Positions 1-64,000 of a stretch of DNA of 64,000 bases are shown piece after piece. Location of the stretch: assembly GCF_900086585.1 (NCBI RefSeq), contig NZ_FLKM01000008.1, forward strand, positions 1,995,652-2,059,651. The letters are read 5' to 3'. Origin of the DNA: Emergencia timonensis. GTDB lineage: Bacteria > Bacillota > Clostridia > Peptostreptococcales > Anaerovoracaceae. The notes beneath the pieces are model-generated. The model did no database searches, was not told the origin of the DNA, and saw only the letters and a list, made by a program, of their open reading frames with translations. How positions within the stretch are numbered: the first letter of the stretch is position 1; every line of letters begins with the position of its first letter. The translations under genes were made by a program, and so were the position numbers.

Positions 1-233
1 TGATTATGAGGAAAAAATATCCCGATATCGAGAGACCGTATAAAGTCTGGGGCGGAAAATTTACGATTTATCTGACCAGCCTCATGTATGTTGTCTTGAT
101 GGTAAACGAATTTATCGATGCGCCGAAAGCCGCCATTACAGGTGTTGGCATTACGGTGGCAGGCTTGATTGTTTATCTGTATTTCAAAAAGAAAAACGGA
201 GGAGAAGAATACAAAGGTGAAGGAATTGAATAA
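1..233 (+). CDS. APC-family amino-acid permease, C-terminal end (partial)
   Basis: The reading frame is open to the left edge, so only the last ~77 residues are present. It has an ERPYKVWGG segment followed by two hydrophobic helices and a charged tail (YLYFKKKNGG), which is how APC-superfamily amino-acid/polyamine permeases end. Family membership rests on this tail only, so the substrate cannot be told. The next gene starts inside its last codons, which suggests a shared transcript. Confidence 0.6.
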   Translation, partial: IMRKKYPDIERPYKVWGGKFTIYLTSLMYVVLMVNEFIDAPKAAITGVGITVAGLIVYLYFKKKNGGEEYKGEGIE

Positions 234-1611
234 AGCGAAGTACGAGAATTTGAAATATCTTGCTGTGGAACTGCCGGAAGATATTCTGAAAGAAAAGTGG
301 AGCGGAAATTTTGACAGGGCAAAAAAGCTGATCGCACAGCGATTATCTGAAGACATCCCCCTGGCGCTGCGGTGCAGGCTGGGTTTGGAGCTGAAAAACC
401 TGAAGGACTTGGAAAACTGTTATACTGTGACGAGAGAAGAGGCGCTGCAGCAGGTACGGGAACGAATTCCGGAGATGAGTGAAGAGGAGTTTGACCGACT
501 TCAGCTGGAAGGAAAGCTGGACTGGATTTATCTGAACGGCAAAATGATGTACCTGGACAGTTTCTGCGCGACACTGTTCAAAGTGAACCCTTCACTGTGG
601 CAGCGTTCCTGCCAGGGCGATCAGAGCGACTATCAGATTTTGGATGACCTAATCGCAGGTTTAGAAGATGGGCAGGAGACTTGCTGCCACATTCATATCA
701 AACAGGAAGTCTCCCTGAAAGAGCGGGCTGTGGAAGAGGGGAAGACTTTGCGGGTACACATGCCCGTGCCCCTTGAACGGGAGCAGGTTCAAAACCTGCA
801 GCTGCTGGAAGTGACCCCCGCTCCTGTCTGTATGGCAGAAGAGGATGCGCCTCAGCCGACTCTTTATTTTGAGGCACCGGCTGCTATCGGACAGATATTC
901 TCTGTGGAATACGCATTTGACCATCATACTGTTTATGTGGACTTGGGCAACCCAGAGCGACAGAAAGCCGCCATGGAGCCATTTCCAGAGGAGACGAAAG
1001 CCTATCTCTCGGAAGAACTGCCTCACATCCAGTTCACGCCCTATCTGCGGTCCCTGGCAGCAGAAATCACAGAAGGGGAGAGCAATCCCCTTTTGATCGC
1101 CCGCCGCATTTACGATTTTATTACGACCAAGGTAAGCTACGCTTTCATGCGGGATTATGCCTGCATCGACCATCTCGCTGAGTATTGTGCCTTGAATCTG
1201 AAAGGGGACTGCGGCGTGCAGGCGCTGCTGTTCATCACGCTCTGCAGGATAGCAGGCATTCCGGCAAAGTGGCAGTCAGGTATTGATGCGAAACCGGGTG
1301 ATGTGGGGGAACATGACTGGGCCATGTTCTATGTGCCCGGAAGCGGCTGGGTGTATGCGGATCTCTCTTATGGAGGTTCCTCCTACATCAGAGGCGCTTA
1401 CGACCGCTGGAACTACTTCTTCGGCAATGCAGACCCTTACCGCATACCGATTAACAATGCATTCCAAAAGGATTTTGAACCTCCGAAGAAGTTTTGGAGA
1501 AATGACCCGTATGACAATCAGTCGGGCGAAGCGGAATACGAAGACCACGGCGTACGGAGTGATGATCTGCTATATCGTTATCAGGAAATCGATATCCATC
1601 GTATCAAATAA
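217..1611 (+). CDS. Transglutaminase-like (papain-fold) protein
   Basis: This 464-residue protein has a C-terminal transglutaminase core. The expected triad is visible: Cys332 in KGDCGVQALL, His366 in GEHDWAMFY and Asp382 in VYADLSYG. In this family the fold acts as a thiol protease or transferase, but many bacterial members have no known substrate. The first ~280 residues are not recognised. I chose the GTG at 217 because GGAGGAG at 198-204 precedes it; this makes it overlap the upstream permease by 17 nt. No signal peptide is obvious, so it is probably cytoplasmic. The pairing with an amino-acid permease may mean peptide use, which is inference. Confidence 0.75.
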   Translation: MKELNKAKYENLKYLAVELPEDILKEKWSGNFDRAKKLIAQRLSEDIPLALRCRLGLELKNLKDLENCYTVTREEALQQVRERIPEMSEEEFDRLQLEGKLDWIYLNGKMMYLDSFCATLFKVNPSLWQRSCQGDQSDYQILDDLIAGLEDGQETCCHIHIKQEVSLKERAVEEGKTLRVHMPVPLEREQVQNLQLLEVTPAPVCMAEEDAPQPTLYFEAPAAIGQIFSVEYAFDHHTVYVDLGNPERQKAAMEPFPEETKAYLSEELPHIQFTPYLRSLAAEITEGESNPLLIARRIYDFITTKVSYAFMRDYACIDHLAEYCALNLKGDCGVQALLFITLCRIAGIPAKWQSGIDAKPGDVGEHDWAMFYVPGSGWVYADLSYGGSSYIRGAYDRWNYFFGNADPYRIPINNAFQKDFEPPKKFWRNDPYDNQSGEAEYEDHGVRSDDLLYRYQEIDIHRIK

Positions 1612-1645
1612 ACCCTATCGGTGATGTAAGGTCAGAATTGATAAC

Positions 1646-1690
1646 GAAGCTGATGTGAAGAGAAATTTTTTACATCAGCTTTTTTGTTTT
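1646..1690 (+). terminator. Rho-independent terminator
   Basis: AAGCTGATGT (1647-1656) pairs perfectly with ACATCAGCTT (1672-1681) and is followed by a T-rich run. It ends the permease/transglutaminase transcript. Confidence 0.85.
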
Positions 1691-1712
1691 TTTGGAAATC
1701 CTTGTCCCTTTT

Positions 1713-1741
1713 TTGACAAATTTCGAGTTATATATTTATAC
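1713..1741 (+). promoter_or_regulatory. Sigma-A type promoter of the 1822 gene
   Basis: TTGACA at 1713-1718, a 17-bp spacer and TTATAC at 1736-1741. It lies just past the terminator and ~80 bp before the small membrane protein. Confidence 0.5.
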
Positions 1742-1821
1742 GACAAAATTTAGCAATATCCCTCAAAAAATAGAGTGTATATAGTTAAAGGGATAATGTA
1801 TCAATCAAAGGGGAGTCAGAA

Positions 1822-2235
1822 ATGAAAGCAAAATTACCGATACTATTTGCTAGTATATCACTGGGATTCTATATTTTTTGTCTGCTGGAAATGAAAAACG
1901 GTGCCGAAGGCATTATCAGCAGACTGATCGAGCAGGGAAGTTACGACAACGCATACCATTATATTGACGGCTGGGCCTATGATTATACAGGCGTACAGCA
2001 GTTTCTGCGTGCGACAGGGGCTTTTCTTGCCGTATACTATGGTGCAAGAATTGCTTGTGCAGTCAGAGGTAACAAATGCGAGACTGCCTTTGCTGTTGTC
2101 ATTGCCTGCTATATCGTGTGCGTGGCAGTGATCGCAATCAGCCAGTCCCATCTTTTGGGGCTCATTCTCGCCGCCGCCGCTGTCTTTGTCGTGTTGGCAG
2201 CGATTTCTTTGATGAAGGATCTTCCGCTCGAATAA
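1822..2235 (+). CDS. Small integral membrane protein, unknown function
   Basis: A 137-residue protein with about four hydrophobic helices: one at the N-terminus (residues ~5-23), one near 60-78 and two in the C-terminal half. A loop rich in Tyr, Asp and Gly (YDNAYHYIDGWAYDYTG) follows the first helix. The start has a good ribosome site (AAAGGGGAG). I do not recognise the family. It is flanked by its own promoter and by the lar operon control region, so it is probably a single-gene unit. Confidence 0.6.
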   Translation: MKAKLPILFASISLGFYIFCLLEMKNGAEGIISRLIEQGSYDNAYHYIDGWAYDYTGVQQFLRATGAFLAVYYGARIACAVRGNKCETAFAVVIACYIVCVAVIAISQSHLLGLILAAAAVFVVLAAISLMKDLPLE

Positions 2236-2263
2236 CGCCATTTTAAAAACTTTGAAGAACTTC

Positions 2264-2294
2264 TTGACTTGGAGTTCACTTCAAGTGTTACAAT
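2264..2294 (+). promoter_or_regulatory. MerR-type promoter with 19-bp spacer
   Basis: TTGACT (2264-2269) and TACAAT (2289-2294) are separated by 19 bp. The spacer holds a near-perfect dyad, ACTTGGAG (2267-2274) / CTTCAAGT (2279-2286). A stretched spacer with a central dyad is the hallmark of promoters twisted open by MerR-family activators. No MerR gene lies beside it. The -10 overlaps the sigma-54 activator site at 2286-2303, so the two inputs may compete. Confidence 0.5.
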
Positions 2295-2303
2295 AAAGCA
2301 ACA
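2286..2303 (+). promoter_or_regulatory. Upstream activator site 1 (lar operon)
   Basis: TGTTAC-AATAAA-GCAACA, a dyad with a 6-bp centre that matches the sites at 33413, 41701 and 48015. It lies 73 bp upstream of the sigma-54 promoter at 2376, a usual distance for a looping sigma-54 activator. Confidence 0.7.
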
Positions 2304-2375
2304 ACAGATGCAGGGCTGCAACAAAACGGGGGAGGGCAAACGCTGAAACCCCTGGAAAATACTTGATTTTTCTGT

Positions 2376-2390
2376 TGGCATGGTTTATGC
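2376..2390 (+). promoter_or_regulatory. Sigma-54 promoter of larE-larB-larC-nik operon
   Basis: TGGCATGGTTTATGC has the invariant GG and GC of the -24/-12 elements at correct spacing. It is the weakest match of the five in the window (ATGC instead of TTGC). The transcript would start near 2402 and carry a ~160-nt leader in which I see no recognised riboswitch. Confidence 0.75.
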
Positions 2391-2558
2391 TATACATGTT
2401 AGTGTGCTTCAAGAAGAAGTAATTGTCGTTTTCAAGAAGAAAACAATGTTATGAATAGATAGACTTGATATTGAGATTTAATGCCACGAAGGCAGATCGG
2501 ATTCCAGAAGGAAATCCCGCGCTTTTGTGGTATTTTTTTGTACAAAAAGGAGATACGC

Positions 2559-3302
2559 ATGGAATTAAGAACATTTTTTAGAGAGCATCCGAAAGTCGCC
2601 TTGGGTTTTTCCGGCGGGGTGGATTCGTCCTATCTGCTCTATGCTGCCAGAGAGTATGGGACGGATGTATCAGCATATTTTATCAAAAGCCAGTTTCAGC
2701 CGGATTTTGAACTGGCGGACGCAAAGCGTCTGGCGGAGCAGCTGGATGCCAGGCTGCGGGTGATAGACTGCGACATCCTGGCGGAACAGTCGGTGCGGGA
2801 AAATCCCCAGGACCGATGCTATTACTGCAAAAACCGCATCTTTGGTCTTCTGGCGGAGGCGGCAAAGGCGGACGGATACGAGGTGATCATCGATGGCACC
2901 AATCTTTCCGATGAAGCAGCAGACCGGCCCGGCATGAAGGCGCTTGCCGAGATGGAGGTTCTGTCCCCTTTGCGCATGTGCGGCATTACCAAGGCGCGTG
3001 TCAGAGAATTATCCAAAGAGGCGGGTCTCTTCACCTGGGACAAACCGGCTTACGCCTGTCTTGCGACGAGAATTCCAAGCGGAACGCTGATCACAGAGGC
3101 GGACCTCAAAAGAGTTGAATGCGCTGAGGCAGAGCTTGAAGCCCTGGGTTTCAGAGACTTTCGCGTCCGCGTTTTCGGCGGCGCAGCGAGGCTGCAGCTT
3201 TGCGGCGGACAGATGGAAAGAGCCTTAGAGAAGAGAAATGAGATCAAAGCAAAGCTGAAACCGTATTTTGACATCGTTTTGCTGGATTTGGAGGAGAGAT
3301 AG
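2559..3302 (+). CDS. larE: LarE, ATP-dependent sacrificial sulfur transferase of nickel-pincer cofactor synthesis
   Basis: A 247-residue PP-loop protein with SGGVDS at residues 18-23. LarE adenylates the carboxylates of the pyridinium intermediate made by LarB and puts in sulfur. Cys87 and Cys90 (RCYYC) plus Cys167 (AYACLATR) fit the three-cysteine LarE type that, in studied members, binds a 4Fe-4S cluster and recycles sulfur instead of sacrificing one cysteine; this subtype is inferred from the cysteine pattern. The ATG at 2559 follows AAAAAGGAG. The stop codon touches the larB start, so the two are translationally coupled. Confidence 0.93.
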   Translation: MELRTFFREHPKVALGFSGGVDSSYLLYAAREYGTDVSAYFIKSQFQPDFELADAKRLAEQLDARLRVIDCDILAEQSVRENPQDRCYYCKNRIFGLLAEAAKADGYEVIIDGTNLSDEAADRPGMKALAEMEVLSPLRMCGITKARVRELSKEAGLFTWDKPAYACLATRIPSGTLITEADLKRVECAEAELEALGFRDFRVRVFGGAARLQLCGGQMERALEKRNEIKAKLKPYFDIVLLDLEER

Positions 3303-4061
3303 ATGGAACAGAGAGAAATGAAAGAACTGCTGCAGCAGGTGGCGGAGGGAAATGCGACCGTGGACGAAGCCCTGCTCAAGATGAAGATGGCGCCTTTTGA
3401 AGAAATCGACATCGCTTCTTTGGATCACCACAGAGGCATCAGACAGGGGGCGTCAGAGGTCATCTACGGCGCAGGCAAGACGCCGGCGCAGATCGACAAG
3501 ATCGCCCATACCCTCTGGAACAGCGGACAGAAGACGATTTTGATCACCAGGATGAGCCAGGAGGCGGCGGAAACCTTTGAAAAGGATATTCCCTTTACAT
3601 ACTATGAGGAAGCAAAAGTTGGCCTTGTGGGCGAGATGACAGCGCCGAAGCAGAAGGGCTACATTCTGGTAGCCACAGGCGGAACCAGCGACATTCCTGT
3701 CGCGGAAGAGGCGGCGCTGACCGCAGAGATTCTGGGAAACCGCGTGGAGCGGATTTACGATGTAGGTGTTGCCGGCATTCACAGGCTGCTGGCTCATGCC
3801 GAAAAGATCATGAATGCCAGAGTCATTATCGCCATCGCGGGGATGGAAGGGGCGCTGGCATCCGTCATCGGCGGTCTGGCGGACTGTCCTGTCATCGCGG
3901 TGCCTACCAGCGTCGGTTATGGCACTGCCTTCGGAGGCGTGACGGCCCTTCTTTCCATGCTCAACTCCTGCGCCAGCGGCGTCAGCGTGGTCAACATCGA
4001 CAACGGCTTCGGAGCAGGTTATCTGGCAAATCTGATCAACAATATGGAGGCGGATAAGTAA
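3303..4061 (+). CDS. larB: LarB, nicotinate mononucleotide-type carboxylase/hydrolase of nickel-pincer synthesis
   Basis: A 252-residue protein of the PurE-like LarB family. In known systems it carboxylates nicotinic acid adenine dinucleotide and cleaves the phosphoanhydride, the first step of nickel-pincer nucleotide synthesis. Family signatures include DHHRGIRQGASEVIYGAGK near residue 41, the GTSDIPVAEEA segment and a PTSVGYG loop near residue 200. Start and stop abut larE and larC exactly (TAG-ATG and TAA-ATG), so the three are made in fixed ratio. Confidence 0.93.
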   Translation: MEQREMKELLQQVAEGNATVDEALLKMKMAPFEEIDIASLDHHRGIRQGASEVIYGAGKTPAQIDKIAHTLWNSGQKTILITRMSQEAAETFEKDIPFTYYEEAKVGLVGEMTAPKQKGYILVATGGTSDIPVAEEAALTAEILGNRVERIYDVGVAGIHRLLAHAEKIMNARVIIAIAGMEGALASVIGGLADCPVIAVPTSVGYGTAFGGVTALLSMLNSCASGVSVVNIDNGFGAGYLANLINNMEADK

Positions 4062-5255
4062 ATGAAGAACTTATATATTGACTGCAGCATGGGAGCGGCA
4101 GGAGACATGCTCATGGCTGCACTTTTAGAGCTGATTCCGGATCGGGAGGTTTTTCTGTCAAAGATGAATGCCCTTGGCATTCCGGGGGTGCGTATCAGCG
4201 CAGAGGAGAAGAAGACCTGCGGCATCCGTGCAAGCCATGTCCGCGTCGTTATCGACGGGGAAGAGGAGGGTTTGCACCATCATCACGGACACGATCATGA
4301 ACACCAGCATCACCATCACCACAGCGGACTCGCCGAGATCAGAAGCCTGATCAAAGGTCTGGAGCTTTCAGAACAGGTGAAAAAAGATGCTCAGGCAGTC
4401 TTTGAACTGATCGCCGAAGCCGAGAGCAAGGTGCACGGGCAGACCATGGAGCAGATTCATTTCCACGAGGTCGGGACGCTGGACGCTGTAGCGGATGTGG
4501 TGGGAAACTGCCTGCTGTTATCTATGATCGGCGCGGACCGTATCTCGGCATCTCCTGTCCACGTGGGATCTGGCACCGTCAAATGCGCCCACGGCGTGCT
4601 TCCTGTGCCTGCACCTGCCACGGCTTTGATCCTGCAGGGCATTCCCATTTACAGTGCAGAGATCAAAGGGGAACTCTGCACGCCGACGGGAGCCGCCTTA
4701 TTGAAGCATTTTGTAGACAAGTTTGGACCGATGCCTTTGATGCGTGTCGAAAAGACGGGCTACGGTGCAGGGACAAAGGAATTTGAACGGGCGAACTGCG
4801 TGAGAGTGATGCTGGGAGAGACGGAAGAGGAAGGCAGGGACCAGGTTCTGGAACTGGCGGCAAATATCGACGACATGACGGCGGAAGAAATCGGCTATGC
4901 CATCGAAATCCTCATGGAGCAGGGGGCGCTGGACGCCTATGCCGAGAACATCGTCATGAAAAAATCCCGCCCCGCTGTAAAGCTTTGCTGCATGTGCAGG
5001 CCGGAGGACAAAGAAGAGATGGTGCGTCTGCTGTTCAAACACACGACGACCATCGGCATCAGAGAGTACAGGTGCGGGCGATTTACCCTGGCGCGCCGCT
5101 TTGAACAGCGGAATACGCCCTGGGGTGAGGTCAGCGTCAAGGTCTGCGAAGGCTATGGCGTAGAGAAGGTCAAGGCGGAATTTGAGGATCTGGCGAAGAT
5201 TGCTAAGGAAGAGAATCTGTCGATCAAAGATGTAAAGAAGGAAATTCATGAATAA
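4062..5255 (+). CDS. larC: LarC, nickel insertion protein (full length)
   Basis: A 397-residue LarC, the CTP-dependent enzyme that inserts nickel into the pincer nucleotide. The N-terminal domain begins with YIDCSMGAAGDM. A very histidine-rich loop (residues ~68-88, including GHDHEHQHHHHH) probably holds nickel. The C-terminal domain, on a separate frame in Lactobacillus plantarum, is fused in frame here. Its last 8 nt overlap the first permease gene, tying cofactor synthesis to metal uptake. A second, short LarC lies at 41837. Confidence 0.93.
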   Translation: MKNLYIDCSMGAAGDMLMAALLELIPDREVFLSKMNALGIPGVRISAEEKKTCGIRASHVRVVIDGEEEGLHHHHGHDHEHQHHHHHSGLAEIRSLIKGLELSEQVKKDAQAVFELIAEAESKVHGQTMEQIHFHEVGTLDAVADVVGNCLLLSMIGADRISASPVHVGSGTVKCAHGVLPVPAPATALILQGIPIYSAEIKGELCTPTGAALLKHFVDKFGPMPLMRVEKTGYGAGTKEFERANCVRVMLGETEEEGRDQVLELAANIDDMTAEEIGYAIEILMEQGALDAYAENIVMKKSRPAVKLCCMCRPEDKEEMVRLLFKHTTTIGIREYRCGRFTLARRFEQRNTPWGEVSVKVCEGYGVEKVKAEFEDLAKIAKEENLSIKDVKKEIHE

Positions 5256-6249
5256 GACGTGGCGTGAAAAAACGATCTATATATTGAAAAAGCTTTTGCA
5301 GATGGTCATCGTGCTGGTTCTGCTGTCTACAATCGTCTTTGTCATCGCGCGGCTCTGCCCCGGCGATCCCCTAAAGGCCTATTACGGTGACGGCGCGGAG
5401 CACATGAGCCAGGTGCAGAGAGAAGCGGCGAGAGAGAAGCTGGGGCTAGACGATTCGATGCCGGTGCAGTACGCAAGATGGGCAGCGCATCTCTTTGACG
5501 GAGATCTGGGGCTGTCTTATAAGTACAAGCAGCCGGTGACAGAGGTCATCGGAAAAGTGTGGGTCAATACCCTGATTCTGGGCGGCGTCTCCTACGTGCT
5601 GACCTTTGGCCTTGCCATTTTGCTGGGGCTCTTCTGCGCGCTGCGGGAGGACAGCCTCCTGGACAGGATCATCTGCAAAGTGGGCGTAATCTCTGGCAGC
5701 GTGCCGTCTTTTTTCCTGGCGCTCCTGCTGATCCTGGTCTTTGCCGTGAATCTGAAGCTGCTGCCTGTCAGCGGCGCGTACTCTTACGGGAGCGGCGGCA
5801 GCTTTTTTGACCGGGCATATCATCTGGTTCTGCCGACAGCCGTCATGGTTTTGGAGCACCTCTGGTATTACGCCTACATGGTCAGAAACAAGCTGTCGCA
5901 GGAGACGCGGGAAGACTATGTCCTGCTCTGCAAGGCGGAAGGCATTTCCCGCAGGAAGATTCTCTGCCGCCACTGCCTTAGGAACATCATGCCGTCCATG
6001 CTGGTCATCATGGCGATTTCAGTGCCCCACATCCTGGGCGGCACCTATGTGGTGGAAACCGTGTTTTCCTATCCGGGACTGGGAACCCTCAGCTTTGAAG
6101 CAGCCATGTATCAGGACTACAACATGCTGATGGCGCTGTGCCTTTTGACCGGGGCGGTGGTACTGGTGTTCAACCTGCTGGCGCAGATCGTCAGTGAGTT
6201 TATCGATCCGAGGATGCGCCTGGTGAAGAACGTGAAGGAGGCGGCATAG
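5248..6249 (+). CDS. ABC importer permease, NikB/DppB type
   Basis: A 333-residue BPD-type permease with an N-terminal helix, the ICR-like segment ARLCPGDPL, and the EAA-type cytoplasmic loop (VLLCKAEGISRRKILCRHCLRN). It is the first of two permeases of a family-5 (dipeptide/nickel) importer. The sequence cannot separate nickel from peptide import, but overlap with larC makes nickel or a nickel chelate the likely cargo. Confidence 0.85.
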   Translation: MNKTWREKTIYILKKLLQMVIVLVLLSTIVFVIARLCPGDPLKAYYGDGAEHMSQVQREAAREKLGLDDSMPVQYARWAAHLFDGDLGLSYKYKQPVTEVIGKVWVNTLILGGVSYVLTFGLAILLGLFCALREDSLLDRIICKVGVISGSVPSFFLALLLILVFAVNLKLLPVSGAYSYGSGGSFFDRAYHLVLPTAVMVLEHLWYYAYMVRNKLSQETREDYVLLCKAEGISRRKILCRHCLRNIMPSMLVIMAISVPHILGGTYVVETVFSYPGLGTLSFEAAMYQDYNMLMALCLLTGAVVLVFNLLAQIVSEFIDPRMRLVKNVKEAA

Positions 6250-7071
6250 ATGAAGAAAGAGAAAAAACTGCCGAGAATTTCGCTTTGCGTCCTGGGGCTG
6301 ATCATCCTGTCATCGGTCTTTGCCGGCGTCCTGGCGCCCTATTCTATGGAAGAGATGAACTCTGCGGCCATCAATCTGGCACCCAGCGCGGCGCACATCT
6401 TCGGCACGGACAGCATGGGGAGGGATCTTTTCACCATGGTTCTCTATGGCGGCCGCGCTTCGATTTACATCGGTCTTCTCAGCGCTTGTATCTCCACGGC
6501 AGTGGCCGTGGTCTACGGCACTGTGAGCGGTCTTGCCGGTGAGCGGCTGGACGACCTGCTGATGCGCTTTTCGGAGCTGATCATGAGCGTTCCGTCGATC
6601 CTGCTGGTCATTTTTCTGCAGGCCTTGTGGGGCAAAGCGTCTTACACGTCTCTGTCCGTCATCATCGGACTGACCGGGTGGATGAACATCTCCAAGATCG
6701 TCAGAAGCGAGGTCAGGCAGATAAGGAACAGCGACTACGTGCTGGCGGCAAGGACCATGGAGGGCGGATTCTGGTACATTCTGCGCCGCCATCTGCTGCC
6801 CAATTTCGTGTCATCCATCATGTTCATGGTGGTGACCAATATCGGCCAGGCCATGATCACCGAATCCACCCTGAGCTTTCTGGGCCTGGGGCTGCCCCTT
6901 ACCACAGTATCCTGGGGAAGTCTTTTGTCCATGTCCCAGGAGGTGCTGCTGACCAACTGCTGGTGGATCATCATCATTCCCGGGCTGGTGCTGATTACTA
7001 CATTGGTCTGCATCACGGAAATCGGAGAATATATCAGAAAGAAGAATAACCGTTTATATAGTAATTTGTAA
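6250..7071 (+). CDS. ABC importer permease, NikC/DppC type
   Basis: A 273-residue second permease, starting directly after the first permease's stop codon. It has the N-terminal helix, the FGTDSMGRDLFTMVLYGGR segment typical of DppC/NikC, and an EAA loop (VLAARTMEGGFWYILRRHLLPN). It pairs with the 5248 product to form the membrane channel. Confidence 0.85.
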   Translation: MKKEKKLPRISLCVLGLIILSSVFAGVLAPYSMEEMNSAAINLAPSAAHIFGTDSMGRDLFTMVLYGGRASIYIGLLSACISTAVAVVYGTVSGLAGERLDDLLMRFSELIMSVPSILLVIFLQALWGKASYTSLSVIIGLTGWMNISKIVRSEVRQIRNSDYVLAARTMEGGFWYILRRHLLPNFVSSIMFMVVTNIGQAMITESTLSFLGLGLPLTTVSWGSLLSMSQEVLLTNCWWIIIIPGLVLITTLVCITEIGEYIRKKNNRLYSNL

Positions 7072-7094
7072 CATTTGATTAACTGGAGGAACTT

Positions 7095-8651
7095 ATGAAA
7101 AAGAAATTTTTAGTCAGTCTACTGTGTATTTGTGCCTTGGTTACAGGCCTTCTGCTGACGGGCTGCGGCAGCAGCGAAGACGGAGAGTCAAAGGGAGGGG
7201 ACACCCTGGTCTATGGCAGCCAGGATTATACTGCCATCAACCCGGCTCTCTATGAGCACGGCGAGATCAACGCTTTGCTCTTTGCAGGCCTGACCGCTCA
7301 CGACGAGGATAACAAGGTGGTGCCTGCCCTGGCGGAGTCCTGGAAATTTGACGAGGAGTCTCTGACCTATACCTTTCAGCTTCGGGAAGGGCTGACTTTC
7401 CACGATGGAGAGGCGCTGACTTCTGCTGACGTGAAATTTACGCTGGAGGCCATTTTGGATGAAGACAACCAGTCTGAAATCATCTCCAATTATACGGATA
7501 TCGACAAGATCACCTGTCCCGACGACCTGACGGTCAAGATCAAACTGAAACAGGTCAACGTGGCATTTCCTGACTACATGTCCATCGGCATTCTGCCAAA
7601 GCATCTGCTGGAGGGCGAAGATCTTGCAACCTGTGATTTCAACCAGAATCCGGTCGGCGCAGGACCGTACAAGATGAAGGAATGGGATACGGCGCAGAGT
7701 ATCACCATGGAGAAATTTGACGGTTATTACAACGGTGAGCCCAATATCGGGACTGTCGTCTTCAAGATCGTGCCGGATACGGACGCGAAGGCCATGCAGC
7801 TGAAATCCGGAGATATCGACATGGCGCAGATTACGGCGAAGACGGCGAAGGATATCGAAGAGACCGGCGATTACAACATCTTTAGGATGGATACGGCTGA
7901 CTACCGCGCCATCGCCTATAATTTTGGCAGTGCGCTGTTCAAGAAGTATCCGGAACTGGCAAATATCCTGAGCTATGCCATCGACAGAGAGACCATCATC
8001 AAAAGCGTCCTGCTGGGAGAGGGCCAGGCGGCTTACTCGCCGATTCAGAAGGGCGAATACAACAACGAAAAGATCGAGAAGTTCAGCTATGACCCTGAGG
8101 AATGCCAGAGGCTCCTCGAGGAGGACGGCTGGAAAAAGAACAGCGACGGCTTCTACGAAAAAGACGGCACAGAACTGAAATTCGTCATTTCCGCCATGTC
8201 TGACGATCAGGTCAGGGTGGATATGGCAAAGCTGTGCGCAAACCAGCTGCAGAAAATCGGCGTCAACGCCAGCGCAGAGTCGAAACCGTCTCTGGACTGG
8301 GCAGGGCAGGACTGCTGCATCATCGGCTGGGGAAGCCCATTCGATGCGGACGACCACACCTACAAGGTATTCTCCACTGACGCAGGCGACAACTATACGG
8401 GGTATTCCAACCAGAAGATTGACCAGCTGCTGAAAGACGCCAGACATACCGAGAACCAGGAAAAGCGGAAGGCGCTGTATCAGGAATTTCAGGAAGAGAT
8501 GACAAAGGCGATGCCGTATACCTTCATCGCTTACGTGGATGCAGATTACGCCATCAAAAAGAACATCACCGGCATCACAGAGAAGACGGTGCTGGGCCAC
8601 CATGGCGTAGGCGTATTCTGGAACATCGCAGATTGGAAAATAGAAGGGTAA
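7095..8651 (+). CDS. Family-5 solute-binding lipoprotein of the nickel/peptide importer
   Basis: A 518-residue extracytoplasmic binding protein. The N-terminal signal ends in the lipobox LLTGC, so the mature protein is lipid-anchored at Cys24. The SBP_bac_5 body includes ALAESWKFDEESLTYTFQL and GAGPYKMKEWD. Family members bind peptides, nickel or nickel chelates. It sits between the permease and ATPase genes of one operon. Confidence 0.87.
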   Translation: MKKKFLVSLLCICALVTGLLLTGCGSSEDGESKGGDTLVYGSQDYTAINPALYEHGEINALLFAGLTAHDEDNKVVPALAESWKFDEESLTYTFQLREGLTFHDGEALTSADVKFTLEAILDEDNQSEIISNYTDIDKITCPDDLTVKIKLKQVNVAFPDYMSIGILPKHLLEGEDLATCDFNQNPVGAGPYKMKEWDTAQSITMEKFDGYYNGEPNIGTVVFKIVPDTDAKAMQLKSGDIDMAQITAKTAKDIEETGDYNIFRMDTADYRAIAYNFGSALFKKYPELANILSYAIDRETIIKSVLLGEGQAAYSPIQKGEYNNEKIEKFSYDPEECQRLLEEDGWKKNSDGFYEKDGTELKFVISAMSDDQVRVDMAKLCANQLQKIGVNASAESKPSLDWAGQDCCIIGWGSPFDADDHTYKVFSTDAGDNYTGYSNQKIDQLLKDARHTENQEKRKALYQEFQEEMTKAMPYTFIAYVDADYAIKKNITGITEKTVLGHHGVGVFWNIADWKIEG

Positions 8652-8652
8652 T

Positions 8653-10131
8653 ATGGAAAATCTTTTAAAGATTGAAAACTTAAAATTAGCGTTTCACGGT
8701 CCCTTCGGCAGAGTGCCTGCAGTCCGGGGCGTGGACTTTTCGGTGGATGCGGGAGAGACGGTGGCCCTGGTGGGAGAATCCGGCTGCGGCAAGACCGCCC
8801 TCTGCCGCTCGATTTTGATGCTTCACAGCCAGCACGCCGATATCGAAGAGGGGAGAATCTTACTGGCAGGAAAGGACGTGACTGGACTCACGGAGAAAGA
8901 GCTGGAGTCTGTGCGTGGAAAAGATGCCGCCATGGTCTTTCAGGACCCCATGTCCTCTCTCAATCCCACATTCTCTATCGGCAGCCAGATCACATCACCC
9001 ATGCGGATTCACGAAAAAATCGGGCGCAGGGAAGCGAGAGAAAAGGCTTTGCGGCTTTTGGAACTGGTGGGTATCGACAACCCTGAGGCGCGTTTTTCTC
9101 AGTACCCGCACCACTTTTCCGGCGGCATGCGGCAGAGGGTCGCCATCGCCATCGCCCTTGCCTGTAACCCCGCCTTGATCATCGCCGACGAGCCGACGAC
9201 GTCTCTCGATACGGCGACACAGGACCGCATCATGGAGCTCCTGGCAAAGCTCTGCAGGGGAGAGGACAAGGGACTGCTCTTCGTGACCCACGATCTGGGA
9301 CTGGCAGAGACAATCGCTGACCGCATCGCCGTGATGAAGGACGGACTGATCGTGGAAAGCGGGAAGACGGAAGAGATCTTTCAGAACCCGCAGCATCCGT
9401 ACACGCAGAAGCTGCTGGGCTTCGCCAAATATGGCAAGAGAAGCAGCCACTACCACGGGAAGGTCAGGGAAGCGTCAGAACCGCCGCAGGGAGCAGAGCC
9501 TCTGGTGCGGATCGAGGGGCTGACAAAGCACTTTCAACTGGGGCGGAAGACGGTCCGCACGGTGCTGAAGGACTTTGATCTGACGGTATACCGAGGGGAA
9601 ATCGTAGGCATTGTCGGGAATTCCGGCTGCGGCAAGTCCACCTTGGCGCGGTGCATCATGGGGATTCACGAGCCGTCCGGCGGAACCATCACCCTGGCGG
9701 ACGGATGCCGCAAACAGATGATTTTTCAGGATTCGGCGTCTGCTTTCAACCCCAGGATGACAATGGAGCAGATTATCTCGGAGCCGCTGGTCATCAAGAA
9801 CCGTCATATGGACCGGAAGGCGCTGCAGGAAAAAGTGTTGGAACTGATGGATCAGGTTGGACTTGAGCGGGAGCTTGCAGGCCGCCATCCTTACGACGTG
9901 TCCGGCGGCCAGAGGCAGAGGGCGGCCATCGCCAGGGCGCTGATTACGGATCCCGACTTCATCATCGCTGACGAGCCGATCTCTTCTCTCGATGTTTCCA
10001 TCCAGTCGCAGATCATCCATCTGCTGAAGAGGCTGTGCGACGAGCGTCATCTGACCATGCTGCTCATCGCCCACGACCGGCCCATGGTGGAACACGTCAG
10101 CGACCGGGTGATCACCATGACGACCCTGTAA
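8653..10131 (+). CDS. Fused double ATPase of the nickel/peptide importer (NikD-NikE type)
   Basis: A 492-residue protein with two complete ABC ATPase halves. First half: Walker A GESGCGKT (~res 42), signature FSGGMRQR (~156), Walker B LIIADEP. Second half: Walker A GNSGCGKS (~321), signature VSGGQRQR (~417), Walker B FIIADEP. Importers of this family usually encode the two ATPases separately; here a linker near residues 265-285 joins them. The gene is the last of the lar-importer operon. Confidence 0.88.
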   Translation: MENLLKIENLKLAFHGPFGRVPAVRGVDFSVDAGETVALVGESGCGKTALCRSILMLHSQHADIEEGRILLAGKDVTGLTEKELESVRGKDAAMVFQDPMSSLNPTFSIGSQITSPMRIHEKIGRREAREKALRLLELVGIDNPEARFSQYPHHFSGGMRQRVAIAIALACNPALIIADEPTTSLDTATQDRIMELLAKLCRGEDKGLLFVTHDLGLAETIADRIAVMKDGLIVESGKTEEIFQNPQHPYTQKLLGFAKYGKRSSHYHGKVREASEPPQGAEPLVRIEGLTKHFQLGRKTVRTVLKDFDLTVYRGEIVGIVGNSGCGKSTLARCIMGIHEPSGGTITLADGCRKQMIFQDSASAFNPRMTMEQIISEPLVIKNRHMDRKALQEKVLELMDQVGLERELAGRHPYDVSGGQRQRAAIARALITDPDFIIADEPISSLDVSIQSQIIHLLKRLCDERHLTMLLIAHDRPMVEHVSDRVITMTTL

Positions 10132-10525
10132 GCTGACGCACGAAAGATAGAGACCTTTATTATCCTCTATTGAATCAAAAACGGGGTTGTTGCACTAAGA
10201 CCGAGTAATCCATGGATCAGATCAAACGGCGCAAATGTCTATTTTAGATGCATTATGCGCCGTTTTTCTGTTGACAGAAATGACTTGCAGTAAAAATTAT
10301 TACAATATAATACAGAATTGGAAATTAATTAATGGTAAATTTAAGAAATTAAAATTATAAAAGGAAAAAGAGTGCCTGAAAGATCTTGTTTCCTATGAAA
10401 CGCAGCGAATCTGCCTGCTAAATCTGCTCCCAAACGGCGTAACGTATTCAGAAAACAATGCTTTACGCCGTTTCTTCGTTAATGCGACAGCCCTGTTTTT
10501 ATGGAATGACGGGTAAAACTCTTTA
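10132..10525. other. Intergenic stretch between importer ATPase and MATE gene
   Basis: 394 bp without a gene. It holds two hairpins with similar arms (10224-10265 and 10434-10477) and, between them, an A/T-rich promoter-like stretch near 10271-10325. A small RNA from about 10325 to 10478 is possible but unproven. Confidence 0.4.
10224..10268 (+). terminator. Terminator of the lar/importer operon
   Basis: AAACGGCGCA (10224-10233) pairs with TGCGCCGTTT (10256-10265), followed by a short T run. It closes the operon that starts at larE. Confidence 0.75.
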
Positions 10526-11716
10526 CTAGACCGTTTCGTACATCGGCTTGATTTCTTTCTTGTAAATATAGCGTAGAAATAACGCGCATAAGAAAGCGGC
10601 GAATAACTCCGCCAGAGGGAAGGCCCACCAGATCAGGTTCAGTTTTCCGCTGAGGGACAGCAGGTAGGCTGCCGGCAGCAGGATGAGCAGCTGTCTCAGC
10701 AAGGAGACGAAGAGGCTCAGAAGACCGTGGGACAGCGCCTGGAACAGAGAGGAGCTGATGATGCTGAATCCCGCCAGGAGGAAACAGATGCTGATGATGC
10801 GCAAAGCCGGTACGCCGATTTCGAGCATGTTGTCAGAAGCGTTGAAGATCATCAGAAGCTGCTCCGTGATAGTCTGAAATAGGACGAATCCGATCACCAT
10901 GATGAGGACGGCTGCAGCGATGGAAAGCTTGATGGTCTTTGTCAGCCTCTCTGGTTTTCTGGCGCCGTAATTATAGGCGATGATGGGCACCATGCCGTTA
11001 TTAAGTCCGAAGATGGGCATGAAGACGAAGCTCTGCAGCTTGAAATATACCCCGAAGACGGCTGTCGCCGTGGTTGTAAAGGAAATCAAAATCTTGTTGA
11101 TGCCGAAGGTCATGACGGAGCCGATGGCAGCCATCATGATGGAAGGAACGCCTACAGAATAGATGCGGGCGATGATCAGCTTGCTTGGACGGAATCCCTT
11201 GAATTTCAGTTCGATCTCGTGATTTTTCTTCATGTTCAGCACGACAGCCAGGATGGATGCGATAATCTGTCCGGCAATGGTAGCAACGGCGGCGCCGGCT
11301 ACGCCCATCTTTGGCATTCCCAAAAGCCCGAAGATCAGGATGGGGTCCAGGACGATGTTGATGATGGCGCCCAGCCCCTGGGTCAGCATGGTGTAGAAGG
11401 TTCTGCCCGTAGCCTGCAGCAGCTTTTCAAAGGTCACCTGCAAAAACAGCCCGATGGAGCCGATGGTACAGATCTGAAGATAGGCAGTGCCGTAATCGAT
11501 GATTTCCGTAACGTCTGTCTGCAGGCGGAAAAAGACGCGGGAGAAAATGCCGCCGATGAGGGCAAAGGCGATGAAGCTGCATAGGGCGAGGAAAACCGCA
11601 TTGTCGGCGGTGTTGTTTGCCCGGCGGAAGTTCTTTTCGCCCAGGCTTCTGGAAAGCAGGGCGTTGATGCCGACGCCGGTTCCTGTCGCCACTGCGATCA
11701 TCAGATGTAGGACGGA
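10526..11716 (-). pseudogene. MATE efflux transporter, C-terminal part, cut off by the mobile element
   Basis: This minus-strand segment encodes the last ~396 residues of a MATE (drug/sodium antiporter) protein, starting at LMIAVATGTGVGINALLSR and running to the final helix. The missing first ~67 residues lie at 22706-22906 on the same strand, beyond the inserted element. Joining the two parts in frame gives 463 residues, the normal MATE length. An apparent start at 11728 lies within the element end and has no proper N-terminal helix, so this part is probably not functional alone. Confidence 0.9.
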
Positions 11717-11761
11717 TTTTGCGGACATTCAAAATAAAAAAGAATGTGGAGGTAACAGACA

Positions 11762-12136
11762 ATGGCAAAATCATTATTTGAGGAACTGGGCGGCAAATAC
11801 GAAAGGCAAGGGGATTATTTGATACCGTGCTTAACTGTACCCGCCGAAGAAGAACAGGCAATAGGCATCTGGGGGCAACGGCATTTAGATTATCTAAAAC
11901 AGTACCGTAAAGTTACATACACCAATCTTCTTACAAGCGGCAGGCTAAACGCCTACCTTGCCGACATCAACAGACAGGCACAGGAACGCTTTGAAAGGCT
12001 CATAGAGGGTATGAAACAGGCACAGGGCATAACGGAACAGCTAAAGGCAGAAAACGCCTTAGAATGGACAGGATGCCTCAATAACATAAGGGCTTGTGCG
12101 AGGGAGATTGTGGAAAAGGAAATTATTTTTGCATAA
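11762..12136 (+). CDS. TnpV-family transposon protein
   Basis: A 124-residue protein that resembles TnpV proteins found near one end of Tn4451-type elements (YLIPCLTVPAEEE, HLDYLKQYRKVTYTNLLTSG). Its role is not established. It starts with ATG after GGAGG and sits ~50 bp inside the left end of the element. Confidence 0.75.
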   Translation: MAKSLFEELGGKYERQGDYLIPCLTVPAEEEQAIGIWGQRHLDYLKQYRKVTYTNLLTSGRLNAYLADINRQAQERFERLIEGMKQAQGITEQLKAENALEWTGCLNNIRACAREIVEKEIIFA

Positions 12137-12147
12137 ACAGATGATTA

Positions 12148-12175
12148 GTGGCAGGGGGAAATCCTGCCGCTTTTT
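12148..12175 (+). terminator. Terminator after the TnpV-like gene
   Basis: GTGGCAGG (12148-12155) pairs with CCTGCCGC (12163-12170), followed by five T. Confidence 0.7.
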
Positions 12176-12193
12176 CTGCTTTAGTTTGTCAGC

Positions 12194-12222
12194 TTGACAA
12201 ATAAAGGGTTAAGGAATATAAT
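12194..12222 (+). promoter_or_regulatory. Promoter of tet(O)
   Basis: TTGACA (12194-12199), a 17-bp spacer and TATAAT (12217-12222): a consensus vegetative promoter, as seen upstream of tet(M)/tet(O) genes. Confidence 0.8.
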
Positions 12223-12254
12223 TAGATTCAGTATTATACAAGGAGTTAATAAAT

Positions 12255-12278
12255 ATGCGGCAAGGTATTCTTAAATAA
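12255..12278 (+). CDS. Leader peptide of the tet(O) attenuator
   Basis: ATG at 12255 after AAGGAG opens a 7-codon frame, MRQGILK. Its codons form one arm of the leader hairpin, so ribosome behaviour here can set whether transcription passes the terminator at 12431. Confidence 0.6.
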   Translation: MRQGILK

Positions 12279-12466
12279 ACTGTCAATTTGATAGTGGGAA
12301 CAAAAAGTAGCAGTCCCGTTTCACTTTTAATATGGGGCTTAGTTTTTTGTACCCAGTTTAAGAATACTTTTATCATGTAATTTTATATGCCCGAAAACAT
12401 ATAAGTGTTTTGGGGCTATTGGAGTTATTTACCCAGTGATAGGAGTATTTATCACTGGGTATTTTT
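12265..12466 (+). promoter_or_regulatory. tet(O) transcriptional attenuator
   Basis: TATTCTTAAA (~12266-12275) can pair with TTTAAGAATA (~12357-12367). A strong terminator hairpin follows: ACCCAGTGAT (12431-12440) with ATCACTGGGT (12451-12460) and a T-rich tail. The layout closely follows the known tet(M) leader of Tn916, where tetracycline-slowed ribosomes favour read-through. Confidence 0.75.
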
Positions 12467-12502
12467 ATGCCCTTTTTTGGGTGTTGATAGGAGGAAAATC
12501 AC

Positions 12503-14422
12503 ATGAAAATAATTAACTTAGGCATTCTGGCTCACGTTGACGCAGGAAAGACAACATTAACGGAAAGTTTATTGTATACCAGTGGTGCAATTGCAGAACT
12601 AGGGAGCGTAGATGAAGGCACAACAAGGACAGATACAATGAATTTGGAGCGTCAAAGGGGAATCACTATCCAGACAGCAGTGACATCTTTTCAGTGGGAG
12701 GATGTAAAAGTCAACATTATAGATACGCCAGGCCATATGGATTTTTTGGCGGAAGTATACCGTTCTTTATCCGTATTAGACGGAGCAGTATTATTAGTTT
12801 CTGCAAAGGATGGCATACAGGCACAGACCCGTATACTGTTTCATGCACTACAGATAATGAAGATTCCGACAATTTTTTTCATCAATAAAATTGACCAAGA
12901 GGGGATTGATTTGCCAATGGTATATCGGGAAATGAAAGCAAAGCTTTCTTCGGAAATTATAGTGAAGCAAAAGGTTGGGCAGCATCCCCATATAAATGTA
13001 ACGGACAATGACGATATGGAACAGTGGGATGCGGTAATTATGGGAAACGATGAACTATTAGAGAAATATATGTCAGGGAAACCGTTTAAAATGTCAGAAC
13101 TGGAACAGGAAGAAAACAGGAGATTCCAAAACGGAACGTTATTTCCCGTTTATCACGGAAGCGCTAAAAACAATCTGGGGATTCGGCAGCTTATAGAAGT
13201 AATTGCCAGTAAATTTTATTCATCAACGCCTGAAGGTCAATCTGAACTATGCGGGCAGGTTTTTAAGATTGAATATTCAGAGAAAAGGCGGCGTTTTGTT
13301 TATGTGCGTATATATAGCGGAACATTGCATTTGAGGGATGTTATTAGAATATCTGAAAAAGAGAAAATAAAAATCACAGAGATGTGTGTTCCGACAAACG
13401 GTGAATTATATTCATCCGATACAGCCTGCTCTGGTGATATTGTAATTTTACCAAATGATGTTTTGCAGCTAAACAGTATTTTGGGGAACGAAATACTGTT
13501 GCCGCAGAGAAAATTTATTGAAAATCCTCTCCCTATGCTCCAAACAACGATTGCAGTAAAGAAATCTGAACAGCGGGAAATATTGCTTGGGGCACTTACA
13601 GAAATTTCAGATGGCGACCCTCTTTTAAAATATTATGTGGATACTACAACGCATGAGATTATACTTTCTTTTTTGGGGAATGTGCAGATGGAAGTCATTT
13701 GTGCCATCCTTGAGGAAAAATATCATGTGGAGGCAGAAATAAAAGAGCCTACTGTTATATATATGGAAAGACCGCTTAGAAAAGCAGAATATACCATCCA
13801 CATAGAAGTCCCGCCAAATCCTTTCTGGGCTTCTGTCGGGTTGTCCATAGAGCCGCTCCCTATTGGAAGCGGAGTGCAGTATGAAAGCAGAGTTTCACTT
13901 GGATATTTAAATCAATCGTTCCAAAATGCGGTTATGGAGGGGGTTCTTTATGGCTGCGAGCAGGGGCTGTATGGATGGAAAGTGACAGACTGTAAAATCT
14001 GTTTTGAATATGGATTGTATTATAGTCCTGTAAGTACCCCCGCAGACTTTCGGCTGCTTTCCCCTATCGTATTGGAGCAGGCTTTAAAAAAAGCAGGGAC
14101 AGAACTATTAGAGCCATATCTCCACTTTGAAATTTATGCACCGCAGGAATATCTCTCACGGGCGTATCATGATGCTCCAAGGTATTGTGCAGATATTGTA
14201 AGTACTCAGATAAAGAATGACGAGGTCATTCTGAAAGGAGAAATCCCTGCTAGATGTATTCAAGAATACAGGAACGATTTAACTTATTTCACAAATGGGC
14301 AGGGAGTCTGCTTGACAGAGTTAAAAGGATACCAGCCAGCTATTGGTAAATTTATTTGCCAACCCCGCCGCCCGAATAGCCGTATAGATAAGGTTCGGCA
14401 TATGTTCCACAAGTTAGCTTAA
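12503..14422 (+). CDS. tet(O): Tetracycline resistance ribosomal protection protein Tet(O)
   Basis: A 639-residue EF-G-like GTPase that removes tetracycline from the ribosome. G-domain motifs are present: AHVDAGKTT (residues ~10-18), DTPGH and NKID. Length and sequence match Tet(O) as I recall it ([17 protein letters not shown]..., [20 protein letters not shown]), not Tet(M), which differs at many of these positions. A mosaic tet(O)-type allele cannot be excluded without alignment. It starts with ATG after GGAGG. Its A/T-rich codon use differs from both element backbone and host genes, a sign of separate origin. Confidence 0.93.
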
Positions 14423-14473
14423 CAGCTTGCAAAAGTCATATAAAATGAGATTTGAAAGGATTAGAGACTAATT

Positions 14474-14647
14474 ATGATGAAATGCGAATGGATATTGTGT
14501 CCTGTTTGTGGGAGCAAAACCCGTAATAAAATTAGGAAGGACACTGTTTTGGAGAATTATCCCCTTTATTGTCCAAAATGCAGACAAGAAAGATTGATTA
14601 AAGTTGACAACTTGAAGATAACTGTCATCAAAGAGCCAGACGCTTAA
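14474..14647 (+). CDS. Cysteine-rich KTR-type small protein
   Basis: A 57-residue protein with two CxxC pairs (CPVCGSKTR and CPKCRQ), a zinc-ribbon layout. Such Cys-rich KTR proteins often accompany tetracycline resistance genes on mobile elements; their job is unknown. ATG at 14474 (or 14477) follows AAAGGA. Confidence 0.7.
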   Translation: MMKCEWILCPVCGSKTRNKIRKDTVLENYPLYCPKCRQERLIKVDNLKITVIKEPDA

Positions 14648-14652
14648 GACGC

Positions 14653-14700
14653 AGAGCCGATGAAATTGTGGAACAATTCACGAATCATCGGCTCTTTTTG
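14653..14700 (+). terminator. Terminator after the Cys-rich protein
   Basis: AGAGCCGATGA (14653-14663) pairs with TCATCGGCTCT (14685-14695), followed by T5. Confidence 0.85.
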
Positions 14701-15134
14701 TTTCGTATTTGAAAGAACAAACTCACCAAATAAAAAAAACGATATTCGGGTGGGTTATTTTGTTATACCCTAAATTACCCTCTGAATTTGTTTTTAAATT
14801 TGGAGGGATTTTTTTATGTCCTTTTTTCGGGCAGTTATCTATCTGCTCATACGAAGCAAAATTTATCAATACATAGCATATCAGAGAACGGCAGGAAACC
14901 AGTTAAAAAAATTTCTGCCAGTGCAACGGTACTTCTCACCTTGAAAGTAGAAGTACAATCTCCATACAATAGAATTACTATTTCCTATAACCGTAAAGGT
15001 CACAGAGCCTTTGCGGTTTTTCTTTTGTCGATTTTTGTTGGAAAGTGCCGTAGGGCTGTTTCTGATATGCGGTGTCGTTCTCCGCCTCTCCATCTGGATT
15101 TTTTACATTTCAAAAATTCAGATGGGAGGTATTT
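14701..15134. other. Non-coding stretch in the element
   Basis: 434 bp with no convincing gene. An open frame over 14788-15141 has no ribosome site and low-complexity, basic sequence, so I leave it out. The region ends at GGGAGGT, the ribosome site of the sigma-like gene. Confidence 0.5.
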
Positions 15135-15647
15135 ATGGTGAAATATGCACCAAGAAAGGTATATATCAGAGAAAGTGGCGGCTATGTGGAATTATCCTAC
15201 ACGGAGTTCTGCCGTTGCAGGGAATCCGACCAGACCTATATGGACAAGCTGTTTATCCCCATTCAAGGCTGTCTGCTTGAAGTCGTGAGGGAGCAATACA
15301 CAGACTTCTACCGTGACAAGGAACGGTGGCGTTATCTGCAAAAATTAGATACAAAGAATAGACTGCTATCTCTCGACGGATTTACGGACAGCGAGGGGAA
15401 TCCTCTGGACTTTATCACTGATGAAGCGGTGGACATTGCAGAAACCGTTGTCAATGCGGTCATGGTGGACAGGCTGAAAGCCGCCCTGCCTTTGCTGTCG
15501 GATAGTGAACAGGAGCTGATACAGGCAATCTTTTTTGACGGACTTTCCGAGCGTGAAGTCGGGGCGAGGTTGGGCATAACCCAGAGCGTTGTAAACAAAC
15601 GCAAAGCCAGAATCCTAATAAAACTAAGAAAGATAATAGAAAATTAA
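15135..15647 (+). CDS. Sigma-70-like regulator of the mobile element
   Basis: 170 residues. The C-terminal ~60 residues form a region-4-like helix-turn-helix (LPLLSDSEQELIQAIFFDGLSEREVGARLGI is read across residues ~115-145), followed by a basic recognition part (SVVNKRKARILIKLRKI). The N-terminal part is specific to such element proteins. It probably controls the element's own mobility genes. ATG at 15135 is set by GGGAGGT. Confidence 0.7.
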   Translation: MVKYAPRKVYIRESGGYVELSYTEFCRCRESDQTYMDKLFIPIQGCLLEVVREQYTDFYRDKERWRYLQKLDTKNRLLSLDGFTDSEGNPLDFITDEAVDIAETVVNAVMVDRLKAALPLLSDSEQELIQAIFFDGLSEREVGARLGITQSVVNKRKARILIKLRKIIEN

Positions 15648-15661
15648 AATTTAAGGCGTTC

Positions 15662-15703
15662 AGCCCCCTTGTTTTTTCCTTTGGGAAGATGAGGGGGCTT
15701 TTC
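15662..15703 (+). terminator. Terminator after the 15135 gene
   Basis: AGCCCCCT (15662-15669) pairs with AGGGGGCT (15692-15699) and a short T run follows. Confidence 0.7.
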
Positions 15704-15741
15704 TCTGCCCTCTCAATCAATTCTGATTGGAGGAAGTAAGA

Positions 15742-16167
15742 ATGGCATACAACCACGGACGGGAGGACAGGAAATGGCGTATCTGGAAAGAAGCGGAGGA
15801 AAAGCTGCTGCGTGAGTGCGGCGTTGATGAAGCGACCATTGAGCAGATACGCATGGCGGACAGGGCAGACTTCAATTCCAACAGGCGGTTTTACCGATGG
15901 ACGAATGACGTTGCGGAATATCTTGAGGACATGGCAGGCAGGGAGCGGCAGGCGGAAGTGGGTACGGTTGCGGAGTTACTGGAAGAGATTGAGAGCGAAA
16001 ATCTCTATCAAGTATTAGTCACGGTGGACGGGCGTACCTTGAAAATCGTCCTGCTGAAAATGCAGGGGTATTCCACAAAGGAGATTGCCCCGCTTGTGCA
16101 TTTGACGACTGGTGCCATCTATGCGAGGTTAGACCATCTGCGGAAGAAGCTGCGGAAAATTTTATAG
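15742..16167 (+). CDS. Sigma-like helix-turn-helix protein of the mobile element
   Basis: 141 residues, rich in charge. The last ~50 residues carry a sigma-region-4-like helix-turn-helix (MQGYSTKEIAPLVHLTTGAI). It starts with ATG after GGAGGAAG. With 15135 and the broken 16251 gene it forms a run of three small regulators. Confidence 0.65.
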   Translation: MAYNHGREDRKWRIWKEAEEKLLRECGVDEATIEQIRMADRADFNSNRRFYRWTNDVAEYLEDMAGRERQAEVGTVAELLEEIESENLYQVLVTVDGRTLKIVLLKMQGYSTKEIAPLVHLTTGAIYARLDHLRKKLRKIL

Positions 16168-16250
16168 CTTCTAAAACAGCCTGCCATCCTGCGGGCTACT
16201 GGGTGAGGGATGGAAATCCCCTCACTCATTTTTTGCAGGAGGACAACAGG

Positions 16251-16735
16251 ATGGCATACAGGGTTAAGGCATACACGCTTCGGGAGGAATCCACGGAAAG
16301 CGGCACAAGGTATTTTATCAGCTTTAAGGACGGGCAGGGCAAATCCCACGAGTTGGAAGTGTCGGAACAGTTCTTTATGGAGTTTCGGCAGATGGAGCGC
16401 AGGAACAGGAATCTTTTCTAATGGGACGAGCGGCACAGGGAGTTTAACGAGGTATGGGACGAAACCCTTTACAGACGGGCGTTGCGTGTGCCTAAGAGCC
16501 TTGATGAACGCATGGTTGAGGAAGAACGGAATGAAACGCTCTATAAGGCGGTTGGGAGCCTTCCAGAGATACAAAGGCGGCGTTTCCTGCTCTACTACGA
16601 GTATGAGTTCAATTTTTACCAAATCGCCGCTATGGAGCATTGCACCGCTTCGGCAATACAGAAATCTGTTGCGATTGCAAAGGAGAAAGTAAAGGCGGAA
16701 ATTGAAGAAATATCTCCAACCGTGACCGACACCGC
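16251..16735 (+). pseudogene. Third sigma-like protein of the element, interrupted by an in-frame stop
   Basis: The frame opens at ATG 16251 (RBS GCAGGAGGA), runs 56 codons to ...RRNRNLF, meets TAA at 16419-16421, and continues in the same frame with WDERHREFNEVWDETLYRRA and a region-4 helix-turn-helix (LPEIQRRRFLLYYEYEFNFY). Related proteins read straight through this WDE..HREFN segment, so a CAA-to-TAA change is likely. The natural end is unclear; the frame runs on past 16735 without family resemblance. A short active N-terminal protein cannot be excluded. Confidence 0.6.
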
Positions 16736-16836
16736 CCGAAAAAGAAATCTGTTTTTTATTTGTGTGGGATTGGCGGCATTACATACTCTCACTTTTTTCC
16801 GTGGGAGTAAATCTATTTTTAAGGAGGTCAACGCCT

Positions 16837-16923
16837 ATGTGCAACGAAAACAAAGACACCGCCCGAAAGGAGGAAAGCCATGCAGAAGTTACAGACAGTC
16901 AACGCCGAAACGCTCCTTTATGA
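16837..16923 (+). CDS. Small leader ORF overlapping the RepA-like gene
   Basis: A 28-codon frame (starting MCNENKDTARKEESH) with a strong ribosome site, AAGGAGG at 16821-16827. It ends inside the next gene, whose own ribosome site lies within this ORF. It may couple translation to the 16880 gene. Confidence 0.4.
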   Translation: MCNENKDTARKEESHAEVTDSQRRNAPL

Positions 16924-17905
16924 ACCGCTTGAGAAACCATCCTTTGTGGTGGACAGCCTTATCCCGACAGGCTTATCGCTGTTCTGCGGCTCACAGAAGA
17001 TAGGCAAAAGCTGGCTCATGCTGAAGCTATGCTTATGCGTGTCGCAGGGAATCCCTTTATGGGATATGCCGACAATGGAGGGCGATGTGCTTTACCTCTG
17101 CCTTGAGGACACGTTCTGCCGCATACAGGACAGGTTATTTCGTTTGACGGACGAAGCAAGCGGGCGGCTCCACTTTGCCGTGGCAAGCTGCAAGCTGTCA
17201 GACGGTCTTATCGTGCAGCTTGAAGATTATCTGAAAGATTACCCAGACAGCAGGCTCATTGTCATTGATACCTTGCAGAAAGTCCGTACAGCTTCAAAAG
17301 ACAATGCCTATGCAAGCGACTATGGGGACATCTCCCTCATCAAAGACTTTGCCGACAGGCACTCTCTGGCGGTCATTGTCGTACACCACATCCGAAAGCA
17401 GAATGACAGCGACGTGTTCAACAAGGTGTCTGGGACGACAGGATTAACGGGGAGTGCGGACGCTACCTTTGTTCTGGAAAAGGAGAAACGTGCGTCTGAC
17501 ACCGCCAAGCTGTATGTGACGGGCAGGGACACGCCTTATCAGGAATACACGCTGCGTTTCCGTGATTGCCGTTGGGAGCTTGTGGAGCGGAAAACGCAGG
17601 AGCAGCTTGCGAAAGAAACGATACCAGATGTCCTTTTTCGGTTGGTGGATTTTATGAGGGATAAGGAAGAATGGATAGGCACGGCAACGGAACTGTTAGC
17701 CGCTATGGGGGAAACGGAAACCATACCCACGGTGATTACGAAATGGCTGAATGAATACCGCACCACATTTTTAAGCGAGAACCGTATCTGCTACCAGTAC
17801 AGCCGCAGGAAAGACGGCAGGCGGATTGCCCTTGCAAGGAGGGCGGGTGACAGCGGTGATGGTGGTGACAGCGATATTAGGATACCCCCCTGTTACTGTC
17901 ATTGA
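16880..17905 (+). CDS. RepA-like AAA ATPase (RecA-fold) of the element
   Basis: 341 residues. The Walker A motif GSQKIGKSW (residues ~37-45) is of the RepA/DnaB-like GxxKxGKS type, followed by LYLCLEDT and Walker B-like LIVIDTLQKVR. A conserved IVVHHIRK segment follows. Plasmid RepA helicases of this fold unwind DNA at replication origins, so it may drive replication of the excised circle, fitting the repeats just downstream. The C-terminus (GDSGDGGDSDIRIPPCYCH) is encoded by the first of those repeats. Confidence 0.7.
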   Translation: MQKLQTVNAETLLYEPLEKPSFVVDSLIPTGLSLFCGSQKIGKSWLMLKLCLCVSQGIPLWDMPTMEGDVLYLCLEDTFCRIQDRLFRLTDEASGRLHFAVASCKLSDGLIVQLEDYLKDYPDSRLIVIDTLQKVRTASKDNAYASDYGDISLIKDFADRHSLAVIVVHHIRKQNDSDVFNKVSGTTGLTGSADATFVLEKEKRASDTAKLYVTGRDTPYQEYTLRFRDCRWELVERKTQEQLAKETIPDVLFRLVDFMRDKEEWIGTATELLAAMGETETIPTVITKWLNEYRTTFLSENRICYQYSRRKDGRRIALARRAGDSGDGGDSDIRIPPCYCH

Positions 17906-18400
17906 CGCTTAAAGCCATGTAAAGCTGGCGGCTCTGCCCTGCGGGTGACAGCAGTGACGGTGGTGACAGTGATTTTAGGATACCCTGCCGCTGTCATCCC
18001 TACGGGAGAACACCCCGTAAACGCAAAATGCAGGCGTGAGATTTACTCGCCCTTTTCGGTCGTGTAAAACCACCCCTGCGGTCAGAAAAATCATTCCGAT
18101 TTTTCCGACTGCGTTTACAGGGTGTAACACACTACACTTTGCCCTGCAAAGTCGTGTGCCAGACGTTCCCTCTGGACTCCCTTAAGGCAGGGCTTACGCC
18201 CTGCTTATCCTACGCTCCACGCTTCGGATAAAAGAATGGCAGCATGACGGTGACGGCTCTTGCGAGGGGGGTATCCCAAAAACACCGTCATCATCGACAT
18301 GACCGTCATGCAGGGGGTGAGGGTGACAGTTGCGGCAGTCGGCAGGGGGTATCCCAAAACTGCTGTCACCACCGTCACCGCTGTCACCCCAAAGGACGGT
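17847..18400. repeat. Direct and inverted repeats flanking a non-coding origin-like region
   Basis: A ~40-bp motif (GGTGACAGCGGTGAtGGTGG... ending TTAGGATACCC) occurs at about 17846 and 17942 and, inverted (GGGTATCCCAAAACTGCTGT...), at about 18348; a weaker inverted copy lies near 18272. Between them, 17990-18240 is gene-free with several short palindromes. The position between a RepA-like ATPase and the relaxase fits an origin of replication and/or transfer. Confidence 0.55.
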
Positions 18401-18430
18401 CACCCGCCGAAAGAAAGGAGGAATCCGCCT

Positions 18431-19396
18431 ATGCCTTATGCAATCCTGCGTTTCCAGAAACGAAAAGCGGGCGGCGTTGCGGCTTGTGAACGCCACAACG
18501 AGCGGAAGAAAGAAGCCTACAAAAGCAACCCAGATATAGATATGGAACGCTCTAAAAACAATTACCATCTCATAGCACCACCAAAGTACACCTACAAGAA
18601 AGAGATTAACCGCATGGTAGCCGAAGCGGGGTGCAGGACAAGGAAAGACAGCGTGATGATGGTGGAAACGCTCATCACAGCTTCACCAGAATTTATGAAC
18701 CAGTTACCGCCCGAAGAACAAAAAGCGTATTTCCAGACGGCTCTTGACTTCATTTCGGAGCGTGTTGGAAAGCAGAATATCCTCTCCGCTGTCGTCCATA
18801 TGGACGAGAGAACGCCCCATATGCACCTCTGCTTTGTGCCGATTACGCCAGACAATAAGCTGTCAGCGAAAGCTATCTTAGGCAACCAGAAATCATTATC
18901 CGAGTGGCAGACCGCCTACCATGAGCGGATGTCCTCACGGTGGAATCAGCTTGAACGGGGGCAGTCCTCAATGGAAACCAAGCGGAAACACGTCCCCACA
19001 TGGCTCTATAAATTAGGCGGCAGGCTTGATAAACAGTATGAAGAAATCGTGTCTGCCCTATCCGACATCAACGCCTTTAACGCAGGGAAGAAAAGGGATA
19101 AAGCGTTAGATTTACTCTCTGCATGGCTGCCAGACGTGGAGAAATTCTCTAAGGAAATCGGGAAACAGCAGGCGTATATCGACAGTTTGAAAGAGAGAAT
19201 TGGGCAGGAATCAGACTATGCGGGGCGTATGCGTGATGAAAAGTACGAGCAGGAACTAAAGGTGCAGAAAGCGAATCAGAAGATATTTGAATTGCAGAGA
19301 ACCAACGAGCAGATGGGGCGGCTGCTGTCAAAAATACCGCCCGAAGTGTTGGAAGAATTGCAGAAAAATCATAGAAGCAGAGCGAAAGAAAGGTAG
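18431..19396 (+). CDS. MobV-family relaxase (Pre/Mob)
   Basis: 321 residues. The N-terminus MPYAILRFQKRK matches the MobV start, and the metal-binding motif is visible as VVHMDERTPHMHLCFVPI (residues ~121-138). MobV enzymes nick at oriT and start conjugative mobilization. The C-terminal third is a long coiled coil. ATG at 18431 follows AAAGGAGG. It has no secretion partner in the element, so transfer would need a helper. Confidence 0.85.
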   Translation: MPYAILRFQKRKAGGVAACERHNERKKEAYKSNPDIDMERSKNNYHLIAPPKYTYKKEINRMVAEAGCRTRKDSVMMVETLITASPEFMNQLPPEEQKAYFQTALDFISERVGKQNILSAVVHMDERTPHMHLCFVPITPDNKLSAKAILGNQKSLSEWQTAYHERMSSRWNQLERGQSSMETKRKHVPTWLYKLGGRLDKQYEEIVSALSDINAFNAGKKRDKALDLLSAWLPDVEKFSKEIGKQQAYIDSLKERIGQESDYAGRMRDEKYEQELKVQKANQKIFELQRTNEQMGRLLSKIPPEVLEELQKNHRSRAKER

Positions 19397-19404
19397 ATAT
19401 GTGA

Positions 19405-20259
19405 ATGAAGAAACAGGATTTTAAGGTGTTAAAGACCAAAGACTTGTACCCGTTCCCCGACAATCCGTTTCATGTGGCAGAAGATGAAACACTGTCAGAG
19501 TTAGCGGAAAGCATCAAGGAATTTGGCATTGTCACGCCGATAATCACACGCCCGAAAGAGGACGGGGACGGTTATGAAGTGATTGCAGGACAGCGGCGTG
19601 TCCGTGCTTCTGAACTTGCAGGGATAAATACCGTGCCTGCGTTTGTCCTGCCCTTAGACCGTGACCGAGCCATCATCACCCTTGTAGACAGCAATTTGCA
19701 GCGTGAGAATATCCTGCCATCGGAGCGGGCGTTTGCTTACAAGATGAAATCCGAAGCCATGAAGCGGCAGGGTTTCCGCACAGACTTAACCTCGTCACAA
19801 GTTGTGACGAAGTTGCGGACGGACGACAAGGTGGCACAGGGCTTCGGCGTGGGCAGGATGACCGTGCAGCGTTTTATCCGCCTGACGGAACTGATACCGC
19901 CGATTTTGCAGATGGTGGACGAGGGGAAAATCGCCCTCACGCCTGCGGTGGAACTGTCCTTCTTGAAGAAAGACGAGCAGGAAAACCTCTTTGCCACGAT
20001 GGAGAGCGAAGAAGCAACGCCCTCACTCTCACAGGCACAGCGGATGAAACAGTTAAGCCAGAGCGGGCGGCTTGACATGGATACGATATTTGCGATTATG
20101 ACGGAGGAAAAGGGCAACCAGAAAGAAACCTTGAAAATCAACACAAGCAAGCTGAAAAAATACTTTCCGAAGAACACAACGCCGAAGCAGATGGAGGAAA
20201 CCATCATCAAACTTTTGGAGCGTGAGTTGCAGAGGAAACGCAACCGTGACAGCCGCTAA
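19405..20259 (+). CDS. ParB/Spo0J-like nuclease-domain protein
   Basis: 284 residues. The N-terminal ParB-like domain shows LYPFPDNPFHV, ESIKEFGIVTPIITRP and GQRRVRASELAG; the box II-like LVDSNLQRENI is also present. A central helix-turn-helix follows. ParB relatives on small elements act in maintenance or regulation. No ParA is encoded in the element. Confidence 0.8.
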   Translation: MKKQDFKVLKTKDLYPFPDNPFHVAEDETLSELAESIKEFGIVTPIITRPKEDGDGYEVIAGQRRVRASELAGINTVPAFVLPLDRDRAIITLVDSNLQRENILPSERAFAYKMKSEAMKRQGFRTDLTSSQVVTKLRTDDKVAQGFGVGRMTVQRFIRLTELIPPILQMVDEGKIALTPAVELSFLKKDEQENLFATMESEEATPSLSQAQRMKQLSQSGRLDMDTIFAIMTEEKGNQKETLKINTSKLKKYFPKNTTPKQMEETIIKLLERELQRKRNRDSR

Positions 20260-20304
20260 TCTTCTTTTTTCGGGAAGTAAATACAGAGAGTTGAGGTATG
20301 GAGA

Positions 20305-20535
20305 ATGAGAGAAATCCAGTATGAAATCGTAAAGGAAATCGCAGTATTGTCTACGGGCGACAGTGGCTACACAAAGGAAATCAATCTCATTTCATGGAAT
20401 GGGAAAGAGCCGAAGTATGACATCCGCAGCTTTTCCCCGAACCGTGAAAAGTGCGGCAAGGGAATCACGCTGAACGCTGATGAAGCGGCGGCACTCCTTA
20501 AAGCATTACAGAAAGAATTAAACAGCGAGGATTAA
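20305..20535 (+). CDS. PC4/YdbC-like single-stranded DNA-binding protein
   Basis: 76 residues with WNGKEPKYDIRSFSPNREKC and GKGITLNADEAAALL, which matches the PC4/p15 coactivator-like YdbC family that binds single-stranded DNA. On a mobile element it may help strand transfer. Its TAA overlaps a possible ATG of the next frame. Confidence 0.7.
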   Translation: MREIQYEIVKEIAVLSTGDSGYTKEINLISWNGKEPKYDIRSFSPNREKCGKGITLNADEAAALLKALQKELNSED

Positions 20536-20606
20536 TGGTATCTGATTGGCAGGGCGGGGACATTTCCAAACTCTTCCCTGCCCTGTCTGGAAAGGAAGAT
20601 TTAAGT

Positions 20607-20798
20607 ATGGGCGAGGATAAGAAAGCAGATAAAAAGAGAAAGCGTATCGTGCCAAAAGCACCAGTGCAGATGATAATCAGCCGTGAATATGTCGGCACAC
20701 AGACCGTTACAGAAGCGTTTGTCCCGATTATCTCCGAGGATATTCGGAAGAAGATTGCCGAGGGCGACACCTTCGACAATGAGGGGCTGTCCGCTTAG
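20607..20798 (+). CDS. Small conserved element protein
   Basis: 63 residues, strongly basic at the start (KKADKKRKRIVPKAP), then QMIISREYVGTQTVTEAF. It lies just before the recombinase. ATG at 20607 follows GGAAG; an in-frame ATG at 20535 is possible but has a poorer context. It may be a recombination accessory factor, but that is a guess from position. Confidence 0.5.
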   Translation: MGEDKKADKKRKRIVPKAPVQMIISREYVGTQTVTEAFVPIISEDIRKKIAEGDTFDNEGLSA

Positions 20799-20852
20799 AA
20801 TGTACGCAATGGGACATGAAAACAGATAGGACAGATACGGAGGTTTTACAGT

Positions 20853-22709
20853 ATGGCAGGAATCAAAGAAGAAAAGAAAATCTATTTAGTCGGCATTTAT
20901 TGCCGCTTATCTAAAGACGATGGTACGGATAACGAGAGTGCGAGCATTGCGACACAGAAATCCATCCTCACGGATTATGTGAAAAAGCAGGGATGGCACA
21001 TAGCAAAAACGTATGTGGACGATGGTTATTCTGGTACAAATTTCCAAAGACCAAGTTTCCAGAATATGATAAAAGACATTGAAAGCGGTCTGATAAACTG
21101 CGTGATTACGAAAGATTTATCCCGTCTGGGGAGAAACTATCTTGATTGTGGGTTATATCTGGAAGTTTTCTTCCCAGAGCATAACGTGAGGTATATAGCG
21201 GTCAATGACGGCGTAGATACCTTGAATAAATCTGCTATGGACATCACGCCTTTCCGCAACATTTTAAACGAAATGTATGCCGCTGACATATCTGTTAAGA
21301 TAAAATCGGCATATCGGGCGAGGTTTCAACAGGGGAAATTCATGGGAACTACCGCCCCTTATGGCTATATCAAAGACCCTGCCGACCACAACCATCTGCT
21401 GATAGATGATAAAGTGGCACATGTTGTAAAAGAGATATTCGACCTTGCATTAAAAGGGAATGGAGTTGCCAAAATTTGCAGACATCTTAATAAACAGCAT
21501 ATCCTACGCCCTGCCGCTTATGCGGCGGAGCGTGGCGAAACAGGCTTTGAACGTCATTTTGAGGGGAACGAGGACAAACGCTATATTTGGAGTGGGAACA
21601 GCGTGAGGAGCATTTTAAGAAGCCCGATATATGCGGGAAATCTTGTAGGCTACAAACGGATTGCCGCCAATATGAAAAGCAAGAAACGCCCCTCTAAGCT
21701 GCCCGAAGAATGGGAAGTGATACCCAATACCCATGAGGGAATAGTCACGCAGGAGGAATTTGATATTGTCCAACAGCTTATTACAAGTCGTAGGCTTCCA
21801 CAGAACAAGGGAGGATTTGTAAATATTTTTGCAGGCGTTATCAAGTGTGTGGACTGCGGATGTGCTCTGCGGGCAATGAACGTACACAGGAGGAAACGCC
21901 CAGAGATTATCGACTGTGTACAGTATTCATGTAATAATTATGCAAGAAACGGAAGAAGCGAGTGTAGTGCCCACAATATAGAAGCAAGGGATTTATTCAA
22001 TGCCGTTCTTGCCGACATCAACTGTTTTGCGGATATGGCAGTGAATGATGAAAAGGCGGTCAGGGCCATAGAAAAGCGGCTCACGGAAACAGACCAGAGC
22101 AGGGCGAAAGCATTAGAGAAAGAACGTAAGAAGCTGAACAAACGCCTTGCGGAACTGGACAGGCTGTTTTCCTCTCTCTACGAGGATAAGGTCATGGAGC
22201 GTATTACCGAGCGGAATTTTGAGATGATGTCGGGGAAATACCAGAAAGAGCAGCTTGAAATTGAAGCAAGGCTGAAAGAGGTGACGGAAACTCTTAATGA
22301 AAGCTACGAGAAATCACGGGGAATCCGTGACTTCCTCGCCCTTATCCGAAATTATCAAGGCTTAAAAGAACTGGATGCAACAGTTATAAACGCACTCATA
22401 GACAAGATACTTGTTTCGGAGCGTGAGAAGATGGCAGACGGAACAGTGAAGCAGGAAATCAAGATTTACTATAAATTCATCGGCTTTGTCGATGAATTAC
22501 ATATCATACCTACAAAACGGTGGGCAGCAATGCCCGCTAAAAATTGTACGGTGTGCGGCGTTGAATATGTCCCGGGCTCTGGTGCATCAAGGTATTGTCC
22601 TGCTTGTGCCAAGAAGATACGGAGGGAGAAATCAAACGAGAGCAAACGCAGGAGCAGAGAACAGAAAAGGATAGCATGTATGAACTGTCCGCAAAAAATG
22701 ACCGACTGA
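20853..22709 (+). CDS. Large serine recombinase (integrase/excisionase of the element)
   Basis: 618 residues. The N-terminal resolvase domain has IYCRLSKDDGTDNESASIATQ, including the nucleophile region, and ITKDLSRLGRNYLD. The Recombinase domain, a zinc-ribbon with Cys pairs (IKCVDCGCALRA; residues ~329-365) and a long coiled coil follow, and the C-terminus has another CxxC set (CTVCGVEYVPGSGASRYCPAC). TndX/TnpX relatives cut at GA dinucleotides. The final codons and the stop at 22707-22709 lie beyond the element end and come from target DNA. Confidence 0.88.
   Translation: MAGIKEEKKIYLVGIYCRLSKDDGTDNESASIATQKSILTDYVKKQGWHIAKTYVDDGYSGTNFQRPSFQNMIKDIESGLINCVITKDLSRLGRNYLDCGLYLEVFFPEHNVRYIAVNDGVDTLNKSAMDITPFRNILNEMYAADISVKIKSAYRARFQQGKFMGTTAPYGYIKDPADHNHLLIDDKVAHVVKEIFDLALKGNGVAKICRHLNKQHILRPAAYAAERGETGFERHFEGNEDKRYIWSGNSVRSILRSPIYAGNLVGYKRIAANMKSKKRPSKLPEEWEVIPNTHEGIVTQEEFDIVQQLITSRRLPQNKGGFVNIFAGVIKCVDCGCALRAMNVHRRKRPEIIDCVQYSCNNYARNGRSECSAHNIEARDLFNAVLADINCFADMAVNDEKAVRAIEKRLTETDQSRAKALEKERKKLNKRLAELDRLFSSLYEDKVMERITERNFEMMSGKYQKEQLEIEARLKEVTETLNESYEKSRGIRDFLALIRNYQGLKELDATVINALIDKILVSEREKMADGTVKQEIKIYYKFIGFVDELHIIPTKRWAAMPAKNCTVCGVEYVPGSGASRYCPACAKKIRREKSNESKRRSREQKRIACMNCPQKMTD
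22686..22701. repeat. Right end of the mobile element
   Basis: TGTCCGCAAAA (22686-22696) is the inverse of TTTTGCGGACA at the left end (11717-11727). GA at 22700-22701 is the likely crossover dinucleotide. Confidence 0.65.
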
Positions 22710-22906
22710 TTCTGCGCAGGGAAGGCAAGAGAAACGGCGGTCAGCGCATTTTCACTGATCTGTGCGACGAACATGCTGTCCACCACGTTGTATAGCGCCT
22801 GGACCAACATGGAAATGACCATGGGTATGGACATGGTCAAAAGGAGCCGCCCTACGGGCATGACCCCCATCTTGTTCTCTTTTTTAGTTTCGATTTGTTC
22901 ATTCAT
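22706..22906 (-). pseudogene. MATE efflux transporter, N-terminal part
   Basis: Encodes the first 67 residues (MNEQIETKKENKMG..., first helix TMSIPMVISMLVQALYNVVD, then VAQISENALTAVSLAF), the standard start of MATE proteins. The ribosome site GGAGG is at 22917-22921 on the minus strand. The frame is broken at the element end; the remaining ~396 residues are at 10526-11716. The promoter and MarR operator stay with this stub, so the transcript now reads into the element's right end. Confidence 0.9.
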
Positions 22907-22939
22907 AGATGTATGTACCTCCTATATGTCTATCTAATT

Positions 22940-22955
22940 AGTTTCTTATGAAACT
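22940..22955. promoter_or_regulatory. MarR operator 1 (MATE side)
   Basis: AGTTTC-TTAT-GAAACT, a perfect 16-bp dyad ~35 bp before the MATE start codon. Confidence 0.6.
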
Positions 22956-23046
22956 ATATTTGCAAAAAAATAAATCCTTTTTATCGGATTGCACTTCTTA
23001 TTATAGTTGAAAACCCAGAAAAAGTCAACAAAAAAGGAAAGAACTA

Positions 23047-23094
23047 TTGACAAAAAATGGTTTTCTGATTATTATAAAAGTTGCAACAGAAACT
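23047..23094 (+). promoter_or_regulatory. marR promoter with MarR operator 2
   Basis: TTGACA (23047-23052), 17-bp spacer and TATTAT (23070-23075). AGTTGC-AACA-GAAACT at 23079-23094 repeats operator 1 with one arm change, placed at the start of transcription. This suggests that MarR represses itself and the divergent MATE gene. Confidence 0.6.
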
Positions 23095-23116
23095 AAATGG
23101 GGCGAGGTAAAGTATT

Positions 23117-23557
23117 ATGGACTCACTACAGGGGGAGATGCTCAAGATGATCTCCCAGATTTATCGCAGGACGCAAATCTATATGAACGAGAGGATGAAG
23201 GACATGGACCTCAGCGGAGCCCTGACACCTTTTGTCATGATTACCTGTGAGAATGGAATGATGACGCAGAACAAGTTCTGCGAACTGATGGACATGAGCA
23301 AAGGCACCGTGGCGAAGACCATGAATAAGCTGGAGGAGCACGGTTATGTGAAGCGGTGCGCCAATGCAGCGGACGGGCGTTCTATCGACGTATATCCGAC
23401 AGAACGCGCCCGGGAGGTCTACCCCAATCTGGTACAGGCGGGAGAGGACTGGGTCGGCGTGATGACGGAGGGGATGACGGAGATCGAACGGAATATCTTT
23501 TTGGAACTGCTGAAGAAGGTGTCCGGCAATATCGGCAGGCACTTTGACGCATTATAA
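23117..23557 (+). CDS. MarR-family transcriptional regulator
   Basis: 146 residues with a winged helix (MTQNKFCELMDMSKGTVAKT for the helix-turn-helix; RCANAADGRSIDVYPTERA for the wing, with the usual DxRS). Divergent from a MATE gene, it is the classic regulator of a multidrug pump. The pump is broken by the element, so MarR now controls a dead gene unless it has other targets. Confidence 0.85.
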   Translation: MDSLQGEMLKMISQIYRRTQIYMNERMKDMDLSGALTPFVMITCENGMMTQNKFCELMDMSKGTVAKTMNKLEEHGYVKRCANAADGRSIDVYPTERAREVYPNLVQAGEDWVGVMTEGMTEIERNIFLELLKKVSGNIGRHFDAL

Positions 23558-23588
23558 CAGACAGGGGAAAATTTTACAGAAATATGTA

Positions 23589-23617
23589 TTGAAAACAGCA
23601 GCGAAATGTAGTATAAC
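23589..23617 (+). promoter_or_regulatory. Promoter of the yitT-like gene
   Basis: TTGAAA (23589-23594), 17-bp spacer and TATAAC (23612-23617). Confidence 0.45.
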
Positions 23618-23653
23618 AGATGGAGTAAATCTTGCGAACGGAAGGAAACTGTC

Positions 23654-24526
23654 ATGAGCAGAGCGATTGTTAAGAAAGAGGCCAAGAGATATGCTATTGT
23701 CATCTTCGGCGCGTTTTTGTTTTCAGTGGGAATGAATTGTTTTATTGTCCCCCTCAATTTGTACAGCAGCGGCGTCCTGGGCATTGCGCAGATCATCAGA
23801 ACTCTGCTGCAGCAGAGCGCCGGACTACATTTTCAGATGGATATCGCAGGGGTTTTGAATTTTGTCTTCAACCTGCCCCTGTTTTTCATCGCCTATAAGA
23901 CCATGTCGAAGAACTTCTTCGTCAAAACGCTGTTGTCGGTCATCGTGCAGACCGTCTTCATGACCTTTTTACCGATTCCAGCGGAGCCGATTTTGGAAGA
24001 TATGCTGGCAAACTGCATCATCGGCGGCGTCATGGGCGGCATCGGCATGGGTCTGACGCTGCAGTGCTCCGGCTGCGGCGGGGGCATGGACATTCTGGGC
24101 GTTTACTTCACAAAGAAGTTCGAAAACTTCTCTGTGGGGAAACTTTCGCTGCTGATCAACGCAGTGCTCTATCTGCTCTGCGCTGTCCTCTTTGATTTGG
24201 AAATTGCGATCTATTCGATCCTCTTCCTGGCATGCCTGACGCTGGTCACGGACAGGGCGCACTATCAGAACATCAATGTAACCTGCATGGTGTTTTCCAA
24301 GGCAAAGGACATCGAAGGCGCCATTATGGAGGAGATGGGCCGCGGCGTGACCGTGTGGGACGGCATGGGCGCTTACACCTCAGAGCATACCCGGATCATG
24401 ACCGTGGTCATCAACAAATACGAGGTGAACCACCTGAAGGCTATCGTCAAAAGCAGAGACGCCCGTGCGTTCCTCATCTTTTTCGAGGGTACCCATGTCA
24501 GCGGAAATTTTGAGAAACGATTGTAG
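23654..24526 (+). CDS. YitT-family membrane protein (DUF161/DUF2179)
   Basis: 290 residues. Five to six hydrophobic helices in the first ~200 residues with GGVMGGIGMGLTLQCSGCGGG and GMDILGVYFTKKF, typical of YitT proteins, then a soluble DUF2179 domain (VWDGMGAYTSEHTRIMTVVIN). The function is unproven; membrane transport is often assumed. It starts with ATG after GGAAGG. Confidence 0.82.
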   Translation: MSRAIVKKEAKRYAIVIFGAFLFSVGMNCFIVPLNLYSSGVLGIAQIIRTLLQQSAGLHFQMDIAGVLNFVFNLPLFFIAYKTMSKNFFVKTLLSVIVQTVFMTFLPIPAEPILEDMLANCIIGGVMGGIGMGLTLQCSGCGGGMDILGVYFTKKFENFSVGKLSLLINAVLYLLCAVLFDLEIAIYSILFLACLTLVTDRAHYQNINVTCMVFSKAKDIEGAIMEEMGRGVTVWDGMGAYTSEHTRIMTVVINKYEVNHLKAIVKSRDARAFLIFFEGTHVSGNFEKRL

Positions 24527-24542
24527 ATAGAGGAGTGATAGA

Positions 24543-24959
24543 ATGAGAATTTTAGTCATAGACGGACAGGGCGGCAGGCTGGGAAAGCAGCTGATCGAGT
24601 CCATTCGAAAGGCATTTCCCGCTGCTGAAATTACGGCGGTGGGAACCAACAGCACAGCGACGGCGACCATGCTGAAGGCAGGCGCCGACGAGGGCGCGAC
24701 GGGGGAGAATCCGGTCATCGTGGCTTGCCGCAGGGCAGATGTCATCGTAGGTCCTATCGGCATCGTCATCGCAGACGCCCTTCTCGGGGAAGTGACAGCC
24801 GATATGGCGCTGGCAGTTGCAAGAAGCAGGGCGGCGAGAGTGCTGATCCCGATGAACCGCTGTGATCACCTGGTGGCGGGGGTCAAAAGCCAGTCCATCG
24901 GGGAGCTGATAGAAGATGCCATAGAGAAAATAAGACAAGCCGCCCAGGGGATTTGTTAA
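24543..24959 (+). CDS. DUF3842 family protein
   Basis: 138 residues with an N-terminal nucleotide-binding-like turn (VIDGQGGRLGKQL), then GTNSTATATMLKAGAD, RRADVIVGPIG and LIPMNRCDHLVAGV. I recognise the DUF3842 family of clostridia; the role is unknown. It is 16 bp downstream of the yitT-like gene and likely in one operon. Confidence 0.75.
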   Translation: MRILVIDGQGGRLGKQLIESIRKAFPAAEITAVGTNSTATATMLKAGADEGATGENPVIVACRRADVIVGPIGIVIADALLGEVTADMALAVARSRAARVLIPMNRCDHLVAGVKSQSIGELIEDAIEKIRQAAQGIC

Positions 24960-24969
24960 AGAGTAGAGC

Positions 24970-25010
24970 AAAATAGCTCCGTAATGTTACCGCATTACGG
25001 AGCTATTTTT
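24970..25010. terminator. Bidirectional terminator
   Basis: AAAATAGCTCCGTAATG pairs with CATTACGGAGCTATTTTT (loop TTACCG). It serves the plus-strand DUF3842 operon and, on the other strand, the 3' end of the FadR-type gene. Confidence 0.9.
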
Positions 25011-25713
25011 AGTAATATATCGTATACTTTCCTTCTGTAATTTCGTAGGTGAACTGGTCGATCCAGTGGAGAGCGAGCTCTAAATTTCTGTTTTTCAGGG
25101 TAGTCCAGATTTGACGGCTGTTTTCGTAAATGAGCTCGGCGCCGTTGACTTCATAAAATCTGATCCACACATCCATGACTGCCAGGTAATAGGAGCGAAA
25201 AATGAAGGGGAGCAAAGTGTTTCCGGACAGCACCGCAAGTTCGTGGTGGAATTCGAAGCCTGCGACCAGAGTATCATGGGCGTTTTCCTGCTCCTTTATT
25301 TTCTCCAGTTTTAGATGTAGGGCTTCTAAATCTTCCTCTGTAATTCTTGCAATCAGCCGGGTCACTGTCAATCGGTCCAGAGCGCTGTGCACCTCGAATA
25401 TGGATCGGATCTCTTCCGGACTTAACCGTCCGTTTTTGTGTCTTAGTATCGCGCGCATGATTTCTAAATTGCCTTTTCGGCGGTAATCCGCAACAAAGGC
25501 GCCAACTCTGGGCTTGATGGTCAGAAATCCCATCCGTTCCAATTCTATAATTCCGCTGTTTACCACGGAACGGCTGATGCCCATAGATTCCGAAAGAGTT
25601 CTTTCCGGCGGGAGTTTTTCGCCGACAGCCAGTTCTCCTGAGAGAATCATGGATTCCATCTGTTCGACGAACATTTCTTTCAGTGAGGGCGCGACTAACT
25701 TCTTAAACTTCAT
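25009..25713 (-). CDS. FadR-type GntR regulator of the hyp cluster
   Basis: 234 residues. N-terminal GntR winged helix (GELAVGEKLPPERTLSESMG, SRSVVNSGIIELERMGFL) and a C-terminal all-helical FCD-like effector domain with His residues (EFHHELAVL) that in this class bind a metal for carboxylate ligands. ATG at 25713 is set by AAAGGAG; a longer frame to 25797 lacks a site. The dyad TGGTT-N-AACCA occurs before this gene and before hypB, so it probably controls both. Confidence 0.8.
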   Translation of the reverse strand: MKFKKLVAPSLKEMFVEQMESMILSGELAVGEKLPPERTLSESMGISRSVVNSGIIELERMGFLTIKPRVGAFVADYRRKGNLEIMRAILRHKNGRLSPEEIRSIFEVHSALDRLTVTRLIARITEEDLEALHLKLEKIKEQENAHDTLVAGFEFHHELAVLSGNTLLPFIFRSYYLAVMDVWIRFYEVNGAELIYENSRQIWTTLKNRNLELALHWIDQFTYEITEGKYTIYY

Positions 25714-25776
25714 TTTTTCTCCTTTTCCGCACATTGGCTGGGCGATATGCCAAAAGTCCATATTATTGTGTGGAAT

Positions 25777-25787
25777 TGGTTTAACCA
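25777..25787. promoter_or_regulatory. GntR operator upstream of its own gene
   Basis: TGGTT-T-AACCA, same dyad as at 25919-25929. Confidence 0.6.
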
Positions 25788-25871
25788 CATACCACAATGA
25801 AAATTATACTTAAATTATCATAAAAAGTCAATGAAAATGCTGAAAAATTAAGAGATTACCGCAAAATACCG

Positions 25872-25930
25872 TTGACTGTATTTTAACTGACGTGATAGAA
25901 TACAGTCAAAGCTGAAACTGGTTCAACCAG
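25872..25930 (+). promoter_or_regulatory. hypB operon promoter and GntR operator
   Basis: TTGACT (25872-25877), 18-bp spacer and TAGAAT (25896-25901). CTGGTTCAACCAG (25918-25930), a perfect dyad, lies just after the start of transcription. A second, unrelated inverted repeat, TGACTGTATT (25873-25882)/AATACAGTCA (25899-25908), spans both promoter boxes. Confidence 0.65.
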
Positions 25931-25943
25931 AAAGGAAAGAGAT

Positions 25944-26615
25944 ATGGAGCAATACAAGATTTTAGAAGTAAAAGAAAGTGTGTTCAAAAACAATGATGAG
26001 CGTGCAGAAAAATTGAGAGCGGAGATGAAGGAAAAGAAGGTGTTCCTGCTGAACCTGATGTCTTCTCCCGGTGCAGGCAAGACCACCACGTTGTGTCAGA
26101 CCATTGGGCTGCTGAAGGACGATGTAAGAGTTGGCGTGATGGAAGCGGATATTGATTCCGACGTGGACGCCGCTTCAATTTCAAAGACCTGCGCCAGGGT
26201 TATACAGCTTCATACGGGCGGCATGTGCCACCTGGATGCGGAGATGACCAGACAGGGAATTGAAGGTCTGGGTACCGAGAATATCGATCTGGCTGTTTTA
26301 GAGAACGTAGGCAATCTGGTCTGTCCGGCGGAATTTGACACCGGCGCGTCGAAAAATGTCATGATCCTCAGCGTACCGGAGGGGGACGACAAGCCGTTAA
26401 AATATCCCCTGATGTTTTCCATCTGCGACGTACTTTTGATCAATAAGATGGATGTGCTGCCATATTTCGATTTTGATGTAGAGGCTTGCAAAGAGCGGGC
26501 GCAGAACCTGAACCCAGATATCAAGGTCATTCCCATCTGTGCGAAGAGCGGCGAGGGAATGGATCAGTGGATACAGTGGCTGAAAGATCAAGTGCAGCTA
26601 TGGCAGCAGGCGTAA
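25944..26615 (+). CDS. hypB: HypB-type nickel GTPase
   Basis: 223 residues, G3E GTPase. P-loop SSPGAGKTTT (residues ~39-48). The metal site at the dimer interface is kept: GMCHLD (Cys-His) and the later NLVCPAEFD (Cys). NKMDVLPYFDFD gives base recognition. It lacks a histidine-rich N-terminal stretch, so it is a chaperone more than a store. HypB with HypA delivers nickel to hydrogenase or urease in known systems; neither enzyme is in this window. Confidence 0.88.
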   Translation: MEQYKILEVKESVFKNNDERAEKLRAEMKEKKVFLLNLMSSPGAGKTTTLCQTIGLLKDDVRVGVMEADIDSDVDAASISKTCARVIQLHTGGMCHLDAEMTRQGIEGLGTENIDLAVLENVGNLVCPAEFDTGASKNVMILSVPEGDDKPLKYPLMFSICDVLLINKMDVLPYFDFDVEACKERAQNLNPDIKVIPICAKSGEGMDQWIQWLKDQVQLWQQA

Positions 26616-26632
26616 AAGAAGGAGGAAAAATC

Positions 26633-29386
26633 ATGAGTGAGCTTACAAAAATGCAGTTCCCTGAGGGGTATCAATGCCAGTACAAAGAAAAGGTTATGAA
26701 GCTGGCAAATATGATCGGACGCAAGAAGGCGGACGCAGTGCCGGGCGGCGAGGGATCTTATCAGTGGGACGACCCGGAATATGTCTGCCTGGAAGCGGGA
26801 ATCAGCGATGAAATGGCGGAAGTTGCACTCTGTCTCGGTTCTTTCGAGAAAAAGACAGTGCCGCAGGTGGCGGAAATGATGGGAAAATCAGCGGAATACT
26901 GCCGGGAGGTTTTGATGGATCTGGCCGTGTATGGTGCCTGCAAGGTAGGGACCCTGAACGGAGAGGACGTGTTCTGGACGGAAACCTGGATACCGGGACA
27001 CATGGAGATGATTGTAAATAACGCTGATAATATCAAGAAATATCCGGTGGTAGCCTATGCCATGGAAGCCTACGGCAGAGTCAGAGGCGGAGGCAGCGTC
27101 GGTTCTTTCCCGGTGGGCGTGGGTCTGATGCGCGTCATCCCCATCCAGTCCGCCATTGACGGAAGCAGCAGGAAGGCTGATTATGAAGAGATATCCAAAT
27201 ATGTAGAGGAAAATACCATCTTCTGTGTTTCGGACTGCTCCTGCCGTACCGACAGGGAGGTCATGGGCGAAGGCTGCGGTCATCTGAAGGAAGACATGTG
27301 TATCCAAATGGGTACGGCGGCAGAGTATTACATAAGGACGGGACGTGCAAGACAGATCACCAAGGACGAAGTATACGAGATTCTGCAAAGAGCAGAAGAA
27401 AACGGACTGATGCACGAGATCCCCAACGCTGACGGGCCGGGGAAAACCCACGCTATCTGCAACTGCTGCGGATGCGGCTGTCTTTCCATTCGGACGGCAA
27501 CCATGTTCAAGAACGTCGATATGATCCGTTCTAACTACGTGGCAAAGATCGATCCTGAAAAGTGCACAGCCTGCGGCCAGTGCGTAGAGAATTGCCCGGT
27601 CAATGCACTGAAGCTGGGACAGAAGCTTTGTTCCAGCACGCTGATTGTAGAGGATATCACATCCACCAGCACGCCGAGAGACGAAGAGTGGCCTGAAGAG
27701 AAGTGGAATGTAGAGTACAGAGTCAATCGGGAAAATGTAGTGGATTCCGGCACGTCTCCATGCAAGACTAAGTGTCCTGCCCATATCGGCGTGCAGGGCT
27801 ATGTCAAGCTGGCATCCCAGGGCAAGTACCAGGAGGCTTTGGAACTGATCAAAAAAGAGAATCCGTTCCCTGCTGTCTGCGGCAGAATCTGCAACCGCAG
27901 CTGTGAACAGGCGTGCACCAGAGGAGAACTCGATAATCCTGTAGCCATTGACGACATCAAAAAGTTTATCGCCGAGCAGGAGCTGGACCCTGCAAAACGG
28001 GTCATACCAAAGAAACGCCACGATTATCATGACAAAAAGATTGCCATTATCGGGGCCGGTCCTGCAGGGCTGAGCTGCGCTTACTATTTGGCTTTGGACG
28101 GATATACGATCACCGTCTTTGAAAAAGAAAAGCGTCTTGGCGGTATGCTGACCCTCGGTATTCCCGCATTCCGCCTGGAAAAAGATGTGGTGGAGGCAGA
28201 AATAGAGATTATCAAAGAAATGGGCGTAGAATTTCGTACTGGAATCGAAGTGGGCAAAGATGTCACCCTTGACCAGCTTCGCCAGGACGGATATGACGCT
28301 TTCTATGCAGCGATCGGCGCCCAGGGCGGACGAAAACTGGGAATCGACGGAGAAGATGCCGAAGGGGCGCTGACTGGAATCGAGTTCCTGAAGGGCATCA
28401 ACTCTGGAAATTGTCTGGATCTGACCGGCAGGACCGTGGTCATCGGCGGCGGAAATGTGGCCGTAGATGTAGCCCGCGCGGCTGTCCGCTGCAACAGCGA
28501 CAGCGTGTCCATGCACTGTCTGGAAGGACGGGACATCATGCCGGCTTCAGAAGAAGAAATTCTGGAGGCGGAAGAGGAAGGCATCCAGCTTTGTAACGGT
28601 TGGGGACCGAAGCGGATTCTTACTGAAAACGGCCATGTGACGGCAGTGGAATTCAAGAAGTGTCTATCAGTATTCGATGAGAATCATCGTTTTGCGCCGC
28701 AGTATGATGAGGAGGACTGTGTCGTGGCCCCGGCGGACCAGGTCATCATCACCGTGGGACAGTCTATCCAGTGGGGCAATCTCCTGGATGGCAGTGATGC
28801 TGAGCGAAATCCGAATCAGACGATCAAAGCCGACGGGTTTACTTACCAAAGCGGGCAGCCGGATCTCTTTACTGGCGGTGACTGTTATACAGGACCAAAG
28901 TTTGCTATCGACGCGATCACTGCGGGCAAACAGGCAGCCATATCGATTCACCGCTACGTACATCCGGGTCAGTCCCTGGTTTATGGCCGTGACCGCAGGC
29001 AGTACAAGGAGCTGGATAAAAAGGCGGCGATTTTGGATGATTACGACCATACGCCGAGACAAAAGCCGGATCACGCCAAAGGCGACCGTCTGCACAGCTT
29101 CCGCGATTATCGCGGCACTTTGACGGAAGAACAGGTTCAAAGAGAGACGTCACGCTGCCTCGGCTGCGGCGTTACGAAGGTGGATGAATATATGTGTCTC
29201 GGCTGCGGCCAGTGTACGACAAAGTGCAAGTTTGACGCCATTCACCTGGAGCGGGTATACGACGCGGAGGGCGTTGAATTTACACAGATACCGCCAGTAG
29301 TGCTGAAACACGTAAAGAAACGTATGGAGAGAATCGCGCAGAAGAAGCGTGAGGAGCCGCAAAAAGAAGGGACAAGGGAATCCTAA
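26633..29386 (+). CDS. Large iron-sulfur FAD/NAD(P) oxidoreductase (GltD-like core)
   Basis: 917 residues in several parts. An N-terminal ~330-residue domain contains a Cys cluster (CVSDCSC and GEGCGH, ~residues 199-216), CNCCGCGC, and a 4Fe-4S ferredoxin motif CTACGQCVENCP (~res 312). Next is a GltD/DPD-type helical Fe-S domain (CKTKCPAHIGVQGY; CGRICNRSCEQAC), an FAD site GAGPAGLSC (~res 474), an NAD(P) site GGGNVAVDVARA (~res 605), and a C-terminal ferredoxin pair (CLGCGV, CLGCGQCTTKC). It would pass electrons between NAD(P)H and ferredoxin-like partners. It lies between hypB and hypA; ATG at 26633 follows GGAGG. Confidence 0.82.
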   Translation: MSELTKMQFPEGYQCQYKEKVMKLANMIGRKKADAVPGGEGSYQWDDPEYVCLEAGISDEMAEVALCLGSFEKKTVPQVAEMMGKSAEYCREVLMDLAVYGACKVGTLNGEDVFWTETWIPGHMEMIVNNADNIKKYPVVAYAMEAYGRVRGGGSVGSFPVGVGLMRVIPIQSAIDGSSRKADYEEISKYVEENTIFCVSDCSCRTDREVMGEGCGHLKEDMCIQMGTAAEYYIRTGRARQITKDEVYEILQRAEENGLMHEIPNADGPGKTHAICNCCGCGCLSIRTATMFKNVDMIRSNYVAKIDPEKCTACGQCVENCPVNALKLGQKLCSSTLIVEDITSTSTPRDEEWPEEKWNVEYRVNRENVVDSGTSPCKTKCPAHIGVQGYVKLASQGKYQEALELIKKENPFPAVCGRICNRSCEQACTRGELDNPVAIDDIKKFIAEQELDPAKRVIPKKRHDYHDKKIAIIGAGPAGLSCAYYLALDGYTITVFEKEKRLGGMLTLGIPAFRLEKDVVEAEIEIIKEMGVEFRTGIEVGKDVTLDQLRQDGYDAFYAAIGAQGGRKLGIDGEDAEGALTGIEFLKGINSGNCLDLTGRTVVIGGGNVAVDVARAAVRCNSDSVSMHCLEGRDIMPASEEEILEAEEEGIQLCNGWGPKRILTENGHVTAVEFKKCLSVFDENHRFAPQYDEEDCVVAPADQVIITVGQSIQWGNLLDGSDAERNPNQTIKADGFTYQSGQPDLFTGGDCYTGPKFAIDAITAGKQAAISIHRYVHPGQSLVYGRDRRQYKELDKKAAILDDYDHTPRQKPDHAKGDRLHSFRDYRGTLTEEQVQRETSRCLGCGVTKVDEYMCLGCGQCTTKCKFDAIHLERVYDAEGVEFTQIPPVVLKHVKKRMERIAQKKREEPQKEGTRES

Positions 29387-29743
29387 ATGCATGAGCTTGG
29401 AATTGTATTTGAAGTTTTGGACCGTGTGAAAAACATAGCAGCGGAAAATAAACTCTCCCCTGAGAAGATTGCGGCAGTGGTCCTGGACGTGGGAGAAGCA
29501 TCCCTGGTGGTGCCAAAATATCTGAGAAACTGCTGGCCGGCTGCCATCGACAGGACGGAATATGAGCATGTGGAGCTAAAAATCAATGAGGTTGTCGCCG
29601 TCGTAGAATGTAAACAATGCGGAAACTTCTATGAGTTTCTAAAGAATGAGAGGAAGTGCCCTGTCTGCGAATGTGAAGAGGCAGTCATTGTAACAGGAAA
29701 GGAATTTCTGCTAAAGGAAATCCTCTTATACGGGGAAGAATAA
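29387..29743 (+). CDS. hypA: HypA-type nickel metallochaperone
   Basis: 118 residues. It begins MHELGIV, where Met1-His2-Glu3 form the nickel site of HypA. Two CxxC pairs (CKQCG and CPVCEC) form the structural zinc site. It starts immediately after the flavoprotein gene and ends the operon. With HypB it would handle nickel; no hypCDEF genes are present nearby. Confidence 0.9.
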   Translation: MHELGIVFEVLDRVKNIAAENKLSPEKIAAVVLDVGEASLVVPKYLRNCWPAAIDRTEYEHVELKINEVVAVVECKQCGNFYEFLKNERKCPVCECEEAVIVTGKEFLLKEILLYGEE

Positions 29744-29750
29744 GTAACCA

Positions 29751-29793
29751 AACAGCGTCTCCGGCCATCATCAGGCAGGAGACGCTGTTTTGC
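29751..29793 (+). terminator. Terminator of the hyp operon
   Basis: AACAGCGTCTCC (29751-29762) pairs with GGAGACGCTGTT (29778-29789), with T residues after it. Confidence 0.85.
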
Positions 29794-29803
29794 TATGTTT
29801 GTA

Positions 29804-30280
29804 TTAGAAATGAAACTCTTCTTCCCATGGAAAATCCTCAGAGGTTTCTATGTTCTTCGGCCAGTGGCTGCACCAATCAGGTACCCGTGGATTTTCAACT
29901 CTGTCTAAACTTGGTGTGTATGGCTTGAGATCCAGTACCGGCGTCTGATCGTTGGCGTCGATATAGGTCAGCTCGATGCGCCCTTTGCCGTAGTCAATCC
30001 GGATGACTTCTGCGGTGCTTAGCGCCAGAGGATTTGGACGGACAGGCGACCTTGTGGCAAAGATGCCCACGACTTCGGGCGCATTTTTGTAGGGCTTGGG
30101 GACTTCTGTCACTGTCCTGGCCTCCGGGCTGTCAAAATCGCTGAACCACCAGATCACTTGGAGATGACTGAATCCGTCCAGCGCCTTTAGGGCGGGGATA
30201 TACTGAGGAAGCACCTCAATATAGGTACCATCTTCTCCATTCACAACTTTACCGATAGGATTTACTTCTAAATTTTTCAT
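29804..30280 (-). CDS. TrmO-like tRNA (t6A37) methyltransferase
   Basis: 158 residues of the TsaA/TrmO (YaeB) family: FSHLQVIWWFSDFDSPEAR, VGIFATRSPVRPNPLALS and YIDANDQTPVLDLKPYTPS. TrmO uses S-adenosylmethionine to methylate N6-threonylcarbamoyladenosine at tRNA position 37. This version is short and lacks the C-terminal domain of the E. coli enzyme. Its promoter is of the MerR type, unusual for a tRNA modification gene, so it may act on something else. Confidence 0.75.
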   Translation of the reverse strand: MKNLEVNPIGKVVNGEDGTYIEVLPQYIPALKALDGFSHLQVIWWFSDFDSPEARTVTEVPKPYKNAPEVVGIFATRSPVRPNPLALSTAEVIRIDYGKGRIELTYIDANDQTPVLDLKPYTPSLDRVENPRVPDWCSHWPKNIETSEDFPWEEEFHF

Positions 30281-30313
30281 ATCTAAACCTCCGCTTGATT
30301 TGTCTGTAAATCC

Positions 30314-30344
30314 AATATAGACCCTGACACCGTGTCAGAGTCAA
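30314..30344 (-). promoter_or_regulatory. MerR-type promoter and operator of the TrmO-like gene
   Basis: On the minus strand TTGACT (30339-30344) and TATATT (30314-30319) are 19 bp apart. The spacer holds the perfect dyad CTGACAC-N-GTGTCAG (30324-30338). This is the usual layout for MerR activation; a MerR gene lies ~360 bp away at 30700-31518. Confidence 0.75.
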
Positions 30345-30699
30345 CTGTTAATTTTTGAAATGGAGAGGCCGCTGCGATTATAAAACTTTATGGGCTACGG
30401 TATTTTTATGTTTTTGAAGGTTTTTTGTTTATTTGACATAAAGACTTGCATAGGAAATCTCAAAACAGACGATATTATGCCTCTGCAATAGCAGAATCCT
30501 CTGCGCTCTCGTGCAGAAACCGCAACTTGGGTTATTTTTTTGGCACTCTCCAACCTATTTTTGACGGGAAATGTGATGAAAAAGTAACCAGGATGGAATG
30601 ATTGACTTTTACAGATGTAATTTGCAGAAGTTATTTATGTCAGATTGGACAAATAGTACGCAAAAACATAAAAATATCGTGGAGGGACAGTATTTGTGT
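30345..30699. other. Gene-free stretch
   Basis: About 355 bp between the TrmO promoter and the MerR gene. A/T-rich, no convincing ORF, promoter or structured RNA seen. Confidence 0.4.
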
Positions 30700-31518
30700 C
30701 TATACAAGTTCTGAAACGGGAATCTGAATTTCCACCAGGTATTGCTCCGGGTTATCTTCGTTCCACGGTCCGCGATGCACGATCTGCCTGCTGCTGCCGT
30801 ACATCTGATATTGGTCATTTTTCTGCAGCCAGTCTGCGAAGGAGGCAAAAGCGCCGGCGATGTTGCTGAATTCCCCATAGACCATGGTATAGGCCATGAG
30901 AGGGACGGCTTCCGTTATCCGGTAGGTGAATGGGCCCGTGTTTTTTCCTGACGTTTTCACCAGTGCGCATAACTCCACATCGACATCGCTTTCTTTGTAT
31001 TCAAGATCGTGGTAAATGGAAAACGTTTCAGAGGAGACTTCCACGTTGTTTTTGCGGGCAAAAGCGGCAAGCTCCATCCACAAATCTCCTTCGGCGTAAT
31101 AATCGGGGATGATTCTGCGCAGGGAAAGAACCGAATAGCTGGGGATGGATTTGATGCCGATCTGGTAGTGCAGCGGTTCCTTTTGCCCAAGCAAACCATC
31201 CTCCGCCATTTGGAGCTTAGCCAGTTTCTTTTTTTCAGCTTCTATATTCGCTCTGATTTCCTGCTTCTTCTCTTCCAGTTTTGTAAGGAGGATGTCCTCC
31301 CGCCAATTGTCCAGCGCTGATGCGATTTCTGCCACGGTAAATCCGCTGTCCCGCAGATAGACGATCTTGTTTAAGAAGGGAATCTGCGAGGCGGTATAGT
31401 AGCGGTACCCCGTAAAATGGTCGATTTCCGCTGGCTTCAGCAGGCCTGCCTTTTCGTAGTAGCGCAGCATTCTGACCGACACCTGAGTTAGTTTTGAAAA
31501 TTCTCCTATTTTGAACAT
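30700..31518 (-). CDS. MerR-family regulator with GyrI-like effector domain
   Basis: 272 residues. N-terminal MerR winged helix (MFKIGEFSKLTQVSVRMLRY, then TGYRYYTASQI), a coiled-coil dimer helix (~res 80-125), and a C-terminal GyrI/AraC-effector-like domain (~res 130-272) as in BmrR, which binds small, often lipophilic or cationic molecules. The likely target is the 19-bp-spaced promoter upstream of the TrmO-like gene. Confidence 0.85.
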   Translation of the reverse strand: MFKIGEFSKLTQVSVRMLRYYEKAGLLKPAEIDHFTGYRYYTASQIPFLNKIVYLRDSGFTVAEIASALDNWREDILLTKLEEKKQEIRANIEAEKKKLAKLQMAEDGLLGQKEPLHYQIGIKSIPSYSVLSLRRIIPDYYAEGDLWMELAAFARKNNVEVSSETFSIYHDLEYKESDVDVELCALVKTSGKNTGPFTYRITEAVPLMAYTMVYGEFSNIAGAFASFADWLQKNDQYQMYGSSRQIVHRGPWNEDNPEQYLVEIQIPVSELV

Positions 31519-32237
31519 GTTTCCCCTCCTTATTTTTTAGTATAACACATCGGCGGACGCAGATGCAATTTACTATATGACGTTGACAATCTCCTGACGC
31601 ATGATACCCACAGTTACGCAGATATATAGTATATCTATGATTTATTATTGCTGAAAATTTTACACACAAATTTGGACTTGACTGATGACTGATGGTTTTT
31701 ATACTCGTTTTTTACAAACAGGTTCCAAATAGCAAAATTGCAGCTGTAGACTGACTTTATCAGCTTTCGCGCCTTTGCTGTGAAGGATTACCGCACTGGT
31801 TCTGCTTCAAAAACGATAAGGTTATGCTTTTTGGGAACTTCTGCACATTCTCGCGTAACCGGCGTACTGCCATAAGTCTTCAACAGGGGGGTATATCCGA
31901 TTTCGGTTACTTTTTCCATCAAATTTTCCGCCGCAAAGGTCGTTCACAATCTACAAAAGTAACCGAGCACAGCATATTTGTGAATTCATCAGGGACTCAT
32001 GTCTTATCTCAAGGTGTATGGAGGGATATAGCGTCTACCACCACCGCAATGTTACGCGAAATCCTCTGAACAGCATCAAAAAGCCTAACTTTATTGTAAA
32101 GAACGCTCGGCACATACCCCCCTCCCCTATAAGTTACGCCAAGCAATCGCCTCACACCTCTATCGAAAGGTTACCGCGCCGATTTCTGAAGTAAGCGCTG
32201 TGAAAAACTGCGTTTCAGTGGAACAGATATCGGCACA
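31519..32237. other. Gene-free region with GGTTAC motifs and an inverted repeat
   Basis: About 720 bp without a supported gene. GGTTAC/GTAACC occurs several times (near 31853, 31905, 31959 and 32178). CGGTTACTTTT (31904-31914) and AAAAGTAACCG (31955-31965) form a perfect 11-bp inverted repeat 40 bp apart. It lies upstream of a sigma-54 promoter, so these may be activator sites. Confidence 0.45.
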
Positions 32238-32252
32238 TGGCACAAATTTTGC
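32238..32252 (+). promoter_or_regulatory. Sigma-54 promoter of the alcohol dehydrogenase gene
   Basis: TGGCACAAATTTTGC matches the -24/-12 consensus. No TGTTGC-N6-GCAACA site is seen upstream, so it may answer to a different activator. Confidence 0.7.
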
Positions 32253-32279
32253 TTTTATTACCACCAGGAGGTAATAAAA

Positions 32280-33422
32280 ATGTATAATTTCAATATGAAC
32301 ATTTCCACGGAACTTTTTTTCGGAGAGGATGCAGAATTAAAAGCCGGCGCCCTGATGAGGCAGTACGGCAGGAAAATCCTCTTGATATATGGAAGCCGCC
32401 GCATCTTTGAAGAGGGGCTGGGCCAGCGCCTGGTTGAAAGCCTTGAGGAGGCGGGCTGCACAGTGGTCTGCCGCGGCGGGGTGAAACCCAATGCGGAGAT
32501 TGCGTTTATTGAGCAGACCATCGAAATCGCGCGGCAAGAAAATATCGAAGGCATTCTTGCTGTCGGGGGCGGCAGCGTCATCGATACGGCAAAGGCGGTT
32601 TCCGCCGGAAGCGGGTACAGGGGCTCGGTACGGGAGCTTTACGAGAGCCCCGAGGCGGAGCCTTGCAAATATCTGCCCATCGGCGCTGTTGTGACCATGC
32701 CGGCTTCTGCCAGTGAATGCAACGACATGTCAGTGATCAGCGACCACGTGACAGGCAGAAAAATTGCCCGGCCTTTCAAGGGGACGAGACCCAAATTTGC
32801 ACTGCTGAATCCACAGCTGACTCTGGCGATCAGCCGGTTTCAGACAGCCTGCGGCGGCTTTGATATTTTCTCTCACGCCTTTGAGCGCTACTTTGATCTG
32901 ACGAGAAAGAGCCGGCTTTTAGACGGAATGACGGAGAGCCTGATGCGGACTGTAATCGAAGTTCTGCCCAAGGTTTTGATGGATCCGGAAAACCTCGAGC
33001 TGCGCGGCGAGCTGATGTTTGCGGCGTCGGCAGCCCATAACGATATGCTGGGTCCGGGCGGAGACTTTGCCTGTCACGAGATTTCCCACGTTCTGACTGA
33101 AAAATACGGTATCACCCACGGCAGCGCGCTGGCAATGATTCTGCCGGCCTGGTGTGAGCGGATGAGCTGCGCAGCCCCGGAGAGGTTCTGCCGCTTCTTT
33201 GAAAGGGTATGGGGAATCACAGGCAGCAGCTGGGAAGAGATGATTAGCAGAGGAATCGACGAAATGAGGCGGTTTATTACAGAGATCGGCCTGCCCCTGA
33301 CGATTCCAAGAGGTGATTACACCATAGAAGAATTGGCAGATGCCGTCGGAACGCCGGGCGGCACTTTTGCCAGGCTGACAGCAAAGGACGTGGAGGCAAT
33401 TTTGAGAGAGTTTGTTGCATGA
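32280..33422 (+). CDS. Iron-containing alcohol dehydrogenase
   Basis: 380 residues. NAD(P)-binding GGGSVIDTAKA (~res 96-106). Metal ligands are kept: Asp and His in GGFDIFSHAFE, and two His in CHEISHVLTEKYGITHGSAL. The family reduces aldehydes or oxidises alcohols; butanol and 4-hydroxybutyrate dehydrogenases belong here. ATG follows CAGGAGG. An own sigma-54 promoter, and placement just upstream of the DUF362 operon, suggest a role in the same pathway, possibly for a 4-carbon hydroxy acid; that is inference. Confidence 0.88.
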   Translation: MYNFNMNISTELFFGEDAELKAGALMRQYGRKILLIYGSRRIFEEGLGQRLVESLEEAGCTVVCRGGVKPNAEIAFIEQTIEIARQENIEGILAVGGGSVIDTAKAVSAGSGYRGSVRELYESPEAEPCKYLPIGAVVTMPASASECNDMSVISDHVTGRKIARPFKGTRPKFALLNPQLTLAISRFQTACGGFDIFSHAFERYFDLTRKSRLLDGMTESLMRTVIEVLPKVLMDPENLELRGELMFAASAAHNDMLGPGGDFACHEISHVLTEKYGITHGSALAMILPAWCERMSCAAPERFCRFFERVWGITGSSWEEMISRGIDEMRRFITEIGLPLTIPRGDYTIEELADAVGTPGGTFARLTAKDVEAILREFVA

Positions 33423-33430
33423 GTGCAACA
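33413..33430 (+). promoter_or_regulatory. Upstream activator site 2 (DUF362 operon)
   Basis: TGTTGC-ATGAGT-GCAACA, a perfect dyad overlapping the alcohol dehydrogenase stop codon, 72 bp before the sigma-54 promoter at 33502. A further GCAACA half site is at 33445-33450. Confidence 0.8.
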
Positions 33431-33501
33431 ACAGACCTGCCCATTGCAACAAAATTGTTATTTTTCTGTCAAAATTCTCGCATCTGCAAAGGTTTCTGTT
33501 T

Positions 33502-33516
33502 TGGCATGATCTTTGC
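33502..33516 (+). promoter_or_regulatory. Sigma-54 promoter of the DUF362 operon
   Basis: TGGCATGATCTTTGC, a strong -24/-12 match. Transcription would start near 33528, giving a ~1.2-kb untranslated leader that holds the branched element and the 96-bp repeats. Confidence 0.85.
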
Positions 33517-33568
33517 TTTAGATAGATGTGTCATTATAAATTAAGTGATCACTAATCATTTCACGACT

Positions 33569-33682
33569 AACGCCAAGCCAGCTAAACGTGCAGTAAACTG
33601 CACTCCTAGGCGACATATGTCGCTTCGCTGTCCCATTTTCCATTGCAGCTGAAGCTGCGGAAAATCGGCAAGCTGGGGCGTT
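33569..33682 (+). ncRNA. Branched structured leader element
   Basis: Closing helices AACGCC (33569-33574)/GGCGTT (33677-33682) and CCAGCT (33578-33583)/AGCTGG (33671-33676) enclose three hairpins: GTGCAGT-AA-ACTGCAC (33588-33603), GCGACATATGTCGC (33610-33623) and ATTTTCC...GGAAAAT with inner GCAGCT-GA-AGCTGC (33635-33665). Almost every base is in a perfect helix. It lies at the head of the DUF362 leader. I do not know this RNA; a folded DNA element is also possible. Confidence 0.6.
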
Positions 33683-33685
33683 ATA

Positions 33686-34696
33686 GCATAAGGCCTGTCC
33701 AACAATTCGTTGCACGAATTGGGGCGAGAACCATTATACGACTAGTGCCTTGCCGCTCGCTGTCGCTTGCGGGGCACTAAAGCATAAGGTCTGTCCAGCA
33801 ATTCGTTGTACGAATTGGGGCGAGAACCATTATACGACTAGTGCCTTGCCGCTCGCTGTCGCTTGCGGGGCACTAAAGCATAAGGTCTGTCCAGCAATTC
33901 GTTGTACGAATTGGGACCAGAACCATTATACGACTAGTGCCTTGCCGCTCGCTGTCGCTTGCGGGGCACTAAAGCATAAGGTCTGTCCAGCAATTCGTTG
34001 TACGAATTGGGACCAGAACCATTATACGACTAGTGCCTTGCCGCTCGCTGTCGCTTGCGGGGCACTAAAGCATAAGGTCTGTCCAGCAATTCGTTGTACG
34101 AATTGGGACCAGAACCATTATACGACTAGTGCCTTGCCGCTCGCTGTCGCTTGCGGGGCACTAAAGCATAAGGTCTGTCCAGCAATTCGTTGTACGAATT
34201 GGGACCAGAACCATTATACGACTAGTGCCTTGCCGCTCGCTGTCGCTTGCGGGGCACTAAAGCATAAGGTCTCCCCAGCAATTTACTCCGTAAATTGGGG
34301 CGAGAACCATTATACGACTAGTGCCTTGCCGCTCGCTGTCGCTTGCGGGGCACTAAAGCATAAGGTCTCCCCAGCAATTTACTCCGTAAATTGGGGCGAG
34401 AACCATTATACGACTAGTGCCTTGCCGCTCGCTGTCGCTTGCGGGGCACTAAAGCATAAGGTCTCCCCAGCAATTTACTCCGTAAATTGGGGCGAGAACC
34501 ATTATACGACTAGTGCCTTGCCGCTCGCTGTCGCTTGCGGGGCACTATAGCATAAGGCCTGTCCAACAATTCGATGCACGAATTGGGACCAGAACCATTA
34601 TACGACTAGTGCCTTGCCGCTCGCTGTCGCTTGCGGGGCACTAAAGCATAAGGTCTGTCCAACAATTCGTTGCACGAATTGGGACCAGAACCATTA
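33686..34696 (+). repeat. Tandem array of eleven 96-bp units with two hairpins each
   Basis: Units begin (GCATAAGG) at 33686 and every 96 bp to 34646; the last is cut at the ribosome site of the DUF362 gene. Each has a hairpin around CAATTCG/CGAATTG and another closed by AGTGCC/GGCACT. Classes: units 3-6 have CTGTCC...GGACCAG; units 7-9 have CTCCCC...GGGGCGAG with CAATTTAC/GTAAATTG; units 10-11 are like 3-6 with small changes; units 1-2 combine a left arm of one class with a right arm of the other. Arms of units 3-11 stay complementary although their sequence differs. An open frame through the array is a by-product of the 96-bp (32-codon) period. Confidence 0.9.
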
Positions 34697-34707
34697 GGAG
34701 GAGAAAT

Positions 34708-36000
34708 ATGAGTAAAGCAAAATCTTTGGTCGCTCTGGCAAAGAGTGACGACATCCAGGCAAATGTCACAAGAGTATTTGATTTGATGGGCGGCGTTACG
34801 AACGTCATCCGCAAGGGCACAACAGTCGTGCTGAAGCCGAATGCCGGTCACGCAGAACCGCCGGAAACTTCAGTATGCACCAATCCGGAAGTAGTGAGAG
34901 CCGTCATCCGCGAGGTGAAAAAGGCAGAGCCTGCTAAGATCATCGTAGCAGAAGCCGCTGCTATTGGATGCAACACCATGGAGTGCTTCAAGGTCAGCGG
35001 CATTCAGGCCGTGGCAGAAGAAGAAGGCGTCGAACTGATCGACATCAAAAAGGATAAGGATCTGGTAAAGGTTGCAGTCAGAGGATTCCGTTCCAATATC
35101 GATTCCATCAAGCTTCCGAGATTCCTGCTGGAGGCCGACCATCTGATCAATCTGCCGATTTTGAAAGCCCATGCTTCTATGGTTTTCTCCGGCGCACTGA
35201 AGAACATTAAAGGTGTGGTACAGGATAAGGTACATATGGATATGCACAAACAGAACCTGACTATGGCGATGATGGACGTCTGGTCTGTATGTAAGGCAGA
35301 TATCAATATCATGGACGCTCACCGCGCAGCATCGGGATACAGCCCGCACATGCCGGTTCCTATCGACACGCACATGATCCTGGGATCAAAAGACCCGGTA
35401 GCCATCGACAGAGTTGCCTGCGAAGTAACAGGCATCGATACGCAAGGCGTAGATTATTTCAAGGTTGCCGAAGAGACGGGACTTGGAAATTATGATATGG
35501 AGCAGATCGACGTGGTAGGAGATTCTGTTAAGGACTGCTACAAGAAGATGTGGATTCCGTACATCGGCGATATGAGTACCAGATGGCCGGAATACGATGT
35601 AAGATGTAAGGGCGGATGCTCCAGCTGTCAGGCACTTCTGGCTATCAACATGGAAGAACTGAAGGCTGTCAATGCTTATGACGAGAATGCGGGCATGACC
35701 GTTGTCATCGGCGGACTCAACGAGATACCGGCTAAGATTCCAGATGAAAAAATCGTACTCCACGGAAACTGCACGAAGAAATACCTGAAAGATCATCCGA
35801 ACGCATATCACATCCTGGGGTGCCCTCCAAATGAACCGGCTCTCTACTTGACGATTCAGAGACATGAAACCATCGATGGAACCGGCGACCAGGAAGATGA
35901 AATCATTCGTCCGTGTATGGCGCGTGACGCACAGGTGTGGCGTGATTATGTATTTGAAAAATTCGAGGAATACAAAAAGGAAAATCCGGAGGCAAAATAA
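34708..36000 (+). CDS. DUF362-family protein, candidate nickel-pincer enzyme
   Basis: 430 residues. DUF362 core with VVLKPNAGHAEPP (~res 40-52), LPILKAHASMVF and GALKNIKGVV (149-171), then HMDMHKQ (176-182). A C-terminal half has a Cys group (CKGGCSSC, ~res 308-315) and HGNCTKK. His155 and Lys165 are 10 apart, the same distance as His174 and Lys184 of lactate racemase LarA, where the Lys carries the nickel-pincer cofactor (numbers from memory); His176/His180 could match the later nickel-ligand His. DUF362 has no settled function. First gene of a sigma-54 operon shared in control with larEBC. ATG follows GGAGGAG. Confidence 0.7.
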   Translation: MSKAKSLVALAKSDDIQANVTRVFDLMGGVTNVIRKGTTVVLKPNAGHAEPPETSVCTNPEVVRAVIREVKKAEPAKIIVAEAAAIGCNTMECFKVSGIQAVAEEEGVELIDIKKDKDLVKVAVRGFRSNIDSIKLPRFLLEADHLINLPILKAHASMVFSGALKNIKGVVQDKVHMDMHKQNLTMAMMDVWSVCKADINIMDAHRAASGYSPHMPVPIDTHMILGSKDPVAIDRVACEVTGIDTQGVDYFKVAEETGLGNYDMEQIDVVGDSVKDCYKKMWIPYIGDMSTRWPEYDVRCKGGCSSCQALLAINMEELKAVNAYDENAGMTVVIGGLNEIPAKIPDEKIVLHGNCTKKYLKDHPNAYHILGCPPNEPALYLTIQRHETIDGTGDQEDEIIRPCMARDAQVWRDYVFEKFEEYKKENPEAK

Positions 36001-36260
36001 TGGACGGGTATATCAGTCTCAAAGCGGGGAAAGAATTCTGGAATCTGTTGGATATGGTCTTCACCGACGAGTTCATGCAGAAACATACCAACTTTGAAAA
36101 TTTCGAGTATTTCCGCTACTCCAGCGCCGTCATGGTCAACTGGGGCGGCGACTACATGGTCTATCCTGAAACCGTATTCAACAACTTCGTCATCGAAAGC
36201 ACCGAGTTTCAGACCTGGGACGAGATGGTCATGAAAGCGGCAGATGAGAGATTTAGTTAA
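36000..36260 (+). CDS. Small protein of the DUF362 operon, unknown
   Basis: 86 residues, acidic and aromatic-rich (MDGYISLKAGKEFWNLLDMV, NFENFEYFRYSSAVMVNWGG), no membrane segment. It overlaps the DUF362 stop codon (TAATGG), so it is made with that protein and may be its partner subunit. I do not recognise a family. Confidence 0.6.
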   Translation: MDGYISLKAGKEFWNLLDMVFTDEFMQKHTNFENFEYFRYSSAVMVNWGGDYMVYPETVFNNFVIESTEFQTWDEMVMKAADERFS

Positions 36261-36298
36261 TCATAACTTATCGTTAAATGGAAATTGGAGAAAGAAAA

Positions 36299-37633
36299 AT
36301 GGCAGATAAAACAACAAAACTTCAATCTGAAAACACCAAGTCCAACTTTGGAAAAGGTTGGATGATCATATTCTACAGCATGATCATGTTCTGGTTCCTC
36401 ATCGGTTTTTCCATCGATGGACAGAACATCGTCATCGACGTCTTCGCAGGCGCGAACTGGGAAAAATTAGGATTTGCTGATCAGAATGCGCTTCACGCGA
36501 AGCTTCTGGAACTGGCTATGTGGGCCGGCTTTATCGGCGTTATCGCTTACTTTGTCATCGGCAGAATCTGTACTAAGATCGGCGGAAGAATGCTTTCCTC
36601 CATCTGCCTGGTACTTGCCGGCGCCTCTTATATTTTCTATGGAAATGCAGACACCATCGCAACCTATTTTATCGGTCTGACCTTGGTAACCGTATTCATC
36701 AACGGCGCAGCCTATATCGGCGGCGGCAACTTGGTTACCCAGTGGTTCCCGAAGAAAAAGGGATTGGCAAACGGCTATACGACCATGGGCCACAACCTGG
36801 GCAGCGCGCTTTATGTGCCGCTGATTGCAGCTTTGATCGGCGCCATGGGCATGGCTAAGGGTATGACAGTGACAGGCATTGCGGCCATCGTCATCGGCAT
36901 CGGCGCTTATTTCATCATCAGAAATACACCGCAGGAGCTTTCCATCTATCCTGACAACGTATCCAAGGAAGTCTACGAAAAGGAATACGTGGATCTGTCA
37001 GAGGCGAAGAGCCGCTGGACGGTATCTTCCCTCCTGAAGACGAAGGAGATGTGGCTGGTAGCCCTCATCGTGGGCATCAATCAGCTGGTAACGACCGGCG
37101 TCATGAGCCAGATGGTTCCAAGAAACATGGAATTCGGATTTTCTCAGACACAGGCAGTGTCCCTGATGACCGTATGCGCCATCGTAGGTCTGGCAGGATC
37201 CTTCGGTTTCGGTTTCATTGATCAGAAGCTGGGTGTCAAGACGGCGATCAAAGGCTATCTGGTTTGGTATGCTGCGGCACTGGCAATCAATGTCGTCATG
37301 AATAACGCCATCGGCGGATACATCTGCGTAGCCATGGTAGGAATCGCTATCGGCGCTGCCGCAAACTTTATGACTTCCCTGCCTGCATCGGTCTTTGGCA
37401 GACACAACTTTGACTTGGTATACTCCATCTACTTCCCGATCATGGAAATCGTACTGATGCTCAACTACATCGTTAACTCAAAGGCCCTTGAGTGGACGGG
37501 AAGTCTGAGAGGAGCTTATGTGGTATTTATCGTATTACTCATAGTGAACTTCGTACTGATTTCCGTATTGAATACGAGAAAATACAATCTGGATTATAAG
37601 AAGGAAGAAGAAGTGCTGGAGCAGGGCGCTTAA
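36299..37633 (+). CDS. MFS transporter, oxalate/formate antiporter-like (OFA)
   Basis: 444 residues with 12 predicted helices. GGGNLVTQWFPKKKGLANGY is typical of the OFA branch, which exchanges small carboxylates. ATG at 36299 is chosen because TGGAG precedes it by 8 nt; an ATG-like codon at 36278 lacks a site. It likely imports the substrate, or exports a product, of the DUF362 operon. Confidence 0.8.
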   Translation: MADKTTKLQSENTKSNFGKGWMIIFYSMIMFWFLIGFSIDGQNIVIDVFAGANWEKLGFADQNALHAKLLELAMWAGFIGVIAYFVIGRICTKIGGRMLSSICLVLAGASYIFYGNADTIATYFIGLTLVTVFINGAAYIGGGNLVTQWFPKKKGLANGYTTMGHNLGSALYVPLIAALIGAMGMAKGMTVTGIAAIVIGIGAYFIIRNTPQELSIYPDNVSKEVYEKEYVDLSEAKSRWTVSSLLKTKEMWLVALIVGINQLVTTGVMSQMVPRNMEFGFSQTQAVSLMTVCAIVGLAGSFGFGFIDQKLGVKTAIKGYLVWYAAALAINVVMNNAIGGYICVAMVGIAIGAAANFMTSLPASVFGRHNFDLVYSIYFPIMEIVLMLNYIVNSKALEWTGSLRGAYVVFIVLLIVNFVLISVLNTRKYNLDYKKEEEVLEQGA

Positions 37634-37647
37634 TGAAGGAGGTAAAT

Positions 37648-38826
37648 ATGCGAAATGTAGTAATCGTCGCTGGCTGCCGTACACCGATCGGCGCCATCGG
37701 CGGACAATTTAAGACCATAACCTCTCTGGATTTATCCATTCCTGTGATGCAGAATCTGGTAGAGCGGGCGAGCATTGACCCGGCGCTGATTGAAGACGTC
37801 ATCTGGGGATGCAATTATCAGAGAACTTACAAAGAAAATAACATTGCCAGGGTGGCGGCGGTAAAAGCTGGCTTACCGGAAAGTGTTCCGGGCATCACCA
37901 TTCACCGCAACTGTACTTCTTCCATGTCGTCCATCCAGTTCGCCTATTATCAGATCAAAGCGGGCGAAGCGGACTGCCTGATGGCAGGAGGCGCGGACAG
38001 CATGAGTACAGCGCCGCACATGGTATTCAATGCCCGCTATGGACAGAAATTCGGCCACATGGAGCTCAGAGACTCCATGTGGGACTCCCTGACCAACTTG
38101 GGAGTGGGTCCAGCCATGGGGATCACAGCCGAGAATGTCGCCGAAAAATACGGTGTCACCCGTGAAGAGATGGACCGCTATTCCCTGCGTTCCCAGCAGA
38201 GAGCAGTGGCGGCAATCGACAGCGGCAAATTCAAAGAAGAAATTATTCCAATTACAGTAAAGAGCCGCAAGAGCGAGACCGTCTTTGACACCGACGAGTA
38301 CCCTCGCCGCGATGCCAGCTATGAAGCATTGGCAAAACTGAAACCTACCTTTAAGGAAGGTGGCAGTGTTACTGCCGGCAATGCCTCCGGCATGAACGAC
38401 GCTGCTTCCGGTGTGATTTTGATGGACGAGGAAAAGGCAAAGGAACTGGGTGTTCCTATTCTGGCCCGCATCAAAGGCGTGGCAACCACCGGCGTTTCTC
38501 CGGATTACATGGGAATCGGACCAATCAGCGCATCACAGAGAGCCCTTGCCAAGGCGGAGCTTTCCATAGAAGACATCGATCTCTTCGAAATCAACGAGGC
38601 TTTTGCGGCCCAGTGCATCGCCTGCCAGAAGGAGCTGGGGATTCCTGATGACAAGCTCAATGTCAACGGCAGCGGCATCTCCCTGGGGCACCCAGTGGGC
38701 GCGACTGGAGCCAGACTTGTCATCACCATGATGTACGAACTTGCCAGACGCGGTCAGAAATATGGCCTTGCGACTCTCTGCGCAGGCGGCGGCATGGGTA
38801 CGGCAGTGGTCATCGAGATGGCATAG
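37648..38826 (+). CDS. Acetyl-CoA acetyltransferase (thiolase)
   Basis: 392 residues, standard thiolase length. Nucleophile Cys89 in HRNCTSSMSS, then NEAFAAQ, SLGHPVGATGAR (His) and the second Cys in LCAGGGMGTA. It makes or cleaves acetoacetyl-CoA or a related 3-ketoacyl-CoA. ATG at 37648 follows AAGGAGG. In this pathway it could cleave a 3-ketoacyl-CoA, or supply acetyl-CoA for the beta-keto acid cleavage enzyme at 42588. Confidence 0.9.
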   Translation: MRNVVIVAGCRTPIGAIGGQFKTITSLDLSIPVMQNLVERASIDPALIEDVIWGCNYQRTYKENNIARVAAVKAGLPESVPGITIHRNCTSSMSSIQFAYYQIKAGEADCLMAGGADSMSTAPHMVFNARYGQKFGHMELRDSMWDSLTNLGVGPAMGITAENVAEKYGVTREEMDRYSLRSQQRAVAAIDSGKFKEEIIPITVKSRKSETVFDTDEYPRRDASYEALAKLKPTFKEGGSVTAGNASGMNDAASGVILMDEEKAKELGVPILARIKGVATTGVSPDYMGIGPISASQRALAKAELSIEDIDLFEINEAFAAQCIACQKELGIPDDKLNVNGSGISLGHPVGATGARLVITMMYELARRGQKYGLATLCAGGGMGTAVVIEMA

Positions 38827-38837
38827 GAGAAAAGAAC

Positions 38838-39368
38838 ATGAATGCAATGGAAACAATTGCAAAGAGGTGTTCCTGCAGGGCGTACCGGCCGGAGCAGATA
38901 ACACCTGAAGAACTGAAACAGCTTCTGCAGGCGGCCAATGCGGCGCCTGTGGGCATGGCGAAGTACGAGACACTGAAGATCTCGGTCGTGCAGAGCCGGG
39001 AGCTTTTGGCGGAGATCGATCAGGAAGGCGCGAAATTCTTCGGCGATCCTTCCATGCATCCTCTGTACGGAGCGCCGACGCTGATCGTCATTTCCGGCTT
39101 TGCAGCGGACAGTGACGAACGCGAAGTTTCGATGTGCAACGCATCCTGCCTGATCGAGAATATGCACCTTTTGGCGACAGAACTGGGTCTAGGCAGCGTA
39201 TATATCAGAGGTTGCATCAACGCCATCAGAGAAAACCGCGCGCTCTGCGAGAAGCTGGGCGTACCGGAGGATTTTGTGCTGACGGGCGCCATCGCAGTGG
39301 GTTATCCTTGCGAGGAACCTGAGACGAGGGAACTTGTCACAGAGAAAATCGAGACCGTGATATTATAA
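38838..39368 (+). CDS. Nitroreductase-family flavoprotein
   Basis: 176 residues, FMN-binding nitroreductase fold: CSCRAYRPEQITPEELKQLL at the start, NAAPVGMAKYE, and ELGLGSVYIRGCINAIRENR. Substrates are usually quinones, nitro compounds or enoates. It is the last gene of the DUF362 operon. Confidence 0.82.
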   Translation: MNAMETIAKRCSCRAYRPEQITPEELKQLLQAANAAPVGMAKYETLKISVVQSRELLAEIDQEGAKFFGDPSMHPLYGAPTLIVISGFAADSDEREVSMCNASCLIENMHLLATELGLGSVYIRGCINAIRENRALCEKLGVPEDFVLTGAIAVGYPCEEPETRELVTEKIETVIL

Positions 39369-39384
39369 CAACATCAAAGCGTGA

Positions 39385-39434
39385 AAAAAGCAGGGTCAAA
39401 ATCCCATCTTGTGGGTTTTGGCCCTGCTTTTTTC
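39385..39434 (+). terminator. Terminator of the DUF362 operon
   Basis: Long hairpin: AAAAAAGCAGGG pairs with CCCTGCTTTTTT, with an inner CAAAATCCCA/TGGGTTTTG helix. Confidence 0.9.
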
Positions 39435-39477
39435 GTGCAGCTATCTGAGTGACCGAGTCCAAGAATGAATACGTTCA

Positions 39478-39759
39478 TTAATACAAATCACTATGTGTTC
39501 CGGTTCGATATAACCTTAATACTTGCAGGTGGTCACTGATCTTGTAGATTAGAAGCCAGTCAGGTTCTATGTGACATTCTCTATAGCCTTTGTAATTACC
39601 GACGAGCTGATGATCATTATACGCAGTAGGCAATGGCTCTCCATTTGCTAGTTGAGAAATGACGTGCTTCAGCAATTCTATATTACAGCCTCGTTTTTTT
39701 GCTGATTTATAATCTCTTTTAAATTGAGATGTTCTTTCGATATCATACTTCTTCATCAT
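39478..39759 (-). CDS. YafQ-type toxin (RelE family mRNA interferase)
   Basis: 93 residues: YDIERTSQFKRDYKSAKKRG, LPTAYNDHQLVGNYKGYREC and HIEPDWLLIYKI are YafQ signatures, including the His/Asp catalytic area. YafQ toxins cut mRNA in the ribosome. It overlaps the antitoxin's end. Confidence 0.88.
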   Translation of the reverse strand: MMKKYDIERTSQFKRDYKSAKKRGCNIELLKHVISQLANGEPLPTAYNDHQLVGNYKGYRECHIEPDWLLIYKISDHLQVLRLYRTGTHSDLY

Positions 39760-40024
39760 CCAAATCCGCGAACAATTCTTCTACGCTCTTAAAACGACGA
39801 GTGTCAGGATCTCTTTCCATTCGATCTCCCTGATTGATGGCTTCAATGGTAATAGGGTTTGGTGTATTGAGCCTGACATCAAAAGGAAATCCATGATATT
39901 GAATGACTTGTCTTAAAAAAATATTGACGGCTGTTGTCATATCAAGACCCAGTTCGCTGAATATCTCCTGTGCCTGCTTCTTAACCTCCAGATCAATGCG
40001 AATATTTGTACTTGTTTTTGCCAT
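39743..40024 (-). CDS. DinJ/RelB-type antitoxin
   Basis: 93 residues. N-terminal ribbon-helix-helix (TSTNIRIDLEVKKQAQEIFSE is the region; DMTTAVNIFLRQVI the second helix), C-terminal acidic tail that would bind the toxin. ATG at 40024 is set by AAAAGGAG; a GTG at 40033 lies within the site. It probably represses its own operon. Confidence 0.85.
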   Translation of the reverse strand: MAKTSTNIRIDLEVKKQAQEIFSELGLDMTTAVNIFLRQVIQYHGFPFDVRLNTPNPITIEAINQGDRMERDPDTRRFKSVEELFADLDDEEV

Positions 40025-40095
40025 AGTAATCACTCCTTTTTTATCATAAGTATATCAAAAAAGTGCCTATTGTCAATACAACAGGCACATGTATT

Positions 40096-41637
40096 TTATT
40101 TCACAGCAGCCGGATAATCGATTCCGTACTGCTTGATTTTTCTCGATATGGTCGAGGCGTTGACACCCAGCTTTGCGCCGGCATCCCGCAGACTGGTAGA
40201 ATCCCGCAGCACTGATTCGATCAAAGCCTTTTCGTAATTCTCCAGGGACTGGGAGAGGGTGCCGCTTGCCACTGCGCCTTCATCTCCCTGGGAGATATCG
40301 AGAAGCCCCTTTAACATTTCGTCAGCTACTTCTTTTGTTCCCGAAGCGCAGATAGTCAGATACTCGATGACGTTTTCCAGTTCCCTGATGTTTCCAGGCC
40401 AGGTATACTGCTTCATGATGGCCAGCTGATCCTGGGTGAGGACGAAATCCCGATTGTGTTTTTTGGTGTATTCATCGACAAAGTGAGCGCACAGCTCGTC
40501 CAGATCGTTAAGTCGTTCCCGCAGCGGCGGAATGCAGATAGGGATTACATTGAGCCGGTAATACAGATCCTGGCGGAAGGTGCCGTCCGCAATCTTCTTC
40601 TTCAGATCGCTGTTGGTCGCGGCGATAAAACGGATGTCGAGGTGTATCGGCTTGGTGCCGCCGACCCTGGTGATTTCTTTGGTCTGGATGGCGCGCAGCA
40701 GCTTCACCTGCAGATCCATGGACATGTCGCCGATTTCATCGAGGAGCAGGGTACCGCCGTCGGCCATTTCGAAGAGTCCCTGTTTACCGCTGGTATTGGC
40801 GCCGGAGAAGGCGCCTCTTTCATAGCCGAACAGCTCTGATTCCAGCAGGTTTGCCGGAATAGAAGCGCAGTTGACCTTGATAAAGGTCTTGTGGCTTCTG
40901 GCGCTGAGCCGGTAGATTTCGTCAGCGACCACTTCTTTCCCTACACCGGATTCTCCGGTAATCAGGACGGTGGCATCTGTGGGAGCCGCCATTTTGATGG
41001 TGTTCCAGACTTTTTGCAGACTATAGGAAGAACCGACCAGCTTATTGGATTTGAAGTCTGGCGTCGTGGCGTTTTCCAGGATACGGACGTTCTCCTTGCT
41101 CTTGTTCAAAGCGTTAGCTTCCTGCAGGAACTTGCCAAAATCCTCCTGCAGAGCTTGCAGGGTCAGAATCGGCCTGCTGCTGACCACCACCTGGTGAAGT
41201 GCGCCGTACTGGTCAAAGATGGGCACGCCCACAGCATATCCTACGCTGGGCGGATTGGTCTTATTCACGGTAGAAAGACGGAAAATCTTCTTTTTGCTTT
41301 CGATGACGTCCATGGTGGCGCCGCCGGTGAAGAGCTTGCCCTCCGCTGTGATGTCAGAAACCTTTCGTCCGAGGACTTCTTCCGGCAAAATCTCCGTATT
41401 GCGCTGATGAGCAGGGTTGACATAGAGACAGGTGCCTTCCTTGTCTGTAATGAAAATACTGTCGTCCAACGCATCTACTACGATTTTGAAGTCGATGCCC
41501 TGCGCCAGAAATACCTCTAAATCGTGGTCGATTTCCTGTAGAAAATCGGCCATTTTCTTCCCGTCCTGGTATTCGCCGCTGTCCAGCGTTTTGCGTATCT
41601 TTTCCTTTACTTTCTGTATTGCTAAAACCTGATCCAT
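40096..41637 (-). CDS. Sigma-54-dependent activator with PAS domain
   Basis: 513 residues. A PAS-like sensor domain (~res 50-160: DDSIFITDKEGTCLYVNPAH), AAA+ domain (Walker A GESGVGKE 228-235; Walker B TLLLDEIGD), and a Fis-type helix-turn-helix at the end (LRDAGAKLGVNASTISRKIK). The sigma-54 contact loop reads GAFSGA (275-280) instead of GAFTGA, a conservative change. It is divergent from the larC-like operon, with the dyad at 41701-41718 between them. The same dyad precedes three other sigma-54 promoters, so this is the likely regulator of all four. The PAS ligand is unknown. Confidence 0.9.
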   Translation of the reverse strand: MDQVLAIQKVKEKIRKTLDSGEYQDGKKMADFLQEIDHDLEVFLAQGIDFKIVVDALDDSIFITDKEGTCLYVNPAHQRNTEILPEEVLGRKVSDITAEGKLFTGGATMDVIESKKKIFRLSTVNKTNPPSVGYAVGVPIFDQYGALHQVVVSSRPILTLQALQEDFGKFLQEANALNKSKENVRILENATTPDFKSNKLVGSSYSLQKVWNTIKMAAPTDATVLITGESGVGKEVVADEIYRLSARSHKTFIKVNCASIPANLLESELFGYERGAFSGANTSGKQGLFEMADGGTLLLDEIGDMSMDLQVKLLRAIQTKEITRVGGTKPIHLDIRFIAATNSDLKKKIADGTFRQDLYYRLNVIPICIPPLRERLNDLDELCAHFVDEYTKKHNRDFVLTQDQLAIMKQYTWPGNIRELENVIEYLTICASGTKEVADEMLKGLLDISQGDEGAVASGTLSQSLENYEKALIESVLRDSTSLRDAGAKLGVNASTISRKIKQYGIDYPAAVK

Positions 41638-41700
41638 ATGTGTTCCTCCTCCTCGCTATTACTATCAGTATATCAAAAGCGGTTAGTATTTGAAAGAATT

Positions 41701-41718
41701 TGTTGTAATTTTGCAACA
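41701..41718 (+). promoter_or_regulatory. Upstream activator site 3 (larC-like/BKACE operon)
   Basis: TGTTGT-AATTTT-GCAACA, 60 bp before the sigma-54 promoter at 41779 and ~63 bp from the activator gene's start, so it may also affect that gene. A GCAACG half site follows at 41734. Confidence 0.75.
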
Positions 41719-41778
41719 CCATTTTTTCCCTGCAACGGTGAAGACAGATGAATCGCCCAGTTTTCAGTGATTTTGATG

Positions 41779-41793
41779 TGGCATAATTTTTGC
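41779..41793 (+). promoter_or_regulatory. Sigma-54 promoter of the larC-like/BKACE operon
   Basis: TGGCATAATTTTTGC matches the -24/-12 consensus. Confidence 0.82.
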
Positions 41794-41836
41794 GTTAGAT
41801 AATAGGTGAAAGCTGATCGTGGAAAGGGGAGGCATT

Positions 41837-42595
41837 ATGAAAAAGTTATACATCAACTGCGGATCGGGCCTCAGCGGAGATATGATGCTGGGCGCATTTA
41901 TCAACATGGGCGTGCCGGCTGACCATCTCAAAGAGAAACTGGCCAGGCTGCGTCTTGACGAATTTGAACTTTCTATCGAAGAGAAAATGATTGGAAAGAA
42001 ATCGGTTACTGATGTAGATGTGATACTGAAGGATAGGACGAATTTGCATAAAGCGCCCTATAGCGGGGTTTATCGCAATTACAGGCAGATTGTAGATATG
42101 ATAAACAACAGCGCATTGAGCAATAATGTCAAAGTTCTGAGCAGGAGAATTTTTGACATCAAAGCCAAAGCGGAAGCGAAGGTACACGAAGTGCCAATTG
42201 ACAAGGTTCAGTTTCACGAAGCCGGGGCGGTGGACTCCATCGTGGATATTGTCGGGACGGCGATTTGCTGCGATTATATGGATGCTGATGAAGTGGCGTC
42301 AAAGCATGTCCCAACCGGCTACGGAGAAGTGAAATGCGCCTGCGGAACCCTGCCGGTCCCAGCGCCAGCGGTAAAGCAGATTTTGGAAGATGCCGAAATC
42401 CCACATTACAGATCGGAGATTCCCCAGGAGGTCTTAACACCGACAGGCGCTTCTATTCTGGCTGGGATTGCGGACAGCTTTGGATGGGATGATATACAAG
42501 GTAATGTTTTGAAACGGGGATATGGCTGCGGAAAGAGAGACACCGGCCTGCCGCCCCTGGAATTGATTTTATGTGAGGAGAGAGAAGATGTTTGA
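41837..42595 (+). CDS. LarC N-terminal-type protein (short paralogue)
   Basis: 252 residues: YINCGSGLSGDMMLGAFINM, QFHEAGAVDSIVDIVG, GTLPVPAPA and LTPTGASILAGIADSFGW match the N-terminal domain of LarC. The His-rich loop and the whole C-terminal nickel-insertion domain of the 4062 LarC are missing; it ends cleanly in its own stop. It resembles LarC1 of species with split LarC, but no LarC2 follows. It may be a helper or a substrate-specific maturase. ATG at 41837 follows GGGGAGG. Confidence 0.82.
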   Translation: MKKLYINCGSGLSGDMMLGAFINMGVPADHLKEKLARLRLDEFELSIEEKMIGKKSVTDVDVILKDRTNLHKAPYSGVYRNYRQIVDMINNSALSNNVKVLSRRIFDIKAKAEAKVHEVPIDKVQFHEAGAVDSIVDIVGTAICCDYMDADEVASKHVPTGYGEVKCACGTLPVPAPAVKQILEDAEIPHYRSEIPQEVLTPTGASILAGIADSFGWDDIQGNVLKRGYGCGKRDTGLPPLELILCEEREDV

Positions 42596-43436
42596 GACAA
42601 GAAGGTTAAATGATAAGAAAAAAGTAATTGTCACTGCTGCATTGACAGGAGCGGTGACGACAAAGGCGGACAATGCGAATCTTCCGACCCAGCCTGCGGA
42701 GATTGCAAAATCTGCAATAGCTTGTTATGAAGCAGGTGCTTCGGCTGTACATATCCATGTGAGAGATGACGACGACAGCGCCAGCATGCGTTTTGACAAA
42801 TTTGAAGAAGCCGTGGCTTTGATAAGAAAAACGGAGTGCCCGGTGATTCTCAACCTGACTTCGTCAGGCGGACAGGGCTTTACCTGGGAGGAACGAATCA
42901 GACCTTTTAAAGAGCTGAAACCGGAACTGGCCTCCTTCGATGCCGGTACCATGAACTGGCTCAACAGCGTGGTGTTCATGAATGAACCGAAGTTCCTTGA
43001 ACTCTGCGGCAGAGAGATGATTGCGGCAGGGGTGAAACCGGAAATCGAAGTCTTCGACATCGGCATGCTGAACACGGCCAAGTATTACATCAAGCAGGGC
43101 ATCATCGAAGAACCTGCCCACTTCCAGCTCTGCCTGGGCGCACCTGGAGGCATGGAGGCGACGACGGAAAATTTGGTCTATCTGGTCAACCATCTGCCGG
43201 AAAAATGCACCTGGAGCGCATTTGGCATCGGCAGGGGCGCAAACGAGGTCATGATGGCGGCTTTGGCTCTGGGCGGCAACGTGAGAGTCGGCCTTGAGGA
43301 CAACGTCTACTACAATGCCGGACAGCCGGCCGAGTCCAACGAACAGTTTGTAGAGCGAGTAAAGCGCTTGGCTGCAGAAGTGGGAAAGACCATCGCTGCC
43401 CCGGATGAAGCACGAGAAATACTCGGATTAAAATAA
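42588..43436 (+). CDS. Beta-keto acid cleavage enzyme (BKACE, DUF849)
   Basis: 282 residues: VIVTAALTGAVTTKADNANL, AVHIHVRDD (zinc His pair), LTSSGG and FGIGRGANEVMMAALALGG. BKACE enzymes use zinc to react a beta-keto acid with acetyl-CoA, giving acetoacetate and a new acyl-CoA. Known members act on 3-keto-5-aminohexanoate (lysine fermentation) or dehydrocarnitine. The natural substrate here cannot be read from sequence. It overlaps the larC-like gene by 8 nt; ATG at 42588 follows GAGGAG. Confidence 0.88.
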   Translation: MFETRRLNDKKKVIVTAALTGAVTTKADNANLPTQPAEIAKSAIACYEAGASAVHIHVRDDDDSASMRFDKFEEAVALIRKTECPVILNLTSSGGQGFTWEERIRPFKELKPELASFDAGTMNWLNSVVFMNEPKFLELCGREMIAAGVKPEIEVFDIGMLNTAKYYIKQGIIEEPAHFQLCLGAPGGMEATTENLVYLVNHLPEKCTWSAFGIGRGANEVMMAALALGGNVRVGLEDNVYYNAGQPAESNEQFVERVKRLAAEVGKTIAAPDEAREILGLK

Positions 43437-43455
43437 CTTTAATTACAGCAAAGAG

Positions 43456-43486
43456 AAAGACTGCTTTTCTAAAGCAGTCTTTTTTA
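43456..43486 (+). terminator. Terminator after the BKACE gene
   Basis: AAAGACTGCTTT (43456-43467) pairs with AAAGCAGTCTTT (43471-43482), T run follows. Confidence 0.9.
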
Positions 43487-43680
43487 TATGACAAGGAAAG
43501 TGAACAGATTCTGCTATATACGCTTTTTCTAATTTGGATGAGTCAGCCTTGGGTTTTGGACTATCGAACCCGCTTTTTTTATTTGTTTTTGGTACTTTAC
43601 TTCAAGCCTCTTTCTCGTATAATTAAGAAAATTGTGCAATTATTATTTGTTAAGAACTGAATCAAAAAGGAGAAAAAACA

Positions 43681-44967
43681 ATGAGTGCAGAAAACACATC
43701 AAAACTGAAAAAGCACATGTTTCACCTGGTTGTCATAACCATTGCAGGTGCCATGATTTACGGTCTGCCATATTTTAGATCGTACTTTTATGACGCATAC
43801 CTGGAAACATATAATTTAACCAACACCCAGATGGGTACCTTTGGATCTATGTTCGGTATCTTCGGTATGATTTCTTATTTGTTTGGCGGTGTTGTAGCCG
43901 ATATGGTATCGACTAGAAAACTAATGTCTGTTTCCCTGGTACTGACAGGTTTAGGCGGATTGCTGCATCTGCTGAATCCGAGCTATATCATGCTTCTGGG
44001 CATTTATGCATTGTGGGGATTTACGTCTTTATTCGCATTTTGGCCGTCACTGCTGAAGAGCCTGCGCGAAATTGCCAACGACAATGAACAGAGCAAAGCC
44101 TACGGTTTCATGGACGGCGGCAGAGGCATCGTGTATGCTATAGACGGCGTGGCCATCGTCTCCATCTTTGGTTATTTCAGCAAAGTTTCCAGCGATTTAG
44201 CAGGACTAAATGGTGTCATTACTTATTATTCCATCGTTGCCATTGTTTTAGGTGTTCTCTTGTTCATTTTGATGAAAGACAGCAAACCTTCTGCAGAAAC
44301 TCTTGAATCCGCTCCGAAACAGGAAAAAATCAGCGTGGCACAGGTCCTTGAAGTCATCAAGATGCCGGCAGTATGGATTCTGTCGTCCATCCTCTGCTGC
44401 ACCTATGTTATGAATATCGCATTCTATTACTTTACACCGTATGCTACATCCAACTTTGGTATGGCCGCCACTGCCGGCGCCATCGTTACCATCGCTGCTC
44501 AGTATGTAAGACCGGTAGCCTCTTTTGGCGGCGGTATCATTGCGGACAAGCTGGGCAGGTCAAAAGTCATGTATGTAACCTTTGCAATGATGGCAATCGG
44601 CACCTTTCTGATGGTCATCATGAACAATATGAGTTCCACCTTGTTTATCGCGCTCTGCATCATGATTTACGCCGGTATGTATGGCGGTTACAGCCTGGTC
44701 TTCTCCATGATGGAAGAAGGCGGCGTTCCAATCAGAGTAGCTGGTACTGCAATTGGTCTTGTCTGTACCGTCGGATATCTGCCAGAAGTCATCGTTCCAT
44801 TCTGTTCAGGCAAGATTCTGGATACCTTCGGAGACGGCGGATATCGTTACATGTTCATTGCAATCGCAATCATTATGGTTGTCGGTATCGTCATGCTGAC
44901 TGTTTGGGACAGATATGTGAAAAAAGTAAAAGCGAGACAGGCCGCAGAAGAAAATGCAGCCGCTTAA
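43681..44967 (+). CDS. MFS transporter
   Basis: 428 residues, 12 predicted helices: YGLPYFRSYFYDAYLETYNL, GTFGSMFGIFGMISYLFGGV and GGGIIADKLGRSKVMYVTF. It is closest in feel to sugar-phosphate/carboxylate MFS carriers, but the substrate is not clear. Single-gene unit between two terminators; ATG after AAAAGGAG. No sigma-54 promoter or dyad was seen in front of it. Confidence 0.8.
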   Translation: MSAENTSKLKKHMFHLVVITIAGAMIYGLPYFRSYFYDAYLETYNLTNTQMGTFGSMFGIFGMISYLFGGVVADMVSTRKLMSVSLVLTGLGGLLHLLNPSYIMLLGIYALWGFTSLFAFWPSLLKSLREIANDNEQSKAYGFMDGGRGIVYAIDGVAIVSIFGYFSKVSSDLAGLNGVITYYSIVAIVLGVLLFILMKDSKPSAETLESAPKQEKISVAQVLEVIKMPAVWILSSILCCTYVMNIAFYYFTPYATSNFGMAATAGAIVTIAAQYVRPVASFGGGIIADKLGRSKVMYVTFAMMAIGTFLMVIMNNMSSTLFIALCIMIYAGMYGGYSLVFSMMEEGGVPIRVAGTAIGLVCTVGYLPEVIVPFCSGKILDTFGDGGYRYMFIAIAIIMVVGIVMLTVWDRYVKKVKARQAAEENAAA

Positions 44968-44979
44968 ATAAATGAGCAG

Positions 44980-45017
44980 AGGCTTTTTACGCACATTTGG
45001 GCGTAAAAAGCCTTTTG
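44980..45017 (+). terminator. Terminator after the MFS gene
   Basis: AGGCTTTTTACGC pairs with GCGTAAAAAGCCT, then T4. Confidence 0.9.
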
Positions 45018-45047
45018 TATACAGGGCGTTTATAAGGATGTGATAGA

Positions 45048-46538
45048 ATGGACCTGAAAATAGATCGCAGCAGTTGCGTGCCTGTTTATCAGCAAATCAC
45101 CAGAAAAATCGAAGAACAGATTTTGTCGGGGGAATTGTCAAACGGGTTTAAACTGCCGGCGGAACGAAGATTGGCAGATGAAATTGGCGTTCACAGAAAT
45201 ACGGTCATCAAAGCCTATGATATGTTGATTACAGACGGTCTGGTGGTGGTTTCTCGAGAAAAGCCGAAAGGCTATTTTGTAAAAGCCGCGCAGGAGGCAC
45301 AGAAATTCGGTAAGAGATTTTTTCCGCTAGAAAAGGCTTTTCGTTATGAATTCCGGAAAGCAGAGAAAACCTTCAACGACGTTTATTGGAAATCTGAAAA
45401 AAGGGAAACCATCTCTTTCGGCGGAATGATTATGAACCGCCAGCTAAATCCAGTAGAGGATATGAAATCCGTTGTTGAGAAAATTTTTGACTGCAGTGAA
45501 AAGGGCAGTATGGCGGGATTCTATAATGAGACAGAATTGCTTCGGAGAAATATTTGCCGTCTTTTGACAGAACAGAATATCTATGTGACGCCAAAAAACG
45601 TGCAGATATTGGCAGAGAGCAACCAAATTATCAGCTATTTGATGATGCTCTACTTACGAGAAGGGGACTGCATTGTCGCTGAAACTCCCATGGTTCCGGA
45701 TAATTTCAGTATTTTTTACAATCGCGGCATTCACGTCATCGGCATACCCATGGAAGAGGACGGTATGAGAATGGATATGCTGGAAGAAGCCATCAGAAAG
45801 TACAAGCCAAAGTTTATCTACTCATTACCCAACTATCACAATCCTACTGGCGTCACCATGTCTTTAAAAAAGCGCCAGACTTTGCTGAAACTTGCTAACG
45901 ATTACAACGTACCCGTAATTGAAGAGGATTATCAATGGGATTTTGCTTATGAAAAGAGGCTGCCTAGCCTCTACACTCTCGATACGAATAAATTGGTGAT
46001 TTACATCTATTCTTTCACCCTGATATTTCCGTATATGATGAAAATCGGTTATGCCGTAGGGCCCGCAGACTTGATTGATATGCTGGGATATGCCTTGAGT
46101 GTAGATGAAACAGCAGTTAGTGGAATCGGGCAGTATTTTCTCAACGAATACATCAATTCGGGTCACTATGAGAACCACGTTAAGATTGTCCAAAAAGAAT
46201 ATAAAGGCAAATTAGAGCTGCTTTGCAGCGAACTAGATAAAATAACTGGCAAAGGCATTTCCTATCAAAAACCAAAAGGAGGCCTTCTCCTCTGGTGTAC
46301 GCTGACTGATGATATCAATGAACGGGCGCTGTGCAAAAAAGCGGCGGAGAAGGGAGTGCTCGTGGTACCCGGCTGGGTATTTTATGAGAACAATAGGAAA
46401 AAGAGCGGTCATATCAGACTGTGCTTTTCAAATGTTACTGACGACCAGATTCGCCGCGGCGTATTGCTGCTGGGGGAAGCCCTGGACGAGTGCAGGCGTC
46501 AAGAAGGAAAAGAAAGTGGGGAGGAAAATAGAGAATGA
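45048..46538 (+). CDS. MocR-like GntR regulator with aminotransferase domain lacking the PLP lysine
   Basis: 496 residues. N-terminal GntR winged helix (VYQQITRKIEEQILSGEL; VHRNTVIKAYDMLITDGL), linker, then a fold-type-I aminotransferase domain (YSLPNYHNPTGVTMS, EEDYQWDF). Where MocR proteins have a SxSK-type motif, this one reads IYSFTLIFPYMMKIGY: the Schiff-base lysine position is Leu. It may bind another ligand or PLP without covalent attachment. It overlaps the amidohydrolase gene by 4 nt and probably controls it. Confidence 0.82.
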   Translation: MDLKIDRSSCVPVYQQITRKIEEQILSGELSNGFKLPAERRLADEIGVHRNTVIKAYDMLITDGLVVVSREKPKGYFVKAAQEAQKFGKRFFPLEKAFRYEFRKAEKTFNDVYWKSEKRETISFGGMIMNRQLNPVEDMKSVVEKIFDCSEKGSMAGFYNETELLRRNICRLLTEQNIYVTPKNVQILAESNQIISYLMMLYLREGDCIVAETPMVPDNFSIFYNRGIHVIGIPMEEDGMRMDMLEEAIRKYKPKFIYSLPNYHNPTGVTMSLKKRQTLLKLANDYNVPVIEEDYQWDFAYEKRLPSLYTLDTNKLVIYIYSFTLIFPYMMKIGYAVGPADLIDMLGYALSVDETAVSGIGQYFLNEYINSGHYENHVKIVQKEYKGKLELLCSELDKITGKGISYQKPKGGLLLWCTLTDDINERALCKKAAEKGVLVVPGWVFYENNRKKSGHIRLCFSNVTDDQIRRGVLLLGEALDECRRQEGKESGEENRE

Positions 46539-47812
46539 ATCAGTTTGTAGAATACCGAAGAGAATTTCATCATTACCCGGAAATCGGCTGGAGAGAAATT
46601 CGGACCAGTGCGCGGGTTGCAGAAATCCTGGAGACGATGGGTTACTCCTGTCTGATGGGAAAAGATGTGCTAAACGAAGAGACCATTTCTTTTGAAATGC
46701 TCGGTGAAGAGGAAAAAGCGGCGGAAAAGGAAAGGGCGATTGCCCAGGGCGCTGCGCCGGCTTATGTGGAGCGGACCGGGGGTTATCCTGGCGTCATCGC
46801 TATTCTGGATACCGGGAAAGAAGGTCCCGTGACAGCATTTCGATTTGACATCGATTGCCTTCCGTACCAAGAACCGCCAAATCCAGGCTTTCGTCCTTTT
46901 GACGAGGGTTATATCTCCTGCAATGCAGAATGTGTCCACGCCTGCGGACACGATGCGCATACAGCTGTTGGCCTTGGCCTTGCCGATGCGCTGCTGAAGA
47001 GGAAGGATGAGCTGAAAGGAAAGGTCAAAATCATTTTCCAGCCTGCAGAAGAGCGCTATAACGGCGCCCAGGCCATAGTGGACAAAGGCCACTTGGATGA
47101 TGCCGAAAACTTTATCTCGATACATATGGCCTTAACGGGTGAGGGGCGTCCGCTGCCATCGAATACCCTCTGCTGCGGCTGTAAAGACTTCCTCAGCGAT
47201 TGCCAGCTGGATGTGACTTTTCACGGCAGAGCCGCTCACCCTTGCGGCGCGGCACAGGAAGGAAAGAACGCCTTGCTTGCGGCTTGCTCCGCAGCTATGA
47301 ATCTCCACGCCATAGCGCCTCATGAAGCCGGTCTATGCAGAGTGAACGTCGGAAAGCTGGATGCAGGCGTGGTGGTCAACACCATAGCGCCCACCGCCTT
47401 CATGAGTATCGAATACCGCGGACAGACCCAGGAAATTTCCCAATATGTCAGGGGCCGTGTATTTGACATCCTGGACGGTTCGGCCAAAGCTTATGATATG
47501 GAGTACACTTATATTGATTTTGGTGAAATCCCAGCTGCTCAAAGTGACGATGCTATGATGGAGATCATTAAAAGAGCTGCTGGCCAAGTAAACTGGTTCA
47601 AGAAGATTTATTTTGAAGGCAGCGTCGGCGGCACGGATGACGCCTCTGTCATGATGAACAAAGTGCAGGCAAACGGCGGTATCGCCACCTATGTGGGCAT
47701 CGGAACCGATACCACACAGCCTCTGCATAATGCGGAATTTGACCTGGACGAAGAAGCGATTCCGGCAGCCATCGAGATGCTGGTGCATGCAGTAGAAGAA
47801 TTGAATAGGTAA
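46535..47812 (+). CDS. M20-family amidohydrolase
   Basis: 425 residues. Metal-site motifs: HACGHDAHTAVGLG (HxxDxH type), FQPAEERYNGA (catalytic Glu) and a dimer domain containing VTFHGRAAHP. Relatives (IAA-amino acid hydrolase, AbgB) split N-acyl or aryl-amino acid amides. Acidic insertions near residues 60-80 are unusual. Coupled to the MocR-like regulator gene, which suggests an amide or amino-acid derived substrate. Confidence 0.85.
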   Translation: MNQFVEYRREFHHYPEIGWREIRTSARVAEILETMGYSCLMGKDVLNEETISFEMLGEEEKAAEKERAIAQGAAPAYVERTGGYPGVIAILDTGKEGPVTAFRFDIDCLPYQEPPNPGFRPFDEGYISCNAECVHACGHDAHTAVGLGLADALLKRKDELKGKVKIIFQPAEERYNGAQAIVDKGHLDDAENFISIHMALTGEGRPLPSNTLCCGCKDFLSDCQLDVTFHGRAAHPCGAAQEGKNALLAACSAAMNLHAIAPHEAGLCRVNVGKLDAGVVVNTIAPTAFMSIEYRGQTQEISQYVRGRVFDILDGSAKAYDMEYTYIDFGEIPAAQSDDAMMEIIKRAAGQVNWFKKIYFEGSVGGTDDASVMMNKVQANGGIATYVGIGTDTTQPLHNAEFDLDEEAIPAAIEMLVHAVEELNR

Positions 47813-48014
47813 GATTTAAATAAAAGGCGCCGCCTTTGCAGTTGATTTTTCCGTCAGCAGCAGAGCGCGGTGTTTTTTGTTTAATGACTACATATACCCG
47901 CAGTGCACCCGTCGTTTAACTGGGATGCTTCTTTAGGGGAAGCGACGGCAAATCTCGATTCTATCGGACATGGAATAGCTGATGTAGGAACAGTCAGCGA
48001 TGATGAGTTAGAGA

Positions 48015-48052
48015 CGTTGCTTCATTGCAACGATTTGCCACATTTGCAACAG
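48015..48052 (+). promoter_or_regulatory. Upstream activator site 4 (cyclase operon)
   Basis: CGTTGC-TTCATT-GCAACG (48015-48032) is a perfect dyad with the 6-bp centre; a weaker copy with GCAACA follows to 48052. The sigma-54 promoter at 48148 is ~100 bp downstream. Confidence 0.75.
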
Positions 48053-48147
48053 TCTGGGCGGCATAGGGCTTCGGAAGTAAATCTAAGCTTGAGCGAAACC
48101 CTTGTCGTTCCAACTGTATGCGGATTCCACCCCGCGTGCCGGGGATT

Positions 48148-48162
48148 TGGCACGACATTTGC
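48148..48162 (+). promoter_or_regulatory. Sigma-54 promoter of the cyclase operon
   Basis: TGGCACGACATTTGC is a perfect -24/-12 consensus match. Confidence 0.88.
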
Positions 48163-48239
48163 TTTATATATTACCAAAAGAGCGAAACTTTCCTTCGCCC
48201 GGGGCAATTATAACTACCAAAATTCAAGGAGGAACTATT

Positions 48240-49157
48240 ATGTCAGAAATTGCTGTAAGACACACACGTGAAGAGTGCTTTGCGCACACCGATGATTGGA
48301 AAAAACCTTATGATGGAAGCATCTTTGATATGTTCAAGGATGGATCCTTTGAACTGATCGATCTGTCCAACCCGTTTGGCAGAGGCAATCCGCTTTGGCC
48401 TTCCAACGGAGACTTCCATATAGACAGAGTACAGCATATGCCGATGCACTACAGATTACTGCAGACATTCAATGATTTCCATATGCACAACTCTACCCAT
48501 GCTGATTCTCCGGCCCATGTTATTCCGGAAAGCCCGTTCACCCATGAGCTGCCGATCCAGAACTACTTTGGAGAAGCTGTATGCCTAGACATCCCGAAGG
48601 GAAAATGGGAACTGATTACCGTAGAAGAGATCGAAGAGGCTGCGAAAAAGGTTCCGGGCGGAATCAAAGAGGGAGACTGGGTTCTGCTGAATACCGGTAC
48701 GCACAGACGCTGGGGTGAAAACGACGATTACTTCGCATACAGCCCAGGCCTCTCCATCGAAGGTGCGAAATGGTTCGTTGAACATCATGTAAGAGGCGTC
48801 GGCTTTGACATGCAGGCCATCGACCACATTCTGTACACCTATGCTGCAGACCACGGCCCTGGTCCATATGTTCCGCGTATTACAGAAGAATACGAGGAGC
48901 TGCACGGACATCCGGCAAAGGATGATTTCCCTGAGTGGGAGCCTTGCCACGACATTCTCATGGCCAACAATGTCATGGGCATTGAGAACCTGGGCGGCGA
49001 CTTAGACAAGGTAACCAACCAGAGATTCCTATTCTGCGCATTCCCGCTTCGCTGGTACATGGGTGACGGTACCATCGTTCGTGCCGTTGCATTTGTTCCG
49101 TCTGACAGAGTCAACAAAGACGTACCTGACAAAGTATATCCATACGGCGTATATTAA
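48240..49157 (+). CDS. Cyclase-family metal hydrolase (kynurenine formamidase-like fold)
   Basis: 305 residues, cyclase family (PF04199 type): the metal motif reads MHNSTHADSPAHV (HxxTHxDxPxH). LDIPKGKWELITVEEIEEAA and GVGFDMQAID also fit. Known members hydrolyse N-formylkynurenine, isatin or lactone/lactam-like rings. ATG at 48240 follows AAGGAGG. First gene of the operon that ends with the AbfD homologue, so it may open a ring or cleave an amide early in the pathway. Confidence 0.85.
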   Translation: MSEIAVRHTREECFAHTDDWKKPYDGSIFDMFKDGSFELIDLSNPFGRGNPLWPSNGDFHIDRVQHMPMHYRLLQTFNDFHMHNSTHADSPAHVIPESPFTHELPIQNYFGEAVCLDIPKGKWELITVEEIEEAAKKVPGGIKEGDWVLLNTGTHRRWGENDDYFAYSPGLSIEGAKWFVEHHVRGVGFDMQAIDHILYTYAADHGPGPYVPRITEEYEELHGHPAKDDFPEWEPCHDILMANNVMGIENLGGDLDKVTNQRFLFCAFPLRWYMGDGTIVRAVAFVPSDRVNKDVPDKVYPYGVY

Positions 49158-49167
49158 AATTCAATGG

Positions 49168-49190
49168 GAAATTCCGCCTGGCGGGATTTC
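49168..49190 (+). other. Intercistronic hairpin
   Basis: GAAATTCCGC-CTG-GCGGGATTTC, ten pairs with one G-U. No long T run, so it is more likely a processing or stability element than a terminator between the cyclase and dehydrogenase genes. Confidence 0.5.
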
Positions 49191-49221
49191 TCTTATCATA
49201 TAAAAAGAAAGGTTAAAGCAA

Positions 49222-50166
49222 ATGGACAATAAGAAGAAGGTGGCCATTCTCGGGGCAGGGGTCATGGGGACAGGCATCGCCCAGACCTTTGCCATGAAGG
49301 GACACCAAGTCAAAATCATCTATGTTTACGATGACAAAGAGAGGGCAAAGCCCCTAGAAACCATGAAAGAAGGGCTGCAGGTTCTGGCGGACAACGGGGT
49401 TATCGAAAGTGACACGATACCGGAAATTTTAGAAAGAGTATCCTGCACAGAGAGCCTGGAAGAAGCGGCAGAGTTTGCAGACGTGATCTTTGAATGTATC
49501 GTAGAAAACCTGGCAGTAAAACAGGACTATTTTGCCAAGCTGGACGGACTTTGCCCGGAAACCACGATTCTGGCAACCAACACATCGGCCATCAGCGTGA
49601 CGGAAATTGCCGAAAAGGCAGTCTACAAGGAACGGATCATCGGTACCCACTTCTGGAAACCGGCCTATCTGATGCCTCTGGTGGAAGTCATCAAGACGGA
49701 ATATGTTTCAGAGCAGGTGGTGGAAGCGACCTATGGACTTCTGGAAGAAGCGGGTAAATGCCCCGTTATCGTACAGAAGGACGTGCCGGGATTTTTGGCA
49801 AACAGGATGCAGCACGCCTTGTTTAGAGAAGCGATTTCTATCGTGGAAAACGGTATTGCAACGGCGGAGGATGTGGACAAAGCCGTAAAAAATGGATTTG
49901 GCATGAGGCTGGGAGTCATGGCGCCCATGGAAGTCATCGACTCCGGCGGCATCGACTTGACTTACAGCATCCACGATTACCTTTTTCCGCACATTGAGAG
50001 TTCGACAAAACCGTCGCCACTTCTCAAAGAAAAACTGGACGAAGGCAAGCTGGGTTTTAAAACCGGCGAAGGTTTCATGAAGTGGAGCCAGGAGGATATG
50101 GAGGCATCACAGAAAAATCTGATTGAAGGCTTAATCAAAGTGGCTCGGGTCCTTGACCGCATATAA
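49222..50166 (+). CDS. 3-Hydroxyacyl-CoA dehydrogenase family protein
   Basis: 314 residues. Rossmann motif ILGAGVMGTGIAQTFAMKGH (res ~9-28), catalytic segment GTHFWKPAYLMPLVEVI with the His, and C-terminal helical domain with DVPGFLANRMQ. Classical 3-hydroxybutyryl-CoA dehydrogenases read HFFNP here; the HFWKP variant suggests a different 3-hydroxy substrate, possibly a free hydroxy acid as in carnitine dehydrogenase. It would make the beta-keto acid that BKACE cleaves. That link is inference. Confidence 0.85.
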   Translation: MDNKKKVAILGAGVMGTGIAQTFAMKGHQVKIIYVYDDKERAKPLETMKEGLQVLADNGVIESDTIPEILERVSCTESLEEAAEFADVIFECIVENLAVKQDYFAKLDGLCPETTILATNTSAISVTEIAEKAVYKERIIGTHFWKPAYLMPLVEVIKTEYVSEQVVEATYGLLEEAGKCPVIVQKDVPGFLANRMQHALFREAISIVENGIATAEDVDKAVKNGFGMRLGVMAPMEVIDSGGIDLTYSIHDYLFPHIESSTKPSPLLKEKLDEGKLGFKTGEGFMKWSQEDMEASQKNLIEGLIKVARVLDRI

Positions 50167-50178
50167 AGGGAGGAAAAT

Positions 50179-51660
50179 ATGGCATTAATGACAGCAGCAG
50201 AATATATTGAGAGTCTGCGAAAACTGAATACGAGGGTTTATCTGTTTGGTGAGAAAATTGACAACTGGGTGGATCATCCCATTATCAGACCTTCCATCAA
50301 CTGTGTAGCCATGACCTATGCCCTGGCACAGAACCCGGAATACGAAGAAATCATGACAGCGAAATCCAATATCACAGGAAAGACCATCAACCGGTTTACT
50401 CATCTCCATCAGAGCAGCGACGATCTGATAAAAAAGGTGAAGATGCAGAGGCTGTTGGGACAGAAGACGGCCAGCTGTTTTCAGCGGTGTGTCGGTATGG
50501 ACGCTTTTAACGCTGTCTATTCTACCACTTTTGAAATAGATGAAAAATACGGAACAGCCTATCACGATAGATTTGTGAAATTCCTGGAAATGGTACAGGA
50601 AGAAGACCTGACGGTGGACGGTGCTATGACGGATCCCAAGGGCGATCGCGCGAAAGCGCCGCACCAGCAGGACGACCCGGATTTGTTCCTTCATATCGTA
50701 GAGAGGCGGGAAGACGGCATCGTGGTAAGAGGTGCAAAGGCGCATCAGACCGGCTCTATCAATTCCCATTGGCACATTATTATGCCGACCATCGCTATGA
50801 GAGAGGCAGACGGAGACTATGCAGTTTCCTTTGCCTGCCCTAGCGATGCAGAGGGACTATACATGATTTATGGCAGACAGTCCTGCGATACCAGGAAAAT
50901 GGAGGAAGACGCCGACATCGATGTGGGAAACCGCAAGTTCGGCGGGCAGGAAGCTTTGGTCGTCTTTGACGATGTATTTATTCCAAATGAATATGTCTTT
51001 ATGGCAGGAGAATACGATTTTGCCGGCATGATGGTGGAGCGTTTTGCCGGATATCATAGACAGAGTTACGGCGGCTGCAAAGTGGGCGTGGGCGACGTGG
51101 TCATCGGTGCGGCGGCCTTAGCAGCAGAATACAATGGTTCTGAAAAAGCCTCTGCTGTGAAAGAGAAGCTGATTGAAATGACCCACCTCAATGAGACACT
51201 TTATTCTTGTGGCATCGCCTGCTCCTGCGAAGGCTGCAAGACCAAGGCCGGAAACTATCAGATTGACCTGCTCCTGGCCAATGTATGCAAACAGAATATC
51301 ACCAGGTTTCCATATGAAATCGTTCGTCTTGCGGAAGATATCGCAGGCGGACTGATGGTGACCATGCCGAGCCAGAAAGACTTTACATCTGATACTGTGG
51401 TCGGTAAGAATGGTGAAACGGTAGGCGACATCTGCAACAAATACTTTGCGGGACGAAGTGACGTGAGCACAGAAGACCGGATGCGTGTACTGCGGTTCTT
51501 GGAAAACGTCTGTCTGGGCAGCGCTGCCGTAGGCTATCGAACGGAGTCCATGCACGGCGCCGGATCTCCACAGGCGCAGAGAATCATGATCGGCAGACAA
51601 GGAAATATTGAACAAAAGAAAGAATTTGCAAAGATCATTGCTGGAATCAAAAGATCATAG
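50179..51660 (+). CDS. 4-Hydroxybutyryl-CoA dehydratase/vinylacetyl-CoA isomerase homologue (AbfD type)
   Basis: 493 residues, same length as AbfD. The 4Fe-4S ligands match those of the Clostridium aminobutyricum enzyme: Cys100 and Cys104 (ASCFQRC), then His and Cys seven apart (YHRQSYGGCK). FAD-domain segments (HIIMPTIAMREADGDYAVSF) are present. AbfD removes water from 4-hydroxybutyryl-CoA by a ketyl radical and is oxygen-sensitive. Whether this member uses 4-hydroxybutyryl-CoA or a substituted analogue is unknown. Last gene of the cyclase operon. Confidence 0.9.
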   Translation: MALMTAAEYIESLRKLNTRVYLFGEKIDNWVDHPIIRPSINCVAMTYALAQNPEYEEIMTAKSNITGKTINRFTHLHQSSDDLIKKVKMQRLLGQKTASCFQRCVGMDAFNAVYSTTFEIDEKYGTAYHDRFVKFLEMVQEEDLTVDGAMTDPKGDRAKAPHQQDDPDLFLHIVERREDGIVVRGAKAHQTGSINSHWHIIMPTIAMREADGDYAVSFACPSDAEGLYMIYGRQSCDTRKMEEDADIDVGNRKFGGQEALVVFDDVFIPNEYVFMAGEYDFAGMMVERFAGYHRQSYGGCKVGVGDVVIGAAALAAEYNGSEKASAVKEKLIEMTHLNETLYSCGIACSCEGCKTKAGNYQIDLLLANVCKQNITRFPYEIVRLAEDIAGGLMVTMPSQKDFTSDTVVGKNGETVGDICNKYFAGRSDVSTEDRMRVLRFLENVCLGSAAVGYRTESMHGAGSPQAQRIMIGRQGNIEQKKEFAKIIAGIKRS

Positions 51661-51669
51661 AGAGGAAAG

Positions 51670-51700
51670 ACCGGAGACAATCGCGTCTCCGGTTTTGTTT
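51670..51700 (+). terminator. Terminator of the cyclase operon
   Basis: ACCGGAGAC (51670-51678) pairs with GTCTCCGGT (51685-51693), then T-rich. Confidence 0.88.
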
Positions 51701-51725
51701 ACCTGATAATTTGTACTATAGATAA

Positions 51726-51830
51726 CAAGATGCCCTAAAGCAGCTGGAATACTTAGCTCGAACCTACAAAAAACGGATTTCTGTAACCGAACTTTATGGC
51801 AGCCAACAGAAAATGCAGTTGAATTTATAG
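51726..51830 (+). pseudogene. Possible C-terminal gene remnant
   Basis: A 34-codon stretch without start (from QDALKQLEYLARTYKKRI to QQKMQLNL, then TAG) follows the operon terminator. Its composition is protein-like. Origin unknown; it could be chance. Confidence 0.25.
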
Positions 51831-51916
51831 TCAAAATTGTTTAAATGGAGTACAATAGAGAAGAAAGCGATCAAACGAGCGATATTTTGGAACGTAACAG
51901 TCCGGAGGTGAAGAGC

Positions 51917-51973
51917 ATGCTGTTTAATCAGAGCACGAATGAATTTTCACTGTCGGAAGCATATTGGAAATAG
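51917..51973 (+). CDS. Short upstream ORF before the ferredoxin-nitroreductase gene
   Basis: 18 codons (MLFNQSTNEF...), with CCGGAGGTG ten bases before ATG, ending 29 bp before the next gene's start. Could be a leader peptide. Low certainty. Confidence 0.35.
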   Translation: MLFNQSTNEFSLSEAYWK

Positions 51974-52002
51974 AGTATGGAGAAGCCAAGGAGGACGCTA
52001 TA

Positions 52003-52782
52003 ATGGTTAGAATAAACGACAATTGCACGGGATGCGGCCGTTGCATAGTTGACTGCATTTCGGATGCGATTATGATAAAAGACGGCAGGGCAAAGGCAGT
52101 GCGGCCCTGCATAGCCTGTGGCCACTGCTATGCGATCTGCCCAGTAAAAGCACCTGTGCTTTCTGGAGTAGACATGGAGGACGTTGAGGAGATAAATCCG
52201 GCAGCATTTGTGGACAGTAAGGCCCTGTTACATACCATTAAAGGACGCAGGAGTATTCGTAAGTATCAAGAGCGGTCTATCGAAGAAGATAAGCTGGATT
52301 TGCTCTTTGAGGCGGGAAGATATACTGCCACCGCAGTCAACTATCAGGACCTGCGTTTTATCGTAGTACAGGAGAGACTGGCGGAATTCAAAGAGCTGAT
52401 TTGGAATGGACTGGCCGAGATGGCAAAGAGTCCGGAGAAATATCCCGACATTGAGCGGTATGCCGGACATCTGAAGAAGAAAGCAGAAAATCCGGCTGAC
52501 GACTACCTGTTTCGCAACGCGCCGGCAATCATTTTCGTAGTTACTGACAGGCCGGTAGATGCCGGCATGGCAGCGCAGAACATGGAGCTGGCGGCTGTCG
52601 CCCAGGGCCTAGGGGTTATGTATAATGGTTATATGGTCAGAGCTGCCAACATGGTTCCTGGAGCGGCAGAATGGCTGCAGACGATGGGAAGACCAGTATC
52701 GGCATGTATGCTGGCAGGTTATCCTGCTGTGACCTATTTAAGATCTGCACCGAGGAAAGAGGCTGATGTTATTAGAAAATGA
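52003..52782 (+). CDS. Ferredoxin-nitroreductase fusion protein
   Basis: 259 residues. Two N-terminal 4Fe-4S motifs (CTGCGRCIVDC and CIACGHCYAICP), then an FMN nitroreductase domain (GRRSIRKYQERSIEEDKLDL; FEAGRYTATAVNYQDLRF). Electrons from ferredoxin pools probably pass to the flavin. ATG at 52003 follows AAGGAGG. A paralogue is at 59056. Confidence 0.87.
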   Translation: MVRINDNCTGCGRCIVDCISDAIMIKDGRAKAVRPCIACGHCYAICPVKAPVLSGVDMEDVEEINPAAFVDSKALLHTIKGRRSIRKYQERSIEEDKLDLLFEAGRYTATAVNYQDLRFIVVQERLAEFKELIWNGLAEMAKSPEKYPDIERYAGHLKKKAENPADDYLFRNAPAIIFVVTDRPVDAGMAAQNMELAAVAQGLGVMYNGYMVRAANMVPGAAEWLQTMGRPVSACMLAGYPAVTYLRSAPRKEADVIRK

Positions 52783-52927
52783 TGTATACGATGAACTCCA
52801 ATCCGGCGAGCAGTAAAACGCACAAAATCAAAGTTTTGGGCATTTCTTGCATGAGACCTGCCAGCGATTTGCTATGCAAACCGGGCTAGGGCCTCAAAGA
52901 CGGGGAGTTCAGCATGAATTCTGTCAT
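52772..52927 (-). pseudogene. Small membrane-peptide ORF with internal amber codon
   Basis: Minus-strand frame from ATG 52927 (AGAGGTG before it) reads MTEFMLNSPSLRP, a TAG, then PGLHSKSLAGLMQEMPKT and a hydrophobic helix (LILCVLLLAGLEFIVYIIF). The part after TAG has its own ATG near 52849. Either a broken 51-residue protein or a 26-residue membrane peptide; chance is possible. Confidence 0.3.
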
Positions 52928-52991
52928 GCAAATCACCTCTTGTTCTTTGGACAGAATATCATCAAAATAAATTCTTGCAGAGCGTCACGAT

Positions 52992-53024
52992 TTGACAAAT
53001 TTCTGACTCTCCTTTCGCTATACT
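52992..53024 (+). promoter_or_regulatory. spoIIG promoter with long spacer
   Basis: TTGACA (52992-52997) and TATACT (53019-53024) are 21 bp apart. The B. subtilis spoIIG promoter is likewise stretched and needs Spo0A. TTTGACAAATT around the -35 resembles a Spo0A box in part. Confidence 0.6.
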
Positions 53025-53056
53025 TATTAAGTACCAGCTAGGGGGGAGTTTTTCTT

Positions 53057-53896
53057 TTGGTTATCTATGGGGAGTATCTTTTTTTAGAGAACTTCATAAC
53101 AGGAATTATCATCACTTATTTTACTGGCAGAATTGCTGGGGAAGAGTTGAAACGGTGGAGGATCGTTTTATGCGGCATTTGCTGCGGCATCTATTCCTTT
53201 GTTATTTTTACCAGCATTGCAGGGGTTTTGTCACTGGCAGGAAAAATAATTTTTGCAGGGCTGATTACCTGGCTCGCATTTGGGAAAGGATTGTTAAAGA
53301 GAATGGTTTTCAATGCTATTCTCTTTCTAATTGTCACTTTCCTCTATGGAGGGATAACCATAGCGCTGTTAACCGCTTTTAGCTGGGAAGGGATCACAAC
53401 TGCGGAGGGACTGTACATGCCGCATATTACATATCTGACTGTGACGTCAGCTGCAATTGCTGGGATGCTCATCGTTTTGCTCACCGTCAGCTTAATCAAA
53501 GCGAAGCGCCAAGAAGAAAGAAGTGCCGTAGAGACGATTGTTTGTATGGGGGATAAGCAATGGAACCTGGAAGGGTTTATAGATTCAGGCAACTTTTTGA
53601 AAGAACCGCTTACGGGCAGGCCCGTAGCTGTGGTGAGCAAAGCTTTGATGGAGCAGATGCTGGCAGGCATAGAAGATGCGCGCGTCAGATACACTGTGAT
53701 TCCATACAACGCCGTAGGGGTGAAAACGGGAATCCTGGACGGTTATAAAGCCGATTATGTAAAAATTCCGGGAAAGATGATAAAGAAGCCTGTTCTGGCC
53801 GTGAGTGAAGACCTCTGGCCCACAGGGGGAAATGAGCGACAGATACTTCTGCCTGGAAGTATGCTAGAAAGGGGTATATATGCTAAGTTTGACTAA
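53057..53896 (+). CDS. spoIIGA: Sigma-E processing peptidase SpoIIGA
   Basis: 279 residues. Five hydrophobic helices in the first ~150 residues, then an aspartic-protease-like domain with [18 protein letters not shown], where DSG holds the catalytic Asp. It cleaves the pro-sequence of sigma-E in the mother cell after the forespore signals. TTG at 53057 follows GGGGGGAG. Its end overlaps sigE by 17 nt, as usual for this pair. Confidence 0.93.
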
Positions 53897-54587
53897 GGCC
53901 AGGAATTTTCTCCTGAAATTATTGGGGTTTTCAGGAAAGAGTATATTTTACATAGGCGGAAACGACGTACTGCCGCCGCCGCTTGAGAGGGATGAAGAGA
54001 TGAGGATGCTCGAAGAATACGCCAAAGGGAGTATGGATGCAAGGGCAGTCTTGATCGAGCACAATCTGAGGCTGGTGGTGTATATCGCAAAGAAATTTGA
54101 GAATGCAGGCGTCAATGTGGAAGATTTAATTTCTATCGGGACTATAGGATTGATCAAAGCTGTCAATACTTTTAAGATAGACAAGAACATCAAGCTCGCC
54201 ACCTATGCGTCCAGATGCATTGAAAATGAAATTTTGATGTATCTGCGCCGGGATGTGAAACGTAAAAGCGAAGTATCGCTGGACGAACCGCTGAACGTGG
54301 ACTGGGACGGCAACGAACTGCTTTTGTCCGATATCCTGGGAACAGAGAACGACGTTGTCAGCACGCGGCTTGAAGAAGAGGTCAATCGAAAGCTCCTCTA
54401 TCACGCTTTGACAAAGCTTTCTGACCGGGAAAAACAGATCATGGATATGCGTTTTGGCCTGAAAACCGGCAGAGAAATGACGCAAAAAGAAGTGGCTGAT
54501 GCCATGGGTATTTCACAGAGTTACATATCGAGGCTGGAGAAAAAAATTATCGAACGGCTTCAACGGGAAGTGCAAAAACTGGGATAA
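53880..54587 (+). CDS. sigE: Sporulation sigma factor sigma-E
   Basis: 235 residues. The N-terminal pro-sequence ([17 protein letters not shown]...[12 protein letters not shown]) is present, cut by SpoIIGA. Region 2 ([33 protein letters not shown]) and region 4 ([20 protein letters not shown]) follow. It runs early mother-cell transcription. Confidence 0.95.
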
Positions 54588-54660
54588 ATTTCAACGATTA
54601 TTTACGGTCTGCGTGCACAACATATACATATCAAAATTTATGAAAGCAGGCTGGTGAAAT

Positions 54661-55431
54661 ATGGCAAATAAAGTTGAGATCTGCGGTGTCAATACCGCAA
54701 AGCTTCCCGTGTATAAAGACTGGGAAATGCAGGAAATGTTGCAGGCAATCAAGGCAGGCGACACGAGCATCAGAGAAAAATTCATAACAGGAAATCTGAG
54801 ATTGGTACTTAGTGTAATCCAAAGATTTAACAACAGGGGAGAAAACCCCGACGACCTGTTTCAGGTAGGCTGTATCGGGCTGATTAAAGCCCTGGATAAT
54901 TTTGATTTAAGTCATGGTGTAAAATTTTCGACCTATGCAGTGCCGATGATTATCGGCGAAGTGCGCAGATATCTTCGCGATAACAACAGCATCAGGGTAT
55001 CCAGATCCCTGCGGGATATCGCATACAAGGCGCTGCAGGCAAAGGAGCAGCTCAGCAGTGAACTGTCCAGAGAACCGTCGATTTCAGAGATCGCCAAAGA
55101 AATTGACGTACCTCGCGAGGATGTGGTACTGGCCATGGATTCCATCCAGGAACCAGTTTCCCTCTTCGAACCGGTTTTCCACGATGATGGGGACGCAGTC
55201 TTCGTCATGGACCAAGTGCAGGATACGAAGAATACTGACGAAAAATGGATTGAAAATATTTCTCTCTCTGAGGCGATGAATAAGCTTTCTCCGAGAGAAA
55301 AGCATATTCTGACCATGCGCTTCTTTGAAGGGAAAACCCAGATGGAAGTAGCAGAGGAAATATCCATCAGTCAGGCTCAGGTATCCAGACTGGAAAAGAA
55401 TGCATTGAAATATATGCGTAAATATGTGTAA
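54661..55431 (+). CDS. sigG: Sporulation sigma factor sigma-G
   Basis: 256 residues: MANKVEICGVNTAKLPVYKD start, region 2 (GNLRLVLSVIQRFNNRGENP; QVGCIGLIKALDNFDLSHGV), and region 4 (MEVAEEISISQAQVSRLEK). Sigma-G drives late forespore genes. It follows sigE by 73 bp, the conserved clostridial/bacilli order. Confidence 0.95.
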   Translation: MANKVEICGVNTAKLPVYKDWEMQEMLQAIKAGDTSIREKFITGNLRLVLSVIQRFNNRGENPDDLFQVGCIGLIKALDNFDLSHGVKFSTYAVPMIIGEVRRYLRDNNSIRVSRSLRDIAYKALQAKEQLSSELSREPSISEIAKEIDVPREDVVLAMDSIQEPVSLFEPVFHDDGDAVFVMDQVQDTKNTDEKWIENISLSEAMNKLSPREKHILTMRFFEGKTQMEVAEEISISQAQVSRLEKNALKYMRKYV

Positions 55432-55456
55432 TAATTATAATATCCTTCTTTTATTG

Positions 55457-55492
55457 AGGACTGCCCATGCAAGCGTGGCAGTCCTTTTTTTA
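55457..55492 (+). terminator. Terminator of the sporulation cluster
   Basis: AGGACTGCC (55457-55465) pairs with GGCAGTCCT (55477-55485), then T7. Confidence 0.9.
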
Positions 55493-55555
55493 AAACATAG
55501 GAAATATCGTCTGAAGGACGTATTTCCGTATGTTTCAAAGAATGTACCTTACGAA

Positions 55556-55615
55556 GAGTCGCCCCTTGTGGGCGACATGAGTGCATAGGGGCAACGCTCC
55601 GTCATGCACTCGTTT
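55556..55615 (-). terminator. Hairpins downstream of the RloB-like gene
   Basis: GAGTGCAT/ATGCACTC (~55579-55611) and GTCGCCC/GGGGCGAC (~55558-55576) follow the minus-strand RloB-like gene within 15-70 bp. They probably end that transcript; the T run is weak. Confidence 0.5.
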
Positions 55616-55624
55616 TTTATAGAA

Positions 55625-56272
55625 TTATATTAATGTTTTAATTAGTTTGTAGACATCTGTAAAAGGATTGGCGTCAATTCCAAAGGGCTGCAACTTACCA
55701 TTGTCCCTATGGTAGTCTTCCAATTTTGCAGCGTTATGTATTGCATTGGTAAGATGTGGAGATAATATTTCGGCTATATCGAATTTTTTATCATAATCAG
55801 ATATATAATTCTTCAGCAATGAAGCCACTGCGTTGTAATCTTTCAAGTAGCTTGTAGAATACTTAAAGTGCATTAGATACCACAGTTCAAAACATGGATT
55901 AGACAGAGCAATGTTGATGTCGTTTTTTGCAGCCAGGTTTCTAGCATTCATCAACTGGGTGTTTTTTAAACGAATAGGATCAGGGTTGTTGTAATTTACA
56001 TCTCCATCAGCAACAATCCAAATCTGATCACCATAGGAAGTGGAAATTTGGTTCTTATTTTTGTACTCAATCGCTTTTTTCACCAAACTGAGATAATCAG
56101 TCCTAGAGCCTTTTTGCTTGTTGCCAATAATTTGAATTTCTATATTTTTCTGCCTTGTCCTAAAATAGTCAAAATACCTCGGTTCTGTTTGAGATCCCTC
56201 GGTTACAATTAGTGTAACGGGTTTGACTTTTCTACGCCTGGAACCACGTTTTTCAATTTTTCCATTTGTCAT
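55625..56272 (-). CDS. RloB-like protein (TOPRIM-type nuclease partner)
   Basis: 215 residues: VTLIVTEGSQTEPRYFDYFR at the start has the TOPRIM Glu, then QIWIVADGDVNYN (acidic motif) and NPCFELWYLMHF, the RloB (PF13707) signature. RloB/AbiLii proteins are thought to be the effector of an ATPase-paired phage defence. Its ATG overlaps the ATPase stop codon (ATGA). Confidence 0.85.
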   Translation of the reverse strand: MTNGKIEKRGSRRRKVKPVTLIVTEGSQTEPRYFDYFRTRQKNIEIQIIGNKQKGSRTDYLSLVKKAIEYKNKNQISTSYGDQIWIVADGDVNYNNPDPIRLKNTQLMNARNLAAKNDINIALSNPCFELWYLMHFKYSTSYLKDYNAVASLLKNYISDYDKKFDIAEILSPHLTNAIHNAAKLEDYHRDNGKLQPFGIDANPFTDVYKLIKTLI

Positions 56273-57501
56273 CAGAGTATTCCTCCCTTGATAAAAGGAA
56301 TTGCACCATATCGACCGATTAAATAATTTTTTTCTATTTTTGCATCTTTACGTACAGAGAAGTCATAGAGCGAGAATAAGTCTGTTATTGCGGTCTTGTC
56401 GTCTTTTTCCGTAAACCAAATTTGATCGCGACGGAGAATGTCAAGATCGAGCAGGTTTGTGTTATGAGAAGTGAAAATAAGCTGAGCTCCATTGGGGTTT
56501 TGCTCTGCACTATTAAATAAAGAGACGATATGTTTTGTCAAGAGAGGATGGAGGTGTGCATCAATTTCGTCTGCAATTAGTAATCCCCCTGATTCTAAAG
56601 TGTCCTTTATAAGGCCGACGAGTTTAAAGTAACTGTTGGTTCCATCGGATTCTTCATCCATACGGAGCTTGTAAGTGGATAAATTACCGTGATCATCTGA
56701 TACTTGATGAACAGCATCAACTCTATTACGGTAATTTCTATGATTCTCTGAAAATAAGGAATCTAAGCCGTAATCGACTACCTCATCGGGATTTTTAATC
56801 TGAAGGCTCTTTATCCCTAAATCTGCAATCTGAAGCATTTCGACAATTTGCGAACAGTAAACTTCATTCCTTAATTTTGTAAAATCCAAGATGAAATTAT
56901 CGAGGCTGCTATATTTACAAAGGACGATACAAGATGCAAACCATTGAAATGCTGGCTTCACTTTGTCATAGTTCCAGTTGGCGGCTGTTGACAAGTAGAG
57001 TTTATTTGGCGAGTTTCGGTCTTTTAGGCTGTTCTGCAAATCAATATCGGAAGTAAAACGGTACTGATCTGTATGTTTTCTTTCAAAGATTAAAGCTGGT
57101 CGTCCCAGGGGGTAATGGTATAAATATTCCTCTGTTATTTCTTTTTCGGTGACGGAGAAACCATAGTCGTAACGGATTCCATTCACGGTGAAAATTACTT
57201 CAAATCTACTGGGATCTAAAAACGTTTGCTCACTAAACTTGAATGGAACCCTTCCAGTCAATTTGTTTAACTGCCTTTCGTGAGATGTTAAAACATAATC
57301 CACCATGAACCAAAAAGCATTTAAAATGTTAGATTTTCCAGATGCGTTAGCTCCATAGATTACTGCAGATTTTAGATAGTTGGCTCGTTTGTCTGATGAG
57401 ATTAAGTGGCCTGGGTGTTCCTTGTCATTGCTTGCGAGCAAGGAAAAGGTCACCTTTTCCTTGATAGACAAATAATTTTCTACACTGAACTGAATTAGCA
57501 T
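56272..57501 (-). CDS. RloA-like AAA ATPase (AbiLi/OLD-type) of a defence pair
   Basis: 409 residues. IQFSVENYLSIKEKVTFSLL, Walker A YGANASGKSN (~res 43-52), a long insert, then signature-like and Walker B LLIADEIDAHLHPLL and TSHNTNLLDL. SMC/OLD-like ATPases of this type gate a toxic partner. ATG at 57501 follows AAGGAGG; the longer frame lacks a site. With RloB it forms a two-gene unit, lower in G+C than its neighbours, which suggests transfer. Confidence 0.85.
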   Translation of the reverse strand: MLIQFSVENYLSIKEKVTFSLLASNDKEHPGHLISSDKRANYLKSAVIYGANASGKSNILNAFWFMVDYVLTSHERQLNKLTGRVPFKFSEQTFLDPSRFEVIFTVNGIRYDYGFSVTEKEITEEYLYHYPLGRPALIFERKHTDQYRFTSDIDLQNSLKDRNSPNKLYLSTAANWNYDKVKPAFQWFASCIVLCKYSSLDNFILDFTKLRNEVYCSQIVEMLQIADLGIKSLQIKNPDEVVDYGLDSLFSENHRNYRNRVDAVHQVSDDHGNLSTYKLRMDEESDGTNSYFKLVGLIKDTLESGGLLIADEIDAHLHPLLTKHIVSLFNSAEQNPNGAQLIFTSHNTNLLDLDILRRDQIWFTEKDDKTAITDLFSLYDFSVRKDAKIEKNYLIGRYGAIPFIKGGIL

Positions 57502-57743
57502 ATCATTCCTCCTTAAATAGTGGATAAAAAATATTATACCCCTAATTATGAGAAAATACAACGAAAATGGGGAATTAAAATTATAAAATAAAGCATTTAA
57601 ATTAAATCAGTTTGGTTTATGTGTCAGGTGTGAAGAGGTTAGAAAGACGGCAAGACCACATTCTCTTGAAAAATCAGAGACGCAGTGGTATACTGTCTCC
57701 ATTGGAAACGAAGACAATGCATTTACATAAGGAGATTACAAAC

Positions 57744-58931
57744 ATGCTTAAGAATAAAACCGTCCTCCTGGGCATCAGCGGGGGCATCGCGGCATATAAG
57801 AGCGCATACCTTGCAAGCCGCCTCGTCAAAGAGGGCGCAGAGGTTCACGTCATTATGACTTCCCACGCCTGTAACTTCATCAACCCCATTACTTTTGAGA
57901 CTTTGACAGGCAACAAATGTATCACGGATACCTTTGACCGCAACTTTCAGCATAACGTAGAGCATGTGGCTCTGGCAAAAAAAGCTGATGTGTTCATGGT
58001 CGCGCCAGCGACGGCCAACGTTATGGCAAAACTGGCTCACGGCCTGGCTGACGATATGCTGACCACCACTTTTCTGGCCTGCAAACGCCCTAAGATCGTG
58101 GCACCAGCGATGAACACTAACATGTACGAAAATCCCATCACACAGGACAATATGGACACATTGCAGCGCTACGGAATCCAGGTTATCAAACCTGCATCCG
58201 GCTACCTTGCCTGTGGCGATGTTGGAGCCGGGAAAATGCCGGAACCGGAGGTTCTGTTCCGCTATATAGAAAGAGAAATCGCCTGTGAGAAGGATATGAC
58301 GGGAAAGAAGGTTTTGATCACGGCAGGCGCTACCCGGGAATCCATGGATCCGGTCCGCTTCATCACCAACCATTCCACGGGAAAAATGGGTTTTGCCCTT
58401 GCCAGGGAATGTATGCTGCGTGGCGCAGAAGTGACCCTGGTCAAAGCGCAGACCACAGCGGAACCCCCGATGTTTGTAAATGTAGTGGAGGTATCCAGCG
58501 CGGCAGATATGTTTGAAGCTGTGACTACAAGAGCCGATGAGCAGGACATCATCATCAAAGCCGCTGCAGTCAGCGATTACACGCCGGCAGAAGTCAGCGA
58601 CCAGAAGGTCAAGAAGAAAGACGGAGATTTGTCCATTGCCATGAAACGGACGAAGGATATTTTGATGCACCTGGGAGAACACAAGCAAGAAGGACAGTTC
58701 CTCTGCGGGTTTTCCATGGAGACCGAGAATATGCTGGAAAATTCCAAGGCAAAGCTGCTGAAGAAAAACGCCGACATGATTGTAGCCAACAATCTGAAAG
58801 ACGCAGGAGCAGGCTTTGGCACGGACACCAACCTGGTTACCATGATCACAAGGGACGACATCAAGGAACTCACGCTGATGGGCAAAGACCAGGTGGCGAA
58901 GGCCATCATCGACGAAATCATGAATAGATAA
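57744..58931 (+). CDS. coaBC: Coenzyme A synthesis bifunctional protein CoaBC
   Basis: 395 residues. N-terminal flavin decarboxylase (CoaC): LLGISGGIAAYKSAYLASRL, HVALAKKADVFMVAPATANV, and PAMNTNMYENPIT. C-terminal synthetase (CoaB): VLITAGATRESMDPVRFITN with NHSTGKMGFALA. It joins cysteine to phosphopantothenate and decarboxylates the product. ATG at 57744 follows AAGGAG. Confidence 0.95.
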   Translation: MLKNKTVLLGISGGIAAYKSAYLASRLVKEGAEVHVIMTSHACNFINPITFETLTGNKCITDTFDRNFQHNVEHVALAKKADVFMVAPATANVMAKLAHGLADDMLTTTFLACKRPKIVAPAMNTNMYENPITQDNMDTLQRYGIQVIKPASGYLACGDVGAGKMPEPEVLFRYIEREIACEKDMTGKKVLITAGATRESMDPVRFITNHSTGKMGFALARECMLRGAEVTLVKAQTTAEPPMFVNVVEVSSAADMFEAVTTRADEQDIIIKAAAVSDYTPAEVSDQKVKKKDGDLSIAMKRTKDILMHLGEHKQEGQFLCGFSMETENMLENSKAKLLKKNADMIVANNLKDAGAGFGTDTNLVTMITRDDIKELTLMGKDQVAKAIIDEIMNR

Positions 58932-58937
58932 GGGCAG

Positions 58938-58967
58938 ATAGAGCATGCATCATGTATGCTCTATTTT
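58938..58967 (+). terminator. Terminator after coaBC
   Basis: ATAGAGCAT (58938-58946) pairs with ATGCTCTAT (58956-58964), then T. Confidence 0.8.
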
Positions 58968-59055
58968 GATGGTAACGAGTTTCTTTACCGATGTGGCAGT
59001 CATGGCGCGATCTGATATAATGGTTAAAGAATGTTAACGAAAGAGAGGAAAAAGG

Positions 59056-59829
59056 ATGGTAGAGCATGTGATAAAGATAGATCGAGAGAGATGTATCGGC
59101 TGCGGAATGTGTAAAAAGGACTGCGCTGCGCACAATATTGAGATGAGGAACGGGATGCCATATGTCATTACGGACGATTGTATCCAGTGCGGCCATTGCG
59201 TCGCCGTCTGTCCGAAGGAAGCAATTTCAATCGGAGGATATGAGGAGGCGCTGCCCGTGCAGACCAAAGAGACCCGCCTGGATCCGGCGCAGGTACTTGA
59301 CGTGATCCGTTTTCGCAGGACCGTAAGACAGTTTCAGGATAAGGCGGTTCCGGCAGAGGTGCTGGAACAGATTCTCGAGGCCGGACGGCTGACCCACACG
59401 GCAAAGAACCTGCGGGACGTTTCCTTTGTCGTATTGGACAAAGAAAAAGATAAATTCGAAGGGATGGCTGTGAAACTTTTTCGCAGAATCAAACCCTTTG
59501 CCGGGTTGTTCAGCTCCATGGTAAGAAGAAACCAGGTGGACGACCACTTTTTCTTTTTTCATGCACCGCTGGTCATCGTCATCGTGGCAAAAGACCGTAC
59601 CAACGGTGTCCTGGCGGCACAAAATATGGAATTTGTGGCAGAGGCAGGCGGGTTAGGCGTGTTGTTCAGCGGTTTCTTTGCATCGGCGGTCAATGTTTCA
59701 AATAAGATAAAAAAGGCGCTGGGCATACCGAAAGGTAAAAAAGCCGCCGCAGTGCTGGTGTTAGGTTATCCAAAGGTAAAATACCATAGGGCAGTGCCAC
59801 GGGAAAAAATAGACGTGAAATATCTGTAG
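59056..59829 (+). CDS. Ferredoxin-nitroreductase fusion protein
   Basis: 257 residues with two 4Fe-4S motifs (CIGCGMCKKDC and CIQCGHCVAVCP) and an FMN nitroreductase domain (FRRTVRQFQDKAVPAEVLEQ; LEAGRLTHTAKNLRDVSF). Paralogue of the 52003 product. It sits directly before an ArsR-type regulator gene. Confidence 0.87.
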   Translation: MVEHVIKIDRERCIGCGMCKKDCAAHNIEMRNGMPYVITDDCIQCGHCVAVCPKEAISIGGYEEALPVQTKETRLDPAQVLDVIRFRRTVRQFQDKAVPAEVLEQILEAGRLTHTAKNLRDVSFVVLDKEKDKFEGMAVKLFRRIKPFAGLFSSMVRRNQVDDHFFFFHAPLVIVIVAKDRTNGVLAAQNMEFVAEAGGLGVLFSGFFASAVNVSNKIKKALGIPKGKKAAAVLVLGYPKVKYHRAVPREKIDVKYL

Positions 59830-59838
59830 AGGTGAATT

Positions 59839-60192
59839 TTGATGGACAAAGAATGTGAAGTACGATTAGAAAAGATCACGAAGGGGTTTCAGGAATGCCG
59901 AAGCGCTTTTACCGCAATCGGTGATGAGACGAGACAACTGATTCTGCTGGTACTTTTAGAGAGCGACCTGTCGGGCATCCGCGTTGGAGAAATTGCAGAG
60001 AAAGCCCATCTGACCAGGCCTTCCGTATCGCACCATCTGCAGATATTGAAGTCCGCCGGCATTGTCAACATGAGAAAAGAGGGAACCAAAAACTTCTATT
60101 ATATCAGCGCAGATGAGACAAGGTGGAAAGCAATTGCGGATTTGATCAATCTAGTCAATGAAGGAGTCAGGCATATTGGAGATGTTCGATAA
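59839..60192 (+). CDS. ArsR-family regulator
   Basis: 117 residues. Winged helix: AIGDETRQLILLVLLESDLS, then IAEKAHLTRPSVSHHLQILK and KEGTKNFYYISA. No clear Cys pair for metal sensing is seen, so its signal is uncertain. 9 bp downstream of the ferredoxin-nitroreductase gene, probably one operon. Confidence 0.82.
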   Translation: MMDKECEVRLEKITKGFQECRSAFTAIGDETRQLILLVLLESDLSGIRVGEIAEKAHLTRPSVSHHLQILKSAGIVNMRKEGTKNFYYISADETRWKAIADLINLVNEGVRHIGDVR

Positions 60193-60200
60193 CTGGCCTC

Positions 60201-60247
60201 TTGACAATCTCGTCTAAAGTGCTATAATCAAAAAGCAAATGATTTGC
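60201..60247 (+). promoter_or_regulatory. Promoter and operator of the ArsP_2-fur genes
   Basis: TTGACA (60201-60206), 16-bp spacer and TATAAT (60223-60228), then the dyad GCAAAT-G-ATTTGC (60235-60247); a further TTGCAA repeat lies at 60244 and 60261. Position after the -10 suits a repressor, perhaps the Fur protein encoded downstream. Confidence 0.6.
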
Positions 60248-60295
60248 AAATTCTATTGAGTTGCAATTTGAACGATGACGAGCAAAGGAGAGTCC

Positions 60296-61150
60296 ATGCT
60301 GGAAGTGATTTTAGAGGCGCTGGTTGACAGCTTCAAGCTGCTTCCGTTTTTGTTCCTCACCTATTTAGTGATGGGTGTGCTGGAACATGCGGCCAGTGAC
60401 CGTCCAAGAAAGTTAATACAGGAAGCCGGGAGAGTGGGTCCAATCTGGGGCGGACTGATCGGCGCTTTTCCGCAGTGTGGATTTTCTGCGGCAGCGTCCT
60501 ACTTTTATATAGGCAGAGTCATTACCCTGGGCACCTTGATTTCTATCTACATGTCCACCTCTGATGAGATGCTGCCGATTTTGATTTCAGAAAAGGTGGC
60601 AGGGCTGACGATTTTAAAGATCATGGGCACAAAGGTCGTAATCGGTATGATCAGCGGTTTTCTGGTCGAACTTTTCTTCGGCTGGATGGCGCGGAGGAAG
60701 AAGCGGCCAAGGGATTTTGACGGGGAACCTCATAGCGGCCACTGTGACTGCGGCGCGGGAATTTTTGTCGAAGCGGCGCGGCATGCGCTGAAGGTATTTC
60801 TCTTTATCCTGATCGTATCACTGGCAATCGGCCTTTTGATCTACTTTGTCGGAGAGGAAAATATCTATTTGCTCTTTTCCAATGTGCCAGTTCTGGGAGA
60901 AGCAGTCGCCGGATTGGTCGGTCTGATTCCCAACTGTGCTGCATCGGTGGTCATCACACAGCTCTATCTTGACGGCATCATCAGTGCAGGTCCTATGATG
61001 AGCGGACTTCTTGTCAGCGCTGGCGTCGGGCTGCTGGTGCTGTTCAAAGAAAATACCCATCCGCGGGAAAGTCTGTCGATTGCGGCGATTTTGTACGTGG
61101 TCAGCGTTGCCTGGGGCGTGCTGATTGAAATTCTGGGGATCACATTTTGA
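60296..61150 (+). CDS. ArsP_2-type multi-helix metal exporter family protein
   Basis: 284 residues with about eight to ten helices in two halves: FPQCGFSAAASYFYIGRVIT and LIPNCAASVVITQLYLDGII are the mirrored signature segments (Cys in each). A central loop has SGHCDCGAG. NCBI-style names include putative manganese transporter or arsenic efflux protein; the true cargo is unproven. ATG at 60296 follows AAAGGAG. Confidence 0.75.
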   Translation: MLEVILEALVDSFKLLPFLFLTYLVMGVLEHAASDRPRKLIQEAGRVGPIWGGLIGAFPQCGFSAAASYFYIGRVITLGTLISIYMSTSDEMLPILISEKVAGLTILKIMGTKVVIGMISGFLVELFFGWMARRKKRPRDFDGEPHSGHCDCGAGIFVEAARHALKVFLFILIVSLAIGLLIYFVGEENIYLLFSNVPVLGEAVAGLVGLIPNCAASVVITQLYLDGIISAGPMMSGLLVSAGVGLLVLFKENTHPRESLSIAAILYVVSVAWGVLIEILGITF

Positions 61151-61171
61151 TGGATTTAAAAGGTAACAATT

Positions 61172-61600
61172 ATGGCAGTCAATGAATATAAAACAAATAG
61201 CAGAATAAAGATTATGGAATACTTGATAGAAAGTAAAGAGCGGGCGGTCAGCGTCAGTGATATCGCAAGTCACATGAAAGAACAGCATTGTTCCGTCAAT
61301 GTGACGACCATTTACAGATATTTAGATAAATTAGAGAAGGACGGCAACCTGATCAAATACGCTGCTGAGAAGGGCGACAAGACGACCTATCAGTATGTGG
61401 AGAGAGAACACAAGTGTGATGAACACCTCCACCTCAAGTGCGTCAAGTGCGGCGCGGTGATTCATCTGGACTGCTGCTTTATGGCTGAAATCTCTCGCCA
61501 TATCGCGGAAGATCACGGTTTTGCCCTGCAGTGCAGGAATTCCGTCATCTACGGACTTTGCAGCCAATGCCAGAAAATGCAAAATAAACAAAAAGTATGA
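61172..61600 (+). CDS. Fur-family metalloregulator
   Basis: 142 residues: helix-turn-helix region (HCSVNVTTIYRYLDKLEKDG), HEHLHLKCVKCG-like CxxC (LKCVKCGAVIHLDCC) and a second CSQC near the end for structural zinc. Zur or Mn/Fe sensing cannot be told apart here. It follows the ArsP_2 gene by 21 bp, so it may be co-transcribed and act on the dyad at 60235. Confidence 0.87.
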   Translation: MAVNEYKTNSRIKIMEYLIESKERAVSVSDIASHMKEQHCSVNVTTIYRYLDKLEKDGNLIKYAAEKGDKTTYQYVEREHKCDEHLHLKCVKCGAVIHLDCCFMAEISRHIAEDHGFALQCRNSVIYGLCSQCQKMQNKQKV

Positions 61601-61666
61601 TTGACAAAATGGGCCTTTTCCGTTATTCTATCTATCAATATATTGAAACAGAAAGGTGGGATTTGG

Positions 61667-61777
61667 TACATGGACGATGGCGACAGTGATACAAGTAAAA
61701 TGATAACTACTCCATGTAGTGTTATGGTGATATAGAGGTACCGTCTGTACAAACTTTGTGACAGACGATACCTTTTT
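61667..61777 (+). promoter_or_regulatory. Leader-peptide attenuator of the CNNM/CorC-type gene
   Basis: TACATGGA (61667-61674), which includes the leader ORF start codon, can pair with TCCATGTA (61711-61718). ACTAC/GTAGT (61706-61710/61716-61720) is an alternative hairpin. A terminator follows: AGGTACCGTCTGT (61736-61748) with ACAGACG-A-TACCT (61761-61773) and T5. The leader ORF ends at the base of the terminator stem, so a ribosome reaching its stop would block the terminator. Confidence 0.65.
61670..61735 (+). CDS. Acidic leader peptide
   Basis: 21 codons, beginning MDDGDSDTSK and ending SVMVI. AAAGGTGG precedes ATG. Runs of Asp at the N-terminus are known to destabilise the translating ribosome when magnesium is low (as in E. 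coli MgtL, from established work). The downstream gene belongs to a magnesium-linked family. Confidence 0.6.
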   Translation: MDDGDSDTSKMITTPCSVMVI

Positions 61778-61826
61778 GTGTTTTTTTAGCTAAAATGCAG
61801 CATGATAATATATGGAGGATATAAAA

Positions 61827-63119
61827 ATGATTGGACCGATTATTTTACAGATTGTATTGATTTTCTTAAATGCGACCTTTGCCAGCGCAGAGATTGCAGT
61901 GATTTCTATGAATGATAATAAGTTGAAGCGGATGGCTGCCGAAGGTGATAAGCGGGCGGTGCGCCTTTCTGCACTGACTGCACAGCCAGCCAGATTCCTT
62001 GCTACCATACAGGTTGCCATTACTCTGGCAGGTCTTCTGGGCAGTGCTTTTGCTGCAGACAGTTTTGCCGGCCCATTGGTAGATGCCATGATGAGTTGGG
62101 GCATCACTGTTCCAGCCAACGTCTTAAAATCCGTTTCCGTCATTCTGATTACCCTGATTCTGGCCTACTTCAATCTGGTTTTCGGCGAGCTGGTGCCGAA
62201 ACGGATTGCCATGAAGAAAGCGGAATCTCTGGCACTGGGCATGTCGGGGCTGCTCCACGGCGTATCAAAGGTGTTCGCGCCGCTGGTGTTCCTATTGACG
62301 GTTTCTACCAATCTGATTCTCAGACTGCTGGGCATCGATCCCGATGAAAACGACGAGCAGGTGACGGAGGAAGAAATCAGAATGCTCTTGGTGGAGGGCA
62401 ACCAGCAGGGAGTCATAGATCCTGATGAAAATGAGATCATCCAAAATGTCTTTGAATTTGACGACATTGCCGTTGAACAGATCTGTACCCATAGAGTTGA
62501 TGTACTGGCGCTCAGTACGGAAGACACACTGCAGGAGTGGGAGAAGATCATCTATGACGGCAGACATACCTATTATCCGGTCTGCGGAGACAGTATCGAC
62601 GACATCCTGGGCGTTTTGGATACAAAGGATTATTTCAGAAGTGGAAAGAAGAATTTGGAAGACATCATGGAAAAAGCCGTTAAAAAAGCATACTTCATAC
62701 CGGAATCCATGAAAGCCAACGTTTTGTTTAGAAATATGCGCCAGAAAGGTGTCTACTTTGCCGTGGTCATCGACGAGTACGGCGGTTTGTCCGGCATTAT
62801 TACCCTGCACGACCTGATGGAAGCGCTGGTTGGCGATCTCCACGACGAGGAAGAAGAAGAAAAACCGGAAGACATTCAAAAGATTGACGAAAACAAATGG
62901 CTGATCTACGGCTGTGCAGACATTGACGATGTCAGCGAGGAGCTGGCAGTCGACTTGCCTGTAGAGATTTATGATACCTTCGGCGGATTTATCTGCGGGC
63001 TGATCGCGGAGATTCCAGAGGATGGCAAAGGCTTTGCCATCGAGACAGAGAGCCTGGCCATCGAAGTGCACAGTGTGCAAAATCATAGAATTGGCTCAGC
63101 CACCGTTGTGAAGAAATAG
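61827..63119 (+). CDS. CNNM/CorC (TlyC)-type membrane protein with CBS domains
   Basis: 430 residues. DUF21/CNNM membrane domain in the first ~190 residues (FASAEIAVISMNDNKLKRMA; FGELVPKRIAMKKAE), two CBS domains (~res 205-330: IDDILGVLDTKDYF, YFAVVIDEYGGLSGIITLHD) and a CorC_HlyC transporter-associated domain. The family is linked to magnesium/cobalt efflux; it is often misnamed hemolysin. ATG at 61827 follows GGAGG. Confidence 0.87.
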   Translation: MIGPIILQIVLIFLNATFASAEIAVISMNDNKLKRMAAEGDKRAVRLSALTAQPARFLATIQVAITLAGLLGSAFAADSFAGPLVDAMMSWGITVPANVLKSVSVILITLILAYFNLVFGELVPKRIAMKKAESLALGMSGLLHGVSKVFAPLVFLLTVSTNLILRLLGIDPDENDEQVTEEEIRMLLVEGNQQGVIDPDENEIIQNVFEFDDIAVEQICTHRVDVLALSTEDTLQEWEKIIYDGRHTYYPVCGDSIDDILGVLDTKDYFRSGKKNLEDIMEKAVKKAYFIPESMKANVLFRNMRQKGVYFAVVIDEYGGLSGIITLHDLMEALVGDLHDEEEEEKPEDIQKIDENKWLIYGCADIDDVSEELAVDLPVEIYDTFGGFICGLIAEIPEDGKGFAIETESLAIEVHSVQNHRIGSATVVKK

Positions 63120-63278
63120 CGGAATTTTTTTTCTGTCGAAGAGACGGCTTTCTGTTGCGAGAGGATTGATTACATGATAGAATATTTGTATCAGGCTAAT
63201 GACGAGCGTAGGCGAAAACAGAACGTAGTGTTTGCGGTTGAATGATAACCAAAGACGACAGAAAGAGAGGTGCATCTT

Positions 63279-63830
63279 TTGTCGAAGGAAACAGAAATGA
63301 TCTTAGAAGCGCTCAAGGATTTACAGGGTGGTATGACAGAGTTGAAACAAGAAATGTCAACTACGAAAACAGAGCTGCAGAAGGAAATAGCGAGTACGAG
63401 AACAGAGCTGCAGAAGGAGATGTCGACTACGAAAACAGAGCTTCAAGGGGAGATAGGCTCACTGAAAAAAGAGATGTCAGACACCAGAACAGAGCTGCAA
63501 GGTGAGATAGGTTTATTGAAAAAAGAGATGACATTGGTGAAGGATGACATCACATCGATGAAAGGTGACATCAGTTCACTGAAAAATGAGACGACGTTGA
63601 TGAAGAGTGAGATGACCTCATTGAAGAACCAGACTAAATCGATCAAGGTGATTCTTGAAAATGTAACGAACCGTCATCTCAAAACGATTGCAGAAGGGCA
63701 TTGCGATTTGTCCAGAAAGCTGGATGAAGCCATCAAGGGAAATGTTGATGAAGAACAGCTTCTGGTTCGTGTCGGTCTGCTGGAAGATGATGTAAGGTTA
63801 CTAAAAGAAAAGGTAAATACAATTGCATAG
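63279..63830 (+). CDS. Coiled-coil protein with repeated heptads
   Basis: 183 residues. Residues ~15-120 are a long coiled coil with near-repeats of TELQKEMSTTKTELQ and SLKKEM type, 11-14 residues each. The last ~60 residues (NRHLKTIAEGHCDLSRKLDE) resemble a tail seen in many clostridial proteins of unknown role. TTG at 63279 is chosen for AGAGAGG eight bases before; ATG at 63297 or GTG at 63270 are alternatives. Confidence 0.65.
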   Translation: MSKETEMILEALKDLQGGMTELKQEMSTTKTELQKEIASTRTELQKEMSTTKTELQGEIGSLKKEMSDTRTELQGEIGLLKKEMTLVKDDITSMKGDISSLKNETTLMKSEMTSLKNQTKSIKVILENVTNRHLKTIAEGHCDLSRKLDEAIKGNVDEEQLLVRVGLLEDDVRLLKEKVNTIA

Positions 63831-63852
63831 AAATGCAGGAAAAGTAAGCAGG

Positions 63853-63881
63853 GCAGTTCGCATTAAGCGGACTGCCTTTTA
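63853..63881 (+). terminator. Terminator after the coiled-coil gene
   Basis: GGCAGTTCGC (63853-63862) pairs with GCGGACTGCC (63868-63877), then T4. Confidence 0.85.
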
Positions 63882-63930
63882 CAGTCCGCAAAAAGTGACG
63901 GATTTCTATACAAATCGGCAGTTTTGACGT

Positions 63931-63959
63931 TTGCACTAGCAAAATCTCGGGTCTATAAT
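63931..63959 (+). promoter_or_regulatory. Promoter of a gene beyond the right edge
   Basis: TTGCAC (63931-63936), 17-bp spacer and TATAAT (63954-63959). Confidence 0.55.
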
Positions 63960-64000
63960 AACGTTAAGTTTTAAAGATATTGTTAGATTTTGTGATTGGA

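Follow-up and report, generated by a model that had tools for sequence, protein, structure and literature searches.

A tandem hairpin array in the DUF362 leader of Emergencia timonensis as a probable local amplification of a dispersed DNA repeat

The leader of a DUF362 gene in Emergencia timonensis contains an exact tandem array of hairpin-forming units, which we regard, with a probability of about 0.75, as the locally amplified form of a two-hairpin DNA repeat, dispersed and non-autonomous, whose palindromes are kept up at the DNA level. Within the window (the whole stretch of 64,000 nucleotides that was analysed), Tandem Repeats Finder placed the array at 33685-34696 with a period of 96, 10.5 copies, 96% matches and 0% indels. 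The word GCATAAGG was found 11 times between 33686 and 34646 in steps of exactly 96 bp, and the eleven 96-bp units with two alternating hairpins that were reported in the preliminary description are confirmed by both measures. On the plus strand, eleven A hairpins (GCATAAGG...CCATTA) alternate with ten B hairpins (AGTGCC...GGCACT), giving ten complete A+B units; unit 11 ends after hairpin A. In a full unit, hairpin A reads GCATAAGG-TCTG-TCC..CAATTCG/CGAATTG..GGAC-CAGA-ACCATTA and hairpin B reads AGTGCC..GGCACT.

The array lies between a sigma-54-type promoter and the DUF362 start. The promoter that had been proposed ahead of the array was found as TGGCAT-N5-TTGC at 33502-33516 (plus strand, TGGCAT-GATCT-TTGC), and the position of the array behind it makes transcription probable. 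Further upstream, the palindrome TGTTGCA-TGAG-TGCAACA (33413-33430, without strand) is a likely activator-binding site, and GTTGC..GCAAC-like palindromes are also present upstream of DUF362 in all four congeners described below. A sigma-54 activator with PAS, AAA+ and HTH domains, encoded on the minus strand of the window (40096-41637), may be the regulator that acts at the DUF362 promoter. The element preceding the array, previously described as branched, belongs to a further subtype of B hairpin (ACGAC-TAACGCC...GGCGTTA, 33563-33684, plus strand), and its branches are extra hairpins in the apical loop; simple B hairpins that lack a loop insert also exist, as read at other copies. At the other end, unit 10 and the half unit 11 occupy 34550-34696 (plus strand), and the terminal CCATTA at 34691-34696 abuts the Shine-Dalgarno (SD) sequence GGAGG (34697-34701, plus strand) of the DUF362 protein gene (34708-36000, plus strand; PF04015, 7.1e-48).

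Two other identities for the array were rejected. There were no matches to a known Rfam RNA, including any locus-specific riboswitch, in the window at the gathering score or in 33480-34720 at E ≤ 1. The open frame at 33750-34550 is a consequence of 96 being divisible by 3, and no stretch among its Pfam hits passed on its own. Short tandem repeats of a coding type (periods 33, 54 and 21) were seen elsewhere in the window, at 63351-63584, where they overlap an open frame at 63270-63830.

The A hairpins of the array differ by class. Units 3-6 (33878-34261, plus strand) carry the class I hairpin, CTGTCC...GGGACCAG, in four identical copies. Units 7-9 (34262-34549, plus strand) carry the class II hairpin, CTCCCC...GGGGCGAG; units 7 and 8 are identical to each other and unit 9 differs from them at one position. 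Comparing class I (units 3-6) with class II (units 7-8), 12 positions differ; ten of them belong to five base pairs with both partners altered, and the other two lie in the loop. The paired changes between unit classes noted earlier are real, and they are the result of one whole-hairpin class replacement, not of repeated compensatory mutations. The class II hairpin has a near twin before tsf (locus L051; 2 mismatches in 41 nt). Units 1-2 (33686-33877, plus strand) are chimeric, with a class I 5' arm and a class II 3' arm, in agreement with the earlier statement that they mix the arms of two classes and in support of recombination between the classes. Folded as single-stranded DNA, the chimera is less stable (unit 2, -8.9 kcal/mol, versus -10.9 and -9.7 kcal/mol).

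Units of this kind are not confined to the DUF362 leader. By DNA comparison, the array unit matched 41 places in the genome, 11 of which are the array itself. A covariance model of hairpin A (R1), built from 39 hairpins (39 of the 44 listed seeds), gave at least 78 genome matches at E ≤ 0.01, a lower bound with 150 of 1225 candidates scored. Seventy of the 78 matches were grouped into 42 loci; the eight left out have E values of 2.5e-4 to 0.0084 and six of them were never fetched, while one match that was kept (C9:876826) has an E value of 0.0022. Multiple A hairpin matches, numbering 2-5 and 11, are present in 11 of the 42 loci. The plan of the element is TACGACT - hairpin B - AAAGCATAAGG - hairpin A - CCATTA. 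The preliminary description had set a structured leader against simple repeats scattered in non-transcribed places; the units are indeed scattered repeats, but many of the loci lie between co-directional genes and hence are probably transcribed. From their N-termini, we take many of the downstream genes to be known ones, among them tsf, atpD, etfA, uvrA, hemB, murG, purD, lon and pheT.

Covariation across the hairpin A family is real. In the alignment, 86.7% of cells were paired, compared to 36-50% when slid, and 111 cells were changed on both sides, compared to 37.6 in shuffles. Twelve of the 21 pairs change on both sides (reached in 36 of 500 shuffles) and 26 further pair types occur (reached in 412 of 500 shuffles); since these two counts are not clearly above the shuffles, they were counted against our reading. 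The second pair of the A-hairpin foot is T-A in 60 of 62 rows among the model matches from this genome, a constancy that is partly by construction because the R1 seeds had been chosen for containing GCATAAGG and CCATTA.

More copies were found in the E. timonensis genome than in any other. With that genome included, 7 of 13 genomes of the genus matched at E ≤ 0.001; in a sample of the family (Anaerovoracaceae) 12 of 148 genomes matched at E ≤ 1e-4, and in a sample of the order 9 of 345 matched at E ≤ 1e-5, all nine being members of this family. Copies in other genera follow the same element plan with other B hairpins. Some of these adjoin tRNA genes (L139, L146), and one (L150) lies beside what appears by eye to be a 5S rRNA. 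In a subfamily in congener G006 (L153-L156), both sides of the otherwise nearly constant foot are changed, so that the foot is compensated; it is written as GCACAAGG...CCATTGTAC, CACAAGG..CCATTGTA or GCACAAGG...CCATTGTA. Carriage by a phage or plasmid was rejected: the array had no match in phages or plasmids by distant blastn, and a search of viral_contigs with one pattern returned no matches.

The hairpin loops of the family accommodate other repeats. A second two-hairpin module of about 86 nt, with 15 matches in the E. timonensis genome and matches in 6 of 13 genomes of the genus (this one included), is inserted in the apical loop of A hairpins without disrupting the stem (L020, 4841-4986; L022, 5169-5314; L045, 2817-2962; L030, 406-551). 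Elsewhere the same module is inverted and lies between B and A, and a third kind of module occupies loops at L009 and L025. The window itself holds another, degraded copy at 52790-52965 (TATACGATGAACTCC...GGGGAGTTCAGCATGAATTCTGTC...GACAGAATATC), in which a module is nested; its inner hairpin (52855-52892) scored 23 bits with model R1.

Orthologous sites in related genomes show where the element is missing. DUF362 orthologues with proteins 93% identical were found in four congeners (G011, G006, G007 and G002), and in 4 of 4 the array and the element are absent, the promoter and SD are kept and the leader is short. The promoters read TGGCAC..TTGC in all four, with one extra spacer base in G002, and the element-free SD regions read TTAAGGAGG (G007, G011), TCAAGGAGG (G006) and CTAGGAGG (G002), with AGGAGG or TAGGAGG; a TTA precedes the SD in 2 of the 4. 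Similarly, the element is absent from tsf in 9 of 9, from atpD in 8 of 8 and from murG in 12 of 12 other genomes in which the gene start was read (29 sites). The array is present here and absent from the tested congeners, and we infer gain in this lineage rather than loss elsewhere. Together with the dispersed copies, the empty sites argue for a lineage-specific insertion that was later multiplied in tandem. The preliminary proposal that the leader RNA was selected for the operon is not upheld, given four congeners that have promoter and gene without the array, and units at 41 other loci. Some copies are shared. An element is apparently located at the same gene (start ATGCCA) in G002, G004 and G011 (L157, L030 and L035, respectively), where the copies differ by paired changes; for L030 and L035 the identity of the gene is judged from the matching junction alone, and the gene at L157 is presumably RplQ. 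An element common to three genomes at one gene suggests that some copies are older and persist with their structure.

In 30 of the 42 loci, the CCATTA of the last hairpin runs in sense orientation into an SD-like motif, as scored by an automatic rule that asks for such a motif no more than 3 bases from TTA or ATA and, close by, a possible start (ATG, GTG or TTG); at the second L056 locus the TTG found meets a stop after two more codons, which leaves its start doubtful. Comparison genes that lack the element, in DNA fetched from the same genome, had a TTA just before the SD in 15 of 209 cases. Their 45-base upstream stretches hold 190 TTAs, so that 30/42 compares with 15/190 (p = 3e-17) against a baseline that includes the ends of upstream genes and whose genes lie in the window or in stretches that had been selected around elements. 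Four loci (L011, L012, L016 and L050) carry the element reversed, with its TTA forming the TAA stop of the opposing neighbour gene. The remaining eight are L009, L019, L053, L060, L055, L061, the second L045 locus and the first L013 locus; L009 falls outside the fused class although its next hairpin ends at an SD. A TTA target combined with loss of harmful insertions would explain both the SD-fused and the stop-reversed classes. Because fusion to an SD is much commoner than upstream TTAs picked at random would give, a plain TTA target needs in addition either selection or a longer target, and the strength of the fusion suggests one or the other.

The same junctions also favour a selected mRNA element, in which hairpin A placed against the SD would act as a module of translation or mRNA stability, by shielding the SD from upstream structure, by insulating cistrons or through a common protein binding GCAUAAGG...CCAUUA, and the array would multiply the effect at the DUF362 operon. 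Besides the 30 sense fusions, this explanation can draw on the many loci between co-directional genes that resemble housekeeping genes, on the nearly constant foot (the 60 of 62 T-A rows, from foot-selected seeds) and on the compensated foot of the G006 subfamily. We nevertheless consider it rather unlikely, since elements are absent at the orthologous sites of congeners, four loci are reversed at stop codons, and copies in other genera stand beside tRNA and apparent 5S genes.

Mismatches within the stems bear on the same question, as a selected mRNA fold should tolerate G.U and not A.C. From the model alignments, distinct rows were kept if Watson-Crick pairs made up at least 70% and no fewer than 15 cells were present (64 of 70 and 41 of 53 rows); these contain 38 G.T and 40 A.C. 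A register-free aligner, which gives the two mismatches equal treatment, returned G.T:A.C ratios of 23:17 in A hairpins and 18:8 in B hairpins. The pair minimum was reached by 74 of 77 stretches for A and by 48 of 74 for B, and the B set included some chance stretches. Taken together, A and B gave 41:25 (p = 0.064), leaning towards G.T, a weak excess in favour of an mRNA role that appears once B hairpins are included. Nine tRNAs used as a control gave 11:0, in a small sample from a tRNA caller that itself accepts G.U. In A hairpins neither the model alignments nor the register-free counts showed a significant G.T excess, which argues against an mRNA role, and their stems are near-perfect, 1295 of 1361 aligned pairs being Watson-Crick. 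Any RNA-level preference at the element hairpins would be weak. Since the test is near-symmetric, the palindromes are most likely kept perfect as DNA hairpins or mended as DNA palindromes and not maintained via an mRNA fold. The earlier case for a selected leader RNA is further weakened, as the strand test gave no clear RNA signature and the changes in the array are one class swap.

The lack of strand preference among A-hairpin mismatches and the near-perfect stems would also be expected if a mutational process alone were at work, with template switching during replication mending hairpins on neutral relics that have neither mobility nor function. Such a process leaves unaccounted for the dozens of sites, empty in congeners at those that were compared, the repeated junction words and the modules placed precisely in loops, and we judge it very improbable as the whole explanation.

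A dispersed, non-autonomous DNA repeat raises the matter of a mobilising enzyme. A REP/RAYT-type repeat moved by a Y1 (IS200/IS605) transposase, with the TAA of the foot pairing with a TTA cleavage site, would fit a hairpin with a short foot motif complementary to the target TTA, and Y1_Tnp (PF01797) is present in the element carriers G004, G006, G007 and G011. Yet PF01797, the only transposase family searched, had no match in the E. timonensis genome; it is also absent from the carriers G002 and G009 but occurs in G001, G005 and G012, where the element had no match, and nine Y1 loci of congeners contained no element hairpins. With Y1_Tnp missing from this genome, its presence in the genus unlinked to the element and the Y1 loci free of hairpins, the Y1 transposase is not supported as the mobiliser, and we find a REP/RAYT-type origin unlikely. 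The element has no terminal inverted repeats, its ends TACGACT and CCATTA not being inverted repeats of each other. TTA or TA flanks it on both sides at several sites, at the tsf copy the left side reads TTAGA, with GA between the TTA and the left end, and no clean target-site duplication was proven at the sites read.

In our preferred account, that of a dispersed DNA repeat amplified in place, the element would have entered the DUF362 5' leader in this lineage as a unit TACGACT..CCATTA, its right end at a TTA beside the SD. Amplification in 96-bp steps may have followed by unequal exchange or slippage, and recombination or conversion appears to have shuffled the A hairpins or put other dispersed copies in their place, because the array has identical blocks, chimeric units and a near twin before tsf. 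A putative mobilising enzyme, on which we can only speculate, probably recognises a hairpin with TTA at its foot, and elements presumably survive where they are harmless, in the gap between a stop codon and the next SD or reversed against a TAA stop. Effects on mRNA are possible side effects of insertion, and a regulatory reading is possible in that sense. A bolder view is that a mobile single-stranded DNA hairpin family, with machinery aimed at TTA(A)GGAGG ribosome-binding sites, places, genome-wide, a standard two-hairpin module ahead of housekeeping cistrons and so builds a lineage-specific layer of translation control in which arrays set an adjustable dose; this we hold to be unlikely.

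No account of the Emergencia hairpin repeat was found among openly licensed PMC papers. It appears to work most like BOX elements and also resembles REP and MITE repeats. BOX of Streptococcus pneumoniae (PMC3049150) is a composite interspersed repeat in which stem-loops are predicted in the transcript, an internal module occurs in variable tandem number, different repeat families are inserted into one another, and copies sit in transcribed regions. The Emergencia repeat is likewise composite, dispersed and nested, with an internal tandem module and many copies in probably transcribed regions. It differs in that hairpins A and B together make up its unit, most copies are joined to an SD at the right end, modules lie in hairpin loops and the host family is another; the likeness rests on organisation and not on boxA, boxB or boxC sequence. 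REP/BIME repeats with RAYT are described as palindromic hairpins that are dispersed, often in clusters, and bear a short motif at one of their ends (PMC3733652). The Emergencia repeat is similarly a many-copy hairpin with a nearly constant foot (78 genome matches), whereas its unit comprises two hairpins in about 95 bp, compared to the 20-40 bp given there for the REP palindrome (PMC3733652), its genome lacks a Y1 transposase and its foot word is GCATAAGG/CCATTA. MITEs such as Chunjie, Correia and ERIC are small, non-coding repeats as well; they insert into operons, where mRNA processing may be altered (PMC10969869, PMC3049150). The Emergencia repeat is also small, non-coding and located in operons, but its ends are not inverted and no parent IS was found in a search limited to Y1_Tnp.

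The best reading is that the hairpin repeats of Emergencia-type bacteria, dispersed and non-autonomous, form a new family comparable to BOX or REP/MITE. The family is unusual in its fusion to ribosome-binding sites, in the modules nested in its hairpin loops and in that a search for Y1_Tnp turned up no transposase to go with it. The question raised is what inserts or selects hairpins flush against the SDs of core genes (tsf, atpD, murG) in gut bacteria. Covariation in a hairpin is often read as proof of a selected RNA. Here paired change is strong genome-wide, yet the empty orthologous sites and the near-symmetric G.T and A.C counts point to upkeep at the DNA level, which is a warning for covariation-based RNA discovery.
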